From positions 1-59,431 of the IMG/VR virus record IMGVR_UViG_3300043313_002478: a stretch of DNA of 59,431 nucleotides. One strand, 5' to 3'. Shown here one piece after another: positions 1-59,431 of this stretch (its first letter is position 1; every line of letters starts with the position of its first letter). The notes beneath the pieces are model-generated. The model searched no databases, was not told the origin of the DNA, and was given only the letters and a program-made list of their open reading frames with translations. Made by a program: the position numbers and the translations under genes. Source of the DNA: a virus.

Positions 1-270
1 GGACTTAGGGTGCTCTGCCTCAATAAACGCGGCGTAGGACGCAAGCGATTCTGCCGCTTCTTCCAACTCCTCCACCGTGAACGTCGGCGCGGGCGTCGTG
101 GGGGTGTCCTGACTCATCGGCGCCGGCCGCGCCATGTTCTTGTGGTGCGTCATCCCCACCCCGCAGGTGGCGCACACCCCGTTCGCGTTGCAGACAAACG
201 TCTCGCACGAAGCCGCGCGGAGGTGGAGGAGTTGTTCGGGAGTCATTCGTCCCAATCCATCGGTCGTCAC
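1..270 (-). CDS. Hypothetical zinc-knuckle protein, 3' end cut by window edge
   Basis: About 90 residues are visible and the frame is still open at the left edge, so the C-terminus is missing. I chose the GTG start at 270-268 because it overlaps the TGA of the preceding gene (GTGA); an in-frame ATG lies at 246-244. Two cysteine/histidine clusters (CNANGVCATCG then THHKN) suggest a small zinc-binding module, followed by a Pro/Thr-rich linker and an acidic helix. It is the last visible gene of the leftward run that starts at 1169. Function unknown. Confidence 0.6.
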   Translation of the reverse strand, partial: MTTDGLGRMTPEQLLHLRAASCETFVCNANGVCATCGVGMTHHKNMARPAPMSQDTPTTPAPTFTVEELEEAAESLASYAAFIEAEHPKS

Positions 271-494
271 GACGGCTCGACCTCACTGGCCGGGTCGTTG
301 AACACCACCGCCTTGATCGCCCACATCGCGGTTTCCTCGTTCTTGGTAATCGCGGTGGACAGGTGCCGGCTGGGTGGGCACAGCTCCTTGAGGGTGGACT
401 CGACCTGGCTGAACAATTCGCGCAGCCGAGTGATCTTGGCGAGGCCCTCCGCGGACGGCTTGTGGTAGGCGTAGGGCTTGTCAATGTGGGGCAT
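267..494 (-). CDS. Acb2/Tad1-hairpin-like protein, putative anti-CBASS cyclic-nucleotide sponge
   Basis: 75 residues from ATG 494-492, preceded by GGAG ten bases upstream; a TTG at 500 is an alternative start. Two predicted helices form a hairpin: residues 13-38, then a turn CPPSR (39-43), then TKNEETAMWA (50-59). The pattern C-P-x-S-R, then T-x-x-E-x-x-x-M-W-A, is the hallmark I associate with the phage Acb2/Tad1 hairpin family, whose members bind cyclic di- and trinucleotides and so block CBASS effectors. The length also fits (family about 65-100 residues). Neighbours are small accessory genes, the usual setting for anti-defence genes. The function is inferred from resemblance only. Confidence 0.7.
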   Translation of the reverse strand: MPHIDKPYAYHKPSAEGLAKITRLRELFSQVESTLKELCPPSRHLSTAITKNEETAMWAIKAVVFNDPASEVEPS

Positions 495-496
495 GA

Positions 497-709
497 TCAA
501 TTCACTCCATGGCGCTCGACGAGTTCACGCCCGTCGTGCGCGTTGTGGACAATGTACCGGCGGGTCGTTGACGTCGCCGGATGGATCGTCGGGGCGCACC
601 AGCACCGGGCCCGCCCGTGTAGATAATGCGTGCGCGTGTCGTCTATCGGCACGGTGTGCAGGGTGCGGCCGTGCCATTCGTTCGCCCAGCGGGGGCCAGC
701 GGGGGTCAC
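497..709 (-). CDS. Small conserved-type phage protein with CWCxP motif
   Basis: 70 residues from a GTG at 709-707 that overlaps the TGA of the upstream gene (GTGA). The frame stays open much further upstream, but that part overlaps the neighbouring gene in another frame and looks non-coding. Seen: an early H-T-V-P-x-D-D segment, RCWCAP (residues 35-40), then IVHNAHDGRE (53-62). This order (V-P-x-N/D-D, CWCxP, H-x-x-x-DGRE) recurs in many small phage proteins of unknown role. Cys and His residues could bind a metal. Confidence 0.6.
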   Translation of the reverse strand: MTPAGPRWANEWHGRTLHTVPIDDTRTHYLHGRARCWCAPTIHPATSTTRRYIVHNAHDGRELVERHGVN

Positions 710-834
710 AGGGTCCACGGGTCCGTCCGATCCTCCTCGACCGGCGGCGCCACCGTCGGCGGCCGCTTCACCCGCCGCAACACGCCCCCGACCACCAGCA
801 CGGACACGAGCAGCGCGATCCACGTCCCGGTCAT
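706..834 (-). CDS. Single-pass membrane mini-protein (42 aa)
   Basis: A short ORF of 42 codons. Its ATG (834-832) overlaps the TGA of the upstream gene as ATGA, and its own TGA overlaps the next start as GTGA, which is strong support despite the small size. Residues 5-19 form a hydrophobic segment (WIALLVSVLVVGGVL) followed by RRVKR, so it is probably an N-out/C-in membrane peptide with an acidic, proline-rich tail. Role unknown; such peptides may be lysis or superinfection accessories. Confidence 0.55.
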   Translation of the reverse strand: MTGTWIALLVSVLVVGGVLRRVKRPPTVAPPVEEDRTDPWTL

Positions 835-1169
835 CGCCGCTCCAGCGCCGTCGGCGGGGCGGGCTCACACACGCCCGAGGGGGCCTGGGTGATCGCCACC
901 CCTTCGTTCCCGTAGCGGACGACCACAAAGCACGCCCGGGTCACCGGGTCCTGCCAGCGTTGGACCGTCGGGTCGCCCCAGCCCGGGCCCCGGTCCTCGC
1001 CCACCCGCCACAGCCGCGCGGGGGCCTGGGCCTCGACCACGGGGTCGGTGCCGATCGTGGCGACCATCGCCTGCGCCAGCGCGAGAACCAGCATCACCCC
1101 GCCGGTGATCCCCACCCCGACCAACGTCCCCCAGATCCCGATCGTTACCACCCGCCTGAACCGTGCCAT
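831..1169 (-). CDS. Membrane-anchored hypothetical protein
   Basis: 112 residues, ATG start with AGGGGGA eight bases upstream. Residues 8-35 form one transmembrane helix or uncleaved signal anchor, followed by an extracytoplasmic-type domain with two cysteines (ACFVVVRYGNEGVAIT around residues 78-93, and VCEP near 100). First gene of a tightly overlapping leftward run of at least five genes reaching the window edge. A TAGACT box lies 25 bases upstream of the start. Function not recognised. Confidence 0.6.
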   Translation of the reverse strand: MARFRRVVTIGIWGTLVGVGITGGVMLVLALAQAMVATIGTDPVVEAQAPARLWRVGEDRGPGWGDPTVQRWQDPVTRACFVVVRYGNEGVAITQAPSGVCEPAPPTALERR

Positions 1170-1193
1170 CCCGTCCCCCTTGTCACAGCCGCC

Positions 1194-1223
1194 AGTCTAC
1201 GCGGCCCGGTCACTGAATTGCAA
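1194..1223 (-). promoter_or_regulatory. Putative leftward promoter for the 1169-to-1 run
   Basis: On the minus strand TTGCAA (1223-1218), an 18-base spacer and TAGACT (1199-1194) precede the first gene of the run. TAGACT is the -10-like box that recurs before many genes in this window, which strengthens the call. Confidence 0.4.
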
Positions 1224-1317
1224 CATCTCACACGCACCGCAACAACCTACTCCCCAGGAGTACCACCTCTGGACCTCTCCACTTTCGCCCCCTCCCCAGG
1301 AAACACCCGGCTCAGGG

Positions 1318-1480
1318 TGTGGTGAGACGGGGCTTTCGCCCAGGGTTATATCTTATTTATAGGTACCCGTACCTTCGCCTCGTGAGACGACGTGAGACGA
1401 CCGATTGTCTCAATGGGGAATGCCCTAAAAGTGGTGAGATAGGCGATTCCATACGCTGTCTCAAGGGCTCGTCTCAGTCT
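1318..1480. repeat. Cluster of TGAGAC repeats in the 1170-1568 gene-free gap
   Basis: This 399-bp gap between two leftward genes holds no convincing gene. It contains GTGAGAC at 1322-1328, 1382-1388 and 1392-1398, the variant GTGAGAT at 1434-1440, and the reverse complement GTCTCA at 1407-1412, 1458-1463 and 1471-1476. The copies at 1381-1400 are a perfect 10-bp tandem (CGTGAGACGA twice). An unusually AT-rich patch (GTTATATCTTATTTATAGG) lies at 1345-1363, between the repeats. The layout suits an operator array or a replication origin with iterons and an unwinding region; which one cannot be decided here. Confidence 0.6.
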
Positions 1481-1568
1481 GTAACCTCCTGAGCCATAAG
1501 GGGTTAGGGGAATCTCGACGTTTTTTCGGACCCCCCGATAGGGTTTTCCCGTCACCCCCCTCAAATCG

Positions 1569-1988
1569 CTACCCCTTCGCCGGGTGTCGGGTGGCATACT
1601 CCCCCAGAATCTGGAGAAACGCCTCCCGGGCCTGGGCCTCCCGATCGCGGTTGCTGTCGTCCTTCTCGCGGTCGCCGGCATTGCACAGGTCCATCGTCAG
1701 GTCGGCATCGAGGCCCAGCGCGTCCCCGCTCCGCAGGCCGTCCAGCAGGGACGGCAGGGTCCCAAAGCGGTGGAGGTACACCAGCCCCACCGGGTCCGTG
1801 AACGGGGGCACCAGCCAGCTCCCCGGGTTGGCCACGTGCAGGCGGATGATCTTCGTGAAGGGGTAGAGGTCCTTCTGGTGCTGGGGGACCTCGGGCGCCA
1901 ACTCCCACAGGGCCGCCTTGAACGCCGCCAGGAACCCGTCCAACGTGCGAACCCCCAGGGGGCCGCCTCTCTGCATTGTTTTAGCCAC
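1569..1988 (-). CDS. Hypothetical protein
   Basis: 139 residues. The GTG start at 1988-1986 sits six bases after GAGGAG and overlaps the TAA of the upstream gene; a longer ATG start at 2012 lacks a good ribosome site. The protein is globular, with a mixed helical pattern, a proline-rich centre (SWLVPPFTDPVG) and a charged C-terminal helix rich in Arg/Glu. It is the last gene before the TGAGAC repeat gap. No family recognised. Confidence 0.6.
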   Translation of the reverse strand: MAKTMQRGGPLGVRTLDGFLAAFKAALWELAPEVPQHQKDLYPFTKIIRLHVANPGSWLVPPFTDPVGLVYLHRFGTLPSLLDGLRSGDALGLDADLTMDLCNAGDREKDDSNRDREAQAREAFLQILGEYATRHPAKG

Positions 1989-2457
1989 GCGTATCTCCTC
2001 GGGGCGCCACAACCGCCCCTGCTACCGTCTCGTCGTCCTCGTGGAGCGGGCACACCTGGCCCGCCTCGCACACACACACCCGATTGATCGGGTCTTTCGC
2101 CCGCGCCGGCCGGGTCGAGGCCCAGGCCAGGTCCAGCCGCAACTGCGCCGCCTCCTCGACGGTGGGGATATGGTCGGCGGGCCTGGCCCCCCCGGTGGAG
2201 CGCCCCACCGCCACCAGCAACACGCCCACGTACCACTGCCGCGCGCAGCGTCGACAGGTCCACGTGGAGGTGAGATCCTCGTACTTGGCGGACCGCGCAC
2301 CCCGGGGGGTGGTCGACACGCGCCCGGTGGCGGTTGATATCGAGGCCACCGCCCCGCACGCCGGGCACGCCGCGTCAAACGCCCGCACATGCCCATAGGC
2401 GCGGAACCAGGGCGGGGGCAGGGTCACCGCGCGCGCGGGGGGTGGGGATTTAGGCAC
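1981..2457 (-). CDS. Zinc-ribbon hypothetical protein
   Basis: 158 residues, ATG start. A four-cysteine zinc ribbon is visible: CPAC at about residues 31-34 and CRRC at about 68-71, the usual spacing for a treble-clef or ribbon fold. Two more cysteine pairs (VCVCEAGQVCPLH) follow near residue 130. The overlap with the upstream gene is 8 bp. The role may be nucleic-acid binding; the sequence does not show which. Confidence 0.6.
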   Translation of the reverse strand: MPKSPPPARAVTLPPPWFRAYGHVRAFDAACPACGAVASISTATGRVSTTPRGARSAKYEDLTSTWTCRRCARQWYVGVLLVAVGRSTGGARPADHIPTVEEAAQLRLDLAWASTRPARAKDPINRVCVCEAGQVCPLHEDDETVAGAVVAPRGDTRG

Positions 2458-2998
2458 GCGCCCGCCTCGCCCCCTCGGCCGCCCACGTGACGTCGCGCCA
2501 CGAGACCCGCTGCCCGGGGGTCAGGGCGTCCCACGCGACAAACACGGACTCAGACGCCCCGTCCTCGTTCACACCCCGGGTGACCACCGCCACCGGGACC
2601 CCGATCGGGGCCAGGGTGGTCCGGAAGTACGCCCAGCCCGGGTGCGCCTCGTCGGGGTAGACGAACATCGCGGGGTGGGTGGCCAGGAACCGCCCCACCG
2701 CCGTCCGGGTCGACTGATCCCATTGGAACGGCCACGGGGCCCGGAGCGCCGGCGCGGGTGGGTCCTCCAGCACCAACCCCGGCGCGGGGGTCTCCTGCAG
2801 CACCCCCGCCGCCCACTCCAGCCTCGCCACCGCCGCCGTGACCGCCTCCTGCCGGGTGACCCCCGTGCCGATCACGCCCCCCACGAGTGTGACCTCCCAG
2901 GTGTCCACATCCTGCTGTTCGAGCGCGCGCCAGGGGCGGTGAATGATGGCCAGCGATCGGCCGTCCGGACTCAGGTAGATTTCAGGTTGTTTCTTCAT
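2450..2998 (-). CDS. Hypothetical protein
   Basis: 182 residues from ATG 2998-2996, preceded by GGAG five bases away. An open stretch upstream to 3106 is antisense-like overlap with the next gene and was not included. The N-terminal half reads like a small beta-rich domain (EIYLSPDGRSLAIIHR, then a V-T-R-Q-E-A-V helix typical of short DUF1508-like or dsRNA-type folds). The C-terminal half is a separate alpha/beta domain. It overlaps the upstream gene by 17 bp. Function unknown. Confidence 0.55.
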   Translation of the reverse strand: MKKQPEIYLSPDGRSLAIIHRPWRALEQQDVDTWEVTLVGGVIGTGVTRQEAVTAAVARLEWAAGVLQETPAPGLVLEDPPAPALRAPWPFQWDQSTRTAVGRFLATHPAMFVYPDEAHPGWAYFRTTLAPIGVPVAVVTRGVNEDGASESVFVAWDALTPGQRVSWRDVTWAAEGARRARA

Positions 2999-3215
2999 GG
3001 CCACTCCAATCTGCGCGGGCTTCCGTGAACCCTGTCTCCCACAACGTCCGCAAAAATGTCTGACAGACGCGGCGGTTCCCAAATATGCGGATATCCCAGA
3101 ATGCACTCCCGTCCGGGTGACGTTTACGGCCGTCGTGAAAACTCACCACGTACCGCGCCCGCCCGATTCGGTACTGCAGGCGATAGCGTTTTAGGACCTG
3201 GTAGCGTTTTGTCAC
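2982..3215 (-). CDS. Small basic hypothetical protein
   Basis: 77 residues from GTG 3215-3213, which overlaps the upstream TGA (GTGA). Very basic at the N-terminus (KRYQVLKRYRLQYRIGRARY), then a beta-hairpin-like VSFHDGR and a helix with a single cysteine. The charge suggests nucleic-acid contact, but no known fold is recognisable. Confidence 0.5.
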   Translation of the reverse strand: MTKRYQVLKRYRLQYRIGRARYVVSFHDGRKRHPDGSAFWDIRIFGNRRVCQTFLRTLWETGFTEARADWSGHEETT

Positions 3216-3502
3216 GACCAATCCTTTCCGCCGGTCTCGGCAAACCCATTGCCCCGCGCGCGCGCCACCGCCTGGTCGTACCGATCGTCGTCCTCGGTCC
3301 GCCGCGGGCGATCGGGATCGGGGTCCTCGGGCGCCGGGTCCGCGCGCGGGCGCCGGCTCGGGGGGTAGGTCAGGCGGCCGTCCACCCAGACCAGCCCGCA
3401 CCCGGGACACGTCCATTCATGCCGGCGGATCCGCGCGATATCGCCCACGGGGACACACGCCCCCTTGATCGCCCCGCACCGGCAGTAATCACGGATCGCC
3501 AC
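3212..3502 (-). CDS. Small zinc-ribbon protein with acidic/basic tail
   Basis: 96 residues from a GTG that overlaps the upstream TAG by one base. Metal-binding cysteines: YCRCG (residues 6-10), C16 and CPGCG (32-36). After the ribbon comes a low-complexity Pro/Arg/Asp-rich segment, probably unstructured. One of several small zinc proteins packed in this region. Confidence 0.55.
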   Translation of the reverse strand: MAIRDYCRCGAIKGACVPVGDIARIRRHEWTCPGCGLVWVDGRLTYPPSRRPRADPAPEDPDPDRPRRTEDDDRYDQAVARARGNGFAETGGKDWS

Positions 3503-3786
3503 TAGTCACCCCCCTGGACCGTCGACACGGCCACAATGGACGCCTGATCCCACTCCGCCCGGCTGTAGTCGGCCCACGTGTACAGCCGATCCAGCCCCAG
3601 CTCCGCGCGCCGGCTATCGAGCCCGTAACGGCAAAACGGCAGCAACCACCCCGGGGACGTGCACCGGCACACCCCGATCGGGGTCCCATCGGCCTGGGGG
3701 TAGGTCTCCATCGGCCCCCCGCAGAATCCGCACGTCACCGGCAACGGGCGGAGGGTCTCGTCTAGCGTGAGCCGATCCCCACTCAC
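3502..3786 (-). CDS. Zinc-ribbon hypothetical protein
   Basis: 94 residues. The GTG start at 3786-3784 overlaps the TGA of the upstream gene (GTGA) and has a GGGGG stretch upstream; the longer ATG-start form to 3849 runs antisense-like through the neighbour and is unlikely. CGFCGGP and VCRC form a likely zinc site in the first 45 residues. The rest is helical with an aromatic-rich segment (LYTWADYSRAEW). Function unknown. Confidence 0.5.
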   Translation of the reverse strand: MSGDRLTLDETLRPLPVTCGFCGGPMETYPQADGTPIGVCRCTSPGWLLPFCRYGLDSRRAELGLDRLYTWADYSRAEWDQASIVAVSTVQGGD

Positions 3787-4043
3787 TGGCCACCCCCGAT
3801 CACATGCGCGATCGGGGTGATGGCCAGGTGATGCAACGGCAACCCGCACGATCGGAAATTGGCGCGGATCCGCCGCTGGACCGTGGCCAGGGTGATCGTC
3901 GATCGGACATAGAACGACCCGATCACGGTCCGCGGGGGACTGACGGGCTCCCCCGGGTATTTCAGGGTGTAGGTATAGGTAAACGTCGCCAGGTTCGCGG
4001 TACTGGTGTACAACGGCCGGCCGTGTCGCTTAGATCGTGTCAT
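3783..4043 (-). CDS. Small hypothetical protein
   Basis: 86 residues from ATG 4043-4041, with GGGGGAGA just upstream. Basic N-terminus, then a Thr/Tyr-rich beta-type segment (ATFTYTYTLKYP) and a second beta/alpha part with RRIRANFRSCGLP. It resembles small ferredoxin-like or RNA-binding accessory folds only in broad pattern. Overlaps the upstream gene by 14 bp. Confidence 0.5.
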   Translation of the reverse strand: MTRSKRHGRPLYTSTANLATFTYTYTLKYPGEPVSPPRTVIGSFYVRSTITLATVQRRIRANFRSCGLPLHHLAITPIAHVIGGGQ

Positions 4044-4824
4044 GGTCTCCCCCTGAGAGCCCGGGCAAGTACCCGGCGCGATCGGCCACTCCCGCGGCCT
4101 TTTTCCAACTGGACCCGTGCACGGTAATCAGCACGTCCGGCCGGCGCCGGGGGGTATGCCCGGGTCCGAGCCCGTTACAGAGTCCACAGTGATAGCAATC
4201 GGTTTTGTGGCCACTCTCGGCCGACTTCGGGCAGACAATCTCACCCGGGGCCGGCGCCTGGTCGACACTGGACCGGAGCCGGAACGTCCGGTACCCCAGC
4301 GCGCGCGCGGCGGTGGCGTCCGCTTCGGACTCCACACTGGCCATACACAGATCCGCCCACGTGGGATCCACGTACCGCCACTGATGGGTGTACCCCGTCC
4401 ACCGTGGCGCCCGGCGGACCAAATCCTGCAGGACCCCAATCGGGACGGCCGCCGGATCGCCATAGGCGCCCAATCGAACCGGGGCGGAGATCCGCGCGGG
4501 CAAGGATCCCACGGGCGCGTACTTGCCGGCGGACCACGTCCGCCACACCTGGCCGAGTACCTTAGGATTCACATAGCACCCCCCGCCCCCATCGGCCGAA
4601 TTGGGCCGGAGGGGACAGGTCCCGCATACGCTGACATCCGTCCCCGCGTGGATCGCTTCGACGGGGTGGCGGTTCGCCTGCAGGATCCACAATTGGGCCA
4701 TGGGGCCCGTGCCGGGGTTATCGCTCGGGCGGTGGACCCCGGTCAGGATGGCCACGATCCGCGCGCGGGTGAGCGTCGAGGGTCCGTCATAGACCACATA
4801 CCCCAGGGGGTACCTGTTATTCAT
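4030..4824 (-). CDS. Conserved-type phage protein with two cysteine clusters
   Basis: 264 residues, ATG start, GAGGGGG upstream. Two clusters stand out: CGTCPLRP plus C83 near residues 67-83, and CPKS ... CYHCGLC near 198-217, with further invariant-looking motifs such as LGAYGDPAA and DVLITVHGSS. This arrangement (an N-terminal T-C-P cluster, a central G-x-Y-G-D-P, and a C-terminal CxxCGLC) resembles a widespread phage/plasmid family of unknown function, perhaps with an iron-sulfur centre. It is the largest gene of the leftward early run. Confidence 0.6.
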   Translation of the reverse strand: MNNRYPLGYVVYDGPSTLTRARIVAILTGVHRPSDNPGTGPMAQLWILQANRHPVEAIHAGTDVSVCGTCPLRPNSADGGGGCYVNPKVLGQVWRTWSAGKYAPVGSLPARISAPVRLGAYGDPAAVPIGVLQDLVRRAPRWTGYTHQWRYVDPTWADLCMASVESEADATAARALGYRTFRLRSSVDQAPAPGEIVCPKSAESGHKTDCYHCGLCNGLGPGHTPRRRPDVLITVHGSSWKKAAGVADRAGYLPGLSGGDHDTI

Positions 4825-5026
4825 GGCGGACCCCCTCGCGGATCGCCCAATCCCACAATTCCGGATCGTTCAAGACCCACAAGCGGATCTCACCATCCGT
4901 GATCGGGCGCCCGGGGGTGTACACCTGGGGGAGTCGGCGCCGGATGATCGGGACAATCCCGGGGCGGTGCCGTTCAATGAAGAATTCCACGGTCCCGAAT
5001 AGCGGCGGGGTGGTGTCGTGTGCCAT
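4817..5026 (-). CDS. Small hypothetical protein, leaderless start
   Basis: 69 residues from ATG 5026-5024. No Shine-Dalgarno site is visible; instead TAGATT ends six bases before the ATG, so the mRNA probably begins at or next to the start codon. The sequence is globular and acidic/aromatic (VLNDPELWDWAIREG). First gene of the leftward run 5026-1569, divergent from 5124. Function unknown. Confidence 0.55.
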   Translation of the reverse strand: MAHDTTPPLFGTVEFFIERHRPGIVPIIRRRLPQVYTPGRPITDGEIRLWVLNDPELWDWAIREGVRHE

Positions 5027-5032
5027 GGGCCC

Positions 5033-5062
5033 AATCTACACCCCCACCTCTACACTTGTCAA
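5033..5062 (-). promoter_or_regulatory. Leftward leaderless promoter
   Basis: Minus strand: TTGACA (5062-5057), 18-base spacer, TAGATT (5038-5033), six bases, then ATG 5026. A near-consensus sigma70-type promoter whose predicted start falls at the start codon. Its -35 box is the left arm of the operator palindrome described at 5056-5079. Confidence 0.65.
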
Positions 5063-5117
5063 TAGCCTAAGTTTGACAATCCACACCCCATCGTCTATAT
5101 TGTGGGTGGAGGTTCTA
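5056..5117 (+). promoter_or_regulatory. Rightward promoter/operator cassette, copy 1
   Basis: TTGTCAA (5056-5062) and TTGACAA (5073-5079) form a 7-bp inverted repeat around 10 bases. The right arm is a perfect -35 (TTGACA, 5073-5078), followed by 17 bases and TATATT (5096-5101). The leader GGGTGGAGGTTCTA (5104-5117) carries the ribosome site for ATG 5124. The same cassette recurs at 5671 and 7286. A protein bound to the palindrome would cover both divergent -35 boxes. Confidence 0.75.
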
Positions 5118-5123
5118 CCCCCT

Positions 5124-5573
5124 ATGCCTAAGACATCCCGCCCCGTGTTTACCCCCGATCAATTCACCCCCTATGACGATCCGCGCTGGGGGTCCGCCGT
5201 CGACAAAGCACGCTACGCGAATCACTTCGTGCGCTTTGTCCTGGGTGGCTTTCGGTCCACCCAATTCCCGCGCTGGTTCTACGTCCAGACGTCGTTTATG
5301 TGGGGCCATATCGCGGAGTACTCCCGCGACGGGTTTTACGCGACCTGGTTGGCCGATACCCCATCGCGCGCGCGTTTCCTGACTCGGTGTGTCCGGGGTG
5401 GGGGGTATGGATCACCCACACACACCTACGTGGACGTCGAACGCGCGATCGCGTCCTGGGTCCGCGATAGCGGGGTACTCGAGACCACGATCCGCGCGGC
5501 GGTGGCTGAAGTCGAACGGACCGAGCGCGCGAACCTCGCCCGACTGCAGGCGAAGTACCCCACCCCCGACTAA
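5124..5573 (+). CDS. Hypothetical protein
   Basis: 149 residues from ATG 5124, with GGAGG in the cassette leader upstream. Aromatic-rich N-terminal half (NHFVRFVLGGFRSTQF, RWFYVQTSFMWG) and a helical C-terminus with repeated Glu/Ala/Arg (AVAEVERTERANLARLQ) that may form a coiled coil. It is transcribed from its own strong promoter, consistent with an early gene. No family recognised. Confidence 0.6.
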   Translation: MPKTSRPVFTPDQFTPYDDPRWGSAVDKARYANHFVRFVLGGFRSTQFPRWFYVQTSFMWGHIAEYSRDGFYATWLADTPSRARFLTRCVRGGGYGSPTHTYVDVERAIASWVRDSGVLETTIRAAVAEVERTERANLARLQAKYPTPD

Positions 5574-5582
5574 CACCCCGAT

Positions 5583-5615
5583 CCACCCCGGGGGGTGGTC
5601 GACCTGGCCACCCCC
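5583..5615 (+). terminator. GC-rich hairpin after 5573
   Basis: CCACCCC (5583-5589) pairs with GGGGTGG (5592-5598), and GGGGGTGG (5591-5598) can instead pair with CCACCCCC (5608-5615). There is no clear T-tract, so termination is plausible, not proven; the two alternative stems are mutually exclusive. Confidence 0.4.
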
Positions 5616-5670
5616 TGACCCCCCACCCCACCCCCGCCGGCGCGCCGACTGACCCCCTCGCCTAGTCGCC

Positions 5671-5733
5671 TGTCAATTCCTGGCTATTGACAATCGACCA
5701 CCCACACCCCCATAATCCTGGGTGGAGGTTCTA
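5671..5733 (+). promoter_or_regulatory. Rightward promoter/operator cassette, copy 2
   Basis: TGTCAAT (5671-5677) and ATTGACA (5686-5692) are inverted arms; TTGACA at 5687-5692 serves as -35, CATAAT at 5711-5716 as -10 (18-base spacer), and GGGTGGAGGTTCTA (5720-5733) is the same leader as copy 1. The distance from TGTCAA to the ATG is 67 bases, exactly as in copy 1. Confidence 0.7.
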
Positions 5734-5737
5734 ACCT

Positions 5738-6052
5738 ATGTCACCCGATACCGATACCCCCTCGACCCCGTCCGTCCCCACCCCCGCCGACCTGGCCGCG
5801 CTGGACCTGTCCGGCCTGGCCCGATTGATCCGCCGATCCTGGGTGGACCCCAAAACGAAACAATCGCGGGTGTACTTCGCGGCCGCCCCGTACCTGTCCG
5901 CGCTGGCGTCCATGTCCACCCCCGCCGACTTCTACGGGGCGGACCCCGGGCGATCGATCGTGCTGTACTTCCTGGGGAATGCCAAAACCTGGCGGGGTCC
6001 CATGGCGGCCGCGATCAAATCGGAATTGAAACGCCGGATCGGGGTCAAATAA
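5738..6052 (+). CDS. Hypothetical protein
   Basis: 104 residues from ATG 5738 after the cassette leader. Thr/Pro-rich first 15 residues, then an all-helical domain (LSGLARLIRRSW, YFAAAPYLSALASM, RSIVLYFLGNA) ending in a basic helix (IKSELKRRIGVK). The TAA overlaps the next ATG. The compact helical, basic character would suit a small DNA- or protein-binding factor; not identified. Confidence 0.6.
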   Translation: MSPDTDTPSTPSVPTPADLAALDLSGLARLIRRSWVDPKTKQSRVYFAAAPYLSALASMSTPADFYGADPGRSIVLYFLGNAKTWRGPMAAAIKSELKRRIGVK

Positions 6053-6273
6053 TGGACCCCCACGCGAACCTCGCCGAACAATCCACGATCCTCGCCTATG
6101 GCCCCGTCCTGGCCCGGGCCCAGCGCGCGCGTTTGTCGGAACTCCGCCGAGCTCTGCAGGGGTGGATCGCCCGGGGTGGATCCGCCCCCGACTGGTCCGC
6201 CTATCCTGCGACGTCGAAAGCGTACCGCCGGTGGGTGTCGACGTCCGCACGTTTTCAGGATCTCGCCCGGTAA
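6052..6273 (+). CDS. Small helical hypothetical protein
   Basis: 73 residues; ATG 6052 overlaps the preceding stop as TAATG. Predicted all-helix, rich in Arg and Ala (ARAQRARLSELRRALQGW), with a short SAYPATSKAYRRW segment. Second gene of a two-gene rightward operon, translationally coupled. A longer in-frame reading to 5722 is the shadow of the upstream gene. Confidence 0.55.
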   Translation: MDPHANLAEQSTILAYGPVLARAQRARLSELRRALQGWIARGGSAPDWSAYPATSKAYRRWVSTSARFQDLAR

Positions 6274-6302
6274 CCTCGACGGACCCCACGCGTACACACC
6301 AC

Positions 6303-6335
6303 GGGGGTGGTTAGGTTCGACACCTAGCCACCCCC
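6303..6335. terminator. Bidirectional hairpin between convergent genes
   Basis: GGGGGTGGTTAGG (6303-6315), a 7-base loop and CCTAGCCACCCCC (6323-6335) form a 13-bp stem with one G-T type mismatch. It lies exactly between the rightward gene ending at 6273 and the leftward gene ending at 6374, the place expected for a shared terminator. Confidence 0.6.
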
Positions 6336-6373
6336 GGTTTACGTACCCCTGACCCTAACCCCTGACCCTCAGA

Positions 6374-6634
6374 TCACCACGTAAACGACGGACCCCCGCC
6401 GAGTGTGGCCGGACGGACCACCGCGCGCTGTTTGGGGTCCGGGGTGTTATGGCCCGGGAGTACCAACGTATTCCACGACACCGACACCGGGGGGTACTCG
6501 GCCAGTAACCCCCGGACCCCCTCCGCCGTGATCGGGTACGTGGTGTTAGTCGCGAGGAACGTGATCACAAACGGACGATCCACCACCCCGATCGGCCGGC
6601 GGTGGCGGGGGGTCCGCGCGCGGGGTCCGCTCAT
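6374..6634 (-). CDS. Small hypothetical protein
   Basis: 86 residues from ATG 6634-6632, overlapping the upstream TGA (ATGA). Basic N-terminal tail (RARTPRHRRP), then a beta-rich core (FVITFLATNTTYPI) and a helix (AEGVRGLLAEYPP). Last gene of a three-gene leftward operon. Function unknown. Confidence 0.5.
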   Translation of the reverse strand: MSGPRARTPRHRRPIGVVDRPFVITFLATNTTYPITAEGVRGLLAEYPPVSVSWNTLVLPGHNTPDPKQRAVVRPATLGGGPSFTW

Positions 6635-6933
6635 CGTCCACCCCCCTCGCAGTACACCGATCGCCACACCCCCCACCCCGTATTCCACCGCGACACGTCA
6701 CAATCGAGATCCACCTCGACCGGCCGGCGGTACACCTCCGCGAACGCGTCCGCCATGATCATATTGGCGTCTAGTACCTCCTGACTCGCGCAATACGGTT
6801 TACCCCGGTACTCCTCGCGGTTCTTCTGGACCACCGCGCGGTACTCGGCCGCGGTTAACACTTCCTGCAGGCGCCGATCAAACGCGTCCGCCAATTGCCG
6901 ATCCATCCTGACCTGTAGCGGGGTGGCTTTCAT
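6631..6933 (-). CDS. Hypothetical protein
   Basis: 100 residues from ATG 6933-6931, overlapping the upstream TGA as ATGA; the longer frame to 7113 is a shadow. Helical N-terminal half (MDRQLADAFDRRLQEVLTAAEYRAVVQK), then a compact acidic C-terminus with two cysteines (DLDCDVSRWN, SVYCEG). Middle gene of the leftward operon 7241-6374. No known family seen. Confidence 0.5.
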   Translation of the reverse strand: MKATPLQVRMDRQLADAFDRRLQEVLTAAEYRAVVQKNREEYRGKPYCASQEVLDANMIMADAFAEVYRRPVEVDLDCDVSRWNTGWGVWRSVYCEGGGR

Positions 6934-7241
6934 CGTCCACCCCCGTACGCGCCCGGACGATTGATCGCGCAGTGGATCGCCACCGCCACCCCCCCGGGGT
7001 CCGTATCGACGTCTGCGTCTGTGATGATCGTCTGACCATAGGCGCCACACTCGATCGCCCCCTGATCGGCATAGACATCGATCGCCCATGGCCCGTTGGC
7101 CACCCCCGCACAAAACACGGCGGGGTGGTGGTCAGGGTGCCGCATGGACAAAAAACCGGGATAGTCGACGTCAACGACCCATCCGTACCGCCGTAGAAAG
7201 TTTGCCGTGGTGTGGAGTCGTGAACCGTGAATCGTGGCCAT
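6930..7241 (-). CDS. Hypothetical protein with mixed His/Cys residues
   Basis: 103 residues from ATG 7241-7239, GAGG nine bases upstream. An alpha/beta pattern with VVDVDYPGFLSM, a RHPDHHP cluster, then FCAGVANGPWAIDVYADQ and IECGAYGQTI. The histidine/aspartate cluster could bind metal, but no enzyme family is clear. First gene of the leftward operon, divergent from 7352. Confidence 0.5.
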   Translation of the reverse strand: MATIHGSRLHTTANFLRRYGWVVDVDYPGFLSMRHPDHHPAVFCAGVANGPWAIDVYADQGAIECGAYGQTIITDADVDTDPGGVAVAIHCAINRPGAYGGGR

Positions 7242-7285
7242 AGTGGGATACCTCGCCACCCACGGTACAGCCTGACCCCCTCGCC

Positions 7286-7343
7286 TGTCAATATCCATAC
7301 ATTGACAGATACCCCACCCATCCTGTATCGTCCGTGGTGGAGG
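7286..7343 (+). promoter_or_regulatory. Rightward promoter/operator cassette, copy 3
   Basis: TGTCAA (7286-7291) and TTGACA (7302-7307) with 10 bases between, TATCGT (7326-7331) 18 bases after the -35, and GTGGTGGAGGT before ATG 7352. TGTCAA-to-ATG distance is 66 bases (67 in the other two copies). The left arm also gives a -35 facing the leftward gene at 7241. Confidence 0.65.
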
Positions 7344-7351
7344 TAACACCC

Positions 7352-7588
7352 ATGGCCTACTTAGGCGACGACGGAACGCTTGATACCGTGATTGTGTGTG
7401 ACACGTGCGGCACTGAGCACCGGTTCACGTTTGACCCCGTCGACGATGACGAGCGATCGAATGGTCCTGACCCCGGCGCGTATGACGCGTTCGTGGCCGA
7501 GTGTATCGAGCAGGTCGACGACGACTGCCAGACCTGCATGGACGACGAAGCAGGCATGCGGGACCACCCCGGGGGTCAGGACGCGTAA
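7352..7588 (+). CDS. Small acidic zinc-finger-like protein
   Basis: 78 residues from ATG 7352 (GGAGG upstream). VCDTCG near residues 15-20 and DDDCQTC near 61-67 give a CxxC...CxxC pair that could bind zinc. Strongly acidic overall (many Asp/Glu), unusual beside the basic neighbours; acidic phage proteins of this kind are often inhibitors or DNA mimics, but that is only a thought. Single gene under cassette copy 3. Confidence 0.55.
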   Translation: MAYLGDDGTLDTVIVCDTCGTEHRFTFDPVDDDERSNGPDPGAYDAFVAECIEQVDDDCQTCMDDEAGMRDHPGGQDA

Positions 7589-7636
7589 CGTCCACCCCCA
7601 CCACCCTAGACTCTCCACCCCTTGAGGTATCGACCC

Positions 7637-7774
7637 ATGCGACACTGGCTCTCGGCGGACCCCACCCGGCACACCCCCACCCCGTCAACACGGACGGATG
7701 ATGTCCTCGCCGGGGTGGCCCTTGGGGTGTTCACCACCACCCTGCTGGTCCTTGCGGCACTGCTGACCCCCTGA
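7637..7774 (+). CDS. Single-pass membrane mini-protein (45 aa)
   Basis: 45 codons from ATG 7637 with GAGG nine bases upstream. Residues 1-20 are polar and Thr/Pro/Arg-rich; residues 23-43 form one strongly hydrophobic segment (VLAGVALGVFTTTLLVLAAL), so a C-terminal tail anchor is likely. Role unknown. Confidence 0.5.
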   Translation: MRHWLSADPTRHTPTPSTRTDDVLAGVALGVFTTTLLVLAALLTP

Positions 7775-7863
7775 CCCCTGCTATCGAGGGGGTGGCCACC
7801 CCTGACCCTCGCCGGAGCTGGCCACCCCCACCCCCTCGCCTGACCTGCTACGCGTCCCCCTGA

Positions 7864-7904
7864 CCCTCGCCACCCCCTCGCCACCCCCTCGCCACCCCCT
7901 CGCC
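7864..7904. repeat. Tandem C-rich direct repeat
   Basis: Three perfect tandem copies of the 11-mer CACCCCCTCGC occupy 7871-7903; partial copies flank them and recur before the cassettes at 5671 and 7286 (TGACCCCCTCGCCT). Confidence 0.6.
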
Positions 7905-7974
7905 TGACCCCGTCGACGTCCACCCCCTGACCCCCTGACCCCCGTCCACCCCGCGCGCGCTGGACCCTCGCCAT

Positions 7975-7998
7975 GGGTGTGTCCAGGTTGACACACCC
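7975..7998. promoter_or_regulatory. Operator palindrome, 9-bp arms
   Basis: GGGTGTGTC (7975-7983) and GACACACCC (7990-7998) are perfect inverted arms around CAGGTT. The right arm includes TTGACA, a consensus -35, so a bound repressor would block it. Confidence 0.65.
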
Positions 7999-8077
7999 AG
8001 CGCCGGCCACTGTGTCGAGGCGGCCACACACCCCCATATGTAGGGGTGTCCACCCCCGCCAGGCCCATACCCTGGGG

Positions 8078-8095
8078 TGTGTCAGAATTGACACA
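8078..8095. promoter_or_regulatory. Operator palindrome with overlapping promoter
   Basis: TGTGTC (8078-8083) and GACACA (8090-8095) around AGAATT. TTGACA at 8088-8093 is followed after 17 bases by CACATT (8111-8116), a possible -10. A further half-site, TTGACACA, lies at 8107-8114. Confidence 0.6.
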
Positions 8096-8218
8096 GTGTG
8101 GGCGGATTGACACATTGTCCGACGGGGGTGGGGGTGGGGCCCGTGGCCATGGCCTGGCTTCACCCAATTTTTTCCCTTCCAATTTTTCCGCCACCCCGGC
8201 CCCCTGCCCAACGGCCCC

Positions 8219-8236
8219 TGTGTCACGGTTGACACA
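8219..8236. promoter_or_regulatory. Operator palindrome before 8302
   Basis: TGTGTC (8219-8224) and GACACA (8231-8236) around ACGGTT, again with TTGACA across the right half. It sits just upstream of the promoter for the putative regulator at 8302. Confidence 0.6.
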
Positions 8237-8264
8237 CCACAAACTGTGACCAGCCCTGCGTTGG

Positions 8265-8294
8265 TTGCGTTTCTGGCACCACACGCGATAGATT
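8265..8294 (+). promoter_or_regulatory. Leaderless promoter of the 8302 gene
   Basis: TTGCGT (8265-8270), 18 bases, TAGATT (8289-8294), then seven bases to the GTG start at 8302. No Shine-Dalgarno site is present. Confidence 0.55.
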
Positions 8295-8301
8295 GCCCCT
8301 C

Positions 8302-8562
8302 GTGCCGGAGTTGACCAGCCGTAAACGAAGTCGAACGCGTCGGGACGCCGAACCGCACCTGCGGGAGTTGGCGCAGCAACTGGATGCGATACGCAAGCAA
8401 CGGGGCAGGACGTGGCGCTCACTCGCCGTGCCGGCGTCGTTTCGCGCCCGCGGCCGGGATGGGTCGATGTCGCTGCACCAATTGGTGTATCTGGCGGGGT
8501 TATTGGAGCTGGAGGTGTGTGTCCAACTGAAGGGAGGCGCCAATGGCATCCCTGCCGAGTGA
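8302..8562 (+). CDS. Small helical protein, possible DNA-binding regulator
   Basis: 86 residues. I chose GTG 8302 because TAGATT lies seven bases upstream in the leaderless arrangement; a TTG at 8293 would fall inside that box. Helices: LRELAQQLDAIRKQRG, then RTWRSLAVPASFRARG and MSLHQLVYLAGLLELEV. The I-R-K-Q-R-G ... W-x-x-L-A order resembles XRE-type helix-turn-helix proteins, in which this would be helices 1-3. It is the first gene after the operator cluster and heads the long rightward block, so autoregulation is plausible. The HTH call is tentative. Confidence 0.5.
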   Translation: MPELTSRKRSRTRRDAEPHLRELAQQLDAIRKQRGRTWRSLAVPASFRARGRDGSMSLHQLVYLAGLLELEVCVQLKGGANGIPAE

Positions 8563-8755
8563 GGAGCGGTGCGAATTCTGCCGCCTGCCCATCCGCCCCG
8601 ATGACACCCACGGGGACATCACCATGGTGGATGATGGCCACGGGAATCGCGCGCCCGGGGTGCGGTGTCGGATTGCCCAACTCGCGCCGGACAAGGGGAT
8701 TGCCATCGGCGCCGAACTCACCGGCCGCCCCGGCTCGACGGTGACGCGTGTTTAA
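8543..8755 (+). CDS. Small zinc-ribbon-like protein
   Basis: 70 residues from ATG 8543, overlapping the previous gene by 20 bp, with GGGAGG eight bases upstream. CEFC (residues 10-13) with a later H and RC (GVRCR near 40) may form a zinc site, as in short Fmd-type or HNH-like fragments. Function unknown. Confidence 0.5.
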   Translation: MASLPSEERCEFCRLPIRPDDTHGDITMVDDGHGNRAPGVRCRIAQLAPDKGIAIGAELTGRPGSTVTRV

Positions 8756-9200
8756 ACCCGGGTGGTGGGCCTCGGCCCGGGCGGTGGTCAAGCTGGTGCG
8801 GGTCCACACCCGCATTGCGGATGCCCTCGAACGCCTGGCGGACGCCGCCGAAGGCCACCCGCGTGAATGGACCCGCGGGGATGTGACCGACGTCGAGGAA
8901 GTCGGGCCCCACACCCGCCCCAGTGATACGCGGGAGTATGCCAACGCCTACGCCGTGGAGCAGGAGCTGGCCAAAATCCTGGGCCGCACGCCCACCGCCG
9001 AGGAAATCACCCACGAACTCGATGGGGAGATGCACGCCGGGGGCGACCCCAATACGGACCTCGACGCGATCCTCGCCCGGGTCAAGGCGATGACCACCTC
9101 CCAAGCGCCGCCCGTGACCCCACCCAAGGCGAAGGGCCCCTCGAAGGATCGGTATGTATCGAGTCCCGATCCCTCGCCCGCGCCGTGGACCCTGCCATGA
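8748..9200 (+). CDS. Hypothetical protein with sigma-like or anti-sigma-like helical segment
   Basis: 150 residues, GTG start overlapping the previous stop. The N-terminal helix (RVHTRIADALERLADAAEG) is followed by an acidic linker. The central segment (VEQELAKILGRTPTAEEITHEL) reads like the L-x-x-x-L-G-R-x-P-T-x-x-E-I pattern of sigma70 region 3, but no other sigma region is present. A Pro/Lys/Ser-rich tail follows. It could be a small DNA- or polymerase-interacting factor; role not established. Confidence 0.5.
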   Translation: MFKPGWWASARAVVKLVRVHTRIADALERLADAAEGHPREWTRGDVTDVEEVGPHTRPSDTREYANAYAVEQELAKILGRTPTAEEITHELDGEMHAGGDPNTDLDAILARVKAMTTSQAPPVTPPKAKGPSKDRYVSSPDPSPAPWTLP

Positions 9201-10006
9201 GCGAGGACCTCGCCCTCCCCGACGCCCAGGACCGGCCCAAGGTGCCGGCGGCGTATGACCGCGAGATGGTCGCCGCCGCGATTGACGCCCTCGAAGTGGC
9301 CGCTGGGGGACGCCAGGCCCTCATCGCCGCGATGGTGGCCCAACCGGCCACGGATCCCGACCTCAACTATGTGATCGGGTTAATCGCCGACCCCCGGCAT
9401 GACGCGCGACGACTCAGCCAACTCTGCAAAGCCGGCCGGGTCCCCCTGGGCACGCTCATCGAGGCGTTCAAACGCGGGGTGTACGCCCAGATGACCGTGC
9501 AGGTGCTGGGCACGATCGCGCGCGAGACCCCCAAGGTGGTGGAGGATATCGTGGCGCGCGCCCAGACCCATTGGGTCACGTGTGGGAGTTGCCAAGGGGT
9601 GGGGCACCTGCGCCACCTCAAGGCCGGCCAACCCATCATCGACCTCCTCACCAACCAAACCGTGGGGGTCTACCCCGACACGGTCCCGTGCGATCGCTGC
9701 GCCACCACCGGCCAGGTGGAGGAGCCGGGCGACTTGGACCGCCAAAAAATGGTCCTGACCCTCGCGGGGCTGGGGCCCAAGCCTTCGGGCCCGGGGGTGG
9801 TGGTGGATAACCGCTCGGTCACGATTAACGGGGAGTCCACCGCCGCGCCCCAAGCCGGGCCCGATTCCTTCGCGTCGATTATTGGGGCGGTGGATCGCAT
9901 TCTCCGCCGCCCGGCGCGGGTGTTACCCCCCTCCTCCATCGTCGAGGGGAGCATTGTGGTCGACTCCGCTGGCCCCCCTCTTGCTGACGATCAGGGAAAT
10001 GGGTAG
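9197..10006 (+). CDS. Putative terminase small subunit
   Basis: 269 residues from ATG 9197, which overlaps the previous TGA (ATGA); GTG 9185 is an alternative. The N-terminal half is helical with a helix-turn-helix-like segment (ARRLSQLCKAGRVPLGTLI near 70-90). A DnaJ-like zinc module follows (CGSCQGVGH and CDRCATTGQ, CxxCxG pattern), then a linker and a beta segment (GVVVDNRSVTING). Phage small terminases with this order (HTH, Cys knuckle, short oligomerisation segment) occur near large terminase genes, as here (11946). Role in recognising the packaging site is inferred. Confidence 0.5.
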   Translation: MSEDLALPDAQDRPKVPAAYDREMVAAAIDALEVAAGGRQALIAAMVAQPATDPDLNYVIGLIADPRHDARRLSQLCKAGRVPLGTLIEAFKRGVYAQMTVQVLGTIARETPKVVEDIVARAQTHWVTCGSCQGVGHLRHLKAGQPIIDLLTNQTVGVYPDTVPCDRCATTGQVEEPGDLDRQKMVLTLAGLGPKPSGPGVVVDNRSVTINGESTAAPQAGPDSFASIIGAVDRILRRPARVLPPSSIVEGSIVVDSAGPPLADDQGNG

Positions 10007-10042
10007 ACTCCCGGCCATTATGGGTCGTCGAGCCCCCTCCCC

Positions 10043-10315
10043 ATGCCCGCGCTGTTCACCCCCGGGAATCTGAGTGGAGCGGAACTCATGATCTGGGCGC
10101 CGTTGATTCTGTCGGCGATCGTCCAACTCGTGGGGATTGCCTTCTTCGCGGGCAAACACGCCCAGTTCAAGGTGGAAGTCCTCCGCCGGCTCGATGTGCT
10201 GGAGGAAACGGTCCAGGACATGGGCACGACGATGACCAACGTGCAGATTGCGGTGAGTGCCTTCCGCCAATGGGTGGGCGGCCCGCCAACCCCGCCGCGC
10301 CGGAATTGGGAGTAG
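10043..10315 (+). CDS. Membrane protein with coiled coil, lysis accessory candidate
   Basis: 90 residues. One transmembrane helix at about 15-36 (MIWAPLILSAIVQLVGIAFFAG), then a charged helix with heptad-like spacing (KVEVLRRLDVLEETVQDMG) and a Pro/Arg tail. This topology resembles XhlA-like or spanin-like phage lysis proteins. It precedes a peptidase gene by three bases, supporting a lysis role. A TAGACT box lies at 10004-10009. Confidence 0.5.
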   Translation: MPALFTPGNLSGAELMIWAPLILSAIVQLVGIAFFAGKHAQFKVEVLRRLDVLEETVQDMGTTMTNVQIAVSAFRQWVGGPPTPPRRNWE

Positions 10316-10318
10316 GGG

Positions 10319-10741
10319 ATGGCCACCCTGGGGTATGTCCAGCTCGGCGCCGGGATCGCGTGGACCAAGGTGCTGGGCCACCCACAAATTGCCCCCGCCG
10401 GGTTCCGGATTCTGAGCGCGCTCGACCAGGCGGCCGCCGCGCGCGGGACGGTCCTGACCCTGACGTGTACCAACACCGGCCACGACCCGACCGACCCCCA
10501 CTCGCGGGGGTGCGCCTATGACATCCGCACGATTGACCAGGATATCGTCACCCTCGCGCTGGTGGTGGAGGACCTCGTGCGGACCCTCGGGCCGGCGTTC
10601 ACGATCCTCTACGAGGTCCAGGAACCCCCCGCGATGAAGCTCCCCCTGGTCCTCGACGCGCGCCTCTATGTGAACGCCCACGCCACCGGACCGCACCTGC
10701 ACATCCAACCCAAGCGAGGCACCGAATGGCCGCCTGCGTAG
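10319..10741 (+). CDS. M15-like peptidase, putative endolysin
   Basis: 140 residues, ATG start. The zinc-site signature of the M15/VanY-like fold is visible: HSRGCAYDIR with H61 and D68, and GPHLHIQ with H126 and H128, spaced as in small phage D-Ala-D-Ala or L-Ala-D-Glu peptidases. No signal peptide, so it would reach the wall through a holin. It lies between two membrane-protein genes in a lysis group placed ahead of the large terminase. The exact peptide bond cut is unknown. Confidence 0.7.
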   Translation: MATLGYVQLGAGIAWTKVLGHPQIAPAGFRILSALDQAAAARGTVLTLTCTNTGHDPTDPHSRGCAYDIRTIDQDIVTLALVVEDLVRTLGPAFTILYEVQEPPAMKLPLVLDARLYVNAHATGPHLHIQPKRGTEWPPA

Positions 10742-11007
10742 ACGCGGTGGCGGGGCGGATCGATGGCCCCATGCCCACCTTCGACCTCACCTACTTCGTC
10801 GAGGTCCAGCGCCGCGGGGTGTGGGTGCCGCATCCCCAAACGGCCTATTCCCGGGCGGAACTCGCGGGCTATCTCGCCGACCTCAAACGCCGCTACCGCC
10901 ATGTCCGCACCCGCGTCCAAGGGTGGTGGTGCGCGCCGTGGGATCGCGCCGCCCAGCGGACGGTGTCCACCCTCGCCACCTACCGCGACGGGCGCCGAGT
11001 ACGCTAG
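10726..11007 (+). CDS. Hypothetical protein in the lysis group
   Basis: 93 residues from ATG 10726 (GAGG six bases upstream), overlapping the peptidase gene by 16 bp; an internal ATG at 10771 is possible. Beta-strand-rich start (FDLTYFVEVQRRGVWV), then a helix with many Arg/Tyr residues. No transmembrane segment. Function unknown. Confidence 0.5.
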   Translation: MAACVDAVAGRIDGPMPTFDLTYFVEVQRRGVWVPHPQTAYSRAELAGYLADLKRRYRHVRTRVQGWWCAPWDRAAQRTVSTLATYRDGRRVR

Positions 11008-11008
11008 G

Positions 11009-11028
11009 CTGTGGCCGTTTAGCCACAG
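11009..11028 (+). terminator. Short hairpin between 11007 and 11038
   Basis: CTGTGGC (11009-11015) and GCCACAG (11022-11028) form a 7-bp stem with a 6-base loop just after the stop of the previous gene and before the GGAG of the next. No T-tract follows, so attenuation or RNA protection is as likely as termination. Confidence 0.4.
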
Positions 11029-11037
11029 GAGCCCCCC

Positions 11038-11559
11038 ATGGTGACCTCGACCCGATCCGATGTGCGCGCGGCGCTGGCGCTGGCGACCCTCTTCTTCCTG
11101 ATGTTCGCCACCCCCGTGCTGGCCCAGGCCGTCCTGGCTACCTCGGCCGACACCCCGACCGATATCGACGCCCTGTCGCATTCGAGCGCGGGGACGGTGT
11201 CGCTCGTGTGGGCGTTCTTCTCCTCGGCCTCGCTGGAGTGGATCAAGCGCAACAAGCACCTGACGCTGTTCACGACCGAGACGACCCGGGTCGCCCAGCG
11301 CGTGATTGGCGTGGTGCTGTCCATCTTCGCGGCCGCCGGGGTGCACGCCTCGTTCAACTCCGAGTTGGGCGTGCTCACCGTGACGGGGTTGGTCTGGGCC
11401 ACCGCGTGGGGCGCCCTGAGCGACACCCTCCGTCAGTGGGTGCTGCAGGAATTGGTGTACCGTACGGCGGTCAAACCCTATGGGATGCCGGTCCCGGCGG
11501 TGGTGGTCCCCCCGGGCCCCCTCGCCCCGAACGCCGCCGGCCCCGTCACCAAGGAGTAA
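11038..11559 (+). CDS. Holin-like membrane protein
   Basis: 173 residues, ATG with GGAG upstream. Residues 11-30 form a signal-like hydrophobic segment ending TPVLAQ. Further hydrophobic segments at about 51-66, 86-103 and 111-126 suggest three more membrane helices, with a charged loop (EWIKRNKHLTLF) between. The C-terminus is Pro/Ala-rich. Topology and the position beside the M15-like peptidase suit a holin. Alternatively an envelope protein of unknown role. Confidence 0.55.
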   Translation: MVTSTRSDVRAALALATLFFLMFATPVLAQAVLATSADTPTDIDALSHSSAGTVSLVWAFFSSASLEWIKRNKHLTLFTTETTRVAQRVIGVVLSIFAAAGVHASFNSELGVLTVTGLVWATAWGALSDTLRQWVLQELVYRTAVKPYGMPVPAVVVPPGPLAPNAAGPVTKE

Positions 11560-11561
11560 CT

Positions 11562-11942
11562 ATGGGATTCCCCTGGCGCAAAGTGTTGAGTGTGGGATCG
11601 GGTGTGGGCGGGATCTTCATCCCCGGGCTGGCTTCGGCCATCGCCACGGTGGAGGGGAATCTGTCTGGGCTCAAGGGTCCGGACAAGCAGAAGGCCGCGA
11701 TTGCGATCGCCACCGCGGCGGTGACCACCCTCGAAGGGACCCTCGGCCTCGACGTGTTGAGCGATCCCCTCGTCATGCAGGCCACCAAGGACTTCGTCAA
11801 CGCGTCGGTGGCCGTGCAAAACGCCTACGCCATGGTGGACGCGGCCGAAGCCTCGCTCCGCAAGGTGATCCTCGACGCCCAGGTGAAGGTCCACGCGCGC
11901 GCCGTGTCCAAGTCGGCCGAGGCCGGTAAGCTGGGCGAGTAG
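11562..11942 (+). CDS. Hypothetical helical protein
   Basis: 126 residues from ATG 11562 with AAGGAG upstream. A Gly/Ala-rich hydrophobic start (VGSGVGGIFIPGLASAIATVEG) is followed by amphipathic helices rich in Ala, Thr, Val and Lys. It resembles small phage proteins found beside holins, but no family is certain. It lies three bases before the terminase gene. Confidence 0.5.
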   Translation: MGFPWRKVLSVGSGVGGIFIPGLASAIATVEGNLSGLKGPDKQKAAIAIATAAVTTLEGTLGLDVLSDPLVMQATKDFVNASVAVQNAYAMVDAAEASLRKVILDAQVKVHARAVSKSAEAGKLGE

Positions 11943-11945
11943 CCC

Positions 11946-13247
11946 ATGTTCTCCCCCCGCGCGGTCGCGGCCGCCGAGGCCCGGGTCTGTGACCAACTCG
12001 GCCTGCGCGGGGGGTTGATCCGCCGCCCCATTGACGCGTGCTGGGCGCTGCGGGAGCATTTGGACAGCCTCCGCGATGAGAGCGGCACCCTCCTCCGCCC
12101 CCTGACCCCGGAGGAGAACACCTTCATCCTCCACGAGACCCTCCTCGCCACGATCGACTATCGCTACTGGTCGGATCGCTGGGCGACCATCGCCAAGGAG
12201 ACGCAGGAAGCGGCGCCGATTTCCCCCCGCTGGGCCTCGCAGGAACTTTTCCTCGCGCGCATGGGGACCGTCGAGGACGACCATGCCGCATCGGGTAACC
12301 CCGACGGCGTGTTGATCAACATCCTCAAGGCGCGGCAGTTGGGCATCTCGACCGAGTGCGAGGTGATCCTCGCCCACCGCGTCACGACCCAGCCGACCGT
12401 GCGCGGCCTGGTCGCGGCCGACTCCCCCGAGCAGTCCGAATACCTGTTGTCCATGGCCGAATTCGTCATCGAGTCCCTCCCCTGGTGGCTGAAGGTCAAG
12501 GCGGTCCCGCCCACGGTGAAGGGGAAGATCCTCACCTTCCAGACCAACGCGTCCATTCGCGTCGGCGCGGGCAAGTCCATGCGCGGCGGGTTGGCCGACA
12601 AGGGCAAGTCCAAGGGGCAACTGGGCCGCGGGAAAACCTGGACCACGGTGCATCTCTCGGAAATCTCCACCTGGGAACGCCCCGAGCAGATCGAGGATTC
12701 CCTCATGCCCGGCGTGCCCCGCCGCGGCCACGTGTTCGTCGCACGGGAATCGACCGCCAAGGGCCGCTTCGACTACTGGCACCGCGAGTGGAACAAGGCC
12801 CGCGATGGCGTGGGGCGCTACACGAATATCTTCATCCCGTGGTACATCGAGCCGGACAAATACTGGCTCCCCGCACCCGAAGGGTGGGAGCCCTCCCCCT
12901 CCACGAAACAGCACGCCGAGGCGGTGGAGCTGGACTCCCCCAAGTGGTGCCTCGGGGCGACCCATCGGTTGTCGAGGGAGAAACTCTACTTCTATGAAGC
13001 CACGCGCGTGTCGTTCGAGAGCGACGGCGAACTCTACAAATTCTTCGAGGAGTACCCCGCCACGCCCGAGGAGGCGTTTCAACACGCGGGGCGCTCGATT
13101 TTCCCGGCCGCCGTCCTGGAGGCGCTCAAAGGGCAGGAACGTCCGCCCGTGTCGATTTGCGCGGTCGAACCCTTGAAGGATATTGCCCAACTCCGCGATT
13201 GGGAACGCCAAGTGGAATCGGCCAAAGCGCGCGCGGTGGGGGCCTAG
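11946..13247 (+). CDS. Large terminase, ATPase part
   Basis: 433 residues. The ATPase half of the DNA-packaging motor: the arginine-type Walker A KARQLGIST at 128-136 and the Walker B TVHLSE near 234-239, where Ser replaces the usual Asp before the catalytic Glu. No nuclease motifs are present; the frame ends at a TAG (13245-13247), and the nuclease part follows directly in the same reading frame. A full-length large terminase of this type is about 600-750 residues, so this is a split gene. Partners: small subunit (9197) and portal (15383). Confidence 0.85.
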   Translation: MFSPRAVAAAEARVCDQLGLRGGLIRRPIDACWALREHLDSLRDESGTLLRPLTPEENTFILHETLLATIDYRYWSDRWATIAKETQEAAPISPRWASQELFLARMGTVEDDHAASGNPDGVLINILKARQLGISTECEVILAHRVTTQPTVRGLVAADSPEQSEYLLSMAEFVIESLPWWLKVKAVPPTVKGKILTFQTNASIRVGAGKSMRGGLADKGKSKGQLGRGKTWTTVHLSEISTWERPEQIEDSLMPGVPRRGHVFVARESTAKGRFDYWHREWNKARDGVGRYTNIFIPWYIEPDKYWLPAPEGWEPSPSTKQHAEAVELDSPKWCLGATHRLSREKLYFYEATRVSFESDGELYKFFEEYPATPEEAFQHAGRSIFPAAVLEALKGQERPPVSICAVEPLKDIAQLRDWERQVESAKARAVGA

Positions 13248-14210
13248 ATGGTCGCCGACAACGACCTCCTCCTCCCCGCCGGGCATGGGTTCCGGGCGCT
13301 CAACGCGCGCGAGTTGCGCGAACGCGATCACCTGCGTGACCTCCTCCTCGTGTGGGAACGCCCGCGCCGCCGGGGCGACCGTCGCTATGTGATGGGCGTG
13401 GACGTGGCCGATGGCTTGGGGCTCGATCGCAGCGTCATCGAGGTCGCGCGGATGGGCACGATCGAGGAGCCGGCCGAGCAGGTCGCCCAATACGTGTCGG
13501 ACCAAATCTCCCCACCTGGTCTCGCCTACATCGTCCAGGCGATTGGGAATTGGTACACCGACCCCGACGGCGTCCCCGCCTGCGCGATGATCGAGTGCAA
13601 CAACCATGGGCTCTCCACCCAGGACACGCTCCAGCTCCACCTGGGCTACACCCACTTCTACCGCTGGGAATACCTCGACGCCGACACCCCGGAGTCGCGG
13701 TTCTCGCGCAAAATTGGCTGGTACACCACCGATCGCACCCGGCCCATCATCCTGGACAAGTTCCGCACGGCGCTCTGCACGGTGGACCCCATCACGGGCC
13801 TGCGCGACTACGTCACCCACTCCTCGATGCTCCACGAGGAACTGCAGGACTTCCAGACGAACGGGGCGTTGTGGGAAGCGGAAGCCGCCGCCGGCGCGCA
13901 CGACGACTGCATCATGGCCGCGGCGATCGCCCACTACGGGTGTTGGCGCCTCCAGGCCGGGGAAACCGAGCCCATGGACGACCGGCGGCGCCGCGCGAGT
14001 GAACAGCAGGCGCGGCTGGCCGCCGAGGCCGTGCGTCAGGGCCGTGTGTTGGATAAAGCCGATTGGCGCAACACCCCCACCACCGCCGATGAAATGGCCT
14101 CCTACGTGGGGGATGAGCCCGAGGATTTGGATCAGCAACTGTTTGACCCGCGCCAGCTCCCCGAGCGCGACGTGGCGCGGCTATTGGACAGCCGCTTCGG
14201 TCGGGGGTAA
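13248..14210 (+). CDS. Large terminase, nuclease part
   Basis: 320 residues from an ATG that abuts the TAG of the ATPase part (TAGATG) in the same frame. RNase-H-like nuclease motifs: GVDVADG with D52 and D55, MIECNN with E116, and AHDDCIMA with D219/D220, the acidic set that cuts concatemeric DNA at the headful or cos end. The C-terminal 80 residues are charged and probably contact the portal. It may be made separately or by reading through the TAG. Confidence 0.8.
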   Translation: MVADNDLLLPAGHGFRALNARELRERDHLRDLLLVWERPRRRGDRRYVMGVDVADGLGLDRSVIEVARMGTIEEPAEQVAQYVSDQISPPGLAYIVQAIGNWYTDPDGVPACAMIECNNHGLSTQDTLQLHLGYTHFYRWEYLDADTPESRFSRKIGWYTTDRTRPIILDKFRTALCTVDPITGLRDYVTHSSMLHEELQDFQTNGALWEAEAAAGAHDDCIMAAAIAHYGCWRLQAGETEPMDDRRRRASEQQARLAAEAVRQGRVLDKADWRNTPTTADEMASYVGDEPEDLDQQLFDPRQLPERDVARLLDSRFGRG

Positions 14211-14213
14211 GGT
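14208..14213 (+). promoter_or_regulatory. Leaderless -10-like box TAAGGT
   Basis: TANNNT box ending six bases before ATG 14220, no Shine-Dalgarno site; it uses the TAA of the previous gene. Confidence 0.4.
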
Positions 14214-14219
14214 ACCCCT

Positions 14220-14402
14220 ATGCCCGGTATCCTCTGGCGTGTGCTGATTGCGGTGTTGGCCGTGTTGATCACCTTCGCGTTGATCCCGCCCGTCGCGCGC
14301 GTCATCGGCCTGACGCTCAACGCCGATGTGCTGTTGATCATCAAAATCTGCGTGGCGGGCCTCGCCGCGTTCTACATCCTCAAGGGGCGGTCGCCCGCCT
14401 AG
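14220..14402 (+). CDS. Small two-helix membrane protein
   Basis: 60 residues, almost entirely hydrophobic: helices at about 4-24 and 36-55, with a short polar turn and a basic C-terminus (KGRS). It lies between terminase and virion genes. Possible extra holin/antiholin or membrane peptide; role unknown. Confidence 0.5.
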   Translation: MPGILWRVLIAVLAVLITFALIPPVARVIGLTLNADVLLIIKICVAGLAAFYILKGRSPA

Positions 14403-14427
14403 TCCCCCTCGCTGGTCGCGTTTGTGT

Positions 14428-14433
14428 TACCCT
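14428..14433 (+). promoter_or_regulatory. Leaderless -10-like box TACCCT
   Basis: TANNNT box ending seven bases before ATG 14441; no Shine-Dalgarno site. Confidence 0.4.
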
Positions 14434-14440
14434 CCCGTCC

Positions 14441-14872
14441 ATGCGCGTGACCATCCCGGACGACGTCGCCGACACCTACGCCGCCTACGCCCAGCCTACC
14501 GGGCAGGCGCTCGACACGGTCGTGACCCAGCAGCTCAAGCGGTTCGCCCGCCTGGCCCCGTCCAAGCGCGCGATCGTGCTGGGCGCCGCGGCGATCGAGA
14601 CCCTCGAAGCGCGGTTGGGCGGGTTGCCCCTCCAGGATGATCAGGACCTCGTGGCTCGGGTCGCGCGCCTCGCCGGGGTGGCCTTCATGGGGCTCGACCT
14701 GCGCCTCTCGCCGGGCCAGCTCGACGAGCTGGTCACGCGCGCCGAGCGCCAAGGGAAATCCGTCGATCAGGTCATCCTCGATATCTGGGCGGTATTGGTC
14801 AACGAGTTCTTCTACGCGGGCGGGGGTGGCGAGGCGGTCGTCCCGGTGGGCGGGAAAGCGTCAGCCGCCTAA
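14441..14872 (+). CDS. Hypothetical helical protein
   Basis: 143 residues. The N-terminus (RVTIPDDVADTYAAYA) resembles a ribbon-helix-helix-type strand and helix. The rest is helical, with LSPGQLDELVTRAERQGKSVDQVI matching the L-x-x-x-A-x-x-x-G-x-x-x-x-x-L-I pattern of such DNA-binding folds. It may be a small regulator or a virion assembly factor between terminase and portal. Confidence 0.45.
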   Translation: MRVTIPDDVADTYAAYAQPTGQALDTVVTQQLKRFARLAPSKRAIVLGAAAIETLEARLGGLPLQDDQDLVARVARLAGVAFMGLDLRLSPGQLDELVTRAERQGKSVDQVILDIWAVLVNEFFYAGGGGEAVVPVGGKASAA

Positions 14873-14875
14873 CCC

Positions 14876-15355
14876 ATGCCCCTCCATGATTTTTTCTGTG
14901 CGCCGTGCCGGGTGGTGATTGTCGACCACTTCGTGCCGGTCCACCTCCGCGCCAGCGAGGCCCCGCCGTCCTGCCCGAAGTGCGGCGCGGCCGCCTCGTG
15001 GTACCCCGCCGTCGGCGCCATCGACGCCAAGGAACCCTTCCAGCAATTCCACGTCCAGGTCCTCCAGCGTGACGGCACCCACAAGGACGTCACGGTGGGG
15101 TCCCTCACGCAGATGCGGAAGTTGGAGCGCGAATCCGAACAGGCCCATCGCAACGGCGAAGGTCAGCCCATGCGCTTCCGGATGTGGTCGCAGGATCGCT
15201 CCAACGGCGACGTCAACACCTTCGGCCCTGACCCCGGCCAGCGTCCCGACCCGACGTGGCTGAAAACGCGCGGTCGCGGCTCTCGCGTGACCGATGGCGA
15301 CCGCGCCTATGGCCCCGGCGTGAACGACTCCAACACCTCCCCCATCCCCGAATAA
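14876..15355 (+). CDS. FmdB-like zinc-ribbon protein
   Basis: 159 residues. N-terminal ribbon: FFCAPC at 6-11 and SCPKCGA at about 32-38, with an aromatic start (LHDFFC), the layout of the FmdB/putative regulatory zinc-ribbon family often seen near phage packaging genes. The rest is polar and charged, without known domains. It could bind nucleic acid or act in head assembly. Confidence 0.6.
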   Translation: MPLHDFFCAPCRVVIVDHFVPVHLRASEAPPSCPKCGAAASWYPAVGAIDAKEPFQQFHVQVLQRDGTHKDVTVGSLTQMRKLERESEQAHRNGEGQPMRFRMWSQDRSNGDVNTFGPDPGQRPDPTWLKTRGRGSRVTDGDRAYGPGVNDSNTSPIPE

Positions 15356-15368
15356 CCCGCGAGTAGCG

Positions 15369-15374
15369 TAAACT
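15369..15374 (+). promoter_or_regulatory. Leaderless -10-like box TAAACT
   Basis: TANNNT box ending eight bases before the portal ATG (15383), no Shine-Dalgarno site. Confidence 0.4.
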
Positions 15375-15382
15375 CCCTCCCC

Positions 15383-17515
15383 ATGGGCGTGGACTTCACC
15401 GACTCCGGGATCGCGGGGCTCCCCCCGATGACCATCGAGACCCTCTCCAAGGGGGGTGACCCCCGGGTGCTGGGGTGGATCCGCGAGGCGGTCCAGGAGG
15501 GCGACCGGATCAACCGCTCCGACCCCTCGTATGACCAGATGGAAGTCGGCGCGCAATACGTCTCGGGCAACCAGTCCATCGACCCGGCCAACGCGGCGAT
15601 CAAGTCCCCTACCTACATCCCGGGGCTCCAACTCAACGAGTCCCGCAAAGCGATGCAGGGGCACGTCTCGGCGCTGACCGACATCAAGCCCCTGTTCGCC
15701 TACAAGTCGATGAACCCGGCGTTCGCCCTCCAAGCCGATTTGGTGAACAAGTTGACCGTCGCGTGGTGGATCACCCGCATGGTCGATATCACCCTCGGCG
15801 ACGTGGTGAAGTACGCCTGGGCCATGGGCACCGGGGACATGGTGGACGACTGGTCCCCCACGGCTTCGCCCACCGGGGATTGCGTCGTGTCCGCGCGCGA
15901 CCCCCGCGATACCCTCCCGATCCGCCCGGCGACCCACTCCTCCTCGGTTCAGGACTGGGAAGGGGTGGTGTTCCGCGAGGCGCACACGGTGAACGTGTTG
16001 CGGGGGTTGTACCCGACCCTCGCCGGGGGCTTCCGCCCGACCACCGACTCCCTCCTGAACACCCTCATGGGGCGCTGGAAACAGTACGCCATGCGGTTCG
16101 TCTCGCCGGCGGCCGACACCCTCTCGGGGCTCGATATCCCCGCGGCCGCCTCGCGCGTGCGATCCGGGGAATGCCTCCTCTACAAGACCTACCTGACCGA
16201 TCGCTCCCGGAACCTGACCCAGAAGGACATCCCCATGGGCACGCCCGGGGCGACCTGGTCCTACGTGGTCAAGCCGGGTGGGTATCTCTACCCCTATAAA
16301 CGGCTGATCGTCGCCACGCCCGACATGCTGGTGTATGACGGCCCCAGCCCCTACTGGCATGGGCAGTTCCCCGTGTCGCGGTTGAAGCTGTGGTCACTCC
16401 CGTGGCAGTTCCTGGGCATCCCGGCGCTCAATGACCTCCGCCCGGTGCAGGACGGGATCAACACCACCGCGCAGGATTTGATGCTCGGGATCCGCAAGTG
16501 GATGGACCCGGCGGTGTCGTATGACCGCAGCGCCGTGTCCGAAACCTTCATGCGCCTGTTCGACCCGCGCCGCACCGGCCAGAAGGTCAAACTCACCCAG
16601 ATGGGGGTGGAGCGGGGGTTCAAAATTCACGAGGGCCCCGCGCCGCAGGTGTTGGCCATCGCGCTCCAGACCCTGATTTACCTGCAGTCGCAATTCGCCG
16701 ACAAATCCGGCACGCCCAACCTGCAGCAGTTGATGGAACTCCGGCAATTGCCTGGGGCCGAGACCATCCAACGCTACTGGGAGGCCCTGACCCCCGAGTT
16801 GCGCCAGGAGGGCCGCCAGGTCGAGTCCTTCATGCGCGACACGGCCGAGCGCCTCAAGACCCTGCGCTTCCAGTTCGAGTCGAACGCCAAGCGGGTGGCG
16901 ATCCTCGGTGACGCCGGCCAGCTCCTCCAGGACTTCGACTTCGAGCCGTCGGCGATGGTCCCGGCGATGCAGCAGGGCGACCCGGGCTACCAGCCCGATT
17001 TGGACGCCTCGCTCCCGCGGCACGAGCGCGCGAAGGCGTTCCACAAAACGATTATTTTCACCCTCGCGCCCAACTCCATCCTCTCGATGAACGCCACCGA
17101 GGGGAAGATGCTGCGGTTGCAACTCGCGCGCGGGGGGATGTACGACTTCTGGTCCCTCTGCGAGTCGCTCGAAATCCCCAACGTGGGCGCGCCGCCGGCG
17201 ATTATGCTCCCGCCCCTCGACCCGGCGAAGGCCAAGGCCGAAATCGAGCAGATGATGCTCCTGCCGGGCGGCGCCGCCCAGTTGATGGGCAAGTACTCCA
17301 TCGACCCGATGACCGGGGCCATTCTCGAACAGCGCATCCCCAACACCGTTACCGAGCGGCTGATCGCCCAGCAACAGTTGGGCCTCGGCATGACCGAATC
17401 GCCCGCCGGCCGCAAGGCCAGTGGCCAGGCCCCGCCGCAGATGGAACAGAAGTCCGACGGCCGCACCACGGTAACCGAATCCAAGCACGAGCCGGGTCCG
17501 AACAGCGATCGCTAA
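15383..17515 (+). CDS. Portal protein (P22-like)
   Basis: 710 residues, the length of P22-type portals. It would form the 12-subunit ring at the capsid vertex through which DNA enters and leaves and to which terminase and tail proteins bind. Supporting features: an early helical region with polar repeats, a central segment rich in Trp/Pro (LWSLPWQFLGIPALNDLRPVQ) typical of portal wing/stem, a long helical C-terminal half and a disordered Gln/Lys/Ser-rich tail. It follows terminase and precedes scaffold and capsid genes, the canonical order. Confidence 0.85.
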   Translation: MGVDFTDSGIAGLPPMTIETLSKGGDPRVLGWIREAVQEGDRINRSDPSYDQMEVGAQYVSGNQSIDPANAAIKSPTYIPGLQLNESRKAMQGHVSALTDIKPLFAYKSMNPAFALQADLVNKLTVAWWITRMVDITLGDVVKYAWAMGTGDMVDDWSPTASPTGDCVVSARDPRDTLPIRPATHSSSVQDWEGVVFREAHTVNVLRGLYPTLAGGFRPTTDSLLNTLMGRWKQYAMRFVSPAADTLSGLDIPAAASRVRSGECLLYKTYLTDRSRNLTQKDIPMGTPGATWSYVVKPGGYLYPYKRLIVATPDMLVYDGPSPYWHGQFPVSRLKLWSLPWQFLGIPALNDLRPVQDGINTTAQDLMLGIRKWMDPAVSYDRSAVSETFMRLFDPRRTGQKVKLTQMGVERGFKIHEGPAPQVLAIALQTLIYLQSQFADKSGTPNLQQLMELRQLPGAETIQRYWEALTPELRQEGRQVESFMRDTAERLKTLRFQFESNAKRVAILGDAGQLLQDFDFEPSAMVPAMQQGDPGYQPDLDASLPRHERAKAFHKTIIFTLAPNSILSMNATEGKMLRLQLARGGMYDFWSLCESLEIPNVGAPPAIMLPPLDPAKAKAEIEQMMLLPGGAAQLMGKYSIDPMTGAILEQRIPNTVTERLIAQQQLGLGMTESPAGRKASGQAPPQMEQKSDGRTTVTESKHEPGPNSDR

Positions 17516-17527
17516 CCCCACCCTCGG

Positions 17528-17547
17528 GTGTGTCCAACTTGACACAC
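17528..17547. promoter_or_regulatory. Fourth TGTGTC-N6-GACACA operator, with promoter
   Basis: GTGTGTC (17528-17534) and GACACAC (17541-17547) are perfect arms around CAACTT. TTGACA (17539-17544) is followed after 18 bases by CACACT (17563-17568), then eight bases to ATG 17577. The same palindrome controls the region 7975-8236, about 9 kb away. Confidence 0.6.
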
Positions 17548-17576
17548 GCGGGGGTTCTCCTCCACACTCTCGTCCC

Positions 17577-17651
17577 ATGGCGAAGCGCAAGGGTTCCAAG
17601 CTGGTCAAGCCGGTGACGAAGGGTCGTCCGATGACCTCGTCCTGCCGGTAA
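17577..17651 (+). CDS. 24-residue basic peptide
   Basis: ATG 17577 to TAA 17651, placed eight bases after a -10-like CACACT box and an operator palindrome. Nine of the residues are Lys or Arg (AKRKGSKLVKPVTKGRP), with one Cys. Too short to judge by itself, but it has its own promoter and sits in an otherwise empty gap after the portal. Confidence 0.4.
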   Translation: MAKRKGSKLVKPVTKGRPMTSSCR

Positions 17652-17662
17652 CGAGGTCCCCC

Positions 17663-17830
17663 ATGGCTGTGGGCAAGATGGATCAACCGACGGGTCCCTC
17701 CGGGATCCTCTCCTCCTCGCGCCCCCAATCCAAGGCGGGTGGGAAATCGACCGTGCCCAGCAAACCCGGGTTCCTCAAGTCCCCGGGCGCGAAGATGCCC
17801 GCGGCCTCGAAGCGGATGGGCCGGCGCTAG
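17663..17830 (+). CDS. Small basic low-complexity protein (55 aa)
   Basis: 55 codons from ATG 17663. Ser/Pro/Gly/Lys-rich, without predicted structure, ending in KRMGRR; the TAG abuts the next ATG (TAGATG). Basic and disordered small proteins between portal and scaffold may act in head assembly or DNA condensation, but nothing specific is shown. Confidence 0.45.
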   Translation: MAVGKMDQPTGPSGILSSSRPQSKAGGKSTVPSKPGFLKSPGAKMPAASKRMGRR

Positions 17831-18229
17831 ATGGCCACGATGCCCCCGCCGGTTGGTGGAATCGGCGGCGCCTCTCCATTGGACGGCCCGCCCCCGAACC
17901 CCGCGACCGAAACCGGGATGAACCCCGGCACCCCCATGTCGGCCATGGCTGGCCAGGGCGCGCTCGACCCGGCGTCCCTGCCCCCCGATGTCCTTTCTGG
18001 CATCCTGCAGGCGGGCGAGAAGATGTCCACCATGCTCGATGCGTTGGCCCAAGCCACTCCGGCCTTTGCCCCGGATTGGGCCGCAGCGAAGAACGCGCTG
18101 CTGTCGGCACTGGCGAAGGTCGCCTCGACAGGCGCGCCCCCTGCGTCACCGTTTTCCGCCGGCCCCAACTTTCCGGGCGGCGGGACCGATCGCGGGGGGA
18201 TGCCGCTGGCGTCGGGGGGCCAGAGTTAA
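17831..18229 (+). CDS. Hypothetical Pro/Gly/Ala-rich protein
   Basis: 132 residues; ATG directly after the previous TAG. Disordered Pro/Gly/Met-rich N-terminal 50 residues, a helical centre (VLSGILQAGEKMSTMLDALAQATPAF), and a Gly/Ser-rich end. Position between portal and scaffold suggests a minor head protein. Confidence 0.5.
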   Translation: MATMPPPVGGIGGASPLDGPPPNPATETGMNPGTPMSAMAGQGALDPASLPPDVLSGILQAGEKMSTMLDALAQATPAFAPDWAAAKNALLSALAKVASTGAPPASPFSAGPNFPGGGTDRGGMPLASGGQS

Positions 18230-18244
18230 GTAGGTAGGGACCCC

Positions 18245-18991
18245 ATGGCTGGACGCACGGAAGCAGGACAGGCTTTCATCAACGAACTCTTGGCGCGCAT
18301 CCCCGAGGATCGGCGCGGCGCGGTGGCGGAGGCGATGAACGCCGCCCCCGACGCGATCAACTTCCTCGGCGATGGCGCCCTCCGCCAGTCCGAGTTCTCA
18401 CGCAAGATGGAACAGGTGCAGAAGGACCACACGGCCCTGACCGCGTGGTACGAGGAAAACCAGGCGCTTCTGGAGCGTGGACGGCTTGCCACCACGTCGC
18501 CCGTGATCACGCCGGTCACCCCGACCACCCCCGCGACCCCTTCATTCGGGCAGAAGGACGTCGAAGGCATTCTCAATCAACGCGAGTTGTCGTACGCGCA
18601 GGTCACCGCGCAAATGACGACCCTCGCTTCTCGGCATCTCCACGAATTCGGAGAGGTGCTCGACGTCTCGACCCTGATCAACGACCCCAAGGTGGGGCAG
18701 CTCGGGCTCGAAGGGGTGTACCGCGAGAAGTTTGCCCCGCGGTACGCGGAGAAGGCAGCCAAGGTCCAGTCGGCCGCCATCGAAACCGAGGTCCAGAAGC
18801 GTCTGGGGGAGGAGCGGGCCAAGTCGGCCCAGTTCCCCTTCCCGACCGGACCCCGCGACCCCATGGACGTCTCGCCGCTCGAAACGCTGGAAGCCGAACA
18901 GCAGAAAGCCGAGTCCCCCCGTGGGCCGTCCGTCCAAGAGATGGCGGACGCCTACACGGCGGCGGTCTCGAAGCGGTACGGGATCCAGTAA
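18245..18991 (+). CDS. Putative capsid scaffolding protein
   Basis: 248 residues directly upstream of the major capsid gene, the usual place for scaffold. Helical and charged: an N-terminal helix pair (EAGQAFINELLARIPEDRRG), a coiled-coil-like segment (QSEFSRKMEQVQKDHTALTA), a Thr/Pro linker (TPVTPTTPATP), then a long helix with many Glu/Lys and a short basic C-terminus (SKRYGIQ) such as scaffolds use to bind coat protein. No protease motif seen. Confidence 0.65.
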   Translation: MAGRTEAGQAFINELLARIPEDRRGAVAEAMNAAPDAINFLGDGALRQSEFSRKMEQVQKDHTALTAWYEENQALLERGRLATTSPVITPVTPTTPATPSFGQKDVEGILNQRELSYAQVTAQMTTLASRHLHEFGEVLDVSTLINDPKVGQLGLEGVYREKFAPRYAEKAAKVQSAAIETEVQKRLGEERAKSAQFPFPTGPRDPMDVSPLETLEAEQQKAESPRGPSVQEMADAYTAAVSKRYGIQ

Positions 18992-19023
18992 CCCCGTCCG
19001 CCGTCGGTCCGTAGGAGGCCCCA

Positions 19024-20070
19024 GTGGCGATTCAGTTCGACGAAGTCAACACGGTTGCGACCAAGCAGATCCAGCCGGGGATCGTTGACAACTACTTCAA
19101 GGCGGGCCCCCTCATGGCCTACCTCAAGAAGCGGTTCAACCGGAAGTGGACGGGTCCACTCATCCAGGAGAACTACGAATACAAGGCGATGACCGGCGGC
19201 GCCTACAAGAAGGGCACCGCGTTCAACACGCTCCGCGCCCAGACGCGCTCCGGGATCATCTTCACCCCGCGCTACTACGAGGTGAACATCACGGAGTTCC
19301 TGGAGGACCTCGAAGTCGAGATGGCGGGTCCCACGGCGATGTTCTCCGTCCTCAAGGCGGACATGGCCAACGCCGCGCTGACGATGTCGGCCATGCTCGA
19401 AATCGACCTCTTCCGCAACGGCCAGAACGTCGGGGGCAACGACCGTACGGCCCACCTCAACGGCCTGGAAGAGGCCCTGACCAACGGGGTGGACACCACG
19501 TGGACGGGCGCGACCTTCCCCTCCTACGGTGGACAGACCCGCACGGACGTCAGCCCCGCGCTGAACTCCCCGACGGGCCTCATCGCGGCCTCGGTCACCA
19601 CGACGTCGTTCCGGATGCTGGAGCACTCGTTCCAGTCGTGCTGCATCGGCGCCGAGCGGCCCAAGCTGGGCCTCACGACCCTGCGCGAGATGGGCTTCAT
19701 CGCCGAGACCTTCACGCCCCAGCAGAAGATCGACGTGCTGGACCCGGAAATCAACTGGCCGGGCATGAAGTTCAACACGGCGACGATCGTCCAGTCGAAC
19801 TACTGCCCCGGGCAGGACGGCGTGAACGACGCCCAGCTCGGCAACTACAACAACAGCTCGGAAACCTTCTGGTGGCTGAACCCCGGCCCCACGGGTGATG
19901 ACGCCTACATGCGCCTCTACATCGCGCAGTCGCCGAAGTTCGCGTTCGGCTTCACGGGCTTCAAGGGCGCGCGTGACGACAACCAGGTGAGCGGCCAGGT
20001 GCTGTTCGCCGGCAACTTCGTGGACCGGGCCCCGCGGCTGTCGCGCGGCCTCTACGGCCTCACCAAGTAA
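19024..20070 (+). CDS. Major capsid protein
   Basis: 348 residues, GTG start with GTAGGAGG upstream. The size, the order portal-scaffold-this gene, and the pattern of an N-terminal arm, a spine-type helix (AMFSVLKADMANAALTMSAMLEIDLFR) and beta-rich P and A domains fit an HK97-fold coat protein. No propeptide is evident. It would build the icosahedral head with the proteins at 20108 and 20699 as possible decoration. Confidence 0.75.
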   Translation: MAIQFDEVNTVATKQIQPGIVDNYFKAGPLMAYLKKRFNRKWTGPLIQENYEYKAMTGGAYKKGTAFNTLRAQTRSGIIFTPRYYEVNITEFLEDLEVEMAGPTAMFSVLKADMANAALTMSAMLEIDLFRNGQNVGGNDRTAHLNGLEEALTNGVDTTWTGATFPSYGGQTRTDVSPALNSPTGLIAASVTTTSFRMLEHSFQSCCIGAERPKLGLTTLREMGFIAETFTPQQKIDVLDPEINWPGMKFNTATIVQSNYCPGQDGVNDAQLGNYNNSSETFWWLNPGPTGDDAYMRLYIAQSPKFAFGFTGFKGARDDNQVSGQVLFAGNFVDRAPRLSRGLYGLTK

Positions 20071-20107
20071 GCCCACGCGGTTAGCACACTAGGATCAGGA
20101 GGATCGC

Positions 20108-20629
20108 GTGCCGAACAACATCGACCAACAGACCCCGTATCTCCAGTCGGGGAACCCGCGCACCGAGAACCGGCTCCCCGATAACTACTCGGCGGGCCAG
20201 CTCGGGTCGCGTTTCACGTTCGTGGACACGACGGTGTCCCCCAACCGCGCGAAGGGCTACCAGTTGGTGCAGGCGGATTCCGTCCTGTCCACGGCGACCT
20301 TCGAGGGCGCGGTCGCGTGGTGGGTCAACCGGGCGGCTTACACCGTCACGACGGACCCGGCCAACCGGGGCCAGATCGCCGGCGTGTTCCAGACGATCGT
20401 CACCGCGGGGTACATCTGCTGCGTCCAGCAGAGCGGTCCCTCGACGGTGAAGGTCACCACGGGCACCCCAGCGGTCACGGGCAACTTTGCCGTGCCGTCG
20501 GCCACCGCCGCGACCGCGGATGCCATCGCGCTCGGCACCGCGGCCACGCACCCGATTCTGGGCCTGTTCCAGAGCGTGGCGACCGACAACTTCGCCACGG
20601 TCGAGCTGCAGGTTCCGGGTCAGCCCTAA
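20108..20629 (+). CDS. Putative capsid decoration protein
   Basis: 173 residues, GTG start with AGGAGG upstream. Beta-rich, with the motif GQIAGVFQTIVTAGYICCVQQSG followed by V-K-V-T, a pattern common in small phage proteins located right after the major capsid gene, often head-decoration trimers. Two adjacent cysteines (ICC) are notable. The role is inferred from position and fold pattern. Confidence 0.5.
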   Translation: MPNNIDQQTPYLQSGNPRTENRLPDNYSAGQLGSRFTFVDTTVSPNRAKGYQLVQADSVLSTATFEGAVAWWVNRAAYTVTTDPANRGQIAGVFQTIVTAGYICCVQQSGPSTVKVTTGTPAVTGNFAVPSATAATADAIALGTAATHPILGLFQSVATDNFATVELQVPGQP

Positions 20630-20698
20630 CGAGGTCGGGGCTGGGGGGATGGACCCCTCGGCCCCGTCCCTCTCCACCGTTTTCAGGAGACGCGTACC

Positions 20699-20998
20699 AT
20701 GACGCTCGACCTCTCCGTCGCGCCGGCGGATCTCGGCGCTACCGTCCGTCGCCAGGTGGTGACCTACACGGGCCCCGTGTTGTACGCCACCGGCGGCGAT
20801 GCGGTCACCCCGAACGATGTGCGAATGGGCAAAATCTTCGCCGTCCTCGGGCTGACGATCACCAACGGCACCCTCACCTACATCGGCTGGTTTGACGCGG
20901 AGAACCTCAAGATCATGTGGTTCGACATGGCCGGCGCCCAAGTCGGGGCCGTCGACCTCTCCACGTTCACCGGTCGGCTCGAATTCGTCGGGGTCTAA
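20699..20998 (+). CDS. Small virion-associated protein
   Basis: 99 residues from ATG 20699 with AGGAGA upstream. All-beta appearance (VVTYTGPVLYATGG, IFAVLGLTITNGTLTYIGWFD) typical of short head or tail accessory proteins. No enzymatic motif. Follows the decoration gene. Confidence 0.5.
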   Translation: MTLDLSVAPADLGATVRRQVVTYTGPVLYATGGDAVTPNDVRMGKIFAVLGLTITNGTLTYIGWFDAENLKIMWFDMAGAQVGAVDLSTFTGRLEFVGV

Positions 20999-21060
20999 CC
21001 ACCTGGTCGAGGACGGGGCGGTGGTGGGGAATCCTCCCTGCCATCGCCTGTGTTCTCTGC

Positions 21061-21066
21061 TACCCT
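21061..21066 (+). promoter_or_regulatory. Leaderless -10-like box TACCCT
   Basis: TANNNT box ending six bases before ATG 21073; no Shine-Dalgarno site. Confidence 0.4.
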
Positions 21067-21072
21067 CCTCCC

Positions 21073-22041
21073 ATGACCTGGGGCGACCTCTGTAACACCG
21101 TGCGGTTGTCGGTGCCCAACGCGCCGCCCTTCCTCATTCAACGCTGGTTGAAACGGGTGATGAACGACCTGGCGGACCGCCGCCAGTGGTCGTGGCAGTT
21201 GGTCCAGGGGCAACTCACGTGGGGCGACTCGCGGGTGTTCACCGCCACGGTGACCATTGGCTCGGCCACAGTGACCTCGGCCGCCCAGTTTGTCGCGGGG
21301 GATGTGGGGCGCAGCTTCGCCGTCGGGACCTACCCCCTCTACACGATTATTGGGTTCACCGACGCGTCCACCGTCACCCTGGACATGCCCTACTACGGCA
21401 CCACCTCGGGGTCGGTCGATGACGCCAGCATTCTCGACGCCTACGCGGTGATGCCCGCCAACTTTGAAAACTTCGTGGCCATCCTCGACCCGACTAACCA
21501 GCGCATGGTGCCGTGGTGGGGGACGCAAATGGAGATGGACACGATCGACCCCGTGCGGATGGCGACCGGAGGCACCCCCCGGTTGTTGTGCAGCGCCTCG
21601 CCCAGTGTCGACCCGGCCACCCTCGGCCAAACCCGGTACGAGTACTACCCCAAACCCAACGCGATTGGCGCGCTCCAGTACTACGCCAAGCTGCTGCCGT
21701 TTACCCTCGCGCTCGATGAGGACCTCCCCATCGGCATCGCCGCGCGCGCGGATATCCTCGAACTCGGCGCGCTCATGCACGCGGCCAAGTGGCCCGGGAC
21801 CGTCGACCTCAAGAACCCCTATTTCAACATCGGCCTGGCCCAGTCGCTCCGCGGCGACTACGAATCCGGGTGCCAGCAACTCGACATCCGCGACGACGAT
21901 CGCTATCAGCAATCCATCGACAACCTCCCGTGGCAGCGGTGGAGCGCCTGGGGCTGGGCGTACGACACGCACTTCCTCCAGTCGACCGACGCGACCGTCG
22001 GGGCCTACTTCGGGTATCTTGGAGCCGGCTGGGGTCGGTGA
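21073..22041 (+). CDS. Head-tail connector or tail accessory protein
   Basis: 322 residues from ATG 21073. Helical start (PPFLIQRWLKRVMNDLADRRQW) and end (ARADILELGALMHAAKWPG) flank an inserted beta domain (TVTIGSATVTSAAQFV ... STVTLDMPYYG) of a kind often placed inside phage connector proteins. P22 gp4-like tail accessory factors have the same helical shell and bind the portal bottom. Position after the head genes fits a connector ring. Confidence 0.55.
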   Translation: MTWGDLCNTVRLSVPNAPPFLIQRWLKRVMNDLADRRQWSWQLVQGQLTWGDSRVFTATVTIGSATVTSAAQFVAGDVGRSFAVGTYPLYTIIGFTDASTVTLDMPYYGTTSGSVDDASILDAYAVMPANFENFVAILDPTNQRMVPWWGTQMEMDTIDPVRMATGGTPRLLCSASPSVDPATLGQTRYEYYPKPNAIGALQYYAKLLPFTLALDEDLPIGIAARADILELGALMHAAKWPGTVDLKNPYFNIGLAQSLRGDYESGCQQLDIRDDDRYQQSIDNLPWQRWSAWGWAYDTHFLQSTDATVGAYFGYLGAGWGR

Positions 22042-22068
22042 TACACTCCCCCGCCAAGGAGTTTGACC

Positions 22069-22314
22069 ATGTCACAGCGCGGACCTATTTCCACCCCGTA
22101 CGACGAAGCGGTCTGCCCGACCCCTGGCGGTGAACCGGCCGGCGGCGGCTCCAGCGGCGGCTTCGACATCGGCCCGGGTTCCGCCAAGGCGGCGCCCAAT
22201 TCCGTGAGCGGCCTGCCCAACGCGGTCGACACCTTCGACATCACCGGGGGCGTCCCCGCGCAGGTCGAGATGCCGCCGATTGCGTCCCCCGGGACGTTCA
22301 AGCCGGGCAAGTAA
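22069..22314 (+). CDS. Small Gly/Pro-rich hypothetical protein
   Basis: 81 residues from ATG 22069 (AAGGAG seven bases upstream). Low-complexity and probably disordered (GGGSSGGFDIGPGSAK), no catalytic residues. Possible minor virion component. Confidence 0.45.
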   Translation: MSQRGPISTPYDEAVCPTPGGEPAGGGSSGGFDIGPGSAKAAPNSVSGLPNAVDTFDITGGVPAQVEMPPIASPGTFKPGK

Positions 22315-22347
22315 GCCCCTCGCGGGGGCGTGTAGGAGCCACACACC

Positions 22348-22851
22348 ATGCAGGTCGGCCAACTGACGATCGCCCGCACCAACCCCAACACCCAGTTCAT
22401 CGGGGCGTTGGCGCAGAACGCGGCCGACACGGTGAACATGCCCGGGGTGCCGGCGGGGCAGTCCTCCGCCGACGGCTACCTCGATGGCTCGGTCGCGCCC
22501 GGGTCCGCCCGGATGCGGATCCGCTCCCTCACGGTCATCAGCGTCGAGAACCTCGCGTGGGAAGTGTGGCTGTGGGCCAAGGATACCTTCGCCACCGGCG
22601 CCGGGACCTTCCCGACCGGGCAGGTGTTCCCCCTCGCCAAGTATTCGTTCCAGGCCGGCGATGCCGTGCGGATCGCCGCCGCGGGCCTCTACTACTACAA
22701 CCTGAACGGGATTGACCTCCCCTACGAGGACGCGGACGCCTCAGGGGAACTCCACCTCATGCTGATCAACCGGTCGGCCGCGGCCAAAACGGCGGGCGCG
22801 GGCGGCGCGGTCCAGCTCCAGTTCGCCTGCGAACCGACGCTGGGGTTCTAA
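22348..22851 (+). CDS. Putative structural protein
   Basis: 167 residues, TAGGAG upstream. Beta-sandwich-like pattern with repeated hydrophobic strands (MRIRSLTVISVENLAWEVWLW, AVRIAAAGLYYYNLNG, GELHLMLINRS). Looks like a phage adhesin or fibre-base domain. It opens a group of tail-type genes. Confidence 0.5.
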   Translation: MQVGQLTIARTNPNTQFIGALAQNAADTVNMPGVPAGQSSADGYLDGSVAPGSARMRIRSLTVISVENLAWEVWLWAKDTFATGAGTFPTGQVFPLAKYSFQAGDAVRIAAAGLYYYNLNGIDLPYEDADASGELHLMLINRSAAAKTAGAGGAVQLQFACEPTLGF

Positions 22852-22853
22852 CC

Positions 22854-23138
22854 GTGGCCTGGCTGCGACGGCTGGCGGTCGCGCTCGGGCGGTGGCTGGT
22901 GTCGTGGGAGGAAGGGTTGCCCTCGGCGGCCCCCCGGCTCTCCCCCGAGGCCCAGCTCGTTCGGGACGCCATGCGCGCGTGTGGCCTGAACGCCGACGAC
23001 GCCACTCTCGATACCGATATCTTGCGGACGGGCAAACTCGGGGAGGTCCTCCTCCACGCGGTGGAACTCCAGAACCGCGATGAGACCCTCCGCACCGTGG
23101 GGGACGTTGAACAACTCCTCCGCCGGAGCCTCCGCTAA
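22854..23138 (+). CDS. Small hypothetical helical protein
   Basis: 94 residues, GTG start two bases after the previous stop. Amphipathic N-terminal helix (WLRRLAVALGRWLVSWEEG) then polar helices. The TAA of this gene overlaps the next ATG. Possibly a tail assembly factor; not identified. Confidence 0.45.
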   Translation: MAWLRRLAVALGRWLVSWEEGLPSAAPRLSPEAQLVRDAMRACGLNADDATLDTDILRTGKLGEVLLHAVELQNRDETLRTVGDVEQLLRRSLR

Positions 23139-24823
23139 TGCGCCTCTGGCAATTATTCGAGGTGATCTTCCCCAACGAGGGGGTCCCGGTTGGCGGGAAA
23201 TCCAACCTCGGGGTGTTTGTCCCCCTGAACGTGGACGCCAGCGGGAACCTGCTCGTGTCGGTCACCGGCGCCGGGAGCGGCGGGACGTCATCGAGTTTCG
23301 GCGCCGCGTTCCCGGGTGCGGGCACGGCCGCTGGGTTCAAGTCGTTTGCCGGATCCACCATGGAGCCCGGCAATTTGGACGCCTCGGGGAACCTGCTGGT
23401 CAACGTCGCCGCGGGCTCCGGGTCCAACCCGGCTGCGGGCGCGACGGGCTCGGCCGTCCCCTCCAGCGCGGACTACATCGGGCTGAACGTCGGCGGGACC
23501 CTCCGTGGCGCGGTCGGCTTCGACCTCGATAGCGGCGCGGGCACCCAGTACGGCCTGGGCGTCAACCTTCGCAAGATTGCCAGCGGTGGCTCGGTCGAGG
23601 CGGGGACCTCCACCGACCCCCTACGGATTGACCCCACGGGCACGACCACCCAACCCATCAGCGCCGTCGCGTTGCCCCTCGCGCCCCTGGCGGCCACGAC
23701 CACGCTCCAGACCACCGGGAACACCTCGCTCGGGGCGATCGACACCAATGCGGGTGCGCAGGCCGACGCGGCGGTCACCGGTGACAACTCCGGGACCCTC
23801 TCGTCCAAGCTGCGCGGGATCAACAAAATCCTCGCGGCGGTGTGGGACTCGGGCAACAACTGGCTCAAGGTCAGTCTCCAGAACACCACGATTGCCGTGA
23901 CCCAGTCCGGCTCGTGGGTGCTGTCGGCCGGCAGCGCGATCATCGGGAAAGTCGGCATCGATCAAACGACCCCGGGGACCACGAACAAGGTGTCGATCGG
24001 GACCGATGGGGTGGTCACCCTCGCGGCGGGCTCGGCCATCGTCGGCAAGGTGGGGATCGACCAGACCACCCCCGGCACCACGAACCTCGTCGCGGCCGGG
24101 CAGAACGGCACCTGGACCGTCCAGCCCGGCAACACCGCGAACACCACCGCGTGGAAGGTGGACGGGAGCGCGGTCACCCAGCCGATCAGCGGCACGGTCA
24201 CCGCCAACGCGGGGACCAACCTCAACACCTCGGCCCTCGCGCTCGAAGCCTCCCTGGTCAAGTTGCCGGTGGCGCAGGGGTCGACCACCGCCGGCCAGAG
24301 CGGTCCACTCGCCCAGGGCGCGGTGACCACGTCGGCCCCGTCCTACACGACCGCCCAGACCTCGCCGCTGTCGTTGGATACCAGCGGGAACCTGCGCGCG
24401 ACCGTCGTCCAGAGCGGTACGTGGACGGTGCAGCCGGGCAATACCCCGAACACCTCGCCGTGGCTGGTGACCGTCGGACACGGCAAGACGCTCAAGACCG
24501 TCGCGGGGTCCCTCACTGCCGATACCGACATCATCGCGGCGGTGTCGTCCAAGCGCCTCAAGGTGTACGCCTACGCGTTCTGGACGTTTGCGACCAACGC
24601 GGATGTGATCCTCCTGAAGTCGAACGGCGCCGGCGGGACCCTCCTCTGGAACGTGATCCTCCAAGGCACCTCGTCTCCAGCGACGGGGTCAGGCGCGAAC
24701 CTCGCGGTGGCGGTTCCCACGTTCCTGTTCGCCACCGTGGCGGGCGAGAAGCTCACGGTGGACGTGGCCAACGGCGACACCATCTACTACAGCGTCAGCT
24801 ACTGGGACGACGACGCGACCTAG
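23138..24823 (+). CDS. Tail fibre-like protein with internal repeats
   Basis: 561 residues, rich in Gly, Ser, Thr and Asn. Contains internal repeats: GKVGIDQTTPGTTN twice (about residues 271-284 and 301-314) and GTWTVQPGNT twice (near 327 and 428). This long repetitive beta structure is typical of trimeric fibres. The C-terminal 100 residues form a separate globular tip (KRLKVYAYAFWTFATNADVIL). No signal peptide. Confidence 0.6.
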   Translation: MRLWQLFEVIFPNEGVPVGGKSNLGVFVPLNVDASGNLLVSVTGAGSGGTSSSFGAAFPGAGTAAGFKSFAGSTMEPGNLDASGNLLVNVAAGSGSNPAAGATGSAVPSSADYIGLNVGGTLRGAVGFDLDSGAGTQYGLGVNLRKIASGGSVEAGTSTDPLRIDPTGTTTQPISAVALPLAPLAATTTLQTTGNTSLGAIDTNAGAQADAAVTGDNSGTLSSKLRGINKILAAVWDSGNNWLKVSLQNTTIAVTQSGSWVLSAGSAIIGKVGIDQTTPGTTNKVSIGTDGVVTLAAGSAIVGKVGIDQTTPGTTNLVAAGQNGTWTVQPGNTANTTAWKVDGSAVTQPISGTVTANAGTNLNTSALALEASLVKLPVAQGSTTAGQSGPLAQGAVTTSAPSYTTAQTSPLSLDTSGNLRATVVQSGTWTVQPGNTPNTSPWLVTVGHGKTLKTVAGSLTADTDIIAAVSSKRLKVYAYAFWTFATNADVILLKSNGAGGTLLWNVILQGTSSPATGSGANLAVAVPTFLFATVAGEKLTVDVANGDTIYYSVSYWDDDAT

Positions 24824-24826
24824 CCC

Positions 24827-25981
24827 ATGGCGCTGCATTCCTTCGGCACGACGTTCGGGTGTTCGATCCGGGCCAGCATGGCTCAGATCGCTCCCGGCTT
24901 CGATGCGGCGACAGTGTCACCGGGGTCGTGGCGGCTGCTCGTGGGGCTCCGTCCCAATCACGGTGGGCCGGGCAACTGCATGGTCGCCTACGCGCCGATT
25001 GGGGGCGTGAACCACGACTACAAGGTGGGGGTGTTCTTCGACCTGACTGGGACCGGGTTCAACGGGACGAGTCTGCACGGGTCGCTGCTCTCCCCGTGGG
25101 GGACCCTCCCGCATCTGGTCCCCAAAACCGACTGGCCGACCAAGATCATCTCCTGCCGCCTGAAGTACTCCACCTGGGACGACGTCGCCCTCACCTGGGC
25201 GGCCGACGGCGAGCTCGATCTCCGCATCGACGACGCGGTGGTGTACAGCGTCACCGGGCAGACACTCACCTTCGGCTCACCGACGTATTTCTTCACGCAC
25301 GGGCGGCAATGTGCGGTGGCCATGGTCCAGTGCGGGATCTCCGACGGCCCGTGGTGGACGACCACCGAGGACTACCCCACCTTCGTCGGTGCCCAGCACG
25401 TCCCGGTCGGCTCGAACATCAAGTTTTACTTCGACTTCGCCGACATGACGATGCCCGCCGGGTGGACCGTGCGGAGTTCGGTAGGGCTCACGGAGTTGCC
25501 GCTGTTCCGGCCCGACGGCGGCCTCGACAACACCGCCGCGATGACGACCGGGACGGCGCCCATGTCCATCTCGAACTGGGACAGCGACAACTACGACTAT
25601 CTCCCCTTCCAGGGGATGGGGTTCATCGACTCGTTCGAGCCGGTCGTGACCACCGGCTCGTTGAGCATCTCCAAGTCCCTGGAGACCCCCGACCCGACCG
25701 CCGAGTTTCTGTTCACCTGCGGGCCGGGGCTCGACCCCGCGACCTTCACCCTCAAGGGGGGCGAATCCCGCCTCTACAGCGGGGTGGTGCCCGGGAGCGG
25801 GTATTTCGTCACCGAGTCCCCGGCGACCGGCTGGGTCCAGACCGGGGTGGTCATCTCCAACGGGAGCCCCGGGGCGATTGTCGTGGCGGCGGATGTGGTC
25901 ACGACCGTCGCGTTCAGCAATGCGCTGACCCCGTTTACCCCCAGCGGATGCGTCCCCGATTGGCAGAGCCCGGTCGACTAG
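24827..25981 (+). CDS. Adhesin with SpaA/prealbumin-like C-terminal domain
   Basis: 384 residues. N-terminal 290 residues look like a concanavalin/LamG-type beta sandwich (DYKVGVFFDLTGTGF, DGELDLRIDDAVVYSV). The last 95 residues (GSLSISKSLE ... TVAFSNAL) match the Cna-B/SpaA-like repeat pattern: S-I-S-K, F-x-x-x-x-G-G-E-S, then Y-F-V-T-E and a final T-V-A-F-S-N. Such domains are common in Gram-positive surface adhesins, less so in phage tails. Probably a receptor-binding part. Confidence 0.5.
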   Translation: MALHSFGTTFGCSIRASMAQIAPGFDAATVSPGSWRLLVGLRPNHGGPGNCMVAYAPIGGVNHDYKVGVFFDLTGTGFNGTSLHGSLLSPWGTLPHLVPKTDWPTKIISCRLKYSTWDDVALTWAADGELDLRIDDAVVYSVTGQTLTFGSPTYFFTHGRQCAVAMVQCGISDGPWWTTTEDYPTFVGAQHVPVGSNIKFYFDFADMTMPAGWTVRSSVGLTELPLFRPDGGLDNTAAMTTGTAPMSISNWDSDNYDYLPFQGMGFIDSFEPVVTTGSLSISKSLETPDPTAEFLFTCGPGLDPATFTLKGGESRLYSGVVPGSGYFVTESPATGWVQTGVVISNGSPGAIVVAADVVTTVAFSNALTPFTPSGCVPDWQSPVD

Positions 25982-26008
25982 AGTAGACTCCCGGCTGGTC
26001 ACAGATTT

Positions 26009-27871
26009 ATGCCACGCCTCAGTCCCTCAGGTGAGCGGGTCGTCTACGGCATCGACGGGCAGGTGCGGGTGCTGGTCAATGGGGTGACGGTCACCGTCCC
26101 GACCCCTCGCGCGGGGGCCTGGTCCTTCCAAGGCGAGACGATCGTGGGCGGGGGCGGGGTCGACCCCACCACCGGGAAATTCGGCACCCTCCGCTACCAC
26201 CTCGATACCGGGGTGCTGGACGTCCTCGACACCGCCGCCAACAGCAACTTCACGGGTTGGGGCGGCGCGTGGCACAGCGGGACCAAACCGATTGAATTGA
26301 TCGGCCCACCCCCGTTTGGGCTGCCCGGCGCGGTGTTGTACGACAACTCCGCCGGCGCGGGGTACGGGATGGTCACCCGGCAGGGGTATGCCGTCGCGCG
26401 GGTGAACGCGGCCACCTCACCCACCGGGACGGTGTTCTTCGCGCCGGACGGGTCCACGGGCCCGGCGACCTGGCCGACGGCGATTGCGCTGGCCGCCAAT
26501 GACGGCTGGCTCCTCCTACGCTACCCCGATGGCCGGGTGGCGTTCTCCACGGATGCCCCCACGGTGCACCGGACCCTCCTTGGTACCCCCGTGGCGCTGG
26601 CCGCCGTCGGTCCCGTCGTCTACATCGTCGAGTGGCAGGCGTCGTTTTCGCGGGTGATCCTCCGCCCGATCGACTCGGTGTTCGGCTGGGTGGTGTCCGC
26701 CAGCGGGCACGACTTCTACCCCGATGTGGTGTACGCCACCGACTCACTCCTCCACGTGGTGTCGTCGTGGGGCGCCGGGGAGCACCCGGGCGAACTCCAG
26801 ACCTACCTGTTCAACCCGGCCTCCACGGCGGGGCAGGTGGACCTGAGCGTCCCCTCGACCCCGGCGATGCCGCCCGTGACCGACGTCGCGTGGGTGGGCC
26901 GCCCGGCGGCGATGGCCGTGTATTGCTTCGCGGATGTGTCCACGCCCGGGCATTACACCCTCCCCGTGCGGCCGACCGTGCCCCCGCAGGACCCGGTCGC
27001 GGAAACCTCCTACTGGGACGGGACCGATATCCCGGTCGACTGGCTGCTGGCCCAACCCCTCTGGCGGCCCGTAGGGTTCCCCTGCTACCGCATCCACGGC
27101 GAGGGCCTCGATGCCTTCAAGGCCCGCATCACGACCGCCTATCACGTCGTGACCGCGCACGGGTACCGTCCGGCGCCGGTGTTTGGGCTCCACTCGGGGT
27201 GGACCTCTGCCGGCCGCTTCCGTACCGAGGTCGAAGTGGCCGAGGGGATTGTCGCCACCTCGCACCTGTCGGACCTCGACGCTACCCCTCTCGCGTGCGC
27301 GTTTGCCGCCGGCCGTGGGAACCTCCCCGACGGCCGCCCTGATGTGCTGCCGTCGGCGTGGGCGTATTTCGACGCGTACATGGCGGGGATTCCCAGCGCC
27401 GCCGACTGGCCCACCCCGCCACCTGACCCGGGGCCTGAGCCCCCGATTCCCCCGGAGCCCCCCATGCCGACGTCACGCAAAGTCTCGATCGCGTCCCGCG
27501 TGTTGAACACCCGCTTCGGCGACCCCGATCAGGGGTTCGAGGAACGCCCGACGATCGACAAGCCGCTCTCGCCCAAGGACCCGTGGCCGATGACCACCGG
27601 GCTCATCCAGGGTGACGAGACGTACACCCTCCAGACCTCGCCGTCAGGGGCGCCGTACCTCCGTTGGCCGAACGGCAACGTCATCGCCATCCGCAAGGAC
27701 GGCGGGCCGAACAATCTCGGGGGGAACCTCGCCGAAACCCCATGGCCCGGCGACACCTACGAACCGGGCCGCGACGAGAAGTTGGCCAAGACCGCCCAGG
27801 CCAACGTCTACGCCGAAGCGGAGCCGCCGGCCGGACGCGCCGCGGTAGCGTTCGCGCTGGTGTCCCTTTGA
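26009..27871 (+). CDS. Tail protein, beta-propeller-like; N-terminal half of a likely +1 frameshift fusion
   Basis: 620 residues. The first 320 residues alternate strands and turns (GERVVYGIDGQVRVLVNG; repeats with V-V-Y and W-x-x-G) in a way that suggests a propeller. Residues 330-470 contain SYWDGTDIP, YRIHGEGLDAFKARI and LHSGW, like part of a sugar-cleaving domain. A Pro-rich linker (PPDPGPEPPIPPEPP) and a beta domain follow. It ends ...VSL at CTT-TGA-C; the next frame is open across the stop and continues 327 residues. Confidence 0.6.
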   Translation: MPRLSPSGERVVYGIDGQVRVLVNGVTVTVPTPRAGAWSFQGETIVGGGGVDPTTGKFGTLRYHLDTGVLDVLDTAANSNFTGWGGAWHSGTKPIELIGPPPFGLPGAVLYDNSAGAGYGMVTRQGYAVARVNAATSPTGTVFFAPDGSTGPATWPTAIALAANDGWLLLRYPDGRVAFSTDAPTVHRTLLGTPVALAAVGPVVYIVEWQASFSRVILRPIDSVFGWVVSASGHDFYPDVVYATDSLLHVVSSWGAGEHPGELQTYLFNPASTAGQVDLSVPSTPAMPPVTDVAWVGRPAAMAVYCFADVSTPGHYTLPVRPTVPPQDPVAETSYWDGTDIPVDWLLAQPLWRPVGFPCYRIHGEGLDAFKARITTAYHVVTAHGYRPAPVFGLHSGWTSAGRFRTEVEVAEGIVATSHLSDLDATPLACAFAAGRGNLPDGRPDVLPSAWAYFDAYMAGIPSAADWPTPPPDPGPEPPIPPEPPMPTSRKVSIASRVLNTRFGDPDQGFEERPTIDKPLSPKDPWPMTTGLIQGDETYTLQTSPSGAPYLRWPNGNVIAIRKDGGPNNLGGNLAETPWPGDTYEPGRDEKLAKTAQANVYAEAEPPAGRAAVAFALVSL

Positions 27872-27872
27872 C
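27866..27872 (+). other. Putative +1 programmed frameshift site CTT-TGA-C
   Basis: The last sense codon CTT (27866-27868) and the stop TGA (27869-27871) followed by C form the exact heptamer used in bacterial prfB for +1 frameshifting. After slipping to TTT the next codon is GAC at 27870, which opens the 327-residue downstream frame. I see no prfB-like AGGGGG stimulator just upstream, only GGTG. Confidence 0.6.
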
Positions 27873-28853
27873 CCGGATATCCCTGCGCCACCCTCGGGTC
27901 CGCTCCGCGCGCTCCTGACCGTCCGCGGGAACTACCCCTATGGACCCAAGGGTCCCACCCGCCCCGACGGCTCCCGCGACTGGGACGACCTCACCTGTGT
28001 CGAGGACAACGCCTTCTTCCTCGACGAACTCGAACACGTCTGGCGCCGGGATGTCGGTCTCGCCGCGCGCATCCTGACGGAGTCGATCGCCAAGGGGATC
28101 AACGCGATCACCGTGGGCCCGGTCTACGCCGGTGGGTACCACGGCTGGTGGCCGGACACGAATTGGGTCGGGCAGGACCCGTCTACGTTTGCCGACTTCT
28201 GCGAGTGGGTGGCGGGGTTTGGCCTCTCCATCACCCTCGTCGTGTTCCCCGACTGCGGCATCTACTGGCACGGGACCGAAGCCGGGTGGGACTGGGCCGC
28301 GATCGACCGTGACCTCAAACCCCTCTACGACCAGGACCGGGTGCGCGCCGCGGTGTCGCGCGTGCAGTTCGGGTGGGAAATCTGGACCTACGTCGCCGGG
28401 ATGATCCCCGGCTACGACCGGATGCGCGCGTGGTTCCCCACCCAGGAACGCTGCTGGCACAACGGGCCCGAGCACGCCTCGCCCGGCATGGGTACCGAGG
28501 AGGAACGCCCCACGTGGCAAACGGCCGCCGACCACGGGATCCACCGCCTGCTGTTCCAGGGGTTCCCCCTCTCGACCGATCCGGCGACGATCGATCGGCC
28601 GCCGCTCGATCAGCTCAAGTACGACCTCTGGGATATGTGGCGGCGGTTCAACGGGACGGATGGGTCGCCGTGGGGTCCGACACCCATTCTCACCGAGCGC
28701 GGCACCCCCCTCGAAGTGGAGTACGCGGAAGCGGCCGCCTACGACATCACCAACCACAACGCGCCGGAGTCGATTGGGACCACCCTCGCCGACGCGGCGT
28801 TGTCGGTGGCCGGGGCCAGCCGTAACACGACCGATGGTCTGCCGAGCGCGTAG
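27870..28853 (+). CDS. TIM-barrel-like glycosidase domain, C-terminal half of the frameshift fusion
   Basis: 327 residues open from 27870 with no ATG, GTG or TTG until GTG 28113, yet the protein before that codon is clearly coding (TVRGNYPYGPKG, WDDLTCVEDNAFFLDELE, ARILTESIAKGINAITVGP). So the translation start must come from elsewhere, best explained by +1 frameshifting from 26009, giving a 947-residue protein. The alternating strands and helices, with GWWPDTNW, VVFPDCGIYW and FGWEIWTYVAGMIPGYDR, look like a glycoside-hydrolase TIM barrel. It may trim host surface glycan. Confidence 0.55.
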   Translation, partial: DPDIPAPPSGPLRALLTVRGNYPYGPKGPTRPDGSRDWDDLTCVEDNAFFLDELEHVWRRDVGLAARILTESIAKGINAITVGPVYAGGYHGWWPDTNWVGQDPSTFADFCEWVAGFGLSITLVVFPDCGIYWHGTEAGWDWAAIDRDLKPLYDQDRVRAAVSRVQFGWEIWTYVAGMIPGYDRMRAWFPTQERCWHNGPEHASPGMGTEEERPTWQTAADHGIHRLLFQGFPLSTDPATIDRPPLDQLKYDLWDMWRRFNGTDGSPWGPTPILTERGTPLEVEYAEAAAYDITNHNAPESIGTTLADAALSVAGASRNTTDGLPSA

Positions 28854-28862
28854 GGGGCACAC

Positions 28863-29180
28863 ATGCCCACCCGGGAGGACGTGGCCCTCGCGGCCTTGGT
28901 GCAGTTGATCGCCGCGCGGGTCCCCGGCACCCCGCGGGTGCTGGTGGCGCTGGCGTTCGAGTTTGGTGATGCGTGGCAGTTGGCGGTGAAACGGGATCAG
29001 GAGGAGTTGTACCCGGTGGCGGTGGCGCCGGCGCACGCGGGCGGGCCGGGCCGGAAACGGTGTATTGACGGGTTTACCAAACACAGTTGGGGAGCAGGTG
29101 ACACATGCGTACGATGCAGCTATCGGAACAAGGAACTCGCCGGGCGGATGCGAAGCTATCGGCGCGCGGTCTTGGAGTGA
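28863..29180 (+). CDS. Small zinc-knuckle hypothetical protein
   Basis: 105 residues, ATG start. N-terminal helical part (DVALAALVQLIAARV), then a short Cys cluster (KRCIDG ... HSW ... DTCVRCSYR) near residues 66-87, a possible treble-clef zinc site. Found within the tail gene group, last four bases overlapping the next gene. Confidence 0.5.
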   Translation: MPTREDVALAALVQLIAARVPGTPRVLVALAFEFGDAWQLAVKRDQEELYPVAVAPAHAGGPGRKRCIDGFTKHSWGAGDTCVRCSYRNKELAGRMRSYRRAVLE

Positions 29181-29845
29181 TTCTGGGCGGCCTGACCTGG
29201 CTGGTGTCGGTCACCGCCGCCTTCGCTCAGAACATCCCACCCACGACCACCGGCATCACCGTCGTGGCGCCGTCGTTGAATGGCACCTACATGGGGGTGC
29301 TCAACGTCGATGTGGTGATCGTCGCGCCGGCCACCCCGCCGCTCACCGCCACGCTGCGTCAGGAGGGGGTGTTCGCCCCCCTCGCCACCTCGGCCCTGAC
29401 CCTCTCGGGCAATGACCACTACATCGCGGTGTTCGCGCTCCCGGCCGTGGCCAGTCCCACCGGGATGGTCCTGACCGTCACCGACGGCACGCGCGCGGCG
29501 CAGCGGCCGTTCATGGTGGGCGTAGGGACGGTGGATCCGCTCCCGCCCCAGCCCCCCTCGGCCACCTTTACCCAGATCATGGCCCTCCTCGCGGCGATGG
29601 CGTCCCAGGCGGACACCAACCAGAAGGTCACACTCGAATCGCTGCAAAAGGGGTTCGCGCAACTCGCGCCGCTGCCCACCCCCACGGGGATCCCCTGCCG
29701 GGTGGCCAGCGCGACGACTGTGTACGCCAACGGACACTGGAAGGTCACCTTGGACTGCCCGTCGAGCATCGCGCCGGCGCCGCCCGCGAAGGAGTCCACC
29801 ATCGCCGTGTTCGGGGCCACCAGCGCCGCGATTGTGCGAAAGTAG
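29177..29845 (+). CDS. Tail-region protein with signal-peptide-like start
   Basis: 222 residues from GTG 29177, which overlaps the previous TGA (GTGA). An ATG at 29105 gives 24 more residues, but its codons (CTA, ACT, GGT) differ from the rest, so I prefer the GTG. The first 17 residues (ILGGLTWLVSVTAAFAQ) look like a cleavable signal. The body is an Ig-like beta sandwich (TTGITVVAPSLNGTYMG, LTVTDGTRAAQRPF), followed by a helix and a C-terminal pair of cysteines. Confidence 0.5.
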   Translation: MILGGLTWLVSVTAAFAQNIPPTTTGITVVAPSLNGTYMGVLNVDVVIVAPATPPLTATLRQEGVFAPLATSALTLSGNDHYIAVFALPAVASPTGMVLTVTDGTRAAQRPFMVGVGTVDPLPPQPPSATFTQIMALLAAMASQADTNQKVTLESLQKGFAQLAPLPTPTGIPCRVASATTVYANGHWKVTLDCPSSIAPAPPAKESTIAVFGATSAAIVRK

Positions 29846-29848
29846 CGC

Positions 29849-30490
29849 ATGGCCGCCGGCGACTTCGTCCAAGTCGGAAATTTCACGACCGGCATCGCCC
29901 AGAACCCAACGGTGTCCCTCGCCGGCGTAACGAACGGCAATACGTTGGTGCTGATCCACGTGAACTACAGCGGCACGGTGAACAGTATTGACGATGACAA
30001 GAGCAACACGTGGGGGGTTGCAACCGGGACCAATTTTGCCACGGCCCCGAACGTCGTCGGAGGTACGGTCACCGCCACCGTTCATTACTCAGCGAGTGTG
30101 CAGTACTTGTTGTGCTTGGCGGAATACGAAGGAAATTTGCCGCTGGGCCTCTACAGCGCCGGGCCGTTCAGTGCCGGACAAACCCCCTTCGATAGTGGAA
30201 ATATTTCTTCATCGGCTGGGTCCTCCTTGTTGGGATTGCGCGTGTCGTTCGGCGCAACACTCGCGTCGTGGCATTCTTCCTATACCCATCGCAAAAATGG
30301 AAGTGATGGGTTCATTGATGTGAGCTTGTTTGATGCGGTGAACCAAGCGGCCGGCACGAATTCCTTCTGGTGGTCTGCGACCAATCCAGCGACTTCGACG
30401 GGCAACGGAGAAATCTGTGAGTTGACCGTGGGGGGCGGGTCCCCCTCCATCTGGCCTGGTCGTCTTGCCATGACGGGTGTCGGGCGCTAG
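29849..30490 (+). CDS. Beta-sandwich tail protein of low GC
   Basis: 213 residues, three bases after the previous stop. Beta-rich, Ser/Gly/Asn-rich, with repeated NxT-type strands; the motif order (VQVGNFTTG, LVLIHVNYSG, SNTWGVATG, YLLCLAEYEG) is that of phage proteins that sit on fibres. Third codon positions are much less GC-rich than in its neighbours (lines in this gene are near 50-53% GC against about 67%), so it is probably a recent acquisition. Confidence 0.55.
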   Translation: MAAGDFVQVGNFTTGIAQNPTVSLAGVTNGNTLVLIHVNYSGTVNSIDDDKSNTWGVATGTNFATAPNVVGGTVTATVHYSASVQYLLCLAEYEGNLPLGLYSAGPFSAGQTPFDSGNISSSAGSSLLGLRVSFGATLASWHSSYTHRKNGSDGFIDVSLFDAVNQAAGTNSFWWSATNPATSTGNGEICELTVGGGSPSIWPGRLAMTGVGR

Positions 30491-30493
30491 ACT
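30488..30493 (+). promoter_or_regulatory. Leaderless -10-like box TAGACT
   Basis: TAGACT ends six bases (CCCCCC) before ATG 30500; no Shine-Dalgarno site. Confidence 0.5.
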
Positions 30494-30499
30494 CCCCCC

Positions 30500-32233
30500 A
30501 TGCGACGACCCTCCACCACCGTCCTCCTCTTCGCGGTCCTCTTCGCGGCGATGATGGGGGTGGGCACCACCGCCCAGACCCTCTCGCAACAGGTGCTCCA
30601 GCTCCTCGCCCGCAACAACACCTGGACGGGGCTGCAGACGTTCGATCGCTCGGTGGGGTTGAAGCTGGACCGGGCCTCGGCCCCGCTGGCCTCCCCCACG
30701 GACAAGCTGGAGAACCGCGGCGGGAACCTCTATTTCGGCGGCGCGCTCGTGACGACCAGCGCCTCCAGCGGGACGGTCACCTCGGTCGACATGACCGTCC
30801 CGTCGATCCTGAGTGTGTCGGGTAACCCGATCACGTCCAGCGGCACCCTCGCGGTGTCCCTCGCCACCCAAGGCCAGAACCTCGTGTTCGCCGGGCCCAC
30901 CTCCGGGACGGGCACCCCCACCTTTCGCGCGCTGGTGGCGGCGGACATCCCCCCCATCAGTATCGTTACCGGCACGGTCGCGGTGGCCAATGGCGGGACG
31001 GGGCTGACCTCGGGCACGAGCGGCGGGGTACTGGCCTTCACCGCCTCGGGCACCATCGCCTCCTCGGGCGCGCTCACCGCCAACCGATTGGTCCTGGGTG
31101 GTGGGGCCGGTGCGGTCCCGACGGTGGCCGCGTCCTTGGGCACCACGGCGACGGTGTTGCACGGCAACGCCGCCGGTGCGCCGACGTTTGGAGCGGTGGT
31201 GCTCACGACCGATGTGTCCGGGATCCTTCCCGTGGCCAACGGCGGCACCGCCCTCGCGTCCGGGACCTCCGGCGGCGTGCTCTACTACTCGGGCACGGGG
31301 ACCCTCGCGTCGAGTGGCGCGTTGACGGCCAGCCGGATTGTCCTCGGCGGCGGCGCCGGGGCCTCCCCGACGGTCCTGGGGTCGCTGGGGACGACGACCA
31401 CCGTCCTCCATGGCAATGCGGCGGGCGCCCCCACCTTCGGGGCGGTGGACCTCGTGGCGGACGTCACGGGCACCCTGGCGGTGGCGAGTGGCGGGACGGC
31501 GTTGGCCAGCTACACCCAGGGCGATGTGCTGTACGCCTCGGGCACGACCACCCTCGCGGTGCTGGCCAAGAATGCCAGCGCCACCCGCTACCTAGCGAAC
31601 ACGGGGACCTCCAACAACCCGGCGTGGGCGCAGGTGAACCTCGCCAACGGGGTCACCGGGACCCTCCCGGCGGCCAACGGCGGGACCTCGATCACCGGGA
31701 CGCCCACCAACGGGCAGCTCCTCATCGGCAACGGGAGTGGCTTCACCCTCGCGGCGCTCACCGGCACGGCCAACCAGGTCACCGTCACCAACGGCGCGGG
31801 GACGATCACCTTGTCCCTGCCGCAGTCGATCGCCACCGCGTCCACCCCCCAATTCGCCCGGCTCGGGCTGGGCACGGGCGCCGGCGCGACCGCGGTCATC
31901 ACCACCGCCGGCCAGATCAACACGGGCATCTACGTCCAGTCGAACTGCCCGACCGCCTCCACCACCGACTGGAACAACGGGATGGTCCAGCAGGTGACCC
32001 TGACCGGGGCCCCCTGTACCTTCACCTTCCAGAACCCGATCAGCGGCGCGTTGGAGTACACGCTGATCCTCATCCAGGACGGCTCGGGGAATCGCACCGC
32101 CGCGTGGCCGGGGACGCTCAAGTGGCAGGGCGGCGCGGCGCCAACCCTCACCACGACCGCGTCCAAGACGGACATTTGCTTCTTCAAGTGGGATGGCACC
32201 AGCTACCTCGGCCGGTGTTCCCTCAACTACTAA
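30500..32233 (+). CDS. Tail fibre protein with tandem repeats and signal-like N-terminus
   Basis: 577 residues. First 26 residues: basic start then a hydrophobic run (TVLLFAVLFAAMMGVGTTAQ) like a signal peptide. Then NNTWTGLQTFD, a common fibre motif. Two tandem units of about 70 residues follow, each containing GTSGGV, SSGAL, RLVLGGGAGA or RIVLGGGAGA, and TVLHGNAAGAPTFGAV; a third unit is degenerate. The C-terminal 100 residues (FQNPISGALEYTLIL ... TDICFFKWDG) are the tip domain seen on many phage fibres. Confidence 0.7.
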   Translation: MRRPSTTVLLFAVLFAAMMGVGTTAQTLSQQVLQLLARNNTWTGLQTFDRSVGLKLDRASAPLASPTDKLENRGGNLYFGGALVTTSASSGTVTSVDMTVPSILSVSGNPITSSGTLAVSLATQGQNLVFAGPTSGTGTPTFRALVAADIPPISIVTGTVAVANGGTGLTSGTSGGVLAFTASGTIASSGALTANRLVLGGGAGAVPTVAASLGTTATVLHGNAAGAPTFGAVVLTTDVSGILPVANGGTALASGTSGGVLYYSGTGTLASSGALTASRIVLGGGAGASPTVLGSLGTTTTVLHGNAAGAPTFGAVDLVADVTGTLAVASGGTALASYTQGDVLYASGTTTLAVLAKNASATRYLANTGTSNNPAWAQVNLANGVTGTLPAANGGTSITGTPTNGQLLIGNGSGFTLAALTGTANQVTVTNGAGTITLSLPQSIATASTPQFARLGLGTGAGATAVITTAGQINTGIYVQSNCPTASTTDWNNGMVQQVTLTGAPCTFTFQNPISGALEYTLILIQDGSGNRTAAWPGTLKWQGGAAPTLTTTASKTDICFFKWDGTSYLGRCSLNY

Positions 32234-32260
32234 CCCTCACCCTCGCAGGAGTCCCAGCTC

Positions 32261-32425
32261 ATGCTTCGGAACCTCTCGATTTTCCTCGTGATCCTCGCCA
32301 TCGGCGCACTCGGCTGGCTGGCCATGGCCGGGGTCGCGCACCTCTACACCGACCACCAGAACCTCCATACCCTCGTCACCATCGAGGACGCGCGGCAGCG
32401 GGCCGTTACCCAGCCGCCCAAGTAG
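32261..32425 (+). CDS. Single-pass membrane mini-protein (54 aa)
   Basis: 54 codons from ATG 32261 with AGGAG nine bases upstream. Hydrophobic residues 4-26 (LSIFLVILAIGALGWLAMAG), then a polar helix with His/Asp/Arg residues. It is inserted between two fibre genes. It might be an envelope-anchored factor acting on fibre or host, or a small holin relative. Confidence 0.5.
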   Translation: MLRNLSIFLVILAIGALGWLAMAGVAHLYTDHQNLHTLVTIEDARQRAVTQPPK

Positions 32426-32427
32426 CG

Positions 32428-32433
32428 TAGACT
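32428..32433 (+). promoter_or_regulatory. Leaderless -10-like box TAGACT
   Basis: TAGACT ends eight bases before ATG 32442; no Shine-Dalgarno site. Confidence 0.5.
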
Positions 32434-32441
32434 CTTCCCCC

Positions 32442-32777
32442 ATGGTGGTGGCGTACAGCGGCGCGGCCCCGAACGCCGGGGCGACGATGACGGTGCTGCT
32501 CTCGGGCACCCCCACCCCGGCGACCATCTACGCCGACGACCTCCTCACCCCGCTAGCCAATCCGTTCACCGCGGATTTGCTCACCGGGGCGTACCTGTTT
32601 TATGCGGATGATGCCCTCGCCTATGACGTCCAGGCGGCGGTCCCCTCCACCCCCGACCTGGTGGAGAACCCCGGGGACCCGTTTGTGGTCGCCGGCGGGG
32701 TCACCCCCAACCGGGTGATCAGCTTGGTGGTCAACGATAACGGGACCCAGATCGTCCTCGCGCAGGTGGTGTACTAA
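32442..32777 (+). CDS. Small fibre-type protein
   Basis: 111 residues. The sequence (TVLLSGTPTPATIYADD, NPFTADLLTGAYLFYADDALAYDV) matches the short domain L-x-G-T-x-T-x-A-x-I-Y-x-D ... G-x-Y-x-F-Y-x-x-x-x-x-Y-D-V commonly placed in phage tail fibres. Here it is a free-standing gene whose stop overlaps the next ATG (TAATG), suggesting both products work together. Confidence 0.6.
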   Translation: MVVAYSGAAPNAGATMTVLLSGTPTPATIYADDLLTPLANPFTADLLTGAYLFYADDALAYDVQAAVPSTPDLVENPGDPFVVAGGVTPNRVISLVVNDNGTQIVLAQVVY

Positions 32778-34078
32778 TGCCCAAGCCGTTCACCCTGGCC
32801 CTGAACGCGCTGCTCGTCGGCGCGCTCCTCAACCTGACCCTCGACGCGCAGACCCCCCGGATGGTGGTCCCCGGCGCCGCGACCCTGCCCGCCACCTGCA
32901 GCGCGCAGCAGGTGATTTTCCACACGACCGCCCCCATCGGCCTCTACCAGTGTGTGGCGGCCAACACGTGGAGCCAACTCGCCGAGGCGACCGGGGGCGG
33001 CGCGCCGGCCGACGCGGTGTACTGGCTGGGGGCGTCGAATGTCACCCTGACCAACGGGAAGAACCTCGGGGCGCTCTCCACCGGGCTGGTGTTGAACACG
33101 GCCGGGACGCCCACCGCGTATGGCGGGTCGGCGTGTACCAACCAGTTTGTCCGGTCGCTCAATGGCAGCGCGGTGGCCACCTGCGCGACGGTCTCGCTCA
33201 CCGCGGACGTCACCGGGTTGCTCCCCCTCGCCAACGTGGCGAACGCGTCGGCCGCCTCGGTCCTGCTCGGGCGGGGCAGCGCCGGCGGCGCGGGGGTGTA
33301 CCAGGAAATCACCCTCGGGGCGAACCTCGAAATCTCGGGCACCGTGCTCTCGGTCACGGGCGGCGGCGCCGGCGGCAACGTCACCTCCTCGACCGCGATT
33401 GGGTCCGAGCCGGGATCGCCCGCGAGTGGGGATGTCGACTTCTACACGAACACCCCGCAGTTGGCGCGGTATTCGGGCAGCGCGTGGGTCCCGTGGGGCC
33501 CGCTGTTCAAGTTCACCACCCCCTCGGGTTCGTTCTCGTGGGTCAACCAAGGCTCGGCCACCATTTCCACCACCGGCGGGGGCTACACGCTCGTGGGCGA
33601 GGCGGTCGGCAACACCGCCAACCTGAACATCCGGGTCGAGACCGCCCCATCCACCCCGTGGACGCGCACCGCCTACTTCGAGCCCATCTTCGTCCAGAAG
33701 GGGTTCAACGGCTACGGCATGTGCTTCCGCCAGTCGTCGGACGGCAAGATGGCCGTGCTCAACCTCCTCGCCTTCGACGCCGGGCTGACCACCCTCGCCA
33801 TGGCGTCGAGCAAGTACAGCGGCGCGACCGGCGCGATCACCGTCACCGACTACGTCGCGCAGCACGCCCCGAACGTGATCCACTGGGTGCGCTTCGGCGA
33901 TAACGGGACGAACCGGACCATCGAAATCTCCGCCGACGGGCAGAATTGGCTCCTGTTTCATTCGGTCGCGCGGACCGACTACATGACGGCTGACCAGGTG
34001 GGGTTCTATGTGACCGGCCAGAACGCGGCCACCCCCAACTACGCGCCGATTCTCCGGGTCCTGAGCTGGGGCTCCTAA
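32777..34078 (+). CDS. Receptor-binding tail protein, lectin-like C-terminus
   Basis: 433 residues. N-terminal hydrophobic segment (FTLALNALLVGALLNLTLDAQ) like a signal peptide, then a conserved short fold with two cysteines (LPATCSAQQVIFHTT ... GLYQCV) seen at fibre starts. A Ser/Gly-rich shaft and a concanavalin-like C-terminal domain follow (FSWVNQGSATIS, GYGMCFRQSSDGKMAVL, IHWVRFGDNGTNRTIEI). Probably binds host surface sugars. Confidence 0.6.
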   Translation: MPKPFTLALNALLVGALLNLTLDAQTPRMVVPGAATLPATCSAQQVIFHTTAPIGLYQCVAANTWSQLAEATGGGAPADAVYWLGASNVTLTNGKNLGALSTGLVLNTAGTPTAYGGSACTNQFVRSLNGSAVATCATVSLTADVTGLLPLANVANASAASVLLGRGSAGGAGVYQEITLGANLEISGTVLSVTGGGAGGNVTSSTAIGSEPGSPASGDVDFYTNTPQLARYSGSAWVPWGPLFKFTTPSGSFSWVNQGSATISTTGGGYTLVGEAVGNTANLNIRVETAPSTPWTRTAYFEPIFVQKGFNGYGMCFRQSSDGKMAVLNLLAFDAGLTTLAMASSKYSGATGAITVTDYVAQHAPNVIHWVRFGDNGTNRTIEISADGQNWLLFHSVARTDYMTADQVGFYVTGQNAATPNYAPILRVLSWGS

Positions 34079-34079
34079 C

Positions 34080-34817
34080 GTGGCCGGGTACCAGTCGATC
34101 ACCCTCGCCCAGTTGCGGACCCGCCTCCAGGAACTCTGGGAGGGGGTCCCGTTCTGGACCGCTGCCGAGGCGAACCGCGCGATCAACGAGGCGTTGCGCG
34201 AGTGGAATTTCCTGACCGGCCGGTGGGTGGGGACGGTCGTGGTGCCCTGCACGGCGCTCAACTACGACTACGCGATTCCGAACGCGATCCTCTATCGCAC
34301 CCGGGTGAGTTGGAATTCCCGCCCGATGTCCGTCTCCTCCCGTCAGGACCTCAACTACGGCCGCCCGCATTGGCGCGAGGAGTCCACCGTGAGTGGCGGC
34401 GACGTCCCGGCGCGCCCGATGCTGTGGGTACCAGTCTCCTTGCGCCTCATCTACATCTGGCCGATGGACGCCGGCGGGCACAACGCGCTGACCGTCGAGG
34501 GGGTCGCCACCACCCCGGTGCTCACCGCCGATGGCGACTACGTGGACCTGGCGGAAGCCGATATCAGCGTGCTCCTCGGGTACGCCCTGCACGTCGCCGC
34601 GTTCAAGAAGGGCGGGGGGTGGTTCACCCAATCCGTCGGGTATTTCCGCACCTTCCTCATGGCGGCCGGGCAGGAGAACTCGCTGATCACCACCTCCCAG
34701 GTGTACCGCCGCTTCATGGGACTGGACCACCGCGACCAGAAGCCCACGATTGGCGCGCCGGCGAGTCTCGATCGGATTGTCGAAACCACGATCGAAGCAG
34801 CAGGGGGTGGCTCGTGA
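34080..34817 (+). CDS. Tail adaptor protein
   Basis: 245 residues, GTG start. Helical N-terminus (LAQLRTRLQELWEGVPFW, AEANRAINEALREWNFLTG), a beta middle (LRLIYIWPMDAGG) and a helical C-terminus (DISVLLGYALHVAAFKKGG), the layout of the small ring proteins joining portal to tail hub in podoviruses. It lies together with a second such gene at 34814, just before the large hub gene. Confidence 0.55.
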   Translation: MAGYQSITLAQLRTRLQELWEGVPFWTAAEANRAINEALREWNFLTGRWVGTVVVPCTALNYDYAIPNAILYRTRVSWNSRPMSVSSRQDLNYGRPHWREESTVSGGDVPARPMLWVPVSLRLIYIWPMDAGGHNALTVEGVATTPVLTADGDYVDLAEADISVLLGYALHVAAFKKGGGWFTQSVGYFRTFLMAAGQENSLITTSQVYRRFMGLDHRDQKPTIGAPASLDRIVETTIEAAGGGS

Positions 34818-35449
34818 TCGACACCGAGGTGATGACCACCATCCAGGACGCGCTCCAGGAACCGGCCGACGGCGGGGCGACGTTCCCCTCGGGGTTGTGG
34901 ACCCAAACCGAAGTCCTCCACCGCATGAACGAGCGCCAGAACCGCTTCCTCAAGGCCACCCAGGCCCAGGTGGGGGTCGTGTGGCTGGACGTCGCCGCGG
35001 GCGTGCGGCGGGTGCAACTCCCCCCGGACTGGCTTACCACCCTCGACGTGCGCTGGCGCCCGACGGGTGGGGCGTGGACCCTGCTCCTCCGGTCGGACAG
35101 CTTCGAGACCGACCACGCGCTCCCCGGCTGGTCGACCAACACCGGCACGCCCGAGGTGTACATGGACGAGGACGCGCCGCTCTTGCAGGTGCAGATCGCC
35201 CCCGCCCCGCCCGTCGCGGGCCAACTGGAGGTCCTCTACATCCCCCAGGGGGAAGAGATGACCGGCACCGGCGATGTCCTGCTCCAAGTCCCCGACGAGA
35301 TGGCGGCGGGAGCCGTGAAGTACGGCGCCTTGGCCGACCTGCTCAACAAGGACGGCCGCGGGAAGTCCCCCGAGCGCGCTGCCTACTGCGAACTCCGCTA
35401 TCGCCTGGCCGAGCAGGTCGTCGGCCTCCTCCTCGCCGGACGCGCCTAG
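34814..35449 (+). CDS. Second tail adaptor protein
   Basis: 211 residues from GTG 34814 overlapping the previous TGA (GTGA). Layout as in 34080: N-terminal helix (TQTEVLHRMNERQNRFLKAT), a central beta domain (VRRVQLPPDWLTTLDVRW, LEVLYIPQGEEMTGTG), and C-terminal helices (VKYGALADLLNKDGRG, YRLAEQVVGLLLAG). The two genes may be old duplicates. Likely a ring between portal and tail hub. Confidence 0.55.
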   Translation: MIDTEVMTTIQDALQEPADGGATFPSGLWTQTEVLHRMNERQNRFLKATQAQVGVVWLDVAAGVRRVQLPPDWLTTLDVRWRPTGGAWTLLLRSDSFETDHALPGWSTNTGTPEVYMDEDAPLLQVQIAPAPPVAGQLEVLYIPQGEEMTGTGDVLLQVPDEMAAGAVKYGALADLLNKDGRGKSPERAAYCELRYRLAEQVVGLLLAGRA

Positions 35450-35455
35450 TCCTGT

Positions 35456-35461
35456 TAGACT
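35456..35461 (+). promoter_or_regulatory. Leaderless extended -10 TGtTAGACT
   Basis: TAGACT ends six bases before ATG 35468 and is preceded by TG, giving an extended -10. No Shine-Dalgarno site. Confidence 0.5.
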
Positions 35462-35467
35462 CCCGCC

Positions 35468-38400
35468 ATGCCCGAGCCGAAATCCACCCGGGGGATGGCG
35501 GTCACGCCGGCGGACCTCACGGTCCCGTTCGACACGCCCATTGTGCCGTTCGGCAACGCCGGGCTGAACGTCGCCGCGGCGATTGACGCGGTCAAGTCCG
35601 ACCAGTTCACCCGGCTGACCAATGTGGTGTTCACCCCCGGGGGCTCCCGCGAGGTGACCATCCGTCCCGGCCAGGTCGAGTTGGCCAGCTTCGCCGCCTC
35701 GCCTGTCCATAGCGCCCATCGGTTCGCCGACCCGTTCAACTCGACCGCCACGCGCGTGTGGGGAGTCGGGAGCGAACTCGCGCTGGGGTTGGATGGCGCG
35801 GTGTCGAGCGTCGATAGCGGCTACTCGGGCAACCCGCTGGTGCTCGTTCCGCACCGCCCGACCCTCAGTGGCACCCCGTGGATGTACGTCGCCGACCTCT
35901 ACAAGATGTCGAAGGTAGCGATCGACGGGACCGTCAAACCCATTGGCCTCCCGGCGCCGACCCTCGCCCTCACCACCTCGATGGGCGCGGATCAGGAAAC
36001 GGTCATCGCGCCGTTTGGCGGGGGTGGGGCGACCGCCGGCCCGAATTGGACGCCCAACGCCGGGAAGGACTTCTCCAACCCGCCACTCGATACTGGGGTG
36101 CCGCTGCCCGGGACGGACGCCACGATTGTGTTGGTGAGTGACCCGGGCGGCGATGTCCTCGCGGCGGGCAACGGCTGGTGGCAGTTCTGGGGGCTGGCCT
36201 ACACGTTGGACCTGTCCATGGTCGGGTCGCGCGCCGCCGACGACAACGACGTGATGAAGTTGACCATCAAGATTGGCAACCCGGCCGCGTGTGCCGAGGT
36301 GCGCCTCTATGTGGTCGTGGACGAGCTGTTCTCGCCGTCGATCCTCCCGGGGTCCTCGCCCGAGGCCAACCAGGACTTCTACGTCAAGACGTTCCGGCCG
36401 GACGACTTCACCCCGTTCATCCAGTCGCAAACCAGCCAGATCATCAACGCCGAAATCGCCCGGGTGAACACCATCCGCGATAACGCGCTCGACGCGGCCT
36501 CAACCGCCGAGGGGTACGCCGCCGCGCGCGACCAGAGTGTCCAGCGCATCGACACCCAGTTCCTCGAAACCCAGGACCCCGCGCGCGCCGCGGGCGTGAC
36601 CGTCGGCGGGTCGACCACCCAGTTTGTGGAACTCGGCACGATTGGCGTCCCGCTCCGCCGCGGGGACTGGCAACGCTACGGGAACACCGTCGGCCGGGGC
36701 TGGGGCACCGTCACCGGGCTGATCGTCTACATCCAGGCCGGACCGACCCCGGCCGAGGGCACCCAACTCCCCTTTGTCGATGTGTATGGCTGGGCACTCA
36801 CCGGAGGCTACGGCCCCGACACCATGGACGCGGCGACCCAGTCCTACGACTACCGGGCGACCAACTACGATCCGGCGACCGGCGCCGAGTCCAACCCCTC
36901 CCCCATCATGGACGGGGTGAATTGGGTCGACGCGCTCCGCCAGGCCGTGGTCGTGGCCCCAGCCGCCTATGGCGGGGGCGGGATCATCCAGCGCCTGTAT
37001 CGCCGCGGGGGGACCCTCGTCAACGATTGGTACTACCTCGGGGCCAACGAGAGTGACGGCGCGGCGTTCACCGATGAGGCCACCGATTTGTCGATCGCGG
37101 CCGCCGGGACCCTGGCGATTGACCACTACCAGCCCGTGCCCACGGTGGATAACGACGGGAACACGGTGCTGGCCCAACCCGTGGGGTGCCTGTTCGGACC
37201 GATGAACGGGCAACTGTTTGCCTTGGGCGACCCCTACCGGCCCGGGTACGTCTACGCGTGCATCCCGGGCCAACCGGATCATTGGCCGCCCGACCTCACC
37301 AACGAGGTGTGCGCCCCGTCCGAGCAACTGATGGCCGGGTTCATCTATGGCGGCCAGGCGTTCGCGTTCTCGCGGGAACGGCTGTACGTCCTCTACCAGA
37401 ACATGACCGGCCCGGGCGGGATCACCTCCACCCCCACCGAGTGTCGGGAGGGGCTGGCGGGCCGGTGGGCGTACGCGCTGGGGCTGGGGTCGATTTGGTT
37501 CTGGTCGCCCGATGGCCCACGCCGCACGAGCGGGTCCGCCGCGGAGTACATCGGCACGGACGTGATGCCCTTGTTCCAAGGCACCACCGTGAACGGCTAC
37601 CAGCCGGTGGACTTCTCCGCCGAGGCCGCGCTCCGGGTGTGCGTGTTCGAGCAGGAGGTGTGGTTTCAGTACCAGGACACCCAGGGCGCCGCGAATGTGC
37701 TGATCTATCAGGCGCTCTCCCAAACCTGGCGGCACTACGAGTTCGGCTGGCCCACGGCGGTGATCACCCCCGACCTCGGGAACCCCGTGGACACCCTCCT
37801 CATGGGCAGCCGGGACGCCGCCCTCGCCTACACCCACGACGGGACCACCGACGCGGGGTCCTCGATCGCGTGGCGCGCGCGGACCGGCACGTTTGATGGT
37901 GGTCGCCCGCGCGAGGAAAAGCTGTTCGGTGATTTGATCATCGACTTCGTGGGGTTGGAGGACCCGTTCTCGATCACCCCCTACCTCAACGCCGACACCA
38001 TCGTGGATGCCTCGGTGACGTTCACCGGTGGGTCGACCCGTGAGCGGGGGTATCTCGACGCGTTCGGCACCCTGCCCCAGCGCGCGCATTCCATCGCGGC
38101 CCACTTCGCCGGGGAGTCCCGCGCGGGCGGCCCGGTGCTCTATTACTGGGGCGTCAGCGTGGCGCCGCAGCCGGAACTCACCCTCAACCGGGCGACCCAA
38201 TGGGATGACTTTGGCCACCCCGATGAGTCCTACGTCATGGGGGTCACGCTCGACTGCGACACCCAGGGGGCGGACCTCACGGTGTTCATCGACGCGGACT
38301 TTGGCGGCGTCACCTCGACCCTGGCCACCATCACCGTCAACACCAACGGCCGGCACAAGCAGAAGTTTTCCTGGCCGGGCCTGCCCGCGCACAAGGTGCG

Positions 38401-39460
38401 GATCCGCCCCCAGAACGACTGCGGGCCGTGGATTCTCTACCGGGTCGATTGGATCTTCCAGCCCGAGCCCCCGCGGATCGCGCGGTGGGACGCCTTCTTC
38501 GAGATGGACTGGGACCAGTACTACACCGGGCTCGATTTGTATTGCGACACCGGGGGCCTCACCAAGCTGATCGTGGTGGAGGTGGATGGGACGCCCTTGG
38601 TCGACCCGGCCACCGGCCTCGCGTACTGGGCGATCCTGACCGCCGGCCGCCGGGTGGTCCACCTGACGCTCCCCACCGGCCGCGGGCATGTCCTGCGCTT
38701 CTACGCGACCGACGACAACCCGGGGCTCCTCTACACCCACCGCTGGCACACCGATGCGGAGCCGAGCGAACAAGCCAACTGGAACCAGCCGTACACGATC
38801 CTCGGCACCCAAGCGGATAAGTGGCTGAAGGGGATCGTGTTCGAGGTGGATACCTTCGCGTTGGACAAAACGGTGCGCGTCGAGGCCGACGGGGTCGTGG
38901 CGACCACCGTCACCGTGAACGCGGACGGCCGCAAAGTGGTGCAGGTGGCGATCCCGCAGATACTGGGCCGCGTGTGGCGCTTCATCCCGTCGGACGCCAA
39001 CCCCTCGCGGTTGTACACCCTCCGCCCCATTTTCGACGAGGAACCCTTCGCGCTCACCCGCTGGGAAACCCAGGAAGTCGACCACGGGGTCAATGGCTTC
39101 TACACGCTGATCGACGCGATGATCACCTTGAAGTCGAACGGGCCCGTGACCTTGACCATCACCACGATCATCAATCAGGCGACCGGCGCCGCCGTGACCG
39201 ACGACTATGTGATTCCCACCACGGGCGGGGTGAAGCGCAAGGTGTGGGTGCCGTTCCTCGACCGCAAGGGGGTGCTGACCAAGTACCTCTTCACCGGGGA
39301 CGCGTTCTGGTTGTACCGCGAGGAATCCCAAGTCACCCTCCAGCCGTGGCAGGGCGGGTCGGCCGTGGTGCGCCAGCCGTTTGGGAATGATGACCTGGAC
39401 CCCACCCGCGGGATGACCAACGCCACGTTGGCCGCGTCACGGAGCGGTGGCAGCGCCTAG
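35468..39460 (+). CDS. Large tail hub/nozzle protein (P22 gp10 / TTPB-like)
   Basis: 1330 residues, the largest gene here. The first 700 residues contain motifs of the podovirus tail hub beta-propeller: SREVTIRPGQVELASF, QPVGCLFGPMNGQLFALGD, LMAGFIYGGQAFAFSRERLY, GLAGRWAYALGLGSIWFWSP. The last 600 residues contain repeated lectin-like beta modules, each with FGHPDE- or W-N-Q-P-Y-T-like starts and a GR-x-K/V-V or GRxK strand (four units at about 900, 1010, 1100, 1190). It probably forms the tail nozzle and its extra modules may carry fibres or bind glycans. Confidence 0.6.
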   Translation: MPEPKSTRGMAVTPADLTVPFDTPIVPFGNAGLNVAAAIDAVKSDQFTRLTNVVFTPGGSREVTIRPGQVELASFAASPVHSAHRFADPFNSTATRVWGVGSELALGLDGAVSSVDSGYSGNPLVLVPHRPTLSGTPWMYVADLYKMSKVAIDGTVKPIGLPAPTLALTTSMGADQETVIAPFGGGGATAGPNWTPNAGKDFSNPPLDTGVPLPGTDATIVLVSDPGGDVLAAGNGWWQFWGLAYTLDLSMVGSRAADDNDVMKLTIKIGNPAACAEVRLYVVVDELFSPSILPGSSPEANQDFYVKTFRPDDFTPFIQSQTSQIINAEIARVNTIRDNALDAASTAEGYAAARDQSVQRIDTQFLETQDPARAAGVTVGGSTTQFVELGTIGVPLRRGDWQRYGNTVGRGWGTVTGLIVYIQAGPTPAEGTQLPFVDVYGWALTGGYGPDTMDAATQSYDYRATNYDPATGAESNPSPIMDGVNWVDALRQAVVVAPAAYGGGGIIQRLYRRGGTLVNDWYYLGANESDGAAFTDEATDLSIAAAGTLAIDHYQPVPTVDNDGNTVLAQPVGCLFGPMNGQLFALGDPYRPGYVYACIPGQPDHWPPDLTNEVCAPSEQLMAGFIYGGQAFAFSRERLYVLYQNMTGPGGITSTPTECREGLAGRWAYALGLGSIWFWSPDGPRRTSGSAAEYIGTDVMPLFQGTTVNGYQPVDFSAEAALRVCVFEQEVWFQYQDTQGAANVLIYQALSQTWRHYEFGWPTAVITPDLGNPVDTLLMGSRDAALAYTHDGTTDAGSSIAWRARTGTFDGGRPREEKLFGDLIIDFVGLEDPFSITPYLNADTIVDASVTFTGGSTRERGYLDAFGTLPQRAHSIAAHFAGESRAGGPVLYYWGVSVAPQPELTLNRATQWDDFGHPDESYVMGVTLDCDTQGADLTVFIDADFGGVTSTLATITVNTNGRHKQKFSWPGLPAHKVRIRPQNDCGPWILYRVDWIFQPEPPRIARWDAFFEMDWDQYYTGLDLYCDTGGLTKLIVVEVDGTPLVDPATGLAYWAILTAGRRVVHLTLPTGRGHVLRFYATDDNPGLLYTHRWHTDAEPSEQANWNQPYTILGTQADKWLKGIVFEVDTFALDKTVRVEADGVVATTVTVNADGRKVVQVAIPQILGRVWRFIPSDANPSRLYTLRPIFDEEPFALTRWETQEVDHGVNGFYTLIDAMITLKSNGPVTLTITTIINQATGAAVTDDYVIPTTGGVKRKVWVPFLDRKGVLTKYLFTGDAFWLYREESQVTLQPWQGGSAVVRQPFGNDDLDPTRGMTNATLAASRSGGSA

Positions 39461-39463
39461 CCC

Positions 39464-41200
39464 ATGCGGATCTCCACCACCGGGTCCATCGTGTATGGCA
39501 CCGATCGGGTCGCCATCGACGGCGCGATCCCCGCCGCGCTGAACAGTATCCAGGGCGGGCAGGTCTCGTGGTACGACGCCACGACGGTGTTCTGGCGCGA
39601 GGACCTCGGCGCCGGCGCGAGTGGCCTGCGCTTCTACGACACCGTCTCGCACGCGATCACCACCATCGACAACGTCGGGGCCAACGTCGCGTGGGCGGGG
39701 CAAGGGCGCTGGGCGGCGTGGTTGGCGGGGGGCCCGAGCCGGGGTGTGCGGACCTCCTTCGGCGTGGTTACCCCACCGAACGGCATGGGCATGGGCGACG
39801 TCGCGGGGGACACCGGCGATATCGTGCTGGTCTCCTCCTACGCGAGTGGCTCGGGCCTGCGGTGTTATCAAAGCGGCGCGCTCACCCGCACCTTCAACGG
39901 GACCCTCAACCAGCCGATCATCCGCACGCGGTACGGGGCGGTCGCGTTTGGCCAGCCCGCCGGGTGGTACGTGGTGAACATCGCCACGGGGAACACCGTG
40001 GGGTACTACCGCCGGACCGACCCGGTGAATTGGATCATCCCCATCTACGACGGGACTGACTGGTGGGTGGTGGAGCGGGTGGAGAACTTGTCCATTCGCA
40101 AGGTGGACAGCGACCAGGCGTACATCATCGAGCCCAACCCGATTGCGTTCGCGCCAGACGCCATCCTCCTGTCCGCCGGCGTGGCGCGCATCGCCTACAC
40201 CATCACTGAGGGCGAGGCGCTCAGTGACCTCGTCGTGGTCAACCTGACGTTGAACTCCGGCGCGGCGACCCGCGGGGTGGTGAGCGGCGGGACGATCAAC
40301 TACGCCGCGACGTCGTTCTCGCCGACCACCGTGGGCCTCACCGGTCCGGCCGGGAACCCCTCGGGTGGGGGTGGCGGCGGCGGTGGCGGGGGTGGGGGTG
40401 GCACCCCCCAGAACCCCACGATCATCCCGCGGATTCAGCGCCCGGAGCCGCCCCCCTCGCGGGCGACCCGGCTCTACCCGCATGTCGACCAAATCAAGGA
40501 CACCGCGGCGAAGCAGTCCCTGCGGGTGTTGTGGGACCAGCACCACGATGTGGTCGACCAGATTCGTACCGTCCAAGCGACCCAAACCCGGCAGGCGACC
40601 GCGATCACCCAGGCCCAATCCACCGCCACCGCCGCGCAAACCGCCACCGCGCAGAACGCCGCCCTCGCCGGGAAGCAGACCAGCGCGTTCCCGGGCGACT
40701 CGATTCAAATCTCGGGGGTGGGCACCGGGAGTGGTGGCGCCGGGACCGGGGGTGGGGGTGGCGATGCGGCGTGGGACCAAGGACAGGGGGGCTCGGGGTT
40801 GGCGTCGAGCTACCCCACCGGGCACGCCCCGGCCGGCGCGCCGCTGGACCTGGTCACCGTGGGGAGGATCTTGGGTGGGGTCCAGAAGGAATGGTCCGCC
40901 CTCCTCGCCCCGGCGGCCAGCGGCCCCGCCCGGGACGCGAACCTCGCCGAATTCATCGTCCGGCTGATCTGGCACCTCGCCCAGGCCGGGTTCACCGCGG
41001 GCAACAACCGCAACCCCTCCGGCGCCACCGGCATCGACAACTTCGTGGCCCAGGTGGACGGGGTGTTCCGGGGGTATGATATTTTCCCAGCGGCCAACTT
41101 CAGCGCCTATGGCTCGTTTTTGAACCAGGCGCAGATTCAGATGTTGCCGCTCGGTACCAGCGAAACCGGGTACATCCCCAACGCGGGGTTGCCCGACTAG
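39464..41200 (+). CDS. Tail protein: propeller-like head, poly-Gly linker, coiled coil
   Basis: 578 residues. Residues 1-290 have short WD/Kelch-like strand pairs (SIVYGTDRVAIDG, VAWAGQGRWAAWLAGG). A run of 13 glycines at about 301-313 links to a helical segment (LRVLWDQHHDVVDQIRTVQ then Gln/Ala/Thr-rich) likely to form a trimeric coiled coil. A second Gly-rich linker leads to a C-terminal globular tip. The start of the propeller resembles that of the 26009 protein (GERVVYGIDG). A spike or fibre assembly role is likely. Confidence 0.5.
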   Translation: MRISTTGSIVYGTDRVAIDGAIPAALNSIQGGQVSWYDATTVFWREDLGAGASGLRFYDTVSHAITTIDNVGANVAWAGQGRWAAWLAGGPSRGVRTSFGVVTPPNGMGMGDVAGDTGDIVLVSSYASGSGLRCYQSGALTRTFNGTLNQPIIRTRYGAVAFGQPAGWYVVNIATGNTVGYYRRTDPVNWIIPIYDGTDWWVVERVENLSIRKVDSDQAYIIEPNPIAFAPDAILLSAGVARIAYTITEGEALSDLVVVNLTLNSGAATRGVVSGGTINYAATSFSPTTVGLTGPAGNPSGGGGGGGGGGGGGTPQNPTIIPRIQRPEPPPSRATRLYPHVDQIKDTAAKQSLRVLWDQHHDVVDQIRTVQATQTRQATAITQAQSTATAAQTATAQNAALAGKQTSAFPGDSIQISGVGTGSGGAGTGGGGGDAAWDQGQGGSGLASSYPTGHAPAGAPLDLVTVGRILGGVQKEWSALLAPAASGPARDANLAEFIVRLIWHLAQAGFTAGNNRNPSGATGIDNFVAQVDGVFRGYDIFPAANFSAYGSFLNQAQIQMLPLGTSETGYIPNAGLPD

Positions 41201-41210
41201 GAGTCACCCC

Positions 41211-41633
41211 ATGAGTGTCCCAGCACTCCCGTCCGGTCACGTCTACACCACCCGTGTGCTCCCGTCCGAGGAATGGCCAGTCAAGTACGCCCAGGCCCAG
41301 CTCCTCCAGTACCCGCAGCTCCCCAACCCCGAGCACACCATGATGATCGTCGTCGAGGACCCCGATGGGGTGATCGTCGCGTCGTGGTGTGCGATGAACA
41401 CCGTCCACTTGGAGGGGCTGTACGTCAGCCAGGCGTACCGCCACGTGGCGGCGGTCGCGCGCGAACTCATGGTGGGGATGGGGGTCGCCCTCCTGAACGT
41501 CGGGTGCCGCGAAGCCTTGACCATTGGGCAGGACCCGGCTATCGTCTCCCTAGCGCAGAAGGCGGGGTTTGTCATCATTCCCGGGACACTCCTCAAGCTG
41601 GCTCTGACGCCCCCTGTGGAGGCGCCGTCCTGA
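41211..41633 (+). CDS. GNAT-like acetyltransferase
   Basis: 140 residues, GGAG upstream. GNAT fold order: MIVVEDPDGVIVASW (strands 2-4), HLEGLYVSQAYRH (motif with receptor-facing strand), VARELMVGMGVALLNVG (helix 3), TIGQDPAIVSLAQKAGF (helix 4) and a final strand. The P-loop Q/R-x-x-G-x-G/A is weak (YRHVAAVARE), so acetyl-CoA binding is unsure. It sits among tail and ejection genes. It may modify a host or virion protein on entry, or be a virion component. Confidence 0.55.
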   Translation: MSVPALPSGHVYTTRVLPSEEWPVKYAQAQLLQYPQLPNPEHTMMIVVEDPDGVIVASWCAMNTVHLEGLYVSQAYRHVAAVARELMVGMGVALLNVGCREALTIGQDPAIVSLAQKAGFVIIPGTLLKLALTPPVEAPS

Positions 41634-41634
41634 G

Positions 41635-42285
41635 ATGCCTGCTGTCGTCCCCCTGATCATGATCGGTGGGTCGCTTGTGTCCAGTTACATGGCCAAGCGA
41701 CAAGCCGACAAGGCCCAGAAGGCCCTGCAGCCGTCCATTGACGCGCAGACGGGGATCGCCCAGACGTTCCAGCAGCAGGGGACGCAACTGATTGGCGAGG
41801 GGCAGGACCAGCTCCGCGCGCCCACGAATTTCTACCAGCAGCTCCTGAGCGGCAACAAGGCGGCAGTGTCCCAGGCGGTCGCGCCGGACGTCGCCAATTT
41901 GCGCGATGTGTACAGCGGCGCGCACAAGCAGCTCGAACGATCGGGCACCCAGGGGGCCAGCCGCGATATGGCCTCGGCCGAATTGGGTCGGCAGGAAGCG
42001 GGGCAACTCGGCAGCTTCGTGCTGGGCGCGCGCCCCGCCGCGGCCGAAGCCATGACCGCCATGGGCCAGAACACCCGCGCCGCCGGGGTGGGCATGGGCA
42101 TGAACGCGGCCAACATCTACGGGTCGCTTCTCACCGGCGCGCGCCAGGATCGCGCTTACAACGGCGCCATCTCCCAGCAAATCGGCGAGAACACCGGCGA
42201 ACTCCTCACCTCCATCTACAAGGCGTGGGGGAGCAAACAGGGCCAGAAGAACCCGCTCCCGCCCGGTGAGGTCATCCGGTTCTAA
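41635..42285 (+). CDS. DNA ejection protein, P22 gp7-like by position
   Basis: 216 residues. N-terminal hydrophobic segment (PAVVPLIMIGGSLVSSYMAKRQ) then helices with repeated Gln/Ala (AQTFQQQGTQLIGEGQ). LRDVYSGAHKQLERSGTQGA and the later helices match the pattern of small internal proteins ejected with the DNA. It is first of three adjacent genes in the P22 gp7-gp20-gp16 order. Its TAA overlaps the next ATG. Confidence 0.6.
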   Translation: MPAVVPLIMIGGSLVSSYMAKRQADKAQKALQPSIDAQTGIAQTFQQQGTQLIGEGQDQLRAPTNFYQQLLSGNKAAVSQAVAPDVANLRDVYSGAHKQLERSGTQGASRDMASAELGRQEAGQLGSFVLGARPAAAEAMTAMGQNTRAAGVGMGMNAANIYGSLLTGARQDRAYNGAISQQIGENTGELLTSIYKAWGSKQGQKNPLPPGEVIRF

Positions 42286-44189
42286 TGGGCTCCTTTTTCG
42301 GCGGTCTCCTTGGCGGCTTCAATCGCGCGGCGGCGATCACCCGGGAGGAATCCCGGCGTGAGCAGGACGCGCAGGACGCCCGCGAAAACGAGGCGCTGAA
42401 ACTCCTCACCGAGCACGGCACGCCCGAGTTGGCGGACGCCGCTGCGTCGGCCATGTTCCAGAAGGCGCTGGGCGGGAAGGCCCCCAAGCAGGGGTTCATG
42501 GCCGGGCTGATGGGCAACCCGCGTGCGATCACCCACCCGGCGGTGCAAACGGTCATGGCGCTGATGCGTCAGCCCGAGCAGGTCGGTGGCGGGTTGCCGG
42601 TGAGCCGCGGGACGATGTCCGCGCCGACATCTCCGGCCCAGCCCGCGCCGAGTGGGGCGTCTGCCGCGATGGCGCCGCCGCCAGATGCCGCCGGTGGCGG
42701 GGTGAACCCCGGGGCGCTCACGCCTCCGCCCACGCCGCAGTCGCTCCCCGTGTCGAGCGCGCCGCCGCAGGTGAATATCCAATCGACCCAGCGCACCCCG
42801 GGGGTCAGCCGGCCGCGGCAGATTCTGGAGGACCCGGCGGTCAAGGCCCAACGCCTCGCGACGTCGAAGTGGCGCGGGGAACTCCAAGCCAAGGGCGACA
42901 TCCTCACCGAGTACGGTGCCACCCCCGACGAGCGCCGCGAGACGATCATGCGCGATATCGGCGGCGCGCAGGGCTCCCAACTGGGGTACCGCCCCGTGGG
43001 CCGTCCCTACGTCAACGACGCCGGGGAGATGGTCATTACCCTCGTCAACGGCGCCGGGCAGACCATGGAGGCCCCCTCGGGTCCGTGGACCAGTGGCTCG
43101 GGCGGTGGCGGGGGTGGCAAGCAGCAGGTCACCGGGACCGTCCCGGATGGCCAGGGCGGCACGCGCCAAGTGAGTGGGTACTTCGACGGCGCCAAGGGGG
43201 GGTACTTCGACACGAATGGGATCCCGCTGGTCGGGTTCATCCGGCAGTCGATCGCCACCGGCGCCGGGATGACGCGCGATTCGCTGGCCCGGGCCACGTT
43301 TGGCGGCCGCGCCTACGCCCTGCTCACGCCCGAGGAACAGCAACACGTCCTGAAGCTGGAGCAGGATTACCTCCGGACGTCCGCGTTCAACCGGGGCACG
43401 GGCGCCGGCGAGGCCGCCAACCAGACCAAGCTGAACGCCCCCATCGGCATCAACGAAGGCGCGCAGCAGGGGGTGAGCGGCACGACCACCTTGGGCCAGC
43501 TCGACGGCGTGGCGATGTTCACGCCCGAGCAGAAGGTCCGGTACGAAGCGATCAAGGACCTCCGCCCCTCCTTGGAGCGCGTGCGCGACTTGGTGAACGT
43601 CGTGTTCCCGGATTCGACCGGGCTCATCGGCGGGATCACCGCGGCCGCCGTGTTGGCCGGCAAGCGCGCCTCGCGTGACCCCGACCTCGCGCGGCTCGAA
43701 GCGTTGGTGGATCAATCCCTCTCCCACGTCGCCAAGTCGATCAGCGCGGAAACGGGTCGCCTCACCGAGCAGGATGCGGTCCGCGCGCAGACGTCGCTGG
43801 CCAACCTCAAGGCGGCGCTCCTGAGCGGGGATACGAAGGAATCCGCCCTCGCCCGGATCGACGAGACCCTCGACAGCACCGACCGCATCCTGAAGGACCT
43901 CCCCAACCCGGCGGCGGCGCTCCGATCCCGTGGGTCGGGTAGCCTCACGACGCCACCGCCGGCCCCGGCCGGGGACGCTGGGACGCGCCCGGCTTCCGGC
44001 GGTGGTGCGCCACCGGCTCCGGCCGGAGCGCCGTCGGCGGGTGGGGCGGTGGACCAGACTCTCGCGCCGGATGTGGCCGCCTATGTGGAAACCGTGAAGG
44101 TCCCCCCGGGGATGCCGTTCGCGGTGATCGAGGGCGCGGGCAAGGTCATCCACAAGTACCCGGACGGCCGCGTGATCGTGATCAAGTAG
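42285..44189 (+). CDS. Internal virion/ejection protein
   Basis: 634 residues; ATG overlaps the previous stop (TAATG). A helical N-terminus (FFGGLLGGFNRAAAITREES), a long Pro/Ala/Ser-rich disordered region (about 100-190), and a helical C-terminal half (LERVRDLVNVVFPDSTGLIGG, LVDQSLSHVAKSISAETG) typical of ejected proteins that thread through the tail channel. The last 55 residues form a small separate domain (VPPGMPFAVIEGAGKVIHKYPDG). P22 gp20-like in position only. Confidence 0.55.
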   Translation: MGSFFGGLLGGFNRAAAITREESRREQDAQDARENEALKLLTEHGTPELADAAASAMFQKALGGKAPKQGFMAGLMGNPRAITHPAVQTVMALMRQPEQVGGGLPVSRGTMSAPTSPAQPAPSGASAAMAPPPDAAGGGVNPGALTPPPTPQSLPVSSAPPQVNIQSTQRTPGVSRPRQILEDPAVKAQRLATSKWRGELQAKGDILTEYGATPDERRETIMRDIGGAQGSQLGYRPVGRPYVNDAGEMVITLVNGAGQTMEAPSGPWTSGSGGGGGGKQQVTGTVPDGQGGTRQVSGYFDGAKGGYFDTNGIPLVGFIRQSIATGAGMTRDSLARATFGGRAYALLTPEEQQHVLKLEQDYLRTSAFNRGTGAGEAANQTKLNAPIGINEGAQQGVSGTTTLGQLDGVAMFTPEQKVRYEAIKDLRPSLERVRDLVNVVFPDSTGLIGGITAAAVLAGKRASRDPDLARLEALVDQSLSHVAKSISAETGRLTEQDAVRAQTSLANLKAALLSGDTKESALARIDETLDSTDRILKDLPNPAAALRSRGSGSLTTPPPAPAGDAGTRPASGGGAPPAPAGAPSAGGAVDQTLAPDVAAYVETVKVPPGMPFAVIEGAGKVIHKYPDGRVIVIK

Positions 44190-44192
44190 CCC

Positions 44193-46970
44193 ATGGCCAG
44201 CCAGGGGTTCAGCGTCCGCCTCCCGACGCCCGAAGAGGTCATCACCGCCAAGCGGAACGGGTCCATCCAGACGCCCAATGGGCAACCCGTGCCCGGGCTG
44301 ACGGCCCCGCCACGGCCGGTGTCGGCGGACCAGACGGCCACCCCGGCGCCCGCGGCGGGTGGGTTCCAGCAGCGGATGCCCACGCCCGAGGAAGCGGCGA
44401 TGGCCAAGAGCCCGCGGCTCGATGACCTGCCGGTACCCCCTTCGTTTGGGTCGATGCGGCCGCCGCCCACCCCGCCCAACGTGGGGCTGGACCGGTTCGT
44501 TCGCCAGCCCACCGAGGGGCTGCTGAACACCATGGACGCCGCGCGGCGGTCGCCCGGGTTCACCCCGAAGGAAGTCACCGGGGTCTCGCGGGAGATCCTT
44601 CCCACGACCGGGTCCATTATCGGAGGCACCCTTGGCGCGCGCGAGGGTCCGGCCGGGGCCGTAGCCGGGTCGACTATGGGCGCCGGGTTTGGCGACCTCG
44701 CGTCGATGGTGGTGGAAACCGCCGTGGGCGCACCCCCCTCGTTGTCCTCGGTGGCGGATCGGTTCACCTCCTCGACGGCGACCGGCGCCGCCAGCGAAAT
44801 CGGGGGGCAATTCGCGGGAAAGGTCCTCGGGAAGGTCGCGGCGCCGTTCGCCAACAAGGTCACCGCGGCCGGACGCCAAGCGGCCGAGTACCTCGGGGGC
44901 CACATCACCCCGGCCCAGATGGCCGACTCGCCGTTTCTGGCCACCCTGGAGAACATCACCAAGAATTCGTTTCTGGGCAGCGGCCGGTACCGCGACTTCA
45001 TCACCAAGCAGAACGAGATCCTCACCACCAAGGTGGACCAGCTCCTGAACCAGTACGGCTCCCGCGCCGGGGTGGAAGAGGCCGGGAAGGTGTACCAGGC
45101 GGCCGGTCGGCGGGCCGTGGGGGCCGCCACGCAGGGGGCGGAGGCGCAGGCGGCTGGACAGCTCGGCCAGGCGCAGTCGGCGCACCAGGCCGCACAGGCG
45201 GGGCTGGAGGGGGCCACCCAGAGCGCGCAGACGGCGCGAGGTGACCTCCTCAAGGAGTACGGCGACCCACGCGGGCCCGAGGCCACGGGGCGCCTCTGGC
45301 AGAACCTCCAGCGGGTCGCGCACGAGGGGGCCAAGGAGCACGGCTCGGCCCTCTACGCCAAGGTGGATGAACTCGCGCAGGGGGTGCAGGTGCCCCTCAC
45401 GTCGTTGCGCGACTTCGCCGAGCAGGAACTCGCCCGGTATGGCGAACTCGGCGCCGCGCTCGAAGGGGGCAAGGGGGTCAGCGCCGCGCGCAAGGTGATG
45501 GCCACCGGGAAGGACGACGTCGAGGGCGACCTCCTCGCCGGGATCAACGCGGTCCCCGGCAACGACATGGCCAAGGCCGCCCTGTCCGGGATGCGCCCCG
45601 ACAACCCCCAGCGGCAGATGCTCCTGGAGTTGATGAGTGGCGCGGGGATCGGCGCCGAGGACGGGGTGAGTTTCGAGCAGGCGCACCGGATTCGCTCCAC
45701 GTTGTCGCAGATGTCCCGGGACGCCGCGCGCACGGGGAATTCCAAGGTCAAGGGGATCGCCGACCAACTCTCCAAGCGGATCGACGACGCGATGACCGAG
45801 GCGGCGGGCGGGACGGATACCCCCCTCTCCCAGGCGTACCGTGAAGCCAGCGGCGCGTGGAAAACCATGGCCGACACCTACGAGCGGGGGATGCTGGCGC
45901 AGGTCGCCCGGCGCGAACCCCGCGTGGTGGTCGACACGATGATCCGCCCGGGCCGCGTGGCCGATATCGCCAAGGCCAAGGCGGCGGTGGGCGAGGACGG
46001 CTGGAAGGCGATCCAATCCGAGCACCTCCACGACCTCCTAACCGGTCCCGACGGGAACCCCGTGGACGCCAAGACCCTCACCAAGCGGCTGGTGGCCCTC
46101 CGTCCGGAAACCATCGAGGCGGTGTACGGCAAGGACGGCTTGGCCAAGTTGGGCGGCCTGCAGGGGATGCTGGCCACGGTCGCCGAGCGCCAGGCGGGGG
46201 TCGAGGCCGCGTCCAAGGGGCTCACCCTCGCCGAGAAGGCCGCGGGGAAGGCCAAGCCGCCCGATTTGGGGATCCCCCACCTCGACAGCGACCCGCACAC
46301 GGTGCTGGCGAAGATCATCCAGCCCAACTCCATCGAGGCGGTGGAGCGGGCCAAGGCCCTCGTGGGGCCCGAGGATTGGGCCAAGGTCCAATCCGCGCAC
46401 GCCCAGCAGATTCTCCAAGGTGATGGGGACAAGCTAGTCACCGGCGACGTGTTGATGAACCGGCTGAACAAGCTGTCGCGAGAAACCATGGACGCGACGT
46501 ATGGGCGATCCGCCGATGGGTTCTACCAACTCGCGCGCGTCATGGAGCAGTTGGAGAAAAAAGAGGGCATCGGCACCGGCCGGGTGGCGATCCAGCTCAC
46601 CCAGGGCGGCACCGTCACCGGGCTCATGCTGGGGAAGATGACCAAGGCCGCCGGCGCGGTCCTGGTCGGCCCGATGATGCTCGGGCGGATCATGGTCAAC
46701 CCGGTCGCGCGACAGTACTTGACCACCGGCCTGCGGGCGACCGCCGCGGGCGATTCGGCCACCGCCGGACGGGTGGGGGCGAACCTCCTCGGGTTCCTCG
46801 TGCGGGAGGGGTACCTGCAGAGTCGCGGCGCCGCCCCACCCGCCCCTACAGACGCGCCGGCGGGACGGGGACCGGGTCCTCGTGCCGGAGGGCCGCCGAT
46901 GCCGAACCCGGCGCCGGTGCCGGGGGGCCGGACGATGCCCCCACCCGCCCCACGCGGCGGAGGCGACTAG
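44193..46970 (+). CDS. Large internal virion/ejection protein with internal duplication
   Basis: 925 residues. A glycine-zipper-like segment at 138-170 (GSIIGGTLGAREGPAGAVAG) could insert into membrane. A long Gln/Ala-rich helix follows (EAQAAGQLGQAQSAHQAA), with helical domains on to 800. Two units of about 80 residues (about 580-665 and 706-790) repeat the pattern R-A-K-A-x-V-G-x-x-x-W-x-x-I/V-Q-S-x-H. A short motif, R-x-PTPEE, occurs twice near the N-terminus (9-15, 61-67). The Pro/Gly-rich tail overlaps an opposing gene by 125 bp. P22 gp16-like by position. Confidence 0.55.
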   Translation: MASQGFSVRLPTPEEVITAKRNGSIQTPNGQPVPGLTAPPRPVSADQTATPAPAAGGFQQRMPTPEEAAMAKSPRLDDLPVPPSFGSMRPPPTPPNVGLDRFVRQPTEGLLNTMDAARRSPGFTPKEVTGVSREILPTTGSIIGGTLGAREGPAGAVAGSTMGAGFGDLASMVVETAVGAPPSLSSVADRFTSSTATGAASEIGGQFAGKVLGKVAAPFANKVTAAGRQAAEYLGGHITPAQMADSPFLATLENITKNSFLGSGRYRDFITKQNEILTTKVDQLLNQYGSRAGVEEAGKVYQAAGRRAVGAATQGAEAQAAGQLGQAQSAHQAAQAGLEGATQSAQTARGDLLKEYGDPRGPEATGRLWQNLQRVAHEGAKEHGSALYAKVDELAQGVQVPLTSLRDFAEQELARYGELGAALEGGKGVSAARKVMATGKDDVEGDLLAGINAVPGNDMAKAALSGMRPDNPQRQMLLELMSGAGIGAEDGVSFEQAHRIRSTLSQMSRDAARTGNSKVKGIADQLSKRIDDAMTEAAGGTDTPLSQAYREASGAWKTMADTYERGMLAQVARREPRVVVDTMIRPGRVADIAKAKAAVGEDGWKAIQSEHLHDLLTGPDGNPVDAKTLTKRLVALRPETIEAVYGKDGLAKLGGLQGMLATVAERQAGVEAASKGLTLAEKAAGKAKPPDLGIPHLDSDPHTVLAKIIQPNSIEAVERAKALVGPEDWAKVQSAHAQQILQGDGDKLVTGDVLMNRLNKLSRETMDATYGRSADGFYQLARVMEQLEKKEGIGTGRVAIQLTQGGTVTGLMLGKMTKAAGAVLVGPMMLGRIMVNPVARQYLTTGLRATAAGDSATAGRVGANLLGFLVREGYLQSRGAAPPAPTDAPAGRGPGPRAGGPPMPNPAPVPGGRTMPPPAPRGGGD

Positions 46971-47223
46971 ATCCGCTCGGGGACGTAGCCACCAGCGTCG
47001 GTTGGCCATCGACCACCGCCAATTTCACATCGGGGATGATCCGCCGGCCCTGCTTGTACCGCACGGGCAAGAGTGGCACCCACCCGGGGTCGTCACTCGG
47101 TGGGGGGTTCGTCACCACCATGTGATACCGCCGCCCCTTGAACGGGCCGGAGAGGAACGACCGGATGCGGCCGAGGGTGCCATCCGGGAGTTTCTGATCG
47201 TCGTGGTCCACAAAGGTGGTCAC
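46846..47223 (-). CDS. Hypothetical protein, convergent overlap
   Basis: 125 residues from GTG 47223-47221, overlapping the upstream TGA (GTGA) with GGAG eight bases before. A beta-rich core (VTTFVDHDDQKLPDG, RYHMVVTNPPPSDDP, LLPVRYKQGRRIIPDVKLAVVDG) in the first 80 residues; the last 40 are Pro/Ser/Arg-rich and run antisense to the end of the 44193 gene. Last gene of the leftward block. Function unknown. Confidence 0.5.
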   Translation of the reverse strand: MTTFVDHDDQKLPDGTLGRIRSFLSGPFKGRRYHMVVTNPPPSDDPGWVPLLPVRYKQGRRIIPDVKLAVVDGQPTLVATSPSGSSRLRRVGRVGASSGPPAPAPGSASAALRHEDPVPVPPARL

Positions 47224-47783
47224 AGTAACCGCTCCCACACGGTAAACCACCGGGCGCGCGCGTTCCGGCCGGTGCCCACCGCAATGACAAACACTTCCTG
47301 CGCGCGCTTCCCGGGGTCGGGCCAGAGGTAATCCAGCACCCCGACTTTGCCGCCGATCGGGACGACGTCGAGGGCGTTCTTGAGGAGGGCGTTCAGCGGG
47401 GGCAACTTGTCCGCCCCGGGGGCGTATTTCGCCGCGTCCTCCTCGGTGTAGGGTCGGTCGATCAGCACCGCGTGCCAGGCGTACCGCTCCACCGCGTTCA
47501 GCTCGGGGAGGAGCACCTCACGCAAGGGGAGCGGCTCTCGGACATCCTGCAGGAAGTCCGGGGCACACGCCGGGTCGAGGTCGACCGTCTTGTCGTTCAC
47601 CCCGAACCCCTTGAAGGGGTACTCCCGCACCTTCCCCCCGCACACGTGCAGGACCGCATCCTCCGCCCCCACGCCCAGCGCGGCGCGCGCCCGGCCCAGG
47701 AACCCCGCCGGGTACGCCCCGTAGTACTTCACCTTGGGCCTGGCCAGGATCATCACGTCGGTCAGCGGGCGGTAGTCACCCAC
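47220..47783 (-). CDS. Methyltransferase-like protein
   Basis: 187 residues, GTG start overlapping the previous stop. Rossmann-type MTase layout: HVCGGKVREYPFKGFGVND (motif I position), KTVDLDPACAPDFLQDVRE (motif II with acidic residue after strand 2), then HAVLIDRPYTEEDAAKY, where a DNA N-methyltransferase would read DPPY, and a C-terminal KVGVLDYLWPDPG strand. The Gly-rich loop is short and the first Pro is Arg, so activity is uncertain. It may modify DNA, a nucleotide or another substrate. Confidence 0.55.
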   Translation of the reverse strand: MGDYRPLTDVMILARPKVKYYGAYPAGFLGRARAALGVGAEDAVLHVCGGKVREYPFKGFGVNDKTVDLDPACAPDFLQDVREPLPLREVLLPELNAVERYAWHAVLIDRPYTEEDAAKYAPGADKLPPLNALLKNALDVVPIGGKVGVLDYLWPDPGKRAQEVFVIAVGTGRNARARWFTVWERLL

Positions 47784-47997
47784 GGTTCAGCCGTTCCTGG
47801 TGCGCCTTGGCGATCCCTTCGAGGTCGGCGAGGTCCTCGCCGTGGCGAATGACCAGCCGTTCAAGGGTCAGTACGCGCCGTTCGAGTGCGGTGAGCCGCT
47901 GGGCCACCGCGTGCTTCCAGGCATTGGCCGCGCGCACGTTCCGCATTGTCGCGTCCTGGGGATTGCGCTTCTTCGCTCCTACACGTTTGGCTGCCAT
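47776..47997 (-). CDS. Small basic coiled-coil protein
   Basis: 73 residues from ATG 47997-47995 with GGAGG four bases upstream. Basic N-terminal 25 residues (AAKRVGAKKRNPQ), then one long helix with leucine heptads (RLTALERRVLTLERLVIRHGEDL). Likely a small oligomeric nucleic-acid-binding protein linked to the polymerase gene it overlaps. Confidence 0.5.
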   Translation of the reverse strand: MAAKRVGAKKRNPQDATMRNVRAANAWKHAVAQRLTALERRVLTLERLVIRHGEDLADLEGIAKAHQERLNRG

Positions 47998-49082
47998 GTG
48001 ACCTCCAGATCACGCACATCCTCCTCGTCGACTTCTTCCGCCGGCGAGTAGGGGGAATCGCCCGGGACTTCCGGGTCGTACACGAAGCTGGGCAGGGCCA
48101 ACCCGCTCATGTGGCCCCAGTCGGTGCCGATTTTGGCGTCCACCCCGATTTGGAGATGGGTCCCCTGGTTCCAGCTTGGATCACACGGGAGCGCCTCCAC
48201 CGGGCGCTGCATGGCGTACGCCACCCGCTCCACCACGTAGTCGACCAGCCGGGTCGGCACCTCCATCAGCAGCGAGTCGTGGATGGGGGCCCGGAGCGGC
48301 GTCCGCCCGAAGTAAGTGTCCCCCACATAGCACCGGTCGTACAAGGGGTCCTCGGGATCGAACAGGGGCAGGGAGGCTTCGGTGAGCACCCCGCGCGCGA
48401 TGGACTGGGGGTAGAACGCGACCACCCGTTTCGCGTCCTCGCCCAACGACACCCCGTAGCTGATGTTGTTGATATCGATCACCGGCATCCCGCGCTTCTG
48501 CCGCCAGAGTTTCTGCGACAGGGTCAGGCGTTCGTAATGGACCACTGACCAGAACCAGTGTTGGTACTGGTAGGGGTGGCCGGACACCGAGCGTGCCTCG
48601 GGTTTGTAGGTGTAGGTCCCCGCCCCGCCCAGGTAGTGCTTCTCGTGCGCGGTGTGGCGCACGGCGGTATGGAATTGGGGCAGCGCCGGGGCAATGTCCT
48701 CGTACACCTTGTTAAGGTGCTCGGCTTCCGACAGGGAGCTGAACAGCTTGAGGTTGTTCATGTACAACCCATGGACGGTCATCCCGTACCCTTTGCCGTG
48801 GACCGTGCGTTTGGACTGGTTGTAGGCGGTGGCGACGTCCGGGTCCTCGGACTTCTTGATCGCCTTGAAATAGCTGGCGAGTTGGTCATCGGGCCAGGTG
48901 AGGTCCGCCGGCCGCTTCAGGACATGCGAAGCGAGGTACGCGTGGACGCCGAGTCCGGCCAGGCGCATGTAGGGGGCATCGCCCATACACCAGCCGAGGA
49001 GCTTGGCCTCGATGCCGGCGAAGTCGAACTCCAGCAACTTGGCGGAGGCCCACACGGCGGGGGCGCTATTCGGCGACGACAT
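47979..49082 (-). CDS. DNA polymerase family A, C-terminal polymerase half
   Basis: 367 residues. The start is ATG 49082-49080, six bases after GGGAGG. Polymerase motifs: A, LLEFDFAGIEAKLLG with D20; B (O-helix), NQSKRTVHGKGYGM with K91 and Y99; C, APIHDSLLMEV with H268-D269-S270, where most family A enzymes have Glu in place of Ser. It lacks the exonuclease and thumb, which lie on the upstream gene (49066-51138), overlapping by 17 bp in the +1 frame. Both halves should assemble into the replicative polymerase. Confidence 0.75.
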   Translation of the reverse strand: MSSPNSAPAVWASAKLLEFDFAGIEAKLLGWCMGDAPYMRLAGLGVHAYLASHVLKRPADLTWPDDQLASYFKAIKKSEDPDVATAYNQSKRTVHGKGYGMTVHGLYMNNLKLFSSLSEAEHLNKVYEDIAPALPQFHTAVRHTAHEKHYLGGAGTYTYKPEARSVSGHPYQYQHWFWSVVHYERLTLSQKLWRQKRGMPVIDINNISYGVSLGEDAKRVVAFYPQSIARGVLTEASLPLFDPEDPLYDRCYVGDTYFGRTPLRAPIHDSLLMEVPTRLVDYVVERVAYAMQRPVEALPCDPSWNQGTHLQIGVDAKIGTDWGHMSGLALPSFVYDPEVPGDSPYSPAEEVDEEDVRDLEVTWQPNV

Positions 49083-51138
49083 CTTCATCCTCCCAGCCGC
49101 TCCCGGCCTCGACCCACATCCCCCGCGCCACGACGCAATCCCGGAACCCCGCCGCCAGGGAATCCTTCCCCGACTTGTCGGCCACGACGTTCTGGATGTT
49201 GGGGTTCACTTGGCTGGTTCGCATCGTGGACGGCTTGAAGGTGGTTTCCGGGTGGACGCGATCATCGAGGTCCAGCCGCTTGAACGTCCCCTCGACGTAC
49301 GTCCCCCGGACCTTGTTCACCGCACGATAGTCCAGGTTCAGCGCGTAGAAGGGATCACGTTTCGCGTTGAACAACTTGGTCAGGGTCTCCCGATCGACGC
49401 TGTCATTCCCGGTCGACTTCGACTTGCCCGGCTTGTCCCCCTTGGCCAGGACATAGGCCATCATTTGCTTGGGGGAATCGGGGTTGAAGGGCTCCTGCCA
49501 GAACCAGCGGGTGACACTCGCCACGTCGGTGAGGATGTCCGGGGTGAGTTGTTTGTCCTCGCAGCGGTGGGACTTCGCCACCTCCAATTTCCCGCACGCG
49601 CGACAGACCTGCACCTCGCGCATGACCAGCTTTTCCACGATGGTCGACGCGGCGTACACCCCCATCTTCAACGCATCGGGGGCGTCCTTTTTCTTGGTCC
49701 CATCGCGCTTGGTGTCCCGCCCCTTGGTGTGGACCGCGCCCTCGGCCGGCGGCCGGGTCAGGCCCAACTTCGGGGTCAGCGCGCGCACCCCCTCGGGGAC
49801 ATGGACCTGCATGGCGTGCAGCAACTTCGACGCCTCGGTGTCCAGCTTCCCCTTGAACGCGGTCAGCCGATCCCGGTCGATCGCCAACCCGACCTCGGTC
49901 GCCGGCGCGAGCGTCGTGGCGTGCCAGCGGGACATATGCCGCTCGAACACGCTCCACCGACCCTGGCTGATCAGGTTCTCGACGATCCCGTCCCCGGTGC
50001 GCCGGGTGCGGACCCCGTCCTTGGCGGCATAGGCCACCGGCGCGGTTTTCGAGAGGTGCTTCCACGGTTCGACCTTGCAGTAGAAGGGGGTGGCGAACCC
50101 CAGCCCGGCGGGGAGGTCGCTCTGGAGCGCCTTCCACATCCACATCAAATCCCAATTCCGCTGGCGGGCGCCGAGGGCCGGGTCGAGGAGTCCGGCCTTG
50201 AGCAGGCGGGGTTCATCGTACCCCTTGAACCAGTAGTACTTCACCCCCCACGCCCACAGCATCTCGCTGATGCACCGGAGGTACTCGGGCTCGGCCGGGA
50301 TGGTGATCCCCTCCTCGGGGTGGTAGGAGAGGTTGATCCGGTTGATCACATAGGAGGCGTCTTTTTCGGTGCCGATCAACGCACCCTCGTTCGCTTGCTT
50401 GTCAGGGGTCTCGATGTCCACCGCGAGGGGGTAGGCGAGGGGGTCCTGCGCGACGGCATCGAGGTACACCTTGACCCACGCGCGGAGCCAATCGAGCGGC
50501 GGGTCACACACGAGGGTCTCGGGATCGAGGGTGAACCCGGGGGCCAGCGCGGCGTCGGCCTGGTTGAGATCATAGGCGACCACGCCCATCAAATTGGTCG
50601 CGCCGCGGAGCAGGTGCGCGGGGTGGAAGGTCGGGACGATCCAGAGGTTCCGGGTAGGATCCCACGTGTAGGTCCCGTGGAAGTCGTCCAGGCTGTAATC
50701 ACCCCCGCGCACGGGGAACCCGAGCATTCTCCGCAACGCCACGCCGCCCATCGGCACCACCACCTTCGGGGGGTCGGACTTCAGCCGATCCTCCAGGTAG
50801 GTACACGTGGCGAGGGCCGACTCCGCCCAGGACTGCCCTTGGGTGGTGCCTCCCGGCGGGACACAGTGAATCGCGTTGTCCAGGCTGTACTGTTCACGCA
50901 GCTTGTTCACCAGGCGCATGACGCGCACCAGCATCGAGCCAGAGGCGCCCACAAACCCTTCCCCCTGAGCGCATTCGTCCCACCCGGGGGCTTCGCCAAC
51001 CAAGCGCACCTGACCGCGGCCGCTCCCGGGCACAAACCCCGTCCCCGCGCGCTGGAGGCTGCACCCATCACAGGGGGTACCCACCCCGGGTTTGGGGAAC
51101 CGGGGGGTCATGCGCGGGCGGCCGGCGGGGGCCTTCAC
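49066..51138 (-). CDS. Uracil-DNA glycosylase-like domain fused to exonuclease/thumb half of DNA polymerase A
   Basis: 690 residues from GTG 51138-51136, overlapping the upstream TGA (GTGA). Residues 20-190 look like family 4/5 uracil-DNA glycosylase: C23, C26, C92, C112 as iron-sulfur ligands, GEAPGWDE (48-55) and HPAHLL (172-177). Residues 235-390 are the 3'-5' exonuclease: DIE (241-243), D308 and Y370-D374. Then thumb/finger parts with a Cys cluster (CRACGK) and NIQNV before the expected motif A. It ends before motif A; polymerase motifs are on the next gene. Confidence 0.7.
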   Translation of the reverse strand: MKAPAGRPRMTPRFPKPGVGTPCDGCSLQRAGTGFVPGSGRGQVRLVGEAPGWDECAQGEGFVGASGSMLVRVMRLVNKLREQYSLDNAIHCVPPGGTTQGQSWAESALATCTYLEDRLKSDPPKVVVPMGGVALRRMLGFPVRGGDYSLDDFHGTYTWDPTRNLWIVPTFHPAHLLRGATNLMGVVAYDLNQADAALAPGFTLDPETLVCDPPLDWLRAWVKVYLDAVAQDPLAYPLAVDIETPDKQANEGALIGTEKDASYVINRINLSYHPEEGITIPAEPEYLRCISEMLWAWGVKYYWFKGYDEPRLLKAGLLDPALGARQRNWDLMWMWKALQSDLPAGLGFATPFYCKVEPWKHLSKTAPVAYAAKDGVRTRRTGDGIVENLISQGRWSVFERHMSRWHATTLAPATEVGLAIDRDRLTAFKGKLDTEASKLLHAMQVHVPEGVRALTPKLGLTRPPAEGAVHTKGRDTKRDGTKKKDAPDALKMGVYAASTIVEKLVMREVQVCRACGKLEVAKSHRCEDKQLTPDILTDVASVTRWFWQEPFNPDSPKQMMAYVLAKGDKPGKSKSTGNDSVDRETLTKLFNAKRDPFYALNLDYRAVNKVRGTYVEGTFKRLDLDDRVHPETTFKPSTMRTSQVNPNIQNVVADKSGKDSLAAGFRDCVVARGMWVEAGSGWEDEDVVAE

Positions 51139-51500
51139 AGGGTCCCCCGGAGATGGCCCACGGGGTCCCCATAGCGATCCGCGCGGTTCTCGTCCGGCGC
51201 GCCCCACTGGAGGTGCGAGGGGTTCACACAGGAGGGGTTGTCGCACCGGTGGCGGGCTTCGAGCCCCTGCCGGTCACTCAACGGCACCCCGTCGCTCAGG
51301 GAGAGGGCCATGCGGGCCGCCGGGACGATGAGAGACCCCGCGCGCTTGCCGTCCTCCCCGCGCCACTGGGACACGTAGAAGGCCGGTCGGGCAGGGCGGT
51401 GGCGGGACTTGGTGGAGTACGCCCCGGTCCACACCCAGCAGCCGAACAGGCCGGCGGAGGTGTCCACCTTGGCCCAGAAGCGATCGGCGATGGCGATCAT
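51135..51500 (-). CDS. HNH endonuclease
   Basis: 121 residues from ATG 51500-51498, overlapping the upstream TGA (ATGA). Phage HNH_3-type signature: RFWAKVD and GCWVWTGA near the N-terminus, then RHRCDNPSCVNPSHLQWGAPDENRAD near the C-terminus, with H, CDN and the second CxNPxHL zinc/catalytic set. Such genes are free-standing homing-type nucleases; this one lies directly upstream of the polymerase gene. Active residues appear intact. Confidence 0.75.
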   Translation of the reverse strand: MIAIADRFWAKVDTSAGLFGCWVWTGAYSTKSRHRPARPAFYVSQWRGEDGKRAGSLIVPAARMALSLSDGVPLSDRQGLEARHRCDNPSCVNPSHLQWGAPDENRADRYGDPVGHLRGTL

Positions 51501-51784
51501 CCCTTCCGCTCCCACCCCTCGTACCGCCTCGACGCCTTGGGGGCGAAGTGGCGATCGTTGGCGCGCTCGGCCCCGTCGATGATGTTCCGCACCGCCTGGC
51601 GCTGGCCGTCGGTGATCCGCCCCGTCCCCTGGATGGTGCGCGCGATCCCCTCCAGCGTCACGAACGCATAGCTGTATTGATCGTCCTCGCGGAGCGTGTT
51701 GACCCAGTCGAGGTACTCCTTGACCAGCGGGGTCAGGGTCGGTTGGTCGTTCAGGGGTTCGTCGCTGAAGTCGCTGAGATCCAC
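51497..51784 (-). CDS. Hypothetical helical protein
   Basis: 95 residues, GTG start six bases after GGGAGG. All-helical with acidic start (DLSDFSDEP), then LVKEYLDWVNTLREDD and ITDGQRQAVRNIIDGAERAN. Position between a glycosyltransferase and the HNH gene. Could be a small regulatory protein; no family seen. Confidence 0.5.
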   Translation of the reverse strand: MDLSDFSDEPLNDQPTLTPLVKEYLDWVNTLREDDQYSYAFVTLEGIARTIQGTGRITDGQRQAVRNIIDGAERANDRHFAPKASRRYEGWERKG

Positions 51785-51787
51785 GGA

Positions 51788-52696
51788 TCACCTCCCGAGG
51801 CTCCGGGCGACCACCGCCCAGAATTCCTGCACCAACGTGGGCCAATGGAAGCGCAGCATCGCGGCGGTGCGCTCCGCCTCGGTGACCCGGCGATAGGGTT
51901 GGTTGACCAGCGCCAACAACGCCGCGACCGTCTCCTGCGGATCCCCTTCGGGGATGTACTCCGCCCACGATCCGAACCACTCCCGATAATGCGGCCGGTC
52001 GAACAGCACGGGGCGGGACCCACACAAGAGCCCCTCGGCGGCGGGGAACTCGAATCCCTCGATCCGGCGGAGCCCACTCACGTACTGACACTGGCCCCAC
52101 GCCTTCGCCACCTCGCGGTCGGTGAGGCCCACCCGGTGTTCGACCGTGGCGAACGGCGCGTGGAGCAGGTCCGGCCCGAGGTGAAACTGCCGGGCCCCCT
52201 TGCGGAGCACCACCTGGTACCACTCGTCCACCGACTCGGTGGAGGCGACGTACCCGGAGGTCCCCACGAGGTATTTGTGCGAACACCCGCAGGGCCGGAA
52301 GATGGTTGCGTCGACCCCGAGGGGGGCGTGGTAGATGGTGTCGGTGTAGACCAGCGGGGTGCCATCCTCGCGGGCCAAGGCTTCTAGGTCGTAGTAGCTC
52401 CACACGGCGGCCGCGCGGCTCCAGAGCGGCCCCCACGAGACGATGTAGGGGGTTTCGGTCGTGCGGACCATGTACTGGACGATCGCAAACGTGTGGAGGG
52501 GGAGGGCCTCGGCGGGCACCCGCTCCCCGTCGCCCAGCATGTGGATCACCTGGAAGTCCGCCGGTTGAGACGGCGGCACCGGCTGCACCCAGCTCGGGGC
52601 GTAGGCGGCCAGGGCGTGCGCCACCCGGTGGATGGCGATGCCCAACTCGGGGCGGCAATGGGTGTGGACGCGCAGCGGGGCGGGGGACGCGGACAT
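51788..52696 (-). CDS. Glycosyltransferase, GT-B (GT4-like)
   Basis: 302 residues, GGAG upstream. GT-B C-terminal domain signature: PLGVDATIFRP (the V-D-x-x-x-F-x-P loop) and IEGFEFPAAEGLLCGSRPVL, the E-x7-E nucleotide-sugar motif, followed by W-A-E-Y-I-P-E-G-D-P. The N-terminal domain is short (about 130 residues). Probably moves a nucleotide-activated sugar to an unknown acceptor. Member of the sugar group 51788-55034. Confidence 0.65.
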   Translation of the reverse strand: MSASPAPLRVHTHCRPELGIAIHRVAHALAAYAPSWVQPVPPSQPADFQVIHMLGDGERVPAEALPLHTFAIVQYMVRTTETPYIVSWGPLWSRAAAVWSYYDLEALAREDGTPLVYTDTIYHAPLGVDATIFRPCGCSHKYLVGTSGYVASTESVDEWYQVVLRKGARQFHLGPDLLHAPFATVEHRVGLTDREVAKAWGQCQYVSGLRRIEGFEFPAAEGLLCGSRPVLFDRPHYREWFGSWAEYIPEGDPQETVAALLALVNQPYRRVTEAERTAAMLRFHWPTLVQEFWAVVARSLGR

Positions 52697-52705
52697 GGGA
52701 CGCTC

Positions 52706-53437
52706 CTACGGGTGGTGGACGACGATGTCGGGGGTGACGTAAATCGAGGCACCGGGGTCCCCGGTCCACGGGTCGTTGCGGCGGATGCTCTCACACCACC
52801 CCGCGAGGGCCTCCCCGGGGGGTGCGTGCTGCTCGGCCAGCCGCAGGGAGAAGCAGAAGCAGCTCCCGACGCTACTGACCTCGAACGGGTGGGTCGCATC
52901 GAAGTCGGCGGTGAAGGGCGGGTGTGGCCCGAACCGTGTGCCATCCAGCGCGCGGAACCCCCACGTGTCGTAGAAGGCATCCGCCGCCATGACCATGGGC
53001 GCGGTGACCACGTAGTTCAGCGCGTGGTACTGGATGGCCGCCCAGCGGTCGTAGAGGCCCCCGAGGGCGTCTACGGTCCAGACGAGGTCGCTCTCGACGT
53101 AGAGGCCCGCCTGGCCCTCCCGGCGCGCCATGCCGCCGAACACCGCATTCAGCGCCACGGTCACATCGCGCAGGCGTTCCGTCGTCTCCACCGACCCATG
53201 GACCGGGCCGCCGTGGTCACAGCGCAGGAGGTCCAGTTCGATCCCCTCGGCCCAGGCCCACGCCAGCGCCGCCTGCGCCGAGGCCCCACCGTCGTGGGAG
53301 TCCCCCTCGACCAGCACCACGGACAACTGGTGCCCCTGTGCGCTGAAGTGGCGACCCAACGCCCCGACCTGGCGAAAGAACCGGGCGAGATGGTCGGGGG
53401 CGGGTTTCCGGATCATCGAGCCCAGCACAATCTTCAT
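52706..53437 (-). CDS. Glycosyltransferase-like, GT-A
   Basis: 243 residues; ATG overlaps the previous TGA (ATGA). MKIVLGSMIRK and LVEGDSHDGGASAQ in the N-terminal half and YVESDLVWTVDAL near residue 115 (E-S-D in place of D-x-D), then a beta pattern with CFCFSLRLAEQH. Fits a GT-A-fold glycosyltransferase; the metal-binding DxD is replaced by ESD. Lies between the acyltransferase and the GT4-like gene. Confidence 0.5.
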   Translation of the reverse strand: MKIVLGSMIRKPAPDHLARFFRQVGALGRHFSAQGHQLSVVLVEGDSHDGGASAQAALAWAWAEGIELDLLRCDHGGPVHGSVETTERLRDVTVALNAVFGGMARREGQAGLYVESDLVWTVDALGGLYDRWAAIQYHALNYVVTAPMVMAADAFYDTWGFRALDGTRFGPHPPFTADFDATHPFEVSSVGSCFCFSLRLAEQHAPPGEALAGWCESIRRNDPWTGDPGASIYVTPDIVVHHP

Positions 53438-53955
53438 CGCACCACTCCGATTTTCCGCGCCGGTACCCCAGCCCAGATTTCCCCCGCCGGGACGTCGGTC
53501 CGTACGACCGCGCCGGCGCCGACCACCGCGTTTTCCCCGATGGTCACGCCCGGGAACACAATCGCGCCGGCGAACACGGCCGCGTTCTGGCGGAGGTGGA
53601 CGAAACTGCGCTCCACCACATTCCCCGGGGCGATCGAGGAGCAGCTCCGACCCACCCCCGGGACGTTGGTACCGCTGATCAGCGTCACCCGGCTGGAGCA
53701 CACCACGCCCGCTTCGAGGATCGTGAACCCGCCCCCCACCCCGAGGTGGCAAAAGCTGGCCACGTGGACGTGGGCGCCGATCAGCATCCGCCCGGCACAT
53801 TCGAGCTTGGTGAACCCATCGACCCGGGCGCTGCGATGGACGCGCAGGGACTGCGGGTGGAGGACGATCCGCTGGGGGTCCTCCACGAGGGTGTGGTACT
53901 CACTCGGGTGGGCGCTGACCCACAGCGCCTCGCGGTACCCTTCGTGGAGGGTCAC
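53434..53955 (-). CDS. Hexapeptide-repeat acyltransferase
   Basis: 173 residues, GTG overlapping the upstream TGA. Left-handed beta-helix made of hexapeptide turns (RVHRSARVDGFTKL, RMLIGAHVHVASFCHLG, NAAVFAGAIVFPGVTIGENAVVGAGAVV) ending DVPAGEIWAGVPARKIG, the standard C-terminus of WecD/NeuD/PglD-type sugar O- or N-acyltransferases. With the DegT aminotransferase next to it, N-acylation of an amino sugar is plausible. Confidence 0.75.
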   Translation of the reverse strand: MTLHEGYREALWVSAHPSEYHTLVEDPQRIVLHPQSLRVHRSARVDGFTKLECAGRMLIGAHVHVASFCHLGVGGGFTILEAGVVCSSRVTLISGTNVPGVGRSCSSIAPGNVVERSFVHLRQNAAVFAGAIVFPGVTIGENAVVGAGAVVRTDVPAGEIWAGVPARKIGVVR

Positions 53956-55034
53956 AGCGCCACCGCCCGATGGAGACTCTCGACGACGCGATCACATTCC
54001 CCTTGGGTCATTCCGGCGTAGGTCGGGAGGCTCAACCCTTGGTTGGCGACGAGGGTGGCGTAGGGGTATTTCGTCGGCCAGTGGTTCTCGTAGTACATCG
54101 GCAGGGAGGGGATCACCGGGAAGGTGGGACGCGTGTCGATCCCGTCCGCATCCATCGCGGCCATTACCAGATCGCGGTCGACATCGGCGGGGAGCACCAC
54201 GGTGTACAACCACGCCGCGCTGCCTGGCGGGGAGGGGGCGGCCCCGAGCACCCGGCGGTCGGCGATCGCGCCGGCGTAGTAGTGGTGCGCGGCTTGCCAG
54301 GAGAGAAGGGTCAAGGAGAGGTCCTTCAACTGGCTGACCCCAATCGCCGCCGGGATCTCCATGAGCCGGTAGTTGTACCCGACCGCCTCGTGCGCCCAGC
54401 GTCCCTTGGCGAGGTTGGTCCCTTGGCCGCGGAGGAGCCGCATCCGATCGGCGTATTCCTTGACGTCGGTAGCGACCGCGCCCCCCTCGCCCATCGTCAC
54501 CACCTTGTTGGCGTAGAAGGACCAGGTGGCCAACGTATAGGTGGCCGGGTCGAGGTCGCCCCCGATGAATTGGGCGGCGTCCACAATGAGCGGGGTCCGG
54601 CGCTGGTGCTCCCCGCCGTAGCGGACGGGTAAATGGGGCTTGCACCCGTAGAGGGGGACGAGGATCTCGGCCCCGATGTACGGGGGGACCTTGGCCCGGT
54701 CCATCCCCCAGGTGTCCAGTTCGATATCCACGAACACGGGGCGGAGGCGCGCGTGCCGGACGGCATTCGCCGTGGCGACGTAGGAGAGGGCGGGCACCGC
54801 GACTTCATCCCCCTTGCCGAGGTCGAGGGCCTCCAGCGCGAGGTGGAGCGCCGCCGTGCCGCTGTTGCACGCGACCACCCAGCGGGTGCCTTGGAGGTTC
54901 GCCCACTGCCGCTCGAACTCGGCCACCCACCGCCCTTGGGTCAGGGTGACTTCATCGAGACATTGATTGACCAGGCGCTTCCCCCACGGGCTCAGGCAGG
55001 GGCGACCCATCGGGATGCGGGGGAGATAACTCAC
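53952..55034 (-). CDS. DegT/DnrJ/EryC1/StrS sugar aminotransferase
   Basis: 360 residues, GTG start overlapping the upstream TGA. PLP-fold signature: NSGTAALHLALEALDLGKGDEV, VPALSYVATANAV, VDAAQFIGG with the PLP-contacting Asp, and WSFYANKVVTMGEGGA with the Schiff-base lysine. It should transaminate a keto-nucleotide-sugar to an amino sugar, feeding the adjacent acyltransferase and glycosyltransferases. No sugar dehydratase is in the window; the precursor probably comes from the host. Confidence 0.8.
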   Translation of the reverse strand: MSYLPRIPMGRPCLSPWGKRLVNQCLDEVTLTQGRWVAEFERQWANLQGTRWVVACNSGTAALHLALEALDLGKGDEVAVPALSYVATANAVRHARLRPVFVDIELDTWGMDRAKVPPYIGAEILVPLYGCKPHLPVRYGGEHQRRTPLIVDAAQFIGGDLDPATYTLATWSFYANKVVTMGEGGAVATDVKEYADRMRLLRGQGTNLAKGRWAHEAVGYNYRLMEIPAAIGVSQLKDLSLTLLSWQAAHHYYAGAIADRRVLGAAPSPPGSAAWLYTVVLPADVDRDLVMAAMDADGIDTRPTFPVIPSLPMYYENHWPTKYPYATLVANQGLSLPTYAGMTQGECDRVVESLHRAVAL

Positions 55035-55606
55035 AGGGACTCCATGGTGTACCCGACCTTGAAGTCAGGTGGGGTGTGAAACCGGGGTTGATAATTGGGC
55101 CGGTTCTTCTCGGCGGTGAGGACCTGGGAGCGGTCCGTGGCCCACGCGTCGAGGAGGATCCAATACACCCAGTCCTCGATGCCGGGGTTGACGGACTCGC
55201 GGTTGCCGGCGACGTTGAGGATCCCGTACGCGTCGGGGACCGCGAAGTCGGCCATGAGGTCGGTCCACCACGTTTTGAGGGCCGCGGCGGTCGGGTTGGC
55301 GATCCAGTGCTTCCCGAGGGTGCGGGCGATCTGGATGGTCCGCGCGCTCCCGGTGTGCTTGAGGTCGCCGAAAATCACCACCCCCGAACAGTCGATGACG
55401 TTTTGCTCGGTGCGTGCCGTGTAGCGGCTGGAGCGGTGTTCCTGCAGCCCGTAGCGGGTGCCTAGGAAGGGTTTTGCACCGCGCTCGGTGAGCCAGCCCC
55501 GGGGGGCCCACCCACCCGTGGGGATGCCCATGGCGTGGCCGGCGCGGAGGCCGGCGAGGTCGGCGCCGGTTTGGCCGCCGGAGATGAGTTTGGCCGGTCG
55601 AATCAC
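55031..55606 (-). CDS. Putative molybdenum-carrier/YpsA-like Rossmann protein
   Basis: 191 residues, GTG start overlapping the upstream TGA. SGGQTGADLAGLRAGHAMG and PTGGWAPRGWLTERG at the start, then VVIFGD and HWIANP, the pattern of the MoCo-carrier or SLOG-type (YpsA/DprA-like) nucleotide-binding family. SLOG domains often sense or bind nucleotides, including in defence systems, so a phage role in nucleotide binding is possible. The usual family name does not prove molybdenum binding. Confidence 0.55.
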   Translation of the reverse strand: MIRPAKLISGGQTGADLAGLRAGHAMGIPTGGWAPRGWLTERGAKPFLGTRYGLQEHRSSRYTARTEQNVIDCSGVVIFGDLKHTGSARTIQIARTLGKHWIANPTAAALKTWWTDLMADFAVPDAYGILNVAGNRESVNPGIEDWVYWILLDAWATDRSQVLTAEKNRPNYQPRFHTPPDFKVGYTMESL

Positions 55607-56046
55607 AGGGTCCTCGCCTTCTTCCGGAGTCGATAGCGTTTGAAGTCGTCCCGCCGGCAGATGCGGCAGAAGCGTCCGTGCGGTTGTCGTCCGGTATTCT
55701 CCGGCGTGTAGGCGTGCCCACGCTTACAGGTGATCTTGCGGGCGTTCTCCGCGCACACGCCGCCACCGGCGAGGATGTTCTGGCGCATCGTGGCGAGACG
55801 TAAGTGAGCCGGGTTCACACACCGCCGAACTCGACAGAGGTGATCGATGGTCATGCCGGCGGGGATCGCCCCGCGGTACATCACCCACGCGGCGCGATGA
55901 GCCAGCCACGTTTTCCCGTCCCAGTAGAACTTGCCGTACCCACCCCCATCGGGGGCGTTCGTCAGTCCGGCGGTCCATAACCAGCAGCCCGCTGGCGCGA
56001 CGTCAATCCGGACGTGGAGTCGATCGATCGCGGGGGTCACAGCCAT
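55603..56046 (-). CDS. HNH endonuclease
   Basis: 147 residues from ATG 56046, or GTG 56040 which overlaps the helicase stop. HNH_3-type: GCWLWTAGL, AHRAAWVMYRG, IDHLCRVRRCVNPAHLRL with the H-x-C ... CxNPxHL set; then a second Cys cluster (ITCKRGHAY, RFCRICRR) that is often present in phage HNH proteins. Free-standing homing-type nuclease next to the helicase gene. Confidence 0.75.
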   Translation of the reverse strand: MAVTPAIDRLHVRIDVAPAGCWLWTAGLTNAPDGGGYGKFYWDGKTWLAHRAAWVMYRGAIPAGMTIDHLCRVRRCVNPAHLRLATMRQNILAGGGVCAENARKITCKRGHAYTPENTGRQPHGRFCRICRRDDFKRYRLRKKARTL

Positions 56047-57404
56047 GGGCGCACTTTAGTATGAACGGTGACTCTTTCACGTAGCCCACCCTCGGAACCT
56101 ATCAATCTAAGGCCCTCCGGCGTGCGGCACCGGGACAAACTTACGTATAACATGCCTGGAGACTTGAAGAACCCTTCCCGCGTGTTGATCTGGACGTTGT
56201 CCAACGTCAGCCCCTGGCACTTGTGAACCGTCGAGGCATAGGCCACGCGAATCGGCAGGTACACCACACTCCCCGCAATCTCCCAAATCGCCCGGCCGTT
56301 CTTGTCCCGTTCGATCTTCGCCTGCTGGCCGGTGGCGACCAATTCCTTCACGCGTCCGGGTTCCAGCGGGATACGGTTGTACCGCGTGACCCAGTCGATA
56401 TGCTGGACCTGGCCGTTCCGCTGGAGCTGCACGCACACCTGGGTCCCGTCCATTTGCACGACGGTGCCCAAGTCCCCATTGGCGTAGATCATCCGGCGGT
56501 TCTCGGGGTCGCGCGCGTTGGCGAGGATCATCACCAGCGCCCCTTCCTTGAGCGCGACGACGTCCGGGATGTTCTTCCAGTCGGTGCGCTGTTTGCCCTC
56601 GCGGCCACTGGCAAAGTGGACCTCGCGGGTGTCAATCCCGTCCATGCGGAGCGCGTTGTACCGGTCCACGGCATCGTTGGTGGCCATGAGGGTACACCCG
56701 GGGAAGTCGTGGAGGATCCCCTGTTCGAGCCGGGGCGCGAAGTAGTCCACGACCGGGCCACTCACCCCCTGCCGGGCGGCGCCCAAGGCCGCGAGGAACC
56801 CCGGGTCGGCCTGGCGGCGCGGGATGGTCAGCTTGTGGATATGGTCGGCGTACTTGGACCACTCGGGCGACTCGAAGGCAAACGGGGCCTTCACCGGGGG
56901 GAGCTGCGCGAAGTCACCGATCAGGGTCAGCGCGATGGGGGCCTCGGTCTCGCCCGAGTCTCGAATCTCATCCGCCAACTGTGCGTCGAGGATGAACCCC
57001 TTCCCACCCAACTCATCGAGCGCGCGGGTGAGGATGGTCAACTGCGCGGCGTCCAGCATCGACACCTCGTCGAGGAGGATCCGCCGGGTCCCGGCGCGCC
57101 AGAGTTTCCCCAGAATCGCCCCGAGGCGGCCGCTGACGTAGTTCTCCTCCAGGGACTTCGTGTCGAAGTACCCGAGGGCCGCGTTGATGGTGGTCCCCTC
57201 GCCGAGGTTCACCGCCGCGATGCCCGTGGTGGCGCAGAGGAGGGTCCCGGGGAGTTGCCGCACCATGGCCCTCGCCAAGTACGTCTTGCCCGTTCCAGCG
57301 GGCCCACAGAGGTAGGAGGTGGAGCCCTGGAGTGCATCCGGGATCGGCACCTCCGGCTCAGGCGGGGGGAGCGCCCCCACCGCGTCGAGTTCGAGATCGG
57401 TCAT
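56037..57404 (-). CDS. SF1B helicase, Pif1/RecD-like
   Basis: 455 residues. Walker A GPAGTGKT at 34-41, Walker B ILLDEVSM with D112-E113, motif III LIGDFAQLPP at 161-170, and C-terminal motifs ASTVHKCQGLTLDNV and YVSLSRCRTPEGL, the SF1B Pif1/RecD2 set. Likely a 5'-3' DNA helicase for replication or repair. Lies between glycan genes and an unknown gene, in the same block as polymerase. Confidence 0.75.
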   Translation of the reverse strand: MTDLELDAVGALPPPEPEVPIPDALQGSTSYLCGPAGTGKTYLARAMVRQLPGTLLCATTGIAAVNLGEGTTINAALGYFDTKSLEENYVSGRLGAILGKLWRAGTRRILLDEVSMLDAAQLTILTRALDELGGKGFILDAQLADEIRDSGETEAPIALTLIGDFAQLPPVKAPFAFESPEWSKYADHIHKLTIPRRQADPGFLAALGAARQGVSGPVVDYFAPRLEQGILHDFPGCTLMATNDAVDRYNALRMDGIDTREVHFASGREGKQRTDWKNIPDVVALKEGALVMILANARDPENRRMIYANGDLGTVVQMDGTQVCVQLQRNGQVQHIDWVTRYNRIPLEPGRVKELVATGQQAKIERDKNGRAIWEIAGSVVYLPIRVAYASTVHKCQGLTLDNVQINTREGFFKSPGMLYVSLSRCRTPEGLRLIGSEGGLRERVTVHTKVRPWL

Positions 57405-57410
57405 GGCGCC

Positions 57411-57788
57411 CTACTCGATGACGATCGTGGGCGCGTCGGGGTCCGAGGGGGTCTCCTCGGGCTCGGCCGGGGCCTGGCCGTTCTGGGCCTCGGTGGTGAC
57501 CACCTGGGGCGCCGGACGGCTGACCAGCAGCACATCCTGGAGGGACTGCCCGCCCGGGACGGCCAGCGTGACCGTGCCCAGGAACCGCGCCTTCACCGTG
57601 CCCGGCGGGACGTTCGCGTCCAGCATCGGGGTGACGTCCTGGAGCTGGAACAGCACCTGCGTGTTCATGTGGACGTGGCAGACGTCGCCGGGCTGAAGCA
57701 CCCGGCCCATGCGGTCGCCGATCGCTACCACCAAGGGGGTCGCGGCCGGGCGATTGTTGCGGAACGGGTTCAAGCGATCGAGGCTCAT
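57411..57788 (-). CDS. Hypothetical protein
   Basis: 125 residues, AGGAG six bases upstream. Beta-rich centre (TPLVVAIGDRMGRVLQPGDVCHVHMN, TVKARFLGTVTLAVPGG) and an acidic Pro/Glu-rich tail (PAEPEETPSDPD). Looks like a small OB- or cradle-type domain with disordered C-terminus, a layout seen in some single-strand DNA-binding proteins, but no such identity is clear. Confidence 0.45.
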   Translation of the reverse strand: MSLDRLNPFRNNRPAATPLVVAIGDRMGRVLQPGDVCHVHMNTQVLFQLQDVTPMLDANVPPGTVKARFLGTVTLAVPGGQSLQDVLLVSRPAPQVVTTEAQNGQAPAEPEETPSDPDAPTIVIE

Positions 57789-57791
57789 GTC

Positions 57792-58997
57792 CTACTCCTG
57801 GGAGGGGGTCAACCCCTCCTGAAACCAGTTTTTCCACGCGGGCCAGAGGGTGGGCCAGTCATAGCCCAGGACCTTCGTCCGCAACTCCAGTGCCATCGCC
57901 GCCGGGTTCGCCACACGGGCGTTCAACACCGGGGCCAGCGCGTTGACGATCCGCTCGGCTTCGAGCACCGGGCGGGAGAGGCCGTACTGTCCCTCGACCG
58001 TTTCATGGGTCCAGGGGACCCGGGTGAGCCCGGTGATTTCCCGGCCGCCGGCGTAGTCGAGGTGGGCGACCGGGGTCCCGCACGCGAGGGACTCCAAAAT
58101 CGGGTAGCCGAACCCCTCGCCCAATCCCGGGGCGATGGTCGCCAGGCACGCGCTGTAACACGCGGCCAACTGGGCATCGCTCAACTCCAGGCTGAACCGC
58201 ACCGCGTCCGCTACGCCGTAGTCATCGGCGAGTTGGGGCAGGCTCCACGCATCGTGGACCAGCGCGTTGGTGTGGACCCAGCCACGGAGCCCCGGCTGCT
58301 GGCGGCGCAGGATGGCGAGGGCCTTGAAATACGCGGGGTAGTACTTCCGCGCCTGGTTGGTCGCCACGCACCCGATGATCCCGGTGCAACTCGGGTCCTG
58401 GCCGGTCATCCACCCTGAGACCCAGTGTTTCAGCTCGGGCGAGGTCTCGTAGGTGAACACGTCGAGGTCGAGGCCGTGTGGCAAATGGGGCACGACCGTC
58501 TTGGTGATCTGGCTCAGGATACTGGCCCCGAACCCGGTGTAGGCCAGCACGCGGTCGTACCCACACACGGCCTCGGCCGCCGGCCCCCCGAACGCGCCGA
58601 ACGCACGAGGCCCCCGGGCGTCCACCGCGAAGTACCCCCATTTGCGAATCGGGAGCGGCAGGTCCGTGTAGGCAAAGCACCGCGCCGGGTCCCACACAGT
58701 CATCACGATCCCCGGGCGGTTCCCGTAGAAGGATCGATAGGCCGCGACCACCGCTTCGGCCCCCCAGTGTTTGATGTCGCTGAACCGCCAGTGTCGCACC
58801 AGCCGATCCGCCGGCGCGGCGATGCCACTCACGGGCAACCCCGGCCATGGCGCGTACCCGCACACCCCGATATCCAACGTCGCCGACAGGTCCTCGTCCG
58901 CCTGGAGGTGGGCGGTAAGGTCGCGGAGGATGCGGCCGAGGCCCGAGGGGACTTCGGGGGCATCGCCGACGAGGAGGAAGGGTGTGCGGGGGGCCAT
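57792..58997 (-). CDS. Glycosyltransferase, GT4-like
   Basis: 401 residues. VGDAPEVPSGLGRI (N-terminal glycine loop), YDRVLAYTGFGASIL, LDVFTYETS and GEGFGYPILESLACGTPVAHLD, the E-x7-E motif of GT4-type GT-B enzymes. Both Rossmann-like domains are present, so it is likely active. Acceptor unknown; third glycosyltransferase in the block. Confidence 0.75.
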   Translation of the reverse strand: MAPRTPFLLVGDAPEVPSGLGRILRDLTAHLQADEDLSATLDIGVCGYAPWPGLPVSGIAAPADRLVRHWRFSDIKHWGAEAVVAAYRSFYGNRPGIVMTVWDPARCFAYTDLPLPIRKWGYFAVDARGPRAFGAFGGPAAEAVCGYDRVLAYTGFGASILSQITKTVVPHLPHGLDLDVFTYETSPELKHWVSGWMTGQDPSCTGIIGCVATNQARKYYPAYFKALAILRRQQPGLRGWVHTNALVHDAWSLPQLADDYGVADAVRFSLELSDAQLAACYSACLATIAPGLGEGFGYPILESLACGTPVAHLDYAGGREITGLTRVPWTHETVEGQYGLSRPVLEAERIVNALAPVLNARVANPAAMALELRTKVLGYDWPTLWPAWKNWFQEGLTPSQE

Positions 58998-59002
58998 GGC
59001 GG

Positions 59003-59299
59003 TTAGACCTCGGCGCTGCTGGTCCCGCCCGTGAACGGCGGGATGACATCGGCCGACTTGACCGCCGCCGAGCGGGTGGCCACCTTGGTCGACTTCGCCT
59101 TAGCCTTCTTCACCTTGGCGACGACCGGCTTGGCCACCGGGGCCTTCGCCAGCTTCGGCACGGCCACGACGACCGGCTTGGCCGCGACGACCGTCAGGAC
59201 GTCCAGGACGCCCTGGGCCTCCTCGGGGGTCATCGCAATGATCGCCGCGATCAACTTCAACCGGGCGGCGCGAATGGGATCCTTCGACTTACGGGGCAT
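59003..59299 (-). CDS. Lys/Ala/Val-rich histone-tail-like protein
   Basis: 98 residues from ATG 59299 with GGAGG eight bases upstream; the extension to 59353 was rejected. A helical N-terminus (IRAARLKLIAAIIAMTPEEAQGVLDVL) precedes a low-complexity segment of Ala, Val, Lys and Pro (PKLAKAPVAKPVVAKVKKAKAK), like histone H1 or AlgP/Hc1-type tails. Suggests a DNA-binding condensing protein; could also be a linker. Confidence 0.55.
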   Translation of the reverse strand: MPRKSKDPIRAARLKLIAAIIAMTPEEAQGVLDVLTVVAAKPVVVAVPKLAKAPVAKPVVAKVKKAKAKSTKVATRSAAVKSADVIPPFTGGTSSAEV

Positions 59300-59369
59300 C
59301 TGCGTATCCTCCAACCTGTGTCGGTGAACAGGGCCGGCGGGGACCATCCCCACCGACCCGATCCCCCAT

Positions 59370-59431
59370 CTACTTCGTCGCCGGGCGGAACGTCCGGATG
59401 TTCGAGAACCCGCGCACCGACGCGCCGCACC
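59370..59431 (-). CDS. C-terminal end of a gene cut by the right window edge
   Basis: The last 19 codons (CGASVRGFSNIRTFRPATK then TAG at 59372-59370) are visible. Too little to identify. Joining the window ends head-to-tail does not continue this frame into the gene at 1-270, so the two partial genes are probably different. Confidence 0.4.
   Translation of the reverse strand, partial: CGASVRGFSNIRTFRPATK

Follow-up and report, generated by a model that had tools for sequence, protein, structure and literature searches.

A prfB-type CTTTGAC slip site in a putative phage virion gene points to programmed +1 frameshifting at the end of a shared cassette

Introduction

Release factor 2 (RF2) regulates its own synthesis through the sequence CUU-UGA-C, a textbook switch. 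Within this signal, no known shift site of its type is more efficient than CUU_U, and UGA-C is a poor terminator (PMC5009743, PMC12421855). Shifts of +1 at stop codons also occur in phage tail genes: the tsh gene of the Listeria phages PSA, A118 and A500 shifts at a CCC_UGA stop (PMC5009743), and MTP-TpeX of the lactococcal 936 phages is made by a +1 slip at CCC.UAG, through which some tail subunits gain a predicted carbohydrate-binding domain (PMC4759559). In a 70S system, a GC-rich hairpin by the E site can substitute for the Shine-Dalgarno duplex on CUUUGA (Huang et al., 2018, PMC6321510), an effect that reached about 60% of Shine-Dalgarno stimulation and was seen only without RF2 (PMC6321510).

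Here we describe a locus in a virus record of 59,431 bases (68% GC), which was analysed over its full length and is called the window below. One of its ORFs ends in GTG TCC CTT TGA C on the + strand. The slip heptamer is identical to that of prfB; however, the gene does not encode RF2 by Pfam or PHROGs, which assign it no family, the shift would fall late (codon 620) whereas it is early in prfB, an AGGGGG-like Shine-Dalgarno sequence 3 nt upstream of CTT is absent, and both products could be functional. The resemblance to prfB is thus confined to the slip site, and without the Shine-Dalgarno sequence and outside an RF2 gene the element does not belong to the prfB element family. With the +1 shifty-stop extensions of phages (Listeria tsh, lactococcal MTP-TpeX and the Bacillus SPP1 tail protein), the locus shares a predicted +1 slip at a stop that would yield short and long forms, and here a coding +1 frame runs beyond the stop with no start of its own. 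In contrast to the leucine codon CTT found here, those systems slip on proline codons (CCC_UGA in the Listeria paper, CCC.UAG in the lactococcal one), and their base protein is the major tail protein, whereas the base protein here has no family match. Lactococcal MTP-TpeX is the closest working analogue (PMC4759559). The original prediction held that frameshifting in phage tails is usually -1 and that +1 at TGA in an adhesin-type protein would be unusual, but +1 stop-codon shifts have already been documented in phage tail genes (PMC5009743, PMC4759559), so that what is unusual here is the prfB heptamer and the modular cassette.

Results

The prediction had placed a prfB-type site at the end of the ORF that begins at 26009, and the exact heptamer lies there (Table 1). 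Reading CTTT as one step gives a predicted protein of 947 residues that ends at 28853 and has the junction-spanning sequence ALVSLDPDIPAPP. The last +1-frame stop 5' of the slip site is the TAG at 27846-27848, and the +1 frame is open from 27849 to 28853; therefore, the frame change is confined to 27849-27868. As had been claimed, the +1 frame is open through the stop and has no ATG, GTG or TTG before the GTG at 28113, which is 243 nt beyond the shift, and the coding bias runs straight through. At the level of sequence, these features support a +1 frameshift site of prfB type with would-be products of 620 and 947 residues.

Table 1. Features of the window at and around the slip site
Feature	Position	Strand	Basis or detail
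Upstream ORF, 620-aa product if ribosomes terminate at TGA	26009..27871	+	ORF list, GC3 coding signal
N-terminal region, not common to L016 except for a proline-rich stretch	26009..27457	+	alignment vs L016 N-terminal region
137-aa cassette, 73% identical in L016, ends exactly at slip codon	27458..27868	+	tblastn, alignment A1
58-nt block ending in heptamer, 54/58 identical to L016	27815..27872	+	
Candidate stimulatory hairpin, 16 bp	27825..27862	+	3' end adjoins E-site codon TCC 27863-27865
prfB-type slip heptamer CTT TGA C	27866..27872	+	CTT 27866-27868, TGA 27869-27871, C 27872
C-terminal domain in the +1 frame: 327 codons, the first being GAC 27870, and a stop	27870..28853	+	
Window genes partly shared with L016's phage	24827-25981, 29105-29845, 32777-34078, 39464-41200		

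The coding signal changes frame at the same place. The third-position GC (GC3) signal lies in the 0 frame up to the slip site and in the +1 frame beyond it, and a codon-usage Viterbi run on the window, performed without gene annotation, switched frame at 27864/27865, which was the sole start-less switch (no usable start) among 28 same-strand switches. The heptamer occurs once in the 59-kb window on either strand, against 3.2 occurrences expected from dinucleotide shuffles, and that single copy sits at the stop of this ORF. The CTT codon accounts for 20 of the 14,029 codons in the window (0.14%).

One gene might have been split by an assembly or sequencing error of a single base, or by a recent frameshift mutation, with the heptamer there by coincidence; this reading gains from the source being a metagenome contig and from the short homopolymer context CCCTTT. 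We simulated such events by inserting or duplicating one base, or deleting two, at every coding position and reading to the first stop. CTTTGAC appeared at the first stop in 0 of 28,844 duplications, 3 of 116,326 insertions and 3 of 28,857 two-nucleotide deletions, so that random indels in this genome would place the heptamer at the first stop in at most about 1e-4 of cases, although chance figures of this kind carry the caveat that the site was selected in a reading of the window that looked for unusual features of any sort. Because simulated indels seldom yield CTTTGAC at the first stop, a random break is a poor explanation, and the finding of 0 other start-less switches among the 28 also speaks against an error.

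Further evidence on this question came from a relative, L016 (part of IMG/VR contig 3300027533_000012), which was found with a junction-centred query after whole-ORF searches had failed. L016 encodes a counterpart (4860-5252) of window residues 484-620, the cassette of Table 1, and its cassette ends in CTC CTT TGA C, with the heptamer at L016 5250-5256. From there L016 has 324 open codons in the +1 frame, and its coding signal likewise changes frame at CTTTGAC. Neither of two further CTTTGACs in its contig is at a frame junction. The original prediction had proposed comparing related phages for a CTTTGAC at this position, and the outcome was positive. Since the break recurs at the same base in a contig that is 27% different in protein, we consider an error or recent mutation highly improbable; a shared assembly error in two contigs this different is very unlikely, and if the gene were a decaying pseudogene, one would not expect both phages to have retained a long +1 frame with coding bias.

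The comparison also bears on whether a frameshift is needed at all. The ORFs adjoin, and reinitiation near stop codons is common in phage operons, which would suit two separate products with the second begun by reinitiation or by a non-standard start just past the stop. However, no ATG, GTG or TTG is present for 243 nt in the window or 276 nt in L016, the coding bias begins at the stop itself, and both phages keep the slippery CTT, a rare codon in each (0.14% of codons in the window and 0.19% in L016's phage); we give separate products little credence. Simple readthrough of the TGA in the 0 frame would be helped by the leaky TGA-C context and by a 0 frame that stays open for 146 codons in the window, but that frame lacks coding bias past the stop there, and it closes after 10 codons in L016, which contradicts readthrough and leaves it with almost no probability.

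Outside the cassette, the two phages have little in common. A local alignment of their C-terminal regions scored no better than shuffles and the global z was about 3, which makes homology between the C-domains only suggestive, and the window's portal, terminase and major head genes had no detectable similarity in the 40 kb of L016's contig that was read. Because the flanking protein and the head genes differ between the two phages, the cassette with its slip site behaves like a module whose N- and C-terminal partners differ. Adhesion-type genes are common to the two phages; head genes are not. Four window genes (Table 1) are partly common to L016's phage at 32-56% identity (contig parts L034 and L035), and parts of the window ORFs 39464 and 32777 have homologues within one 780-aa ORF of L016's contig.

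Nucleotide conservation rises close to the slip site. The last 58 nt of the cassette and heptamer are 93% identical between the window and L016, as compared with 253/339 (75%) for the remaining cassette, and unchanged residues use the same codon in 15/17 cases at the cassette end vs 45/79 elsewhere (Fisher P = 0.025, with Met and Trp excluded and the boundary set after the data were seen). The rare codons GTA and GGA are also kept in both. This high identity would fit an RNA constraint or recent recombination, which two sequences cannot separate. With 93% identity over the whole 58-nt block, the fact that the heptamer is conserved is no independent proof of selection on it.

We also evaluated possible stimulators of slippage. 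The prediction noted that a prfB-like AGGGGG stimulator was not evident, and this was confirmed: pairing with the core anti-Shine-Dalgarno sequence gave -3.0 kcal/mol, as compared with -10.6 kcal/mol for a prfB-like control, and a Shine-Dalgarno stimulator was rejected. Downstream structure at the slip site was ordinary (shuffle z -0.91 to 0.38). Upstream, the candidate hairpin of Table 1 is among the best 0.5% of window coding positions and is also able to form in L016, where its two differences preserve pairs as U-G. Synonymous recoding gave P = 0.024 for the window and 0.28 for L016, and shuffle z-scores were near zero. Like the hairpin of the CUUUGA reporter, this one is GC-rich, adjoins the E-site codon and would take the role of the Shine-Dalgarno duplex; unlike it, this hairpin is natural and a candidate only, whereas the reporter was synthetic (PMC6321510). 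These data lend slight support to the hypothesis that the hairpin replaces the Shine-Dalgarno duplex of prfB.

The earlier description of the product as a propeller plus TIM-barrel tail protein found no backing, since Pfam, PHROGs and PDB gave no match and both AlphaFold models were of low confidence (mean pLDDT 32.8 and 36.0). The gene is on the same strand as the portal and head genes and downstream of them. Searches for homologues used either short peptide patterns matched exactly or single sequences as queries, by which distant relatives may be missed. On this basis, the C-domain and the whole 620-aa ORF had no relatives in viral contigs, the C-domain and the cassette had no match in genome contigs, and neither tblastn against phages and plasmids nor DNA searches with the 58-nt block returned a relevant match. 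Neither part had a homologue in thirteen contigs found via the portal protein or in 50 kb of Tunturi_1, a Tunturiibacter phage with a related portal, and with DNA patterns across the junction and AAVAFALV, L016's contig held the only true cassette.

The closest backbone relative found, L002 (IMGVR_UViG_3300037440_000581), is a 4.5-kb contig with a portal 66% and a major head protein 78% identical to those of the window, and it ends before the slip-site region. Separately, the window's terminase large subunit (TerL, 11946-14210) is divided between two ORFs, one for the ATPase (11946-13247) and one for the nuclease, the latter starting at the next base (ATG 13248). TerL of another contig, L003 (4699-6217), is also in two frames, and that of Tunturi_1 is a single ORF. 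L003 further carries an in-frame TerL insertion at the ATPase motif (3852-4699) that is intein-like in appearance (ARQLGM / CLKENTKIL...GFVSHN / STVF); the insertion residue is also where the TerL matches in L004, L008 and L009 break off or start, and the window copy is uninterrupted there.

Discussion

Sequence anatomy, coding frames and conservation were observed directly, and the reading that we prefer, at a probability of roughly 0.83, is a conserved programmed +1 shifty stop that fuses exchangeable C-terminal domains to a putative virion protein, with the case for conservation resting on two sequences, the window and L016. A ribosome with CUU in its P site that meets UGA-C in the A site would either terminate, giving the 620-aa protein, or have its tRNA-Leu slip from CUU to UUU, so that GAC would enter the A site and the 947-aa protein with an extra C-terminal domain would be made. 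The slip site is the 3' end of a 137-aa cassette that joins different N- and C-terminal regions in two largely unrelated phages, and it probably determines how many subunits of a virion protein are plain and how many extended, the C-terminal extension perhaps serving as a receptor-binding or enzymatic domain. What we infer is that slippage occurs here, that the two proteins are made and belong to the virion, and any response to RF2.

A real frameshift might still be a tolerated by-product of domain shuffling, in which a C-domain arrived out of frame and low-level slippage is enough without regulation. The same origin has been proposed for frameshift-made Ig-like extensions in phages (PMC5009743), a check of Shine-Dalgarno pairing, downstream structure and the hairpin revealed no strong stimulator, and the two phages share adhesion-type genes rather than head genes. 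However, no more efficient slip site of its type is known (PMC5009743), and this one stayed in place while both flanks changed. We regard such a by-product as possible but on balance unlikely; because it is a sub-case of the programmed shifty stop, its probability overlaps with that given above. A bolder proposal, which we consider doubtful, is a mobile frameshift module in which the prfB-slip cassette, its upstream hairpin replacing the Shine-Dalgarno duplex, would be exchanged among unrelated phages and would attach interchangeable receptor-binding or enzymatic domains to a fraction of virion subunits tuned by host RF2.

In the literature searched, which left subscription journals and preprints largely uncovered, we found no report of CUU-UGA-C in a phage virion gene. 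Taken together, the locus looks like a reusable switch for short and long forms of a putative virion protein and not like a sequencing error. Should the hairpin act as a stimulator, it would provide a natural instance of what synthetic constructs have demonstrated up to now. If the site works, the level of RF2 in the host could set the number of subunits with the extra domain, and a cassette that keeps its frame break while the protein on either side differs would be a natural case of frameshifting that serves domain exchange.
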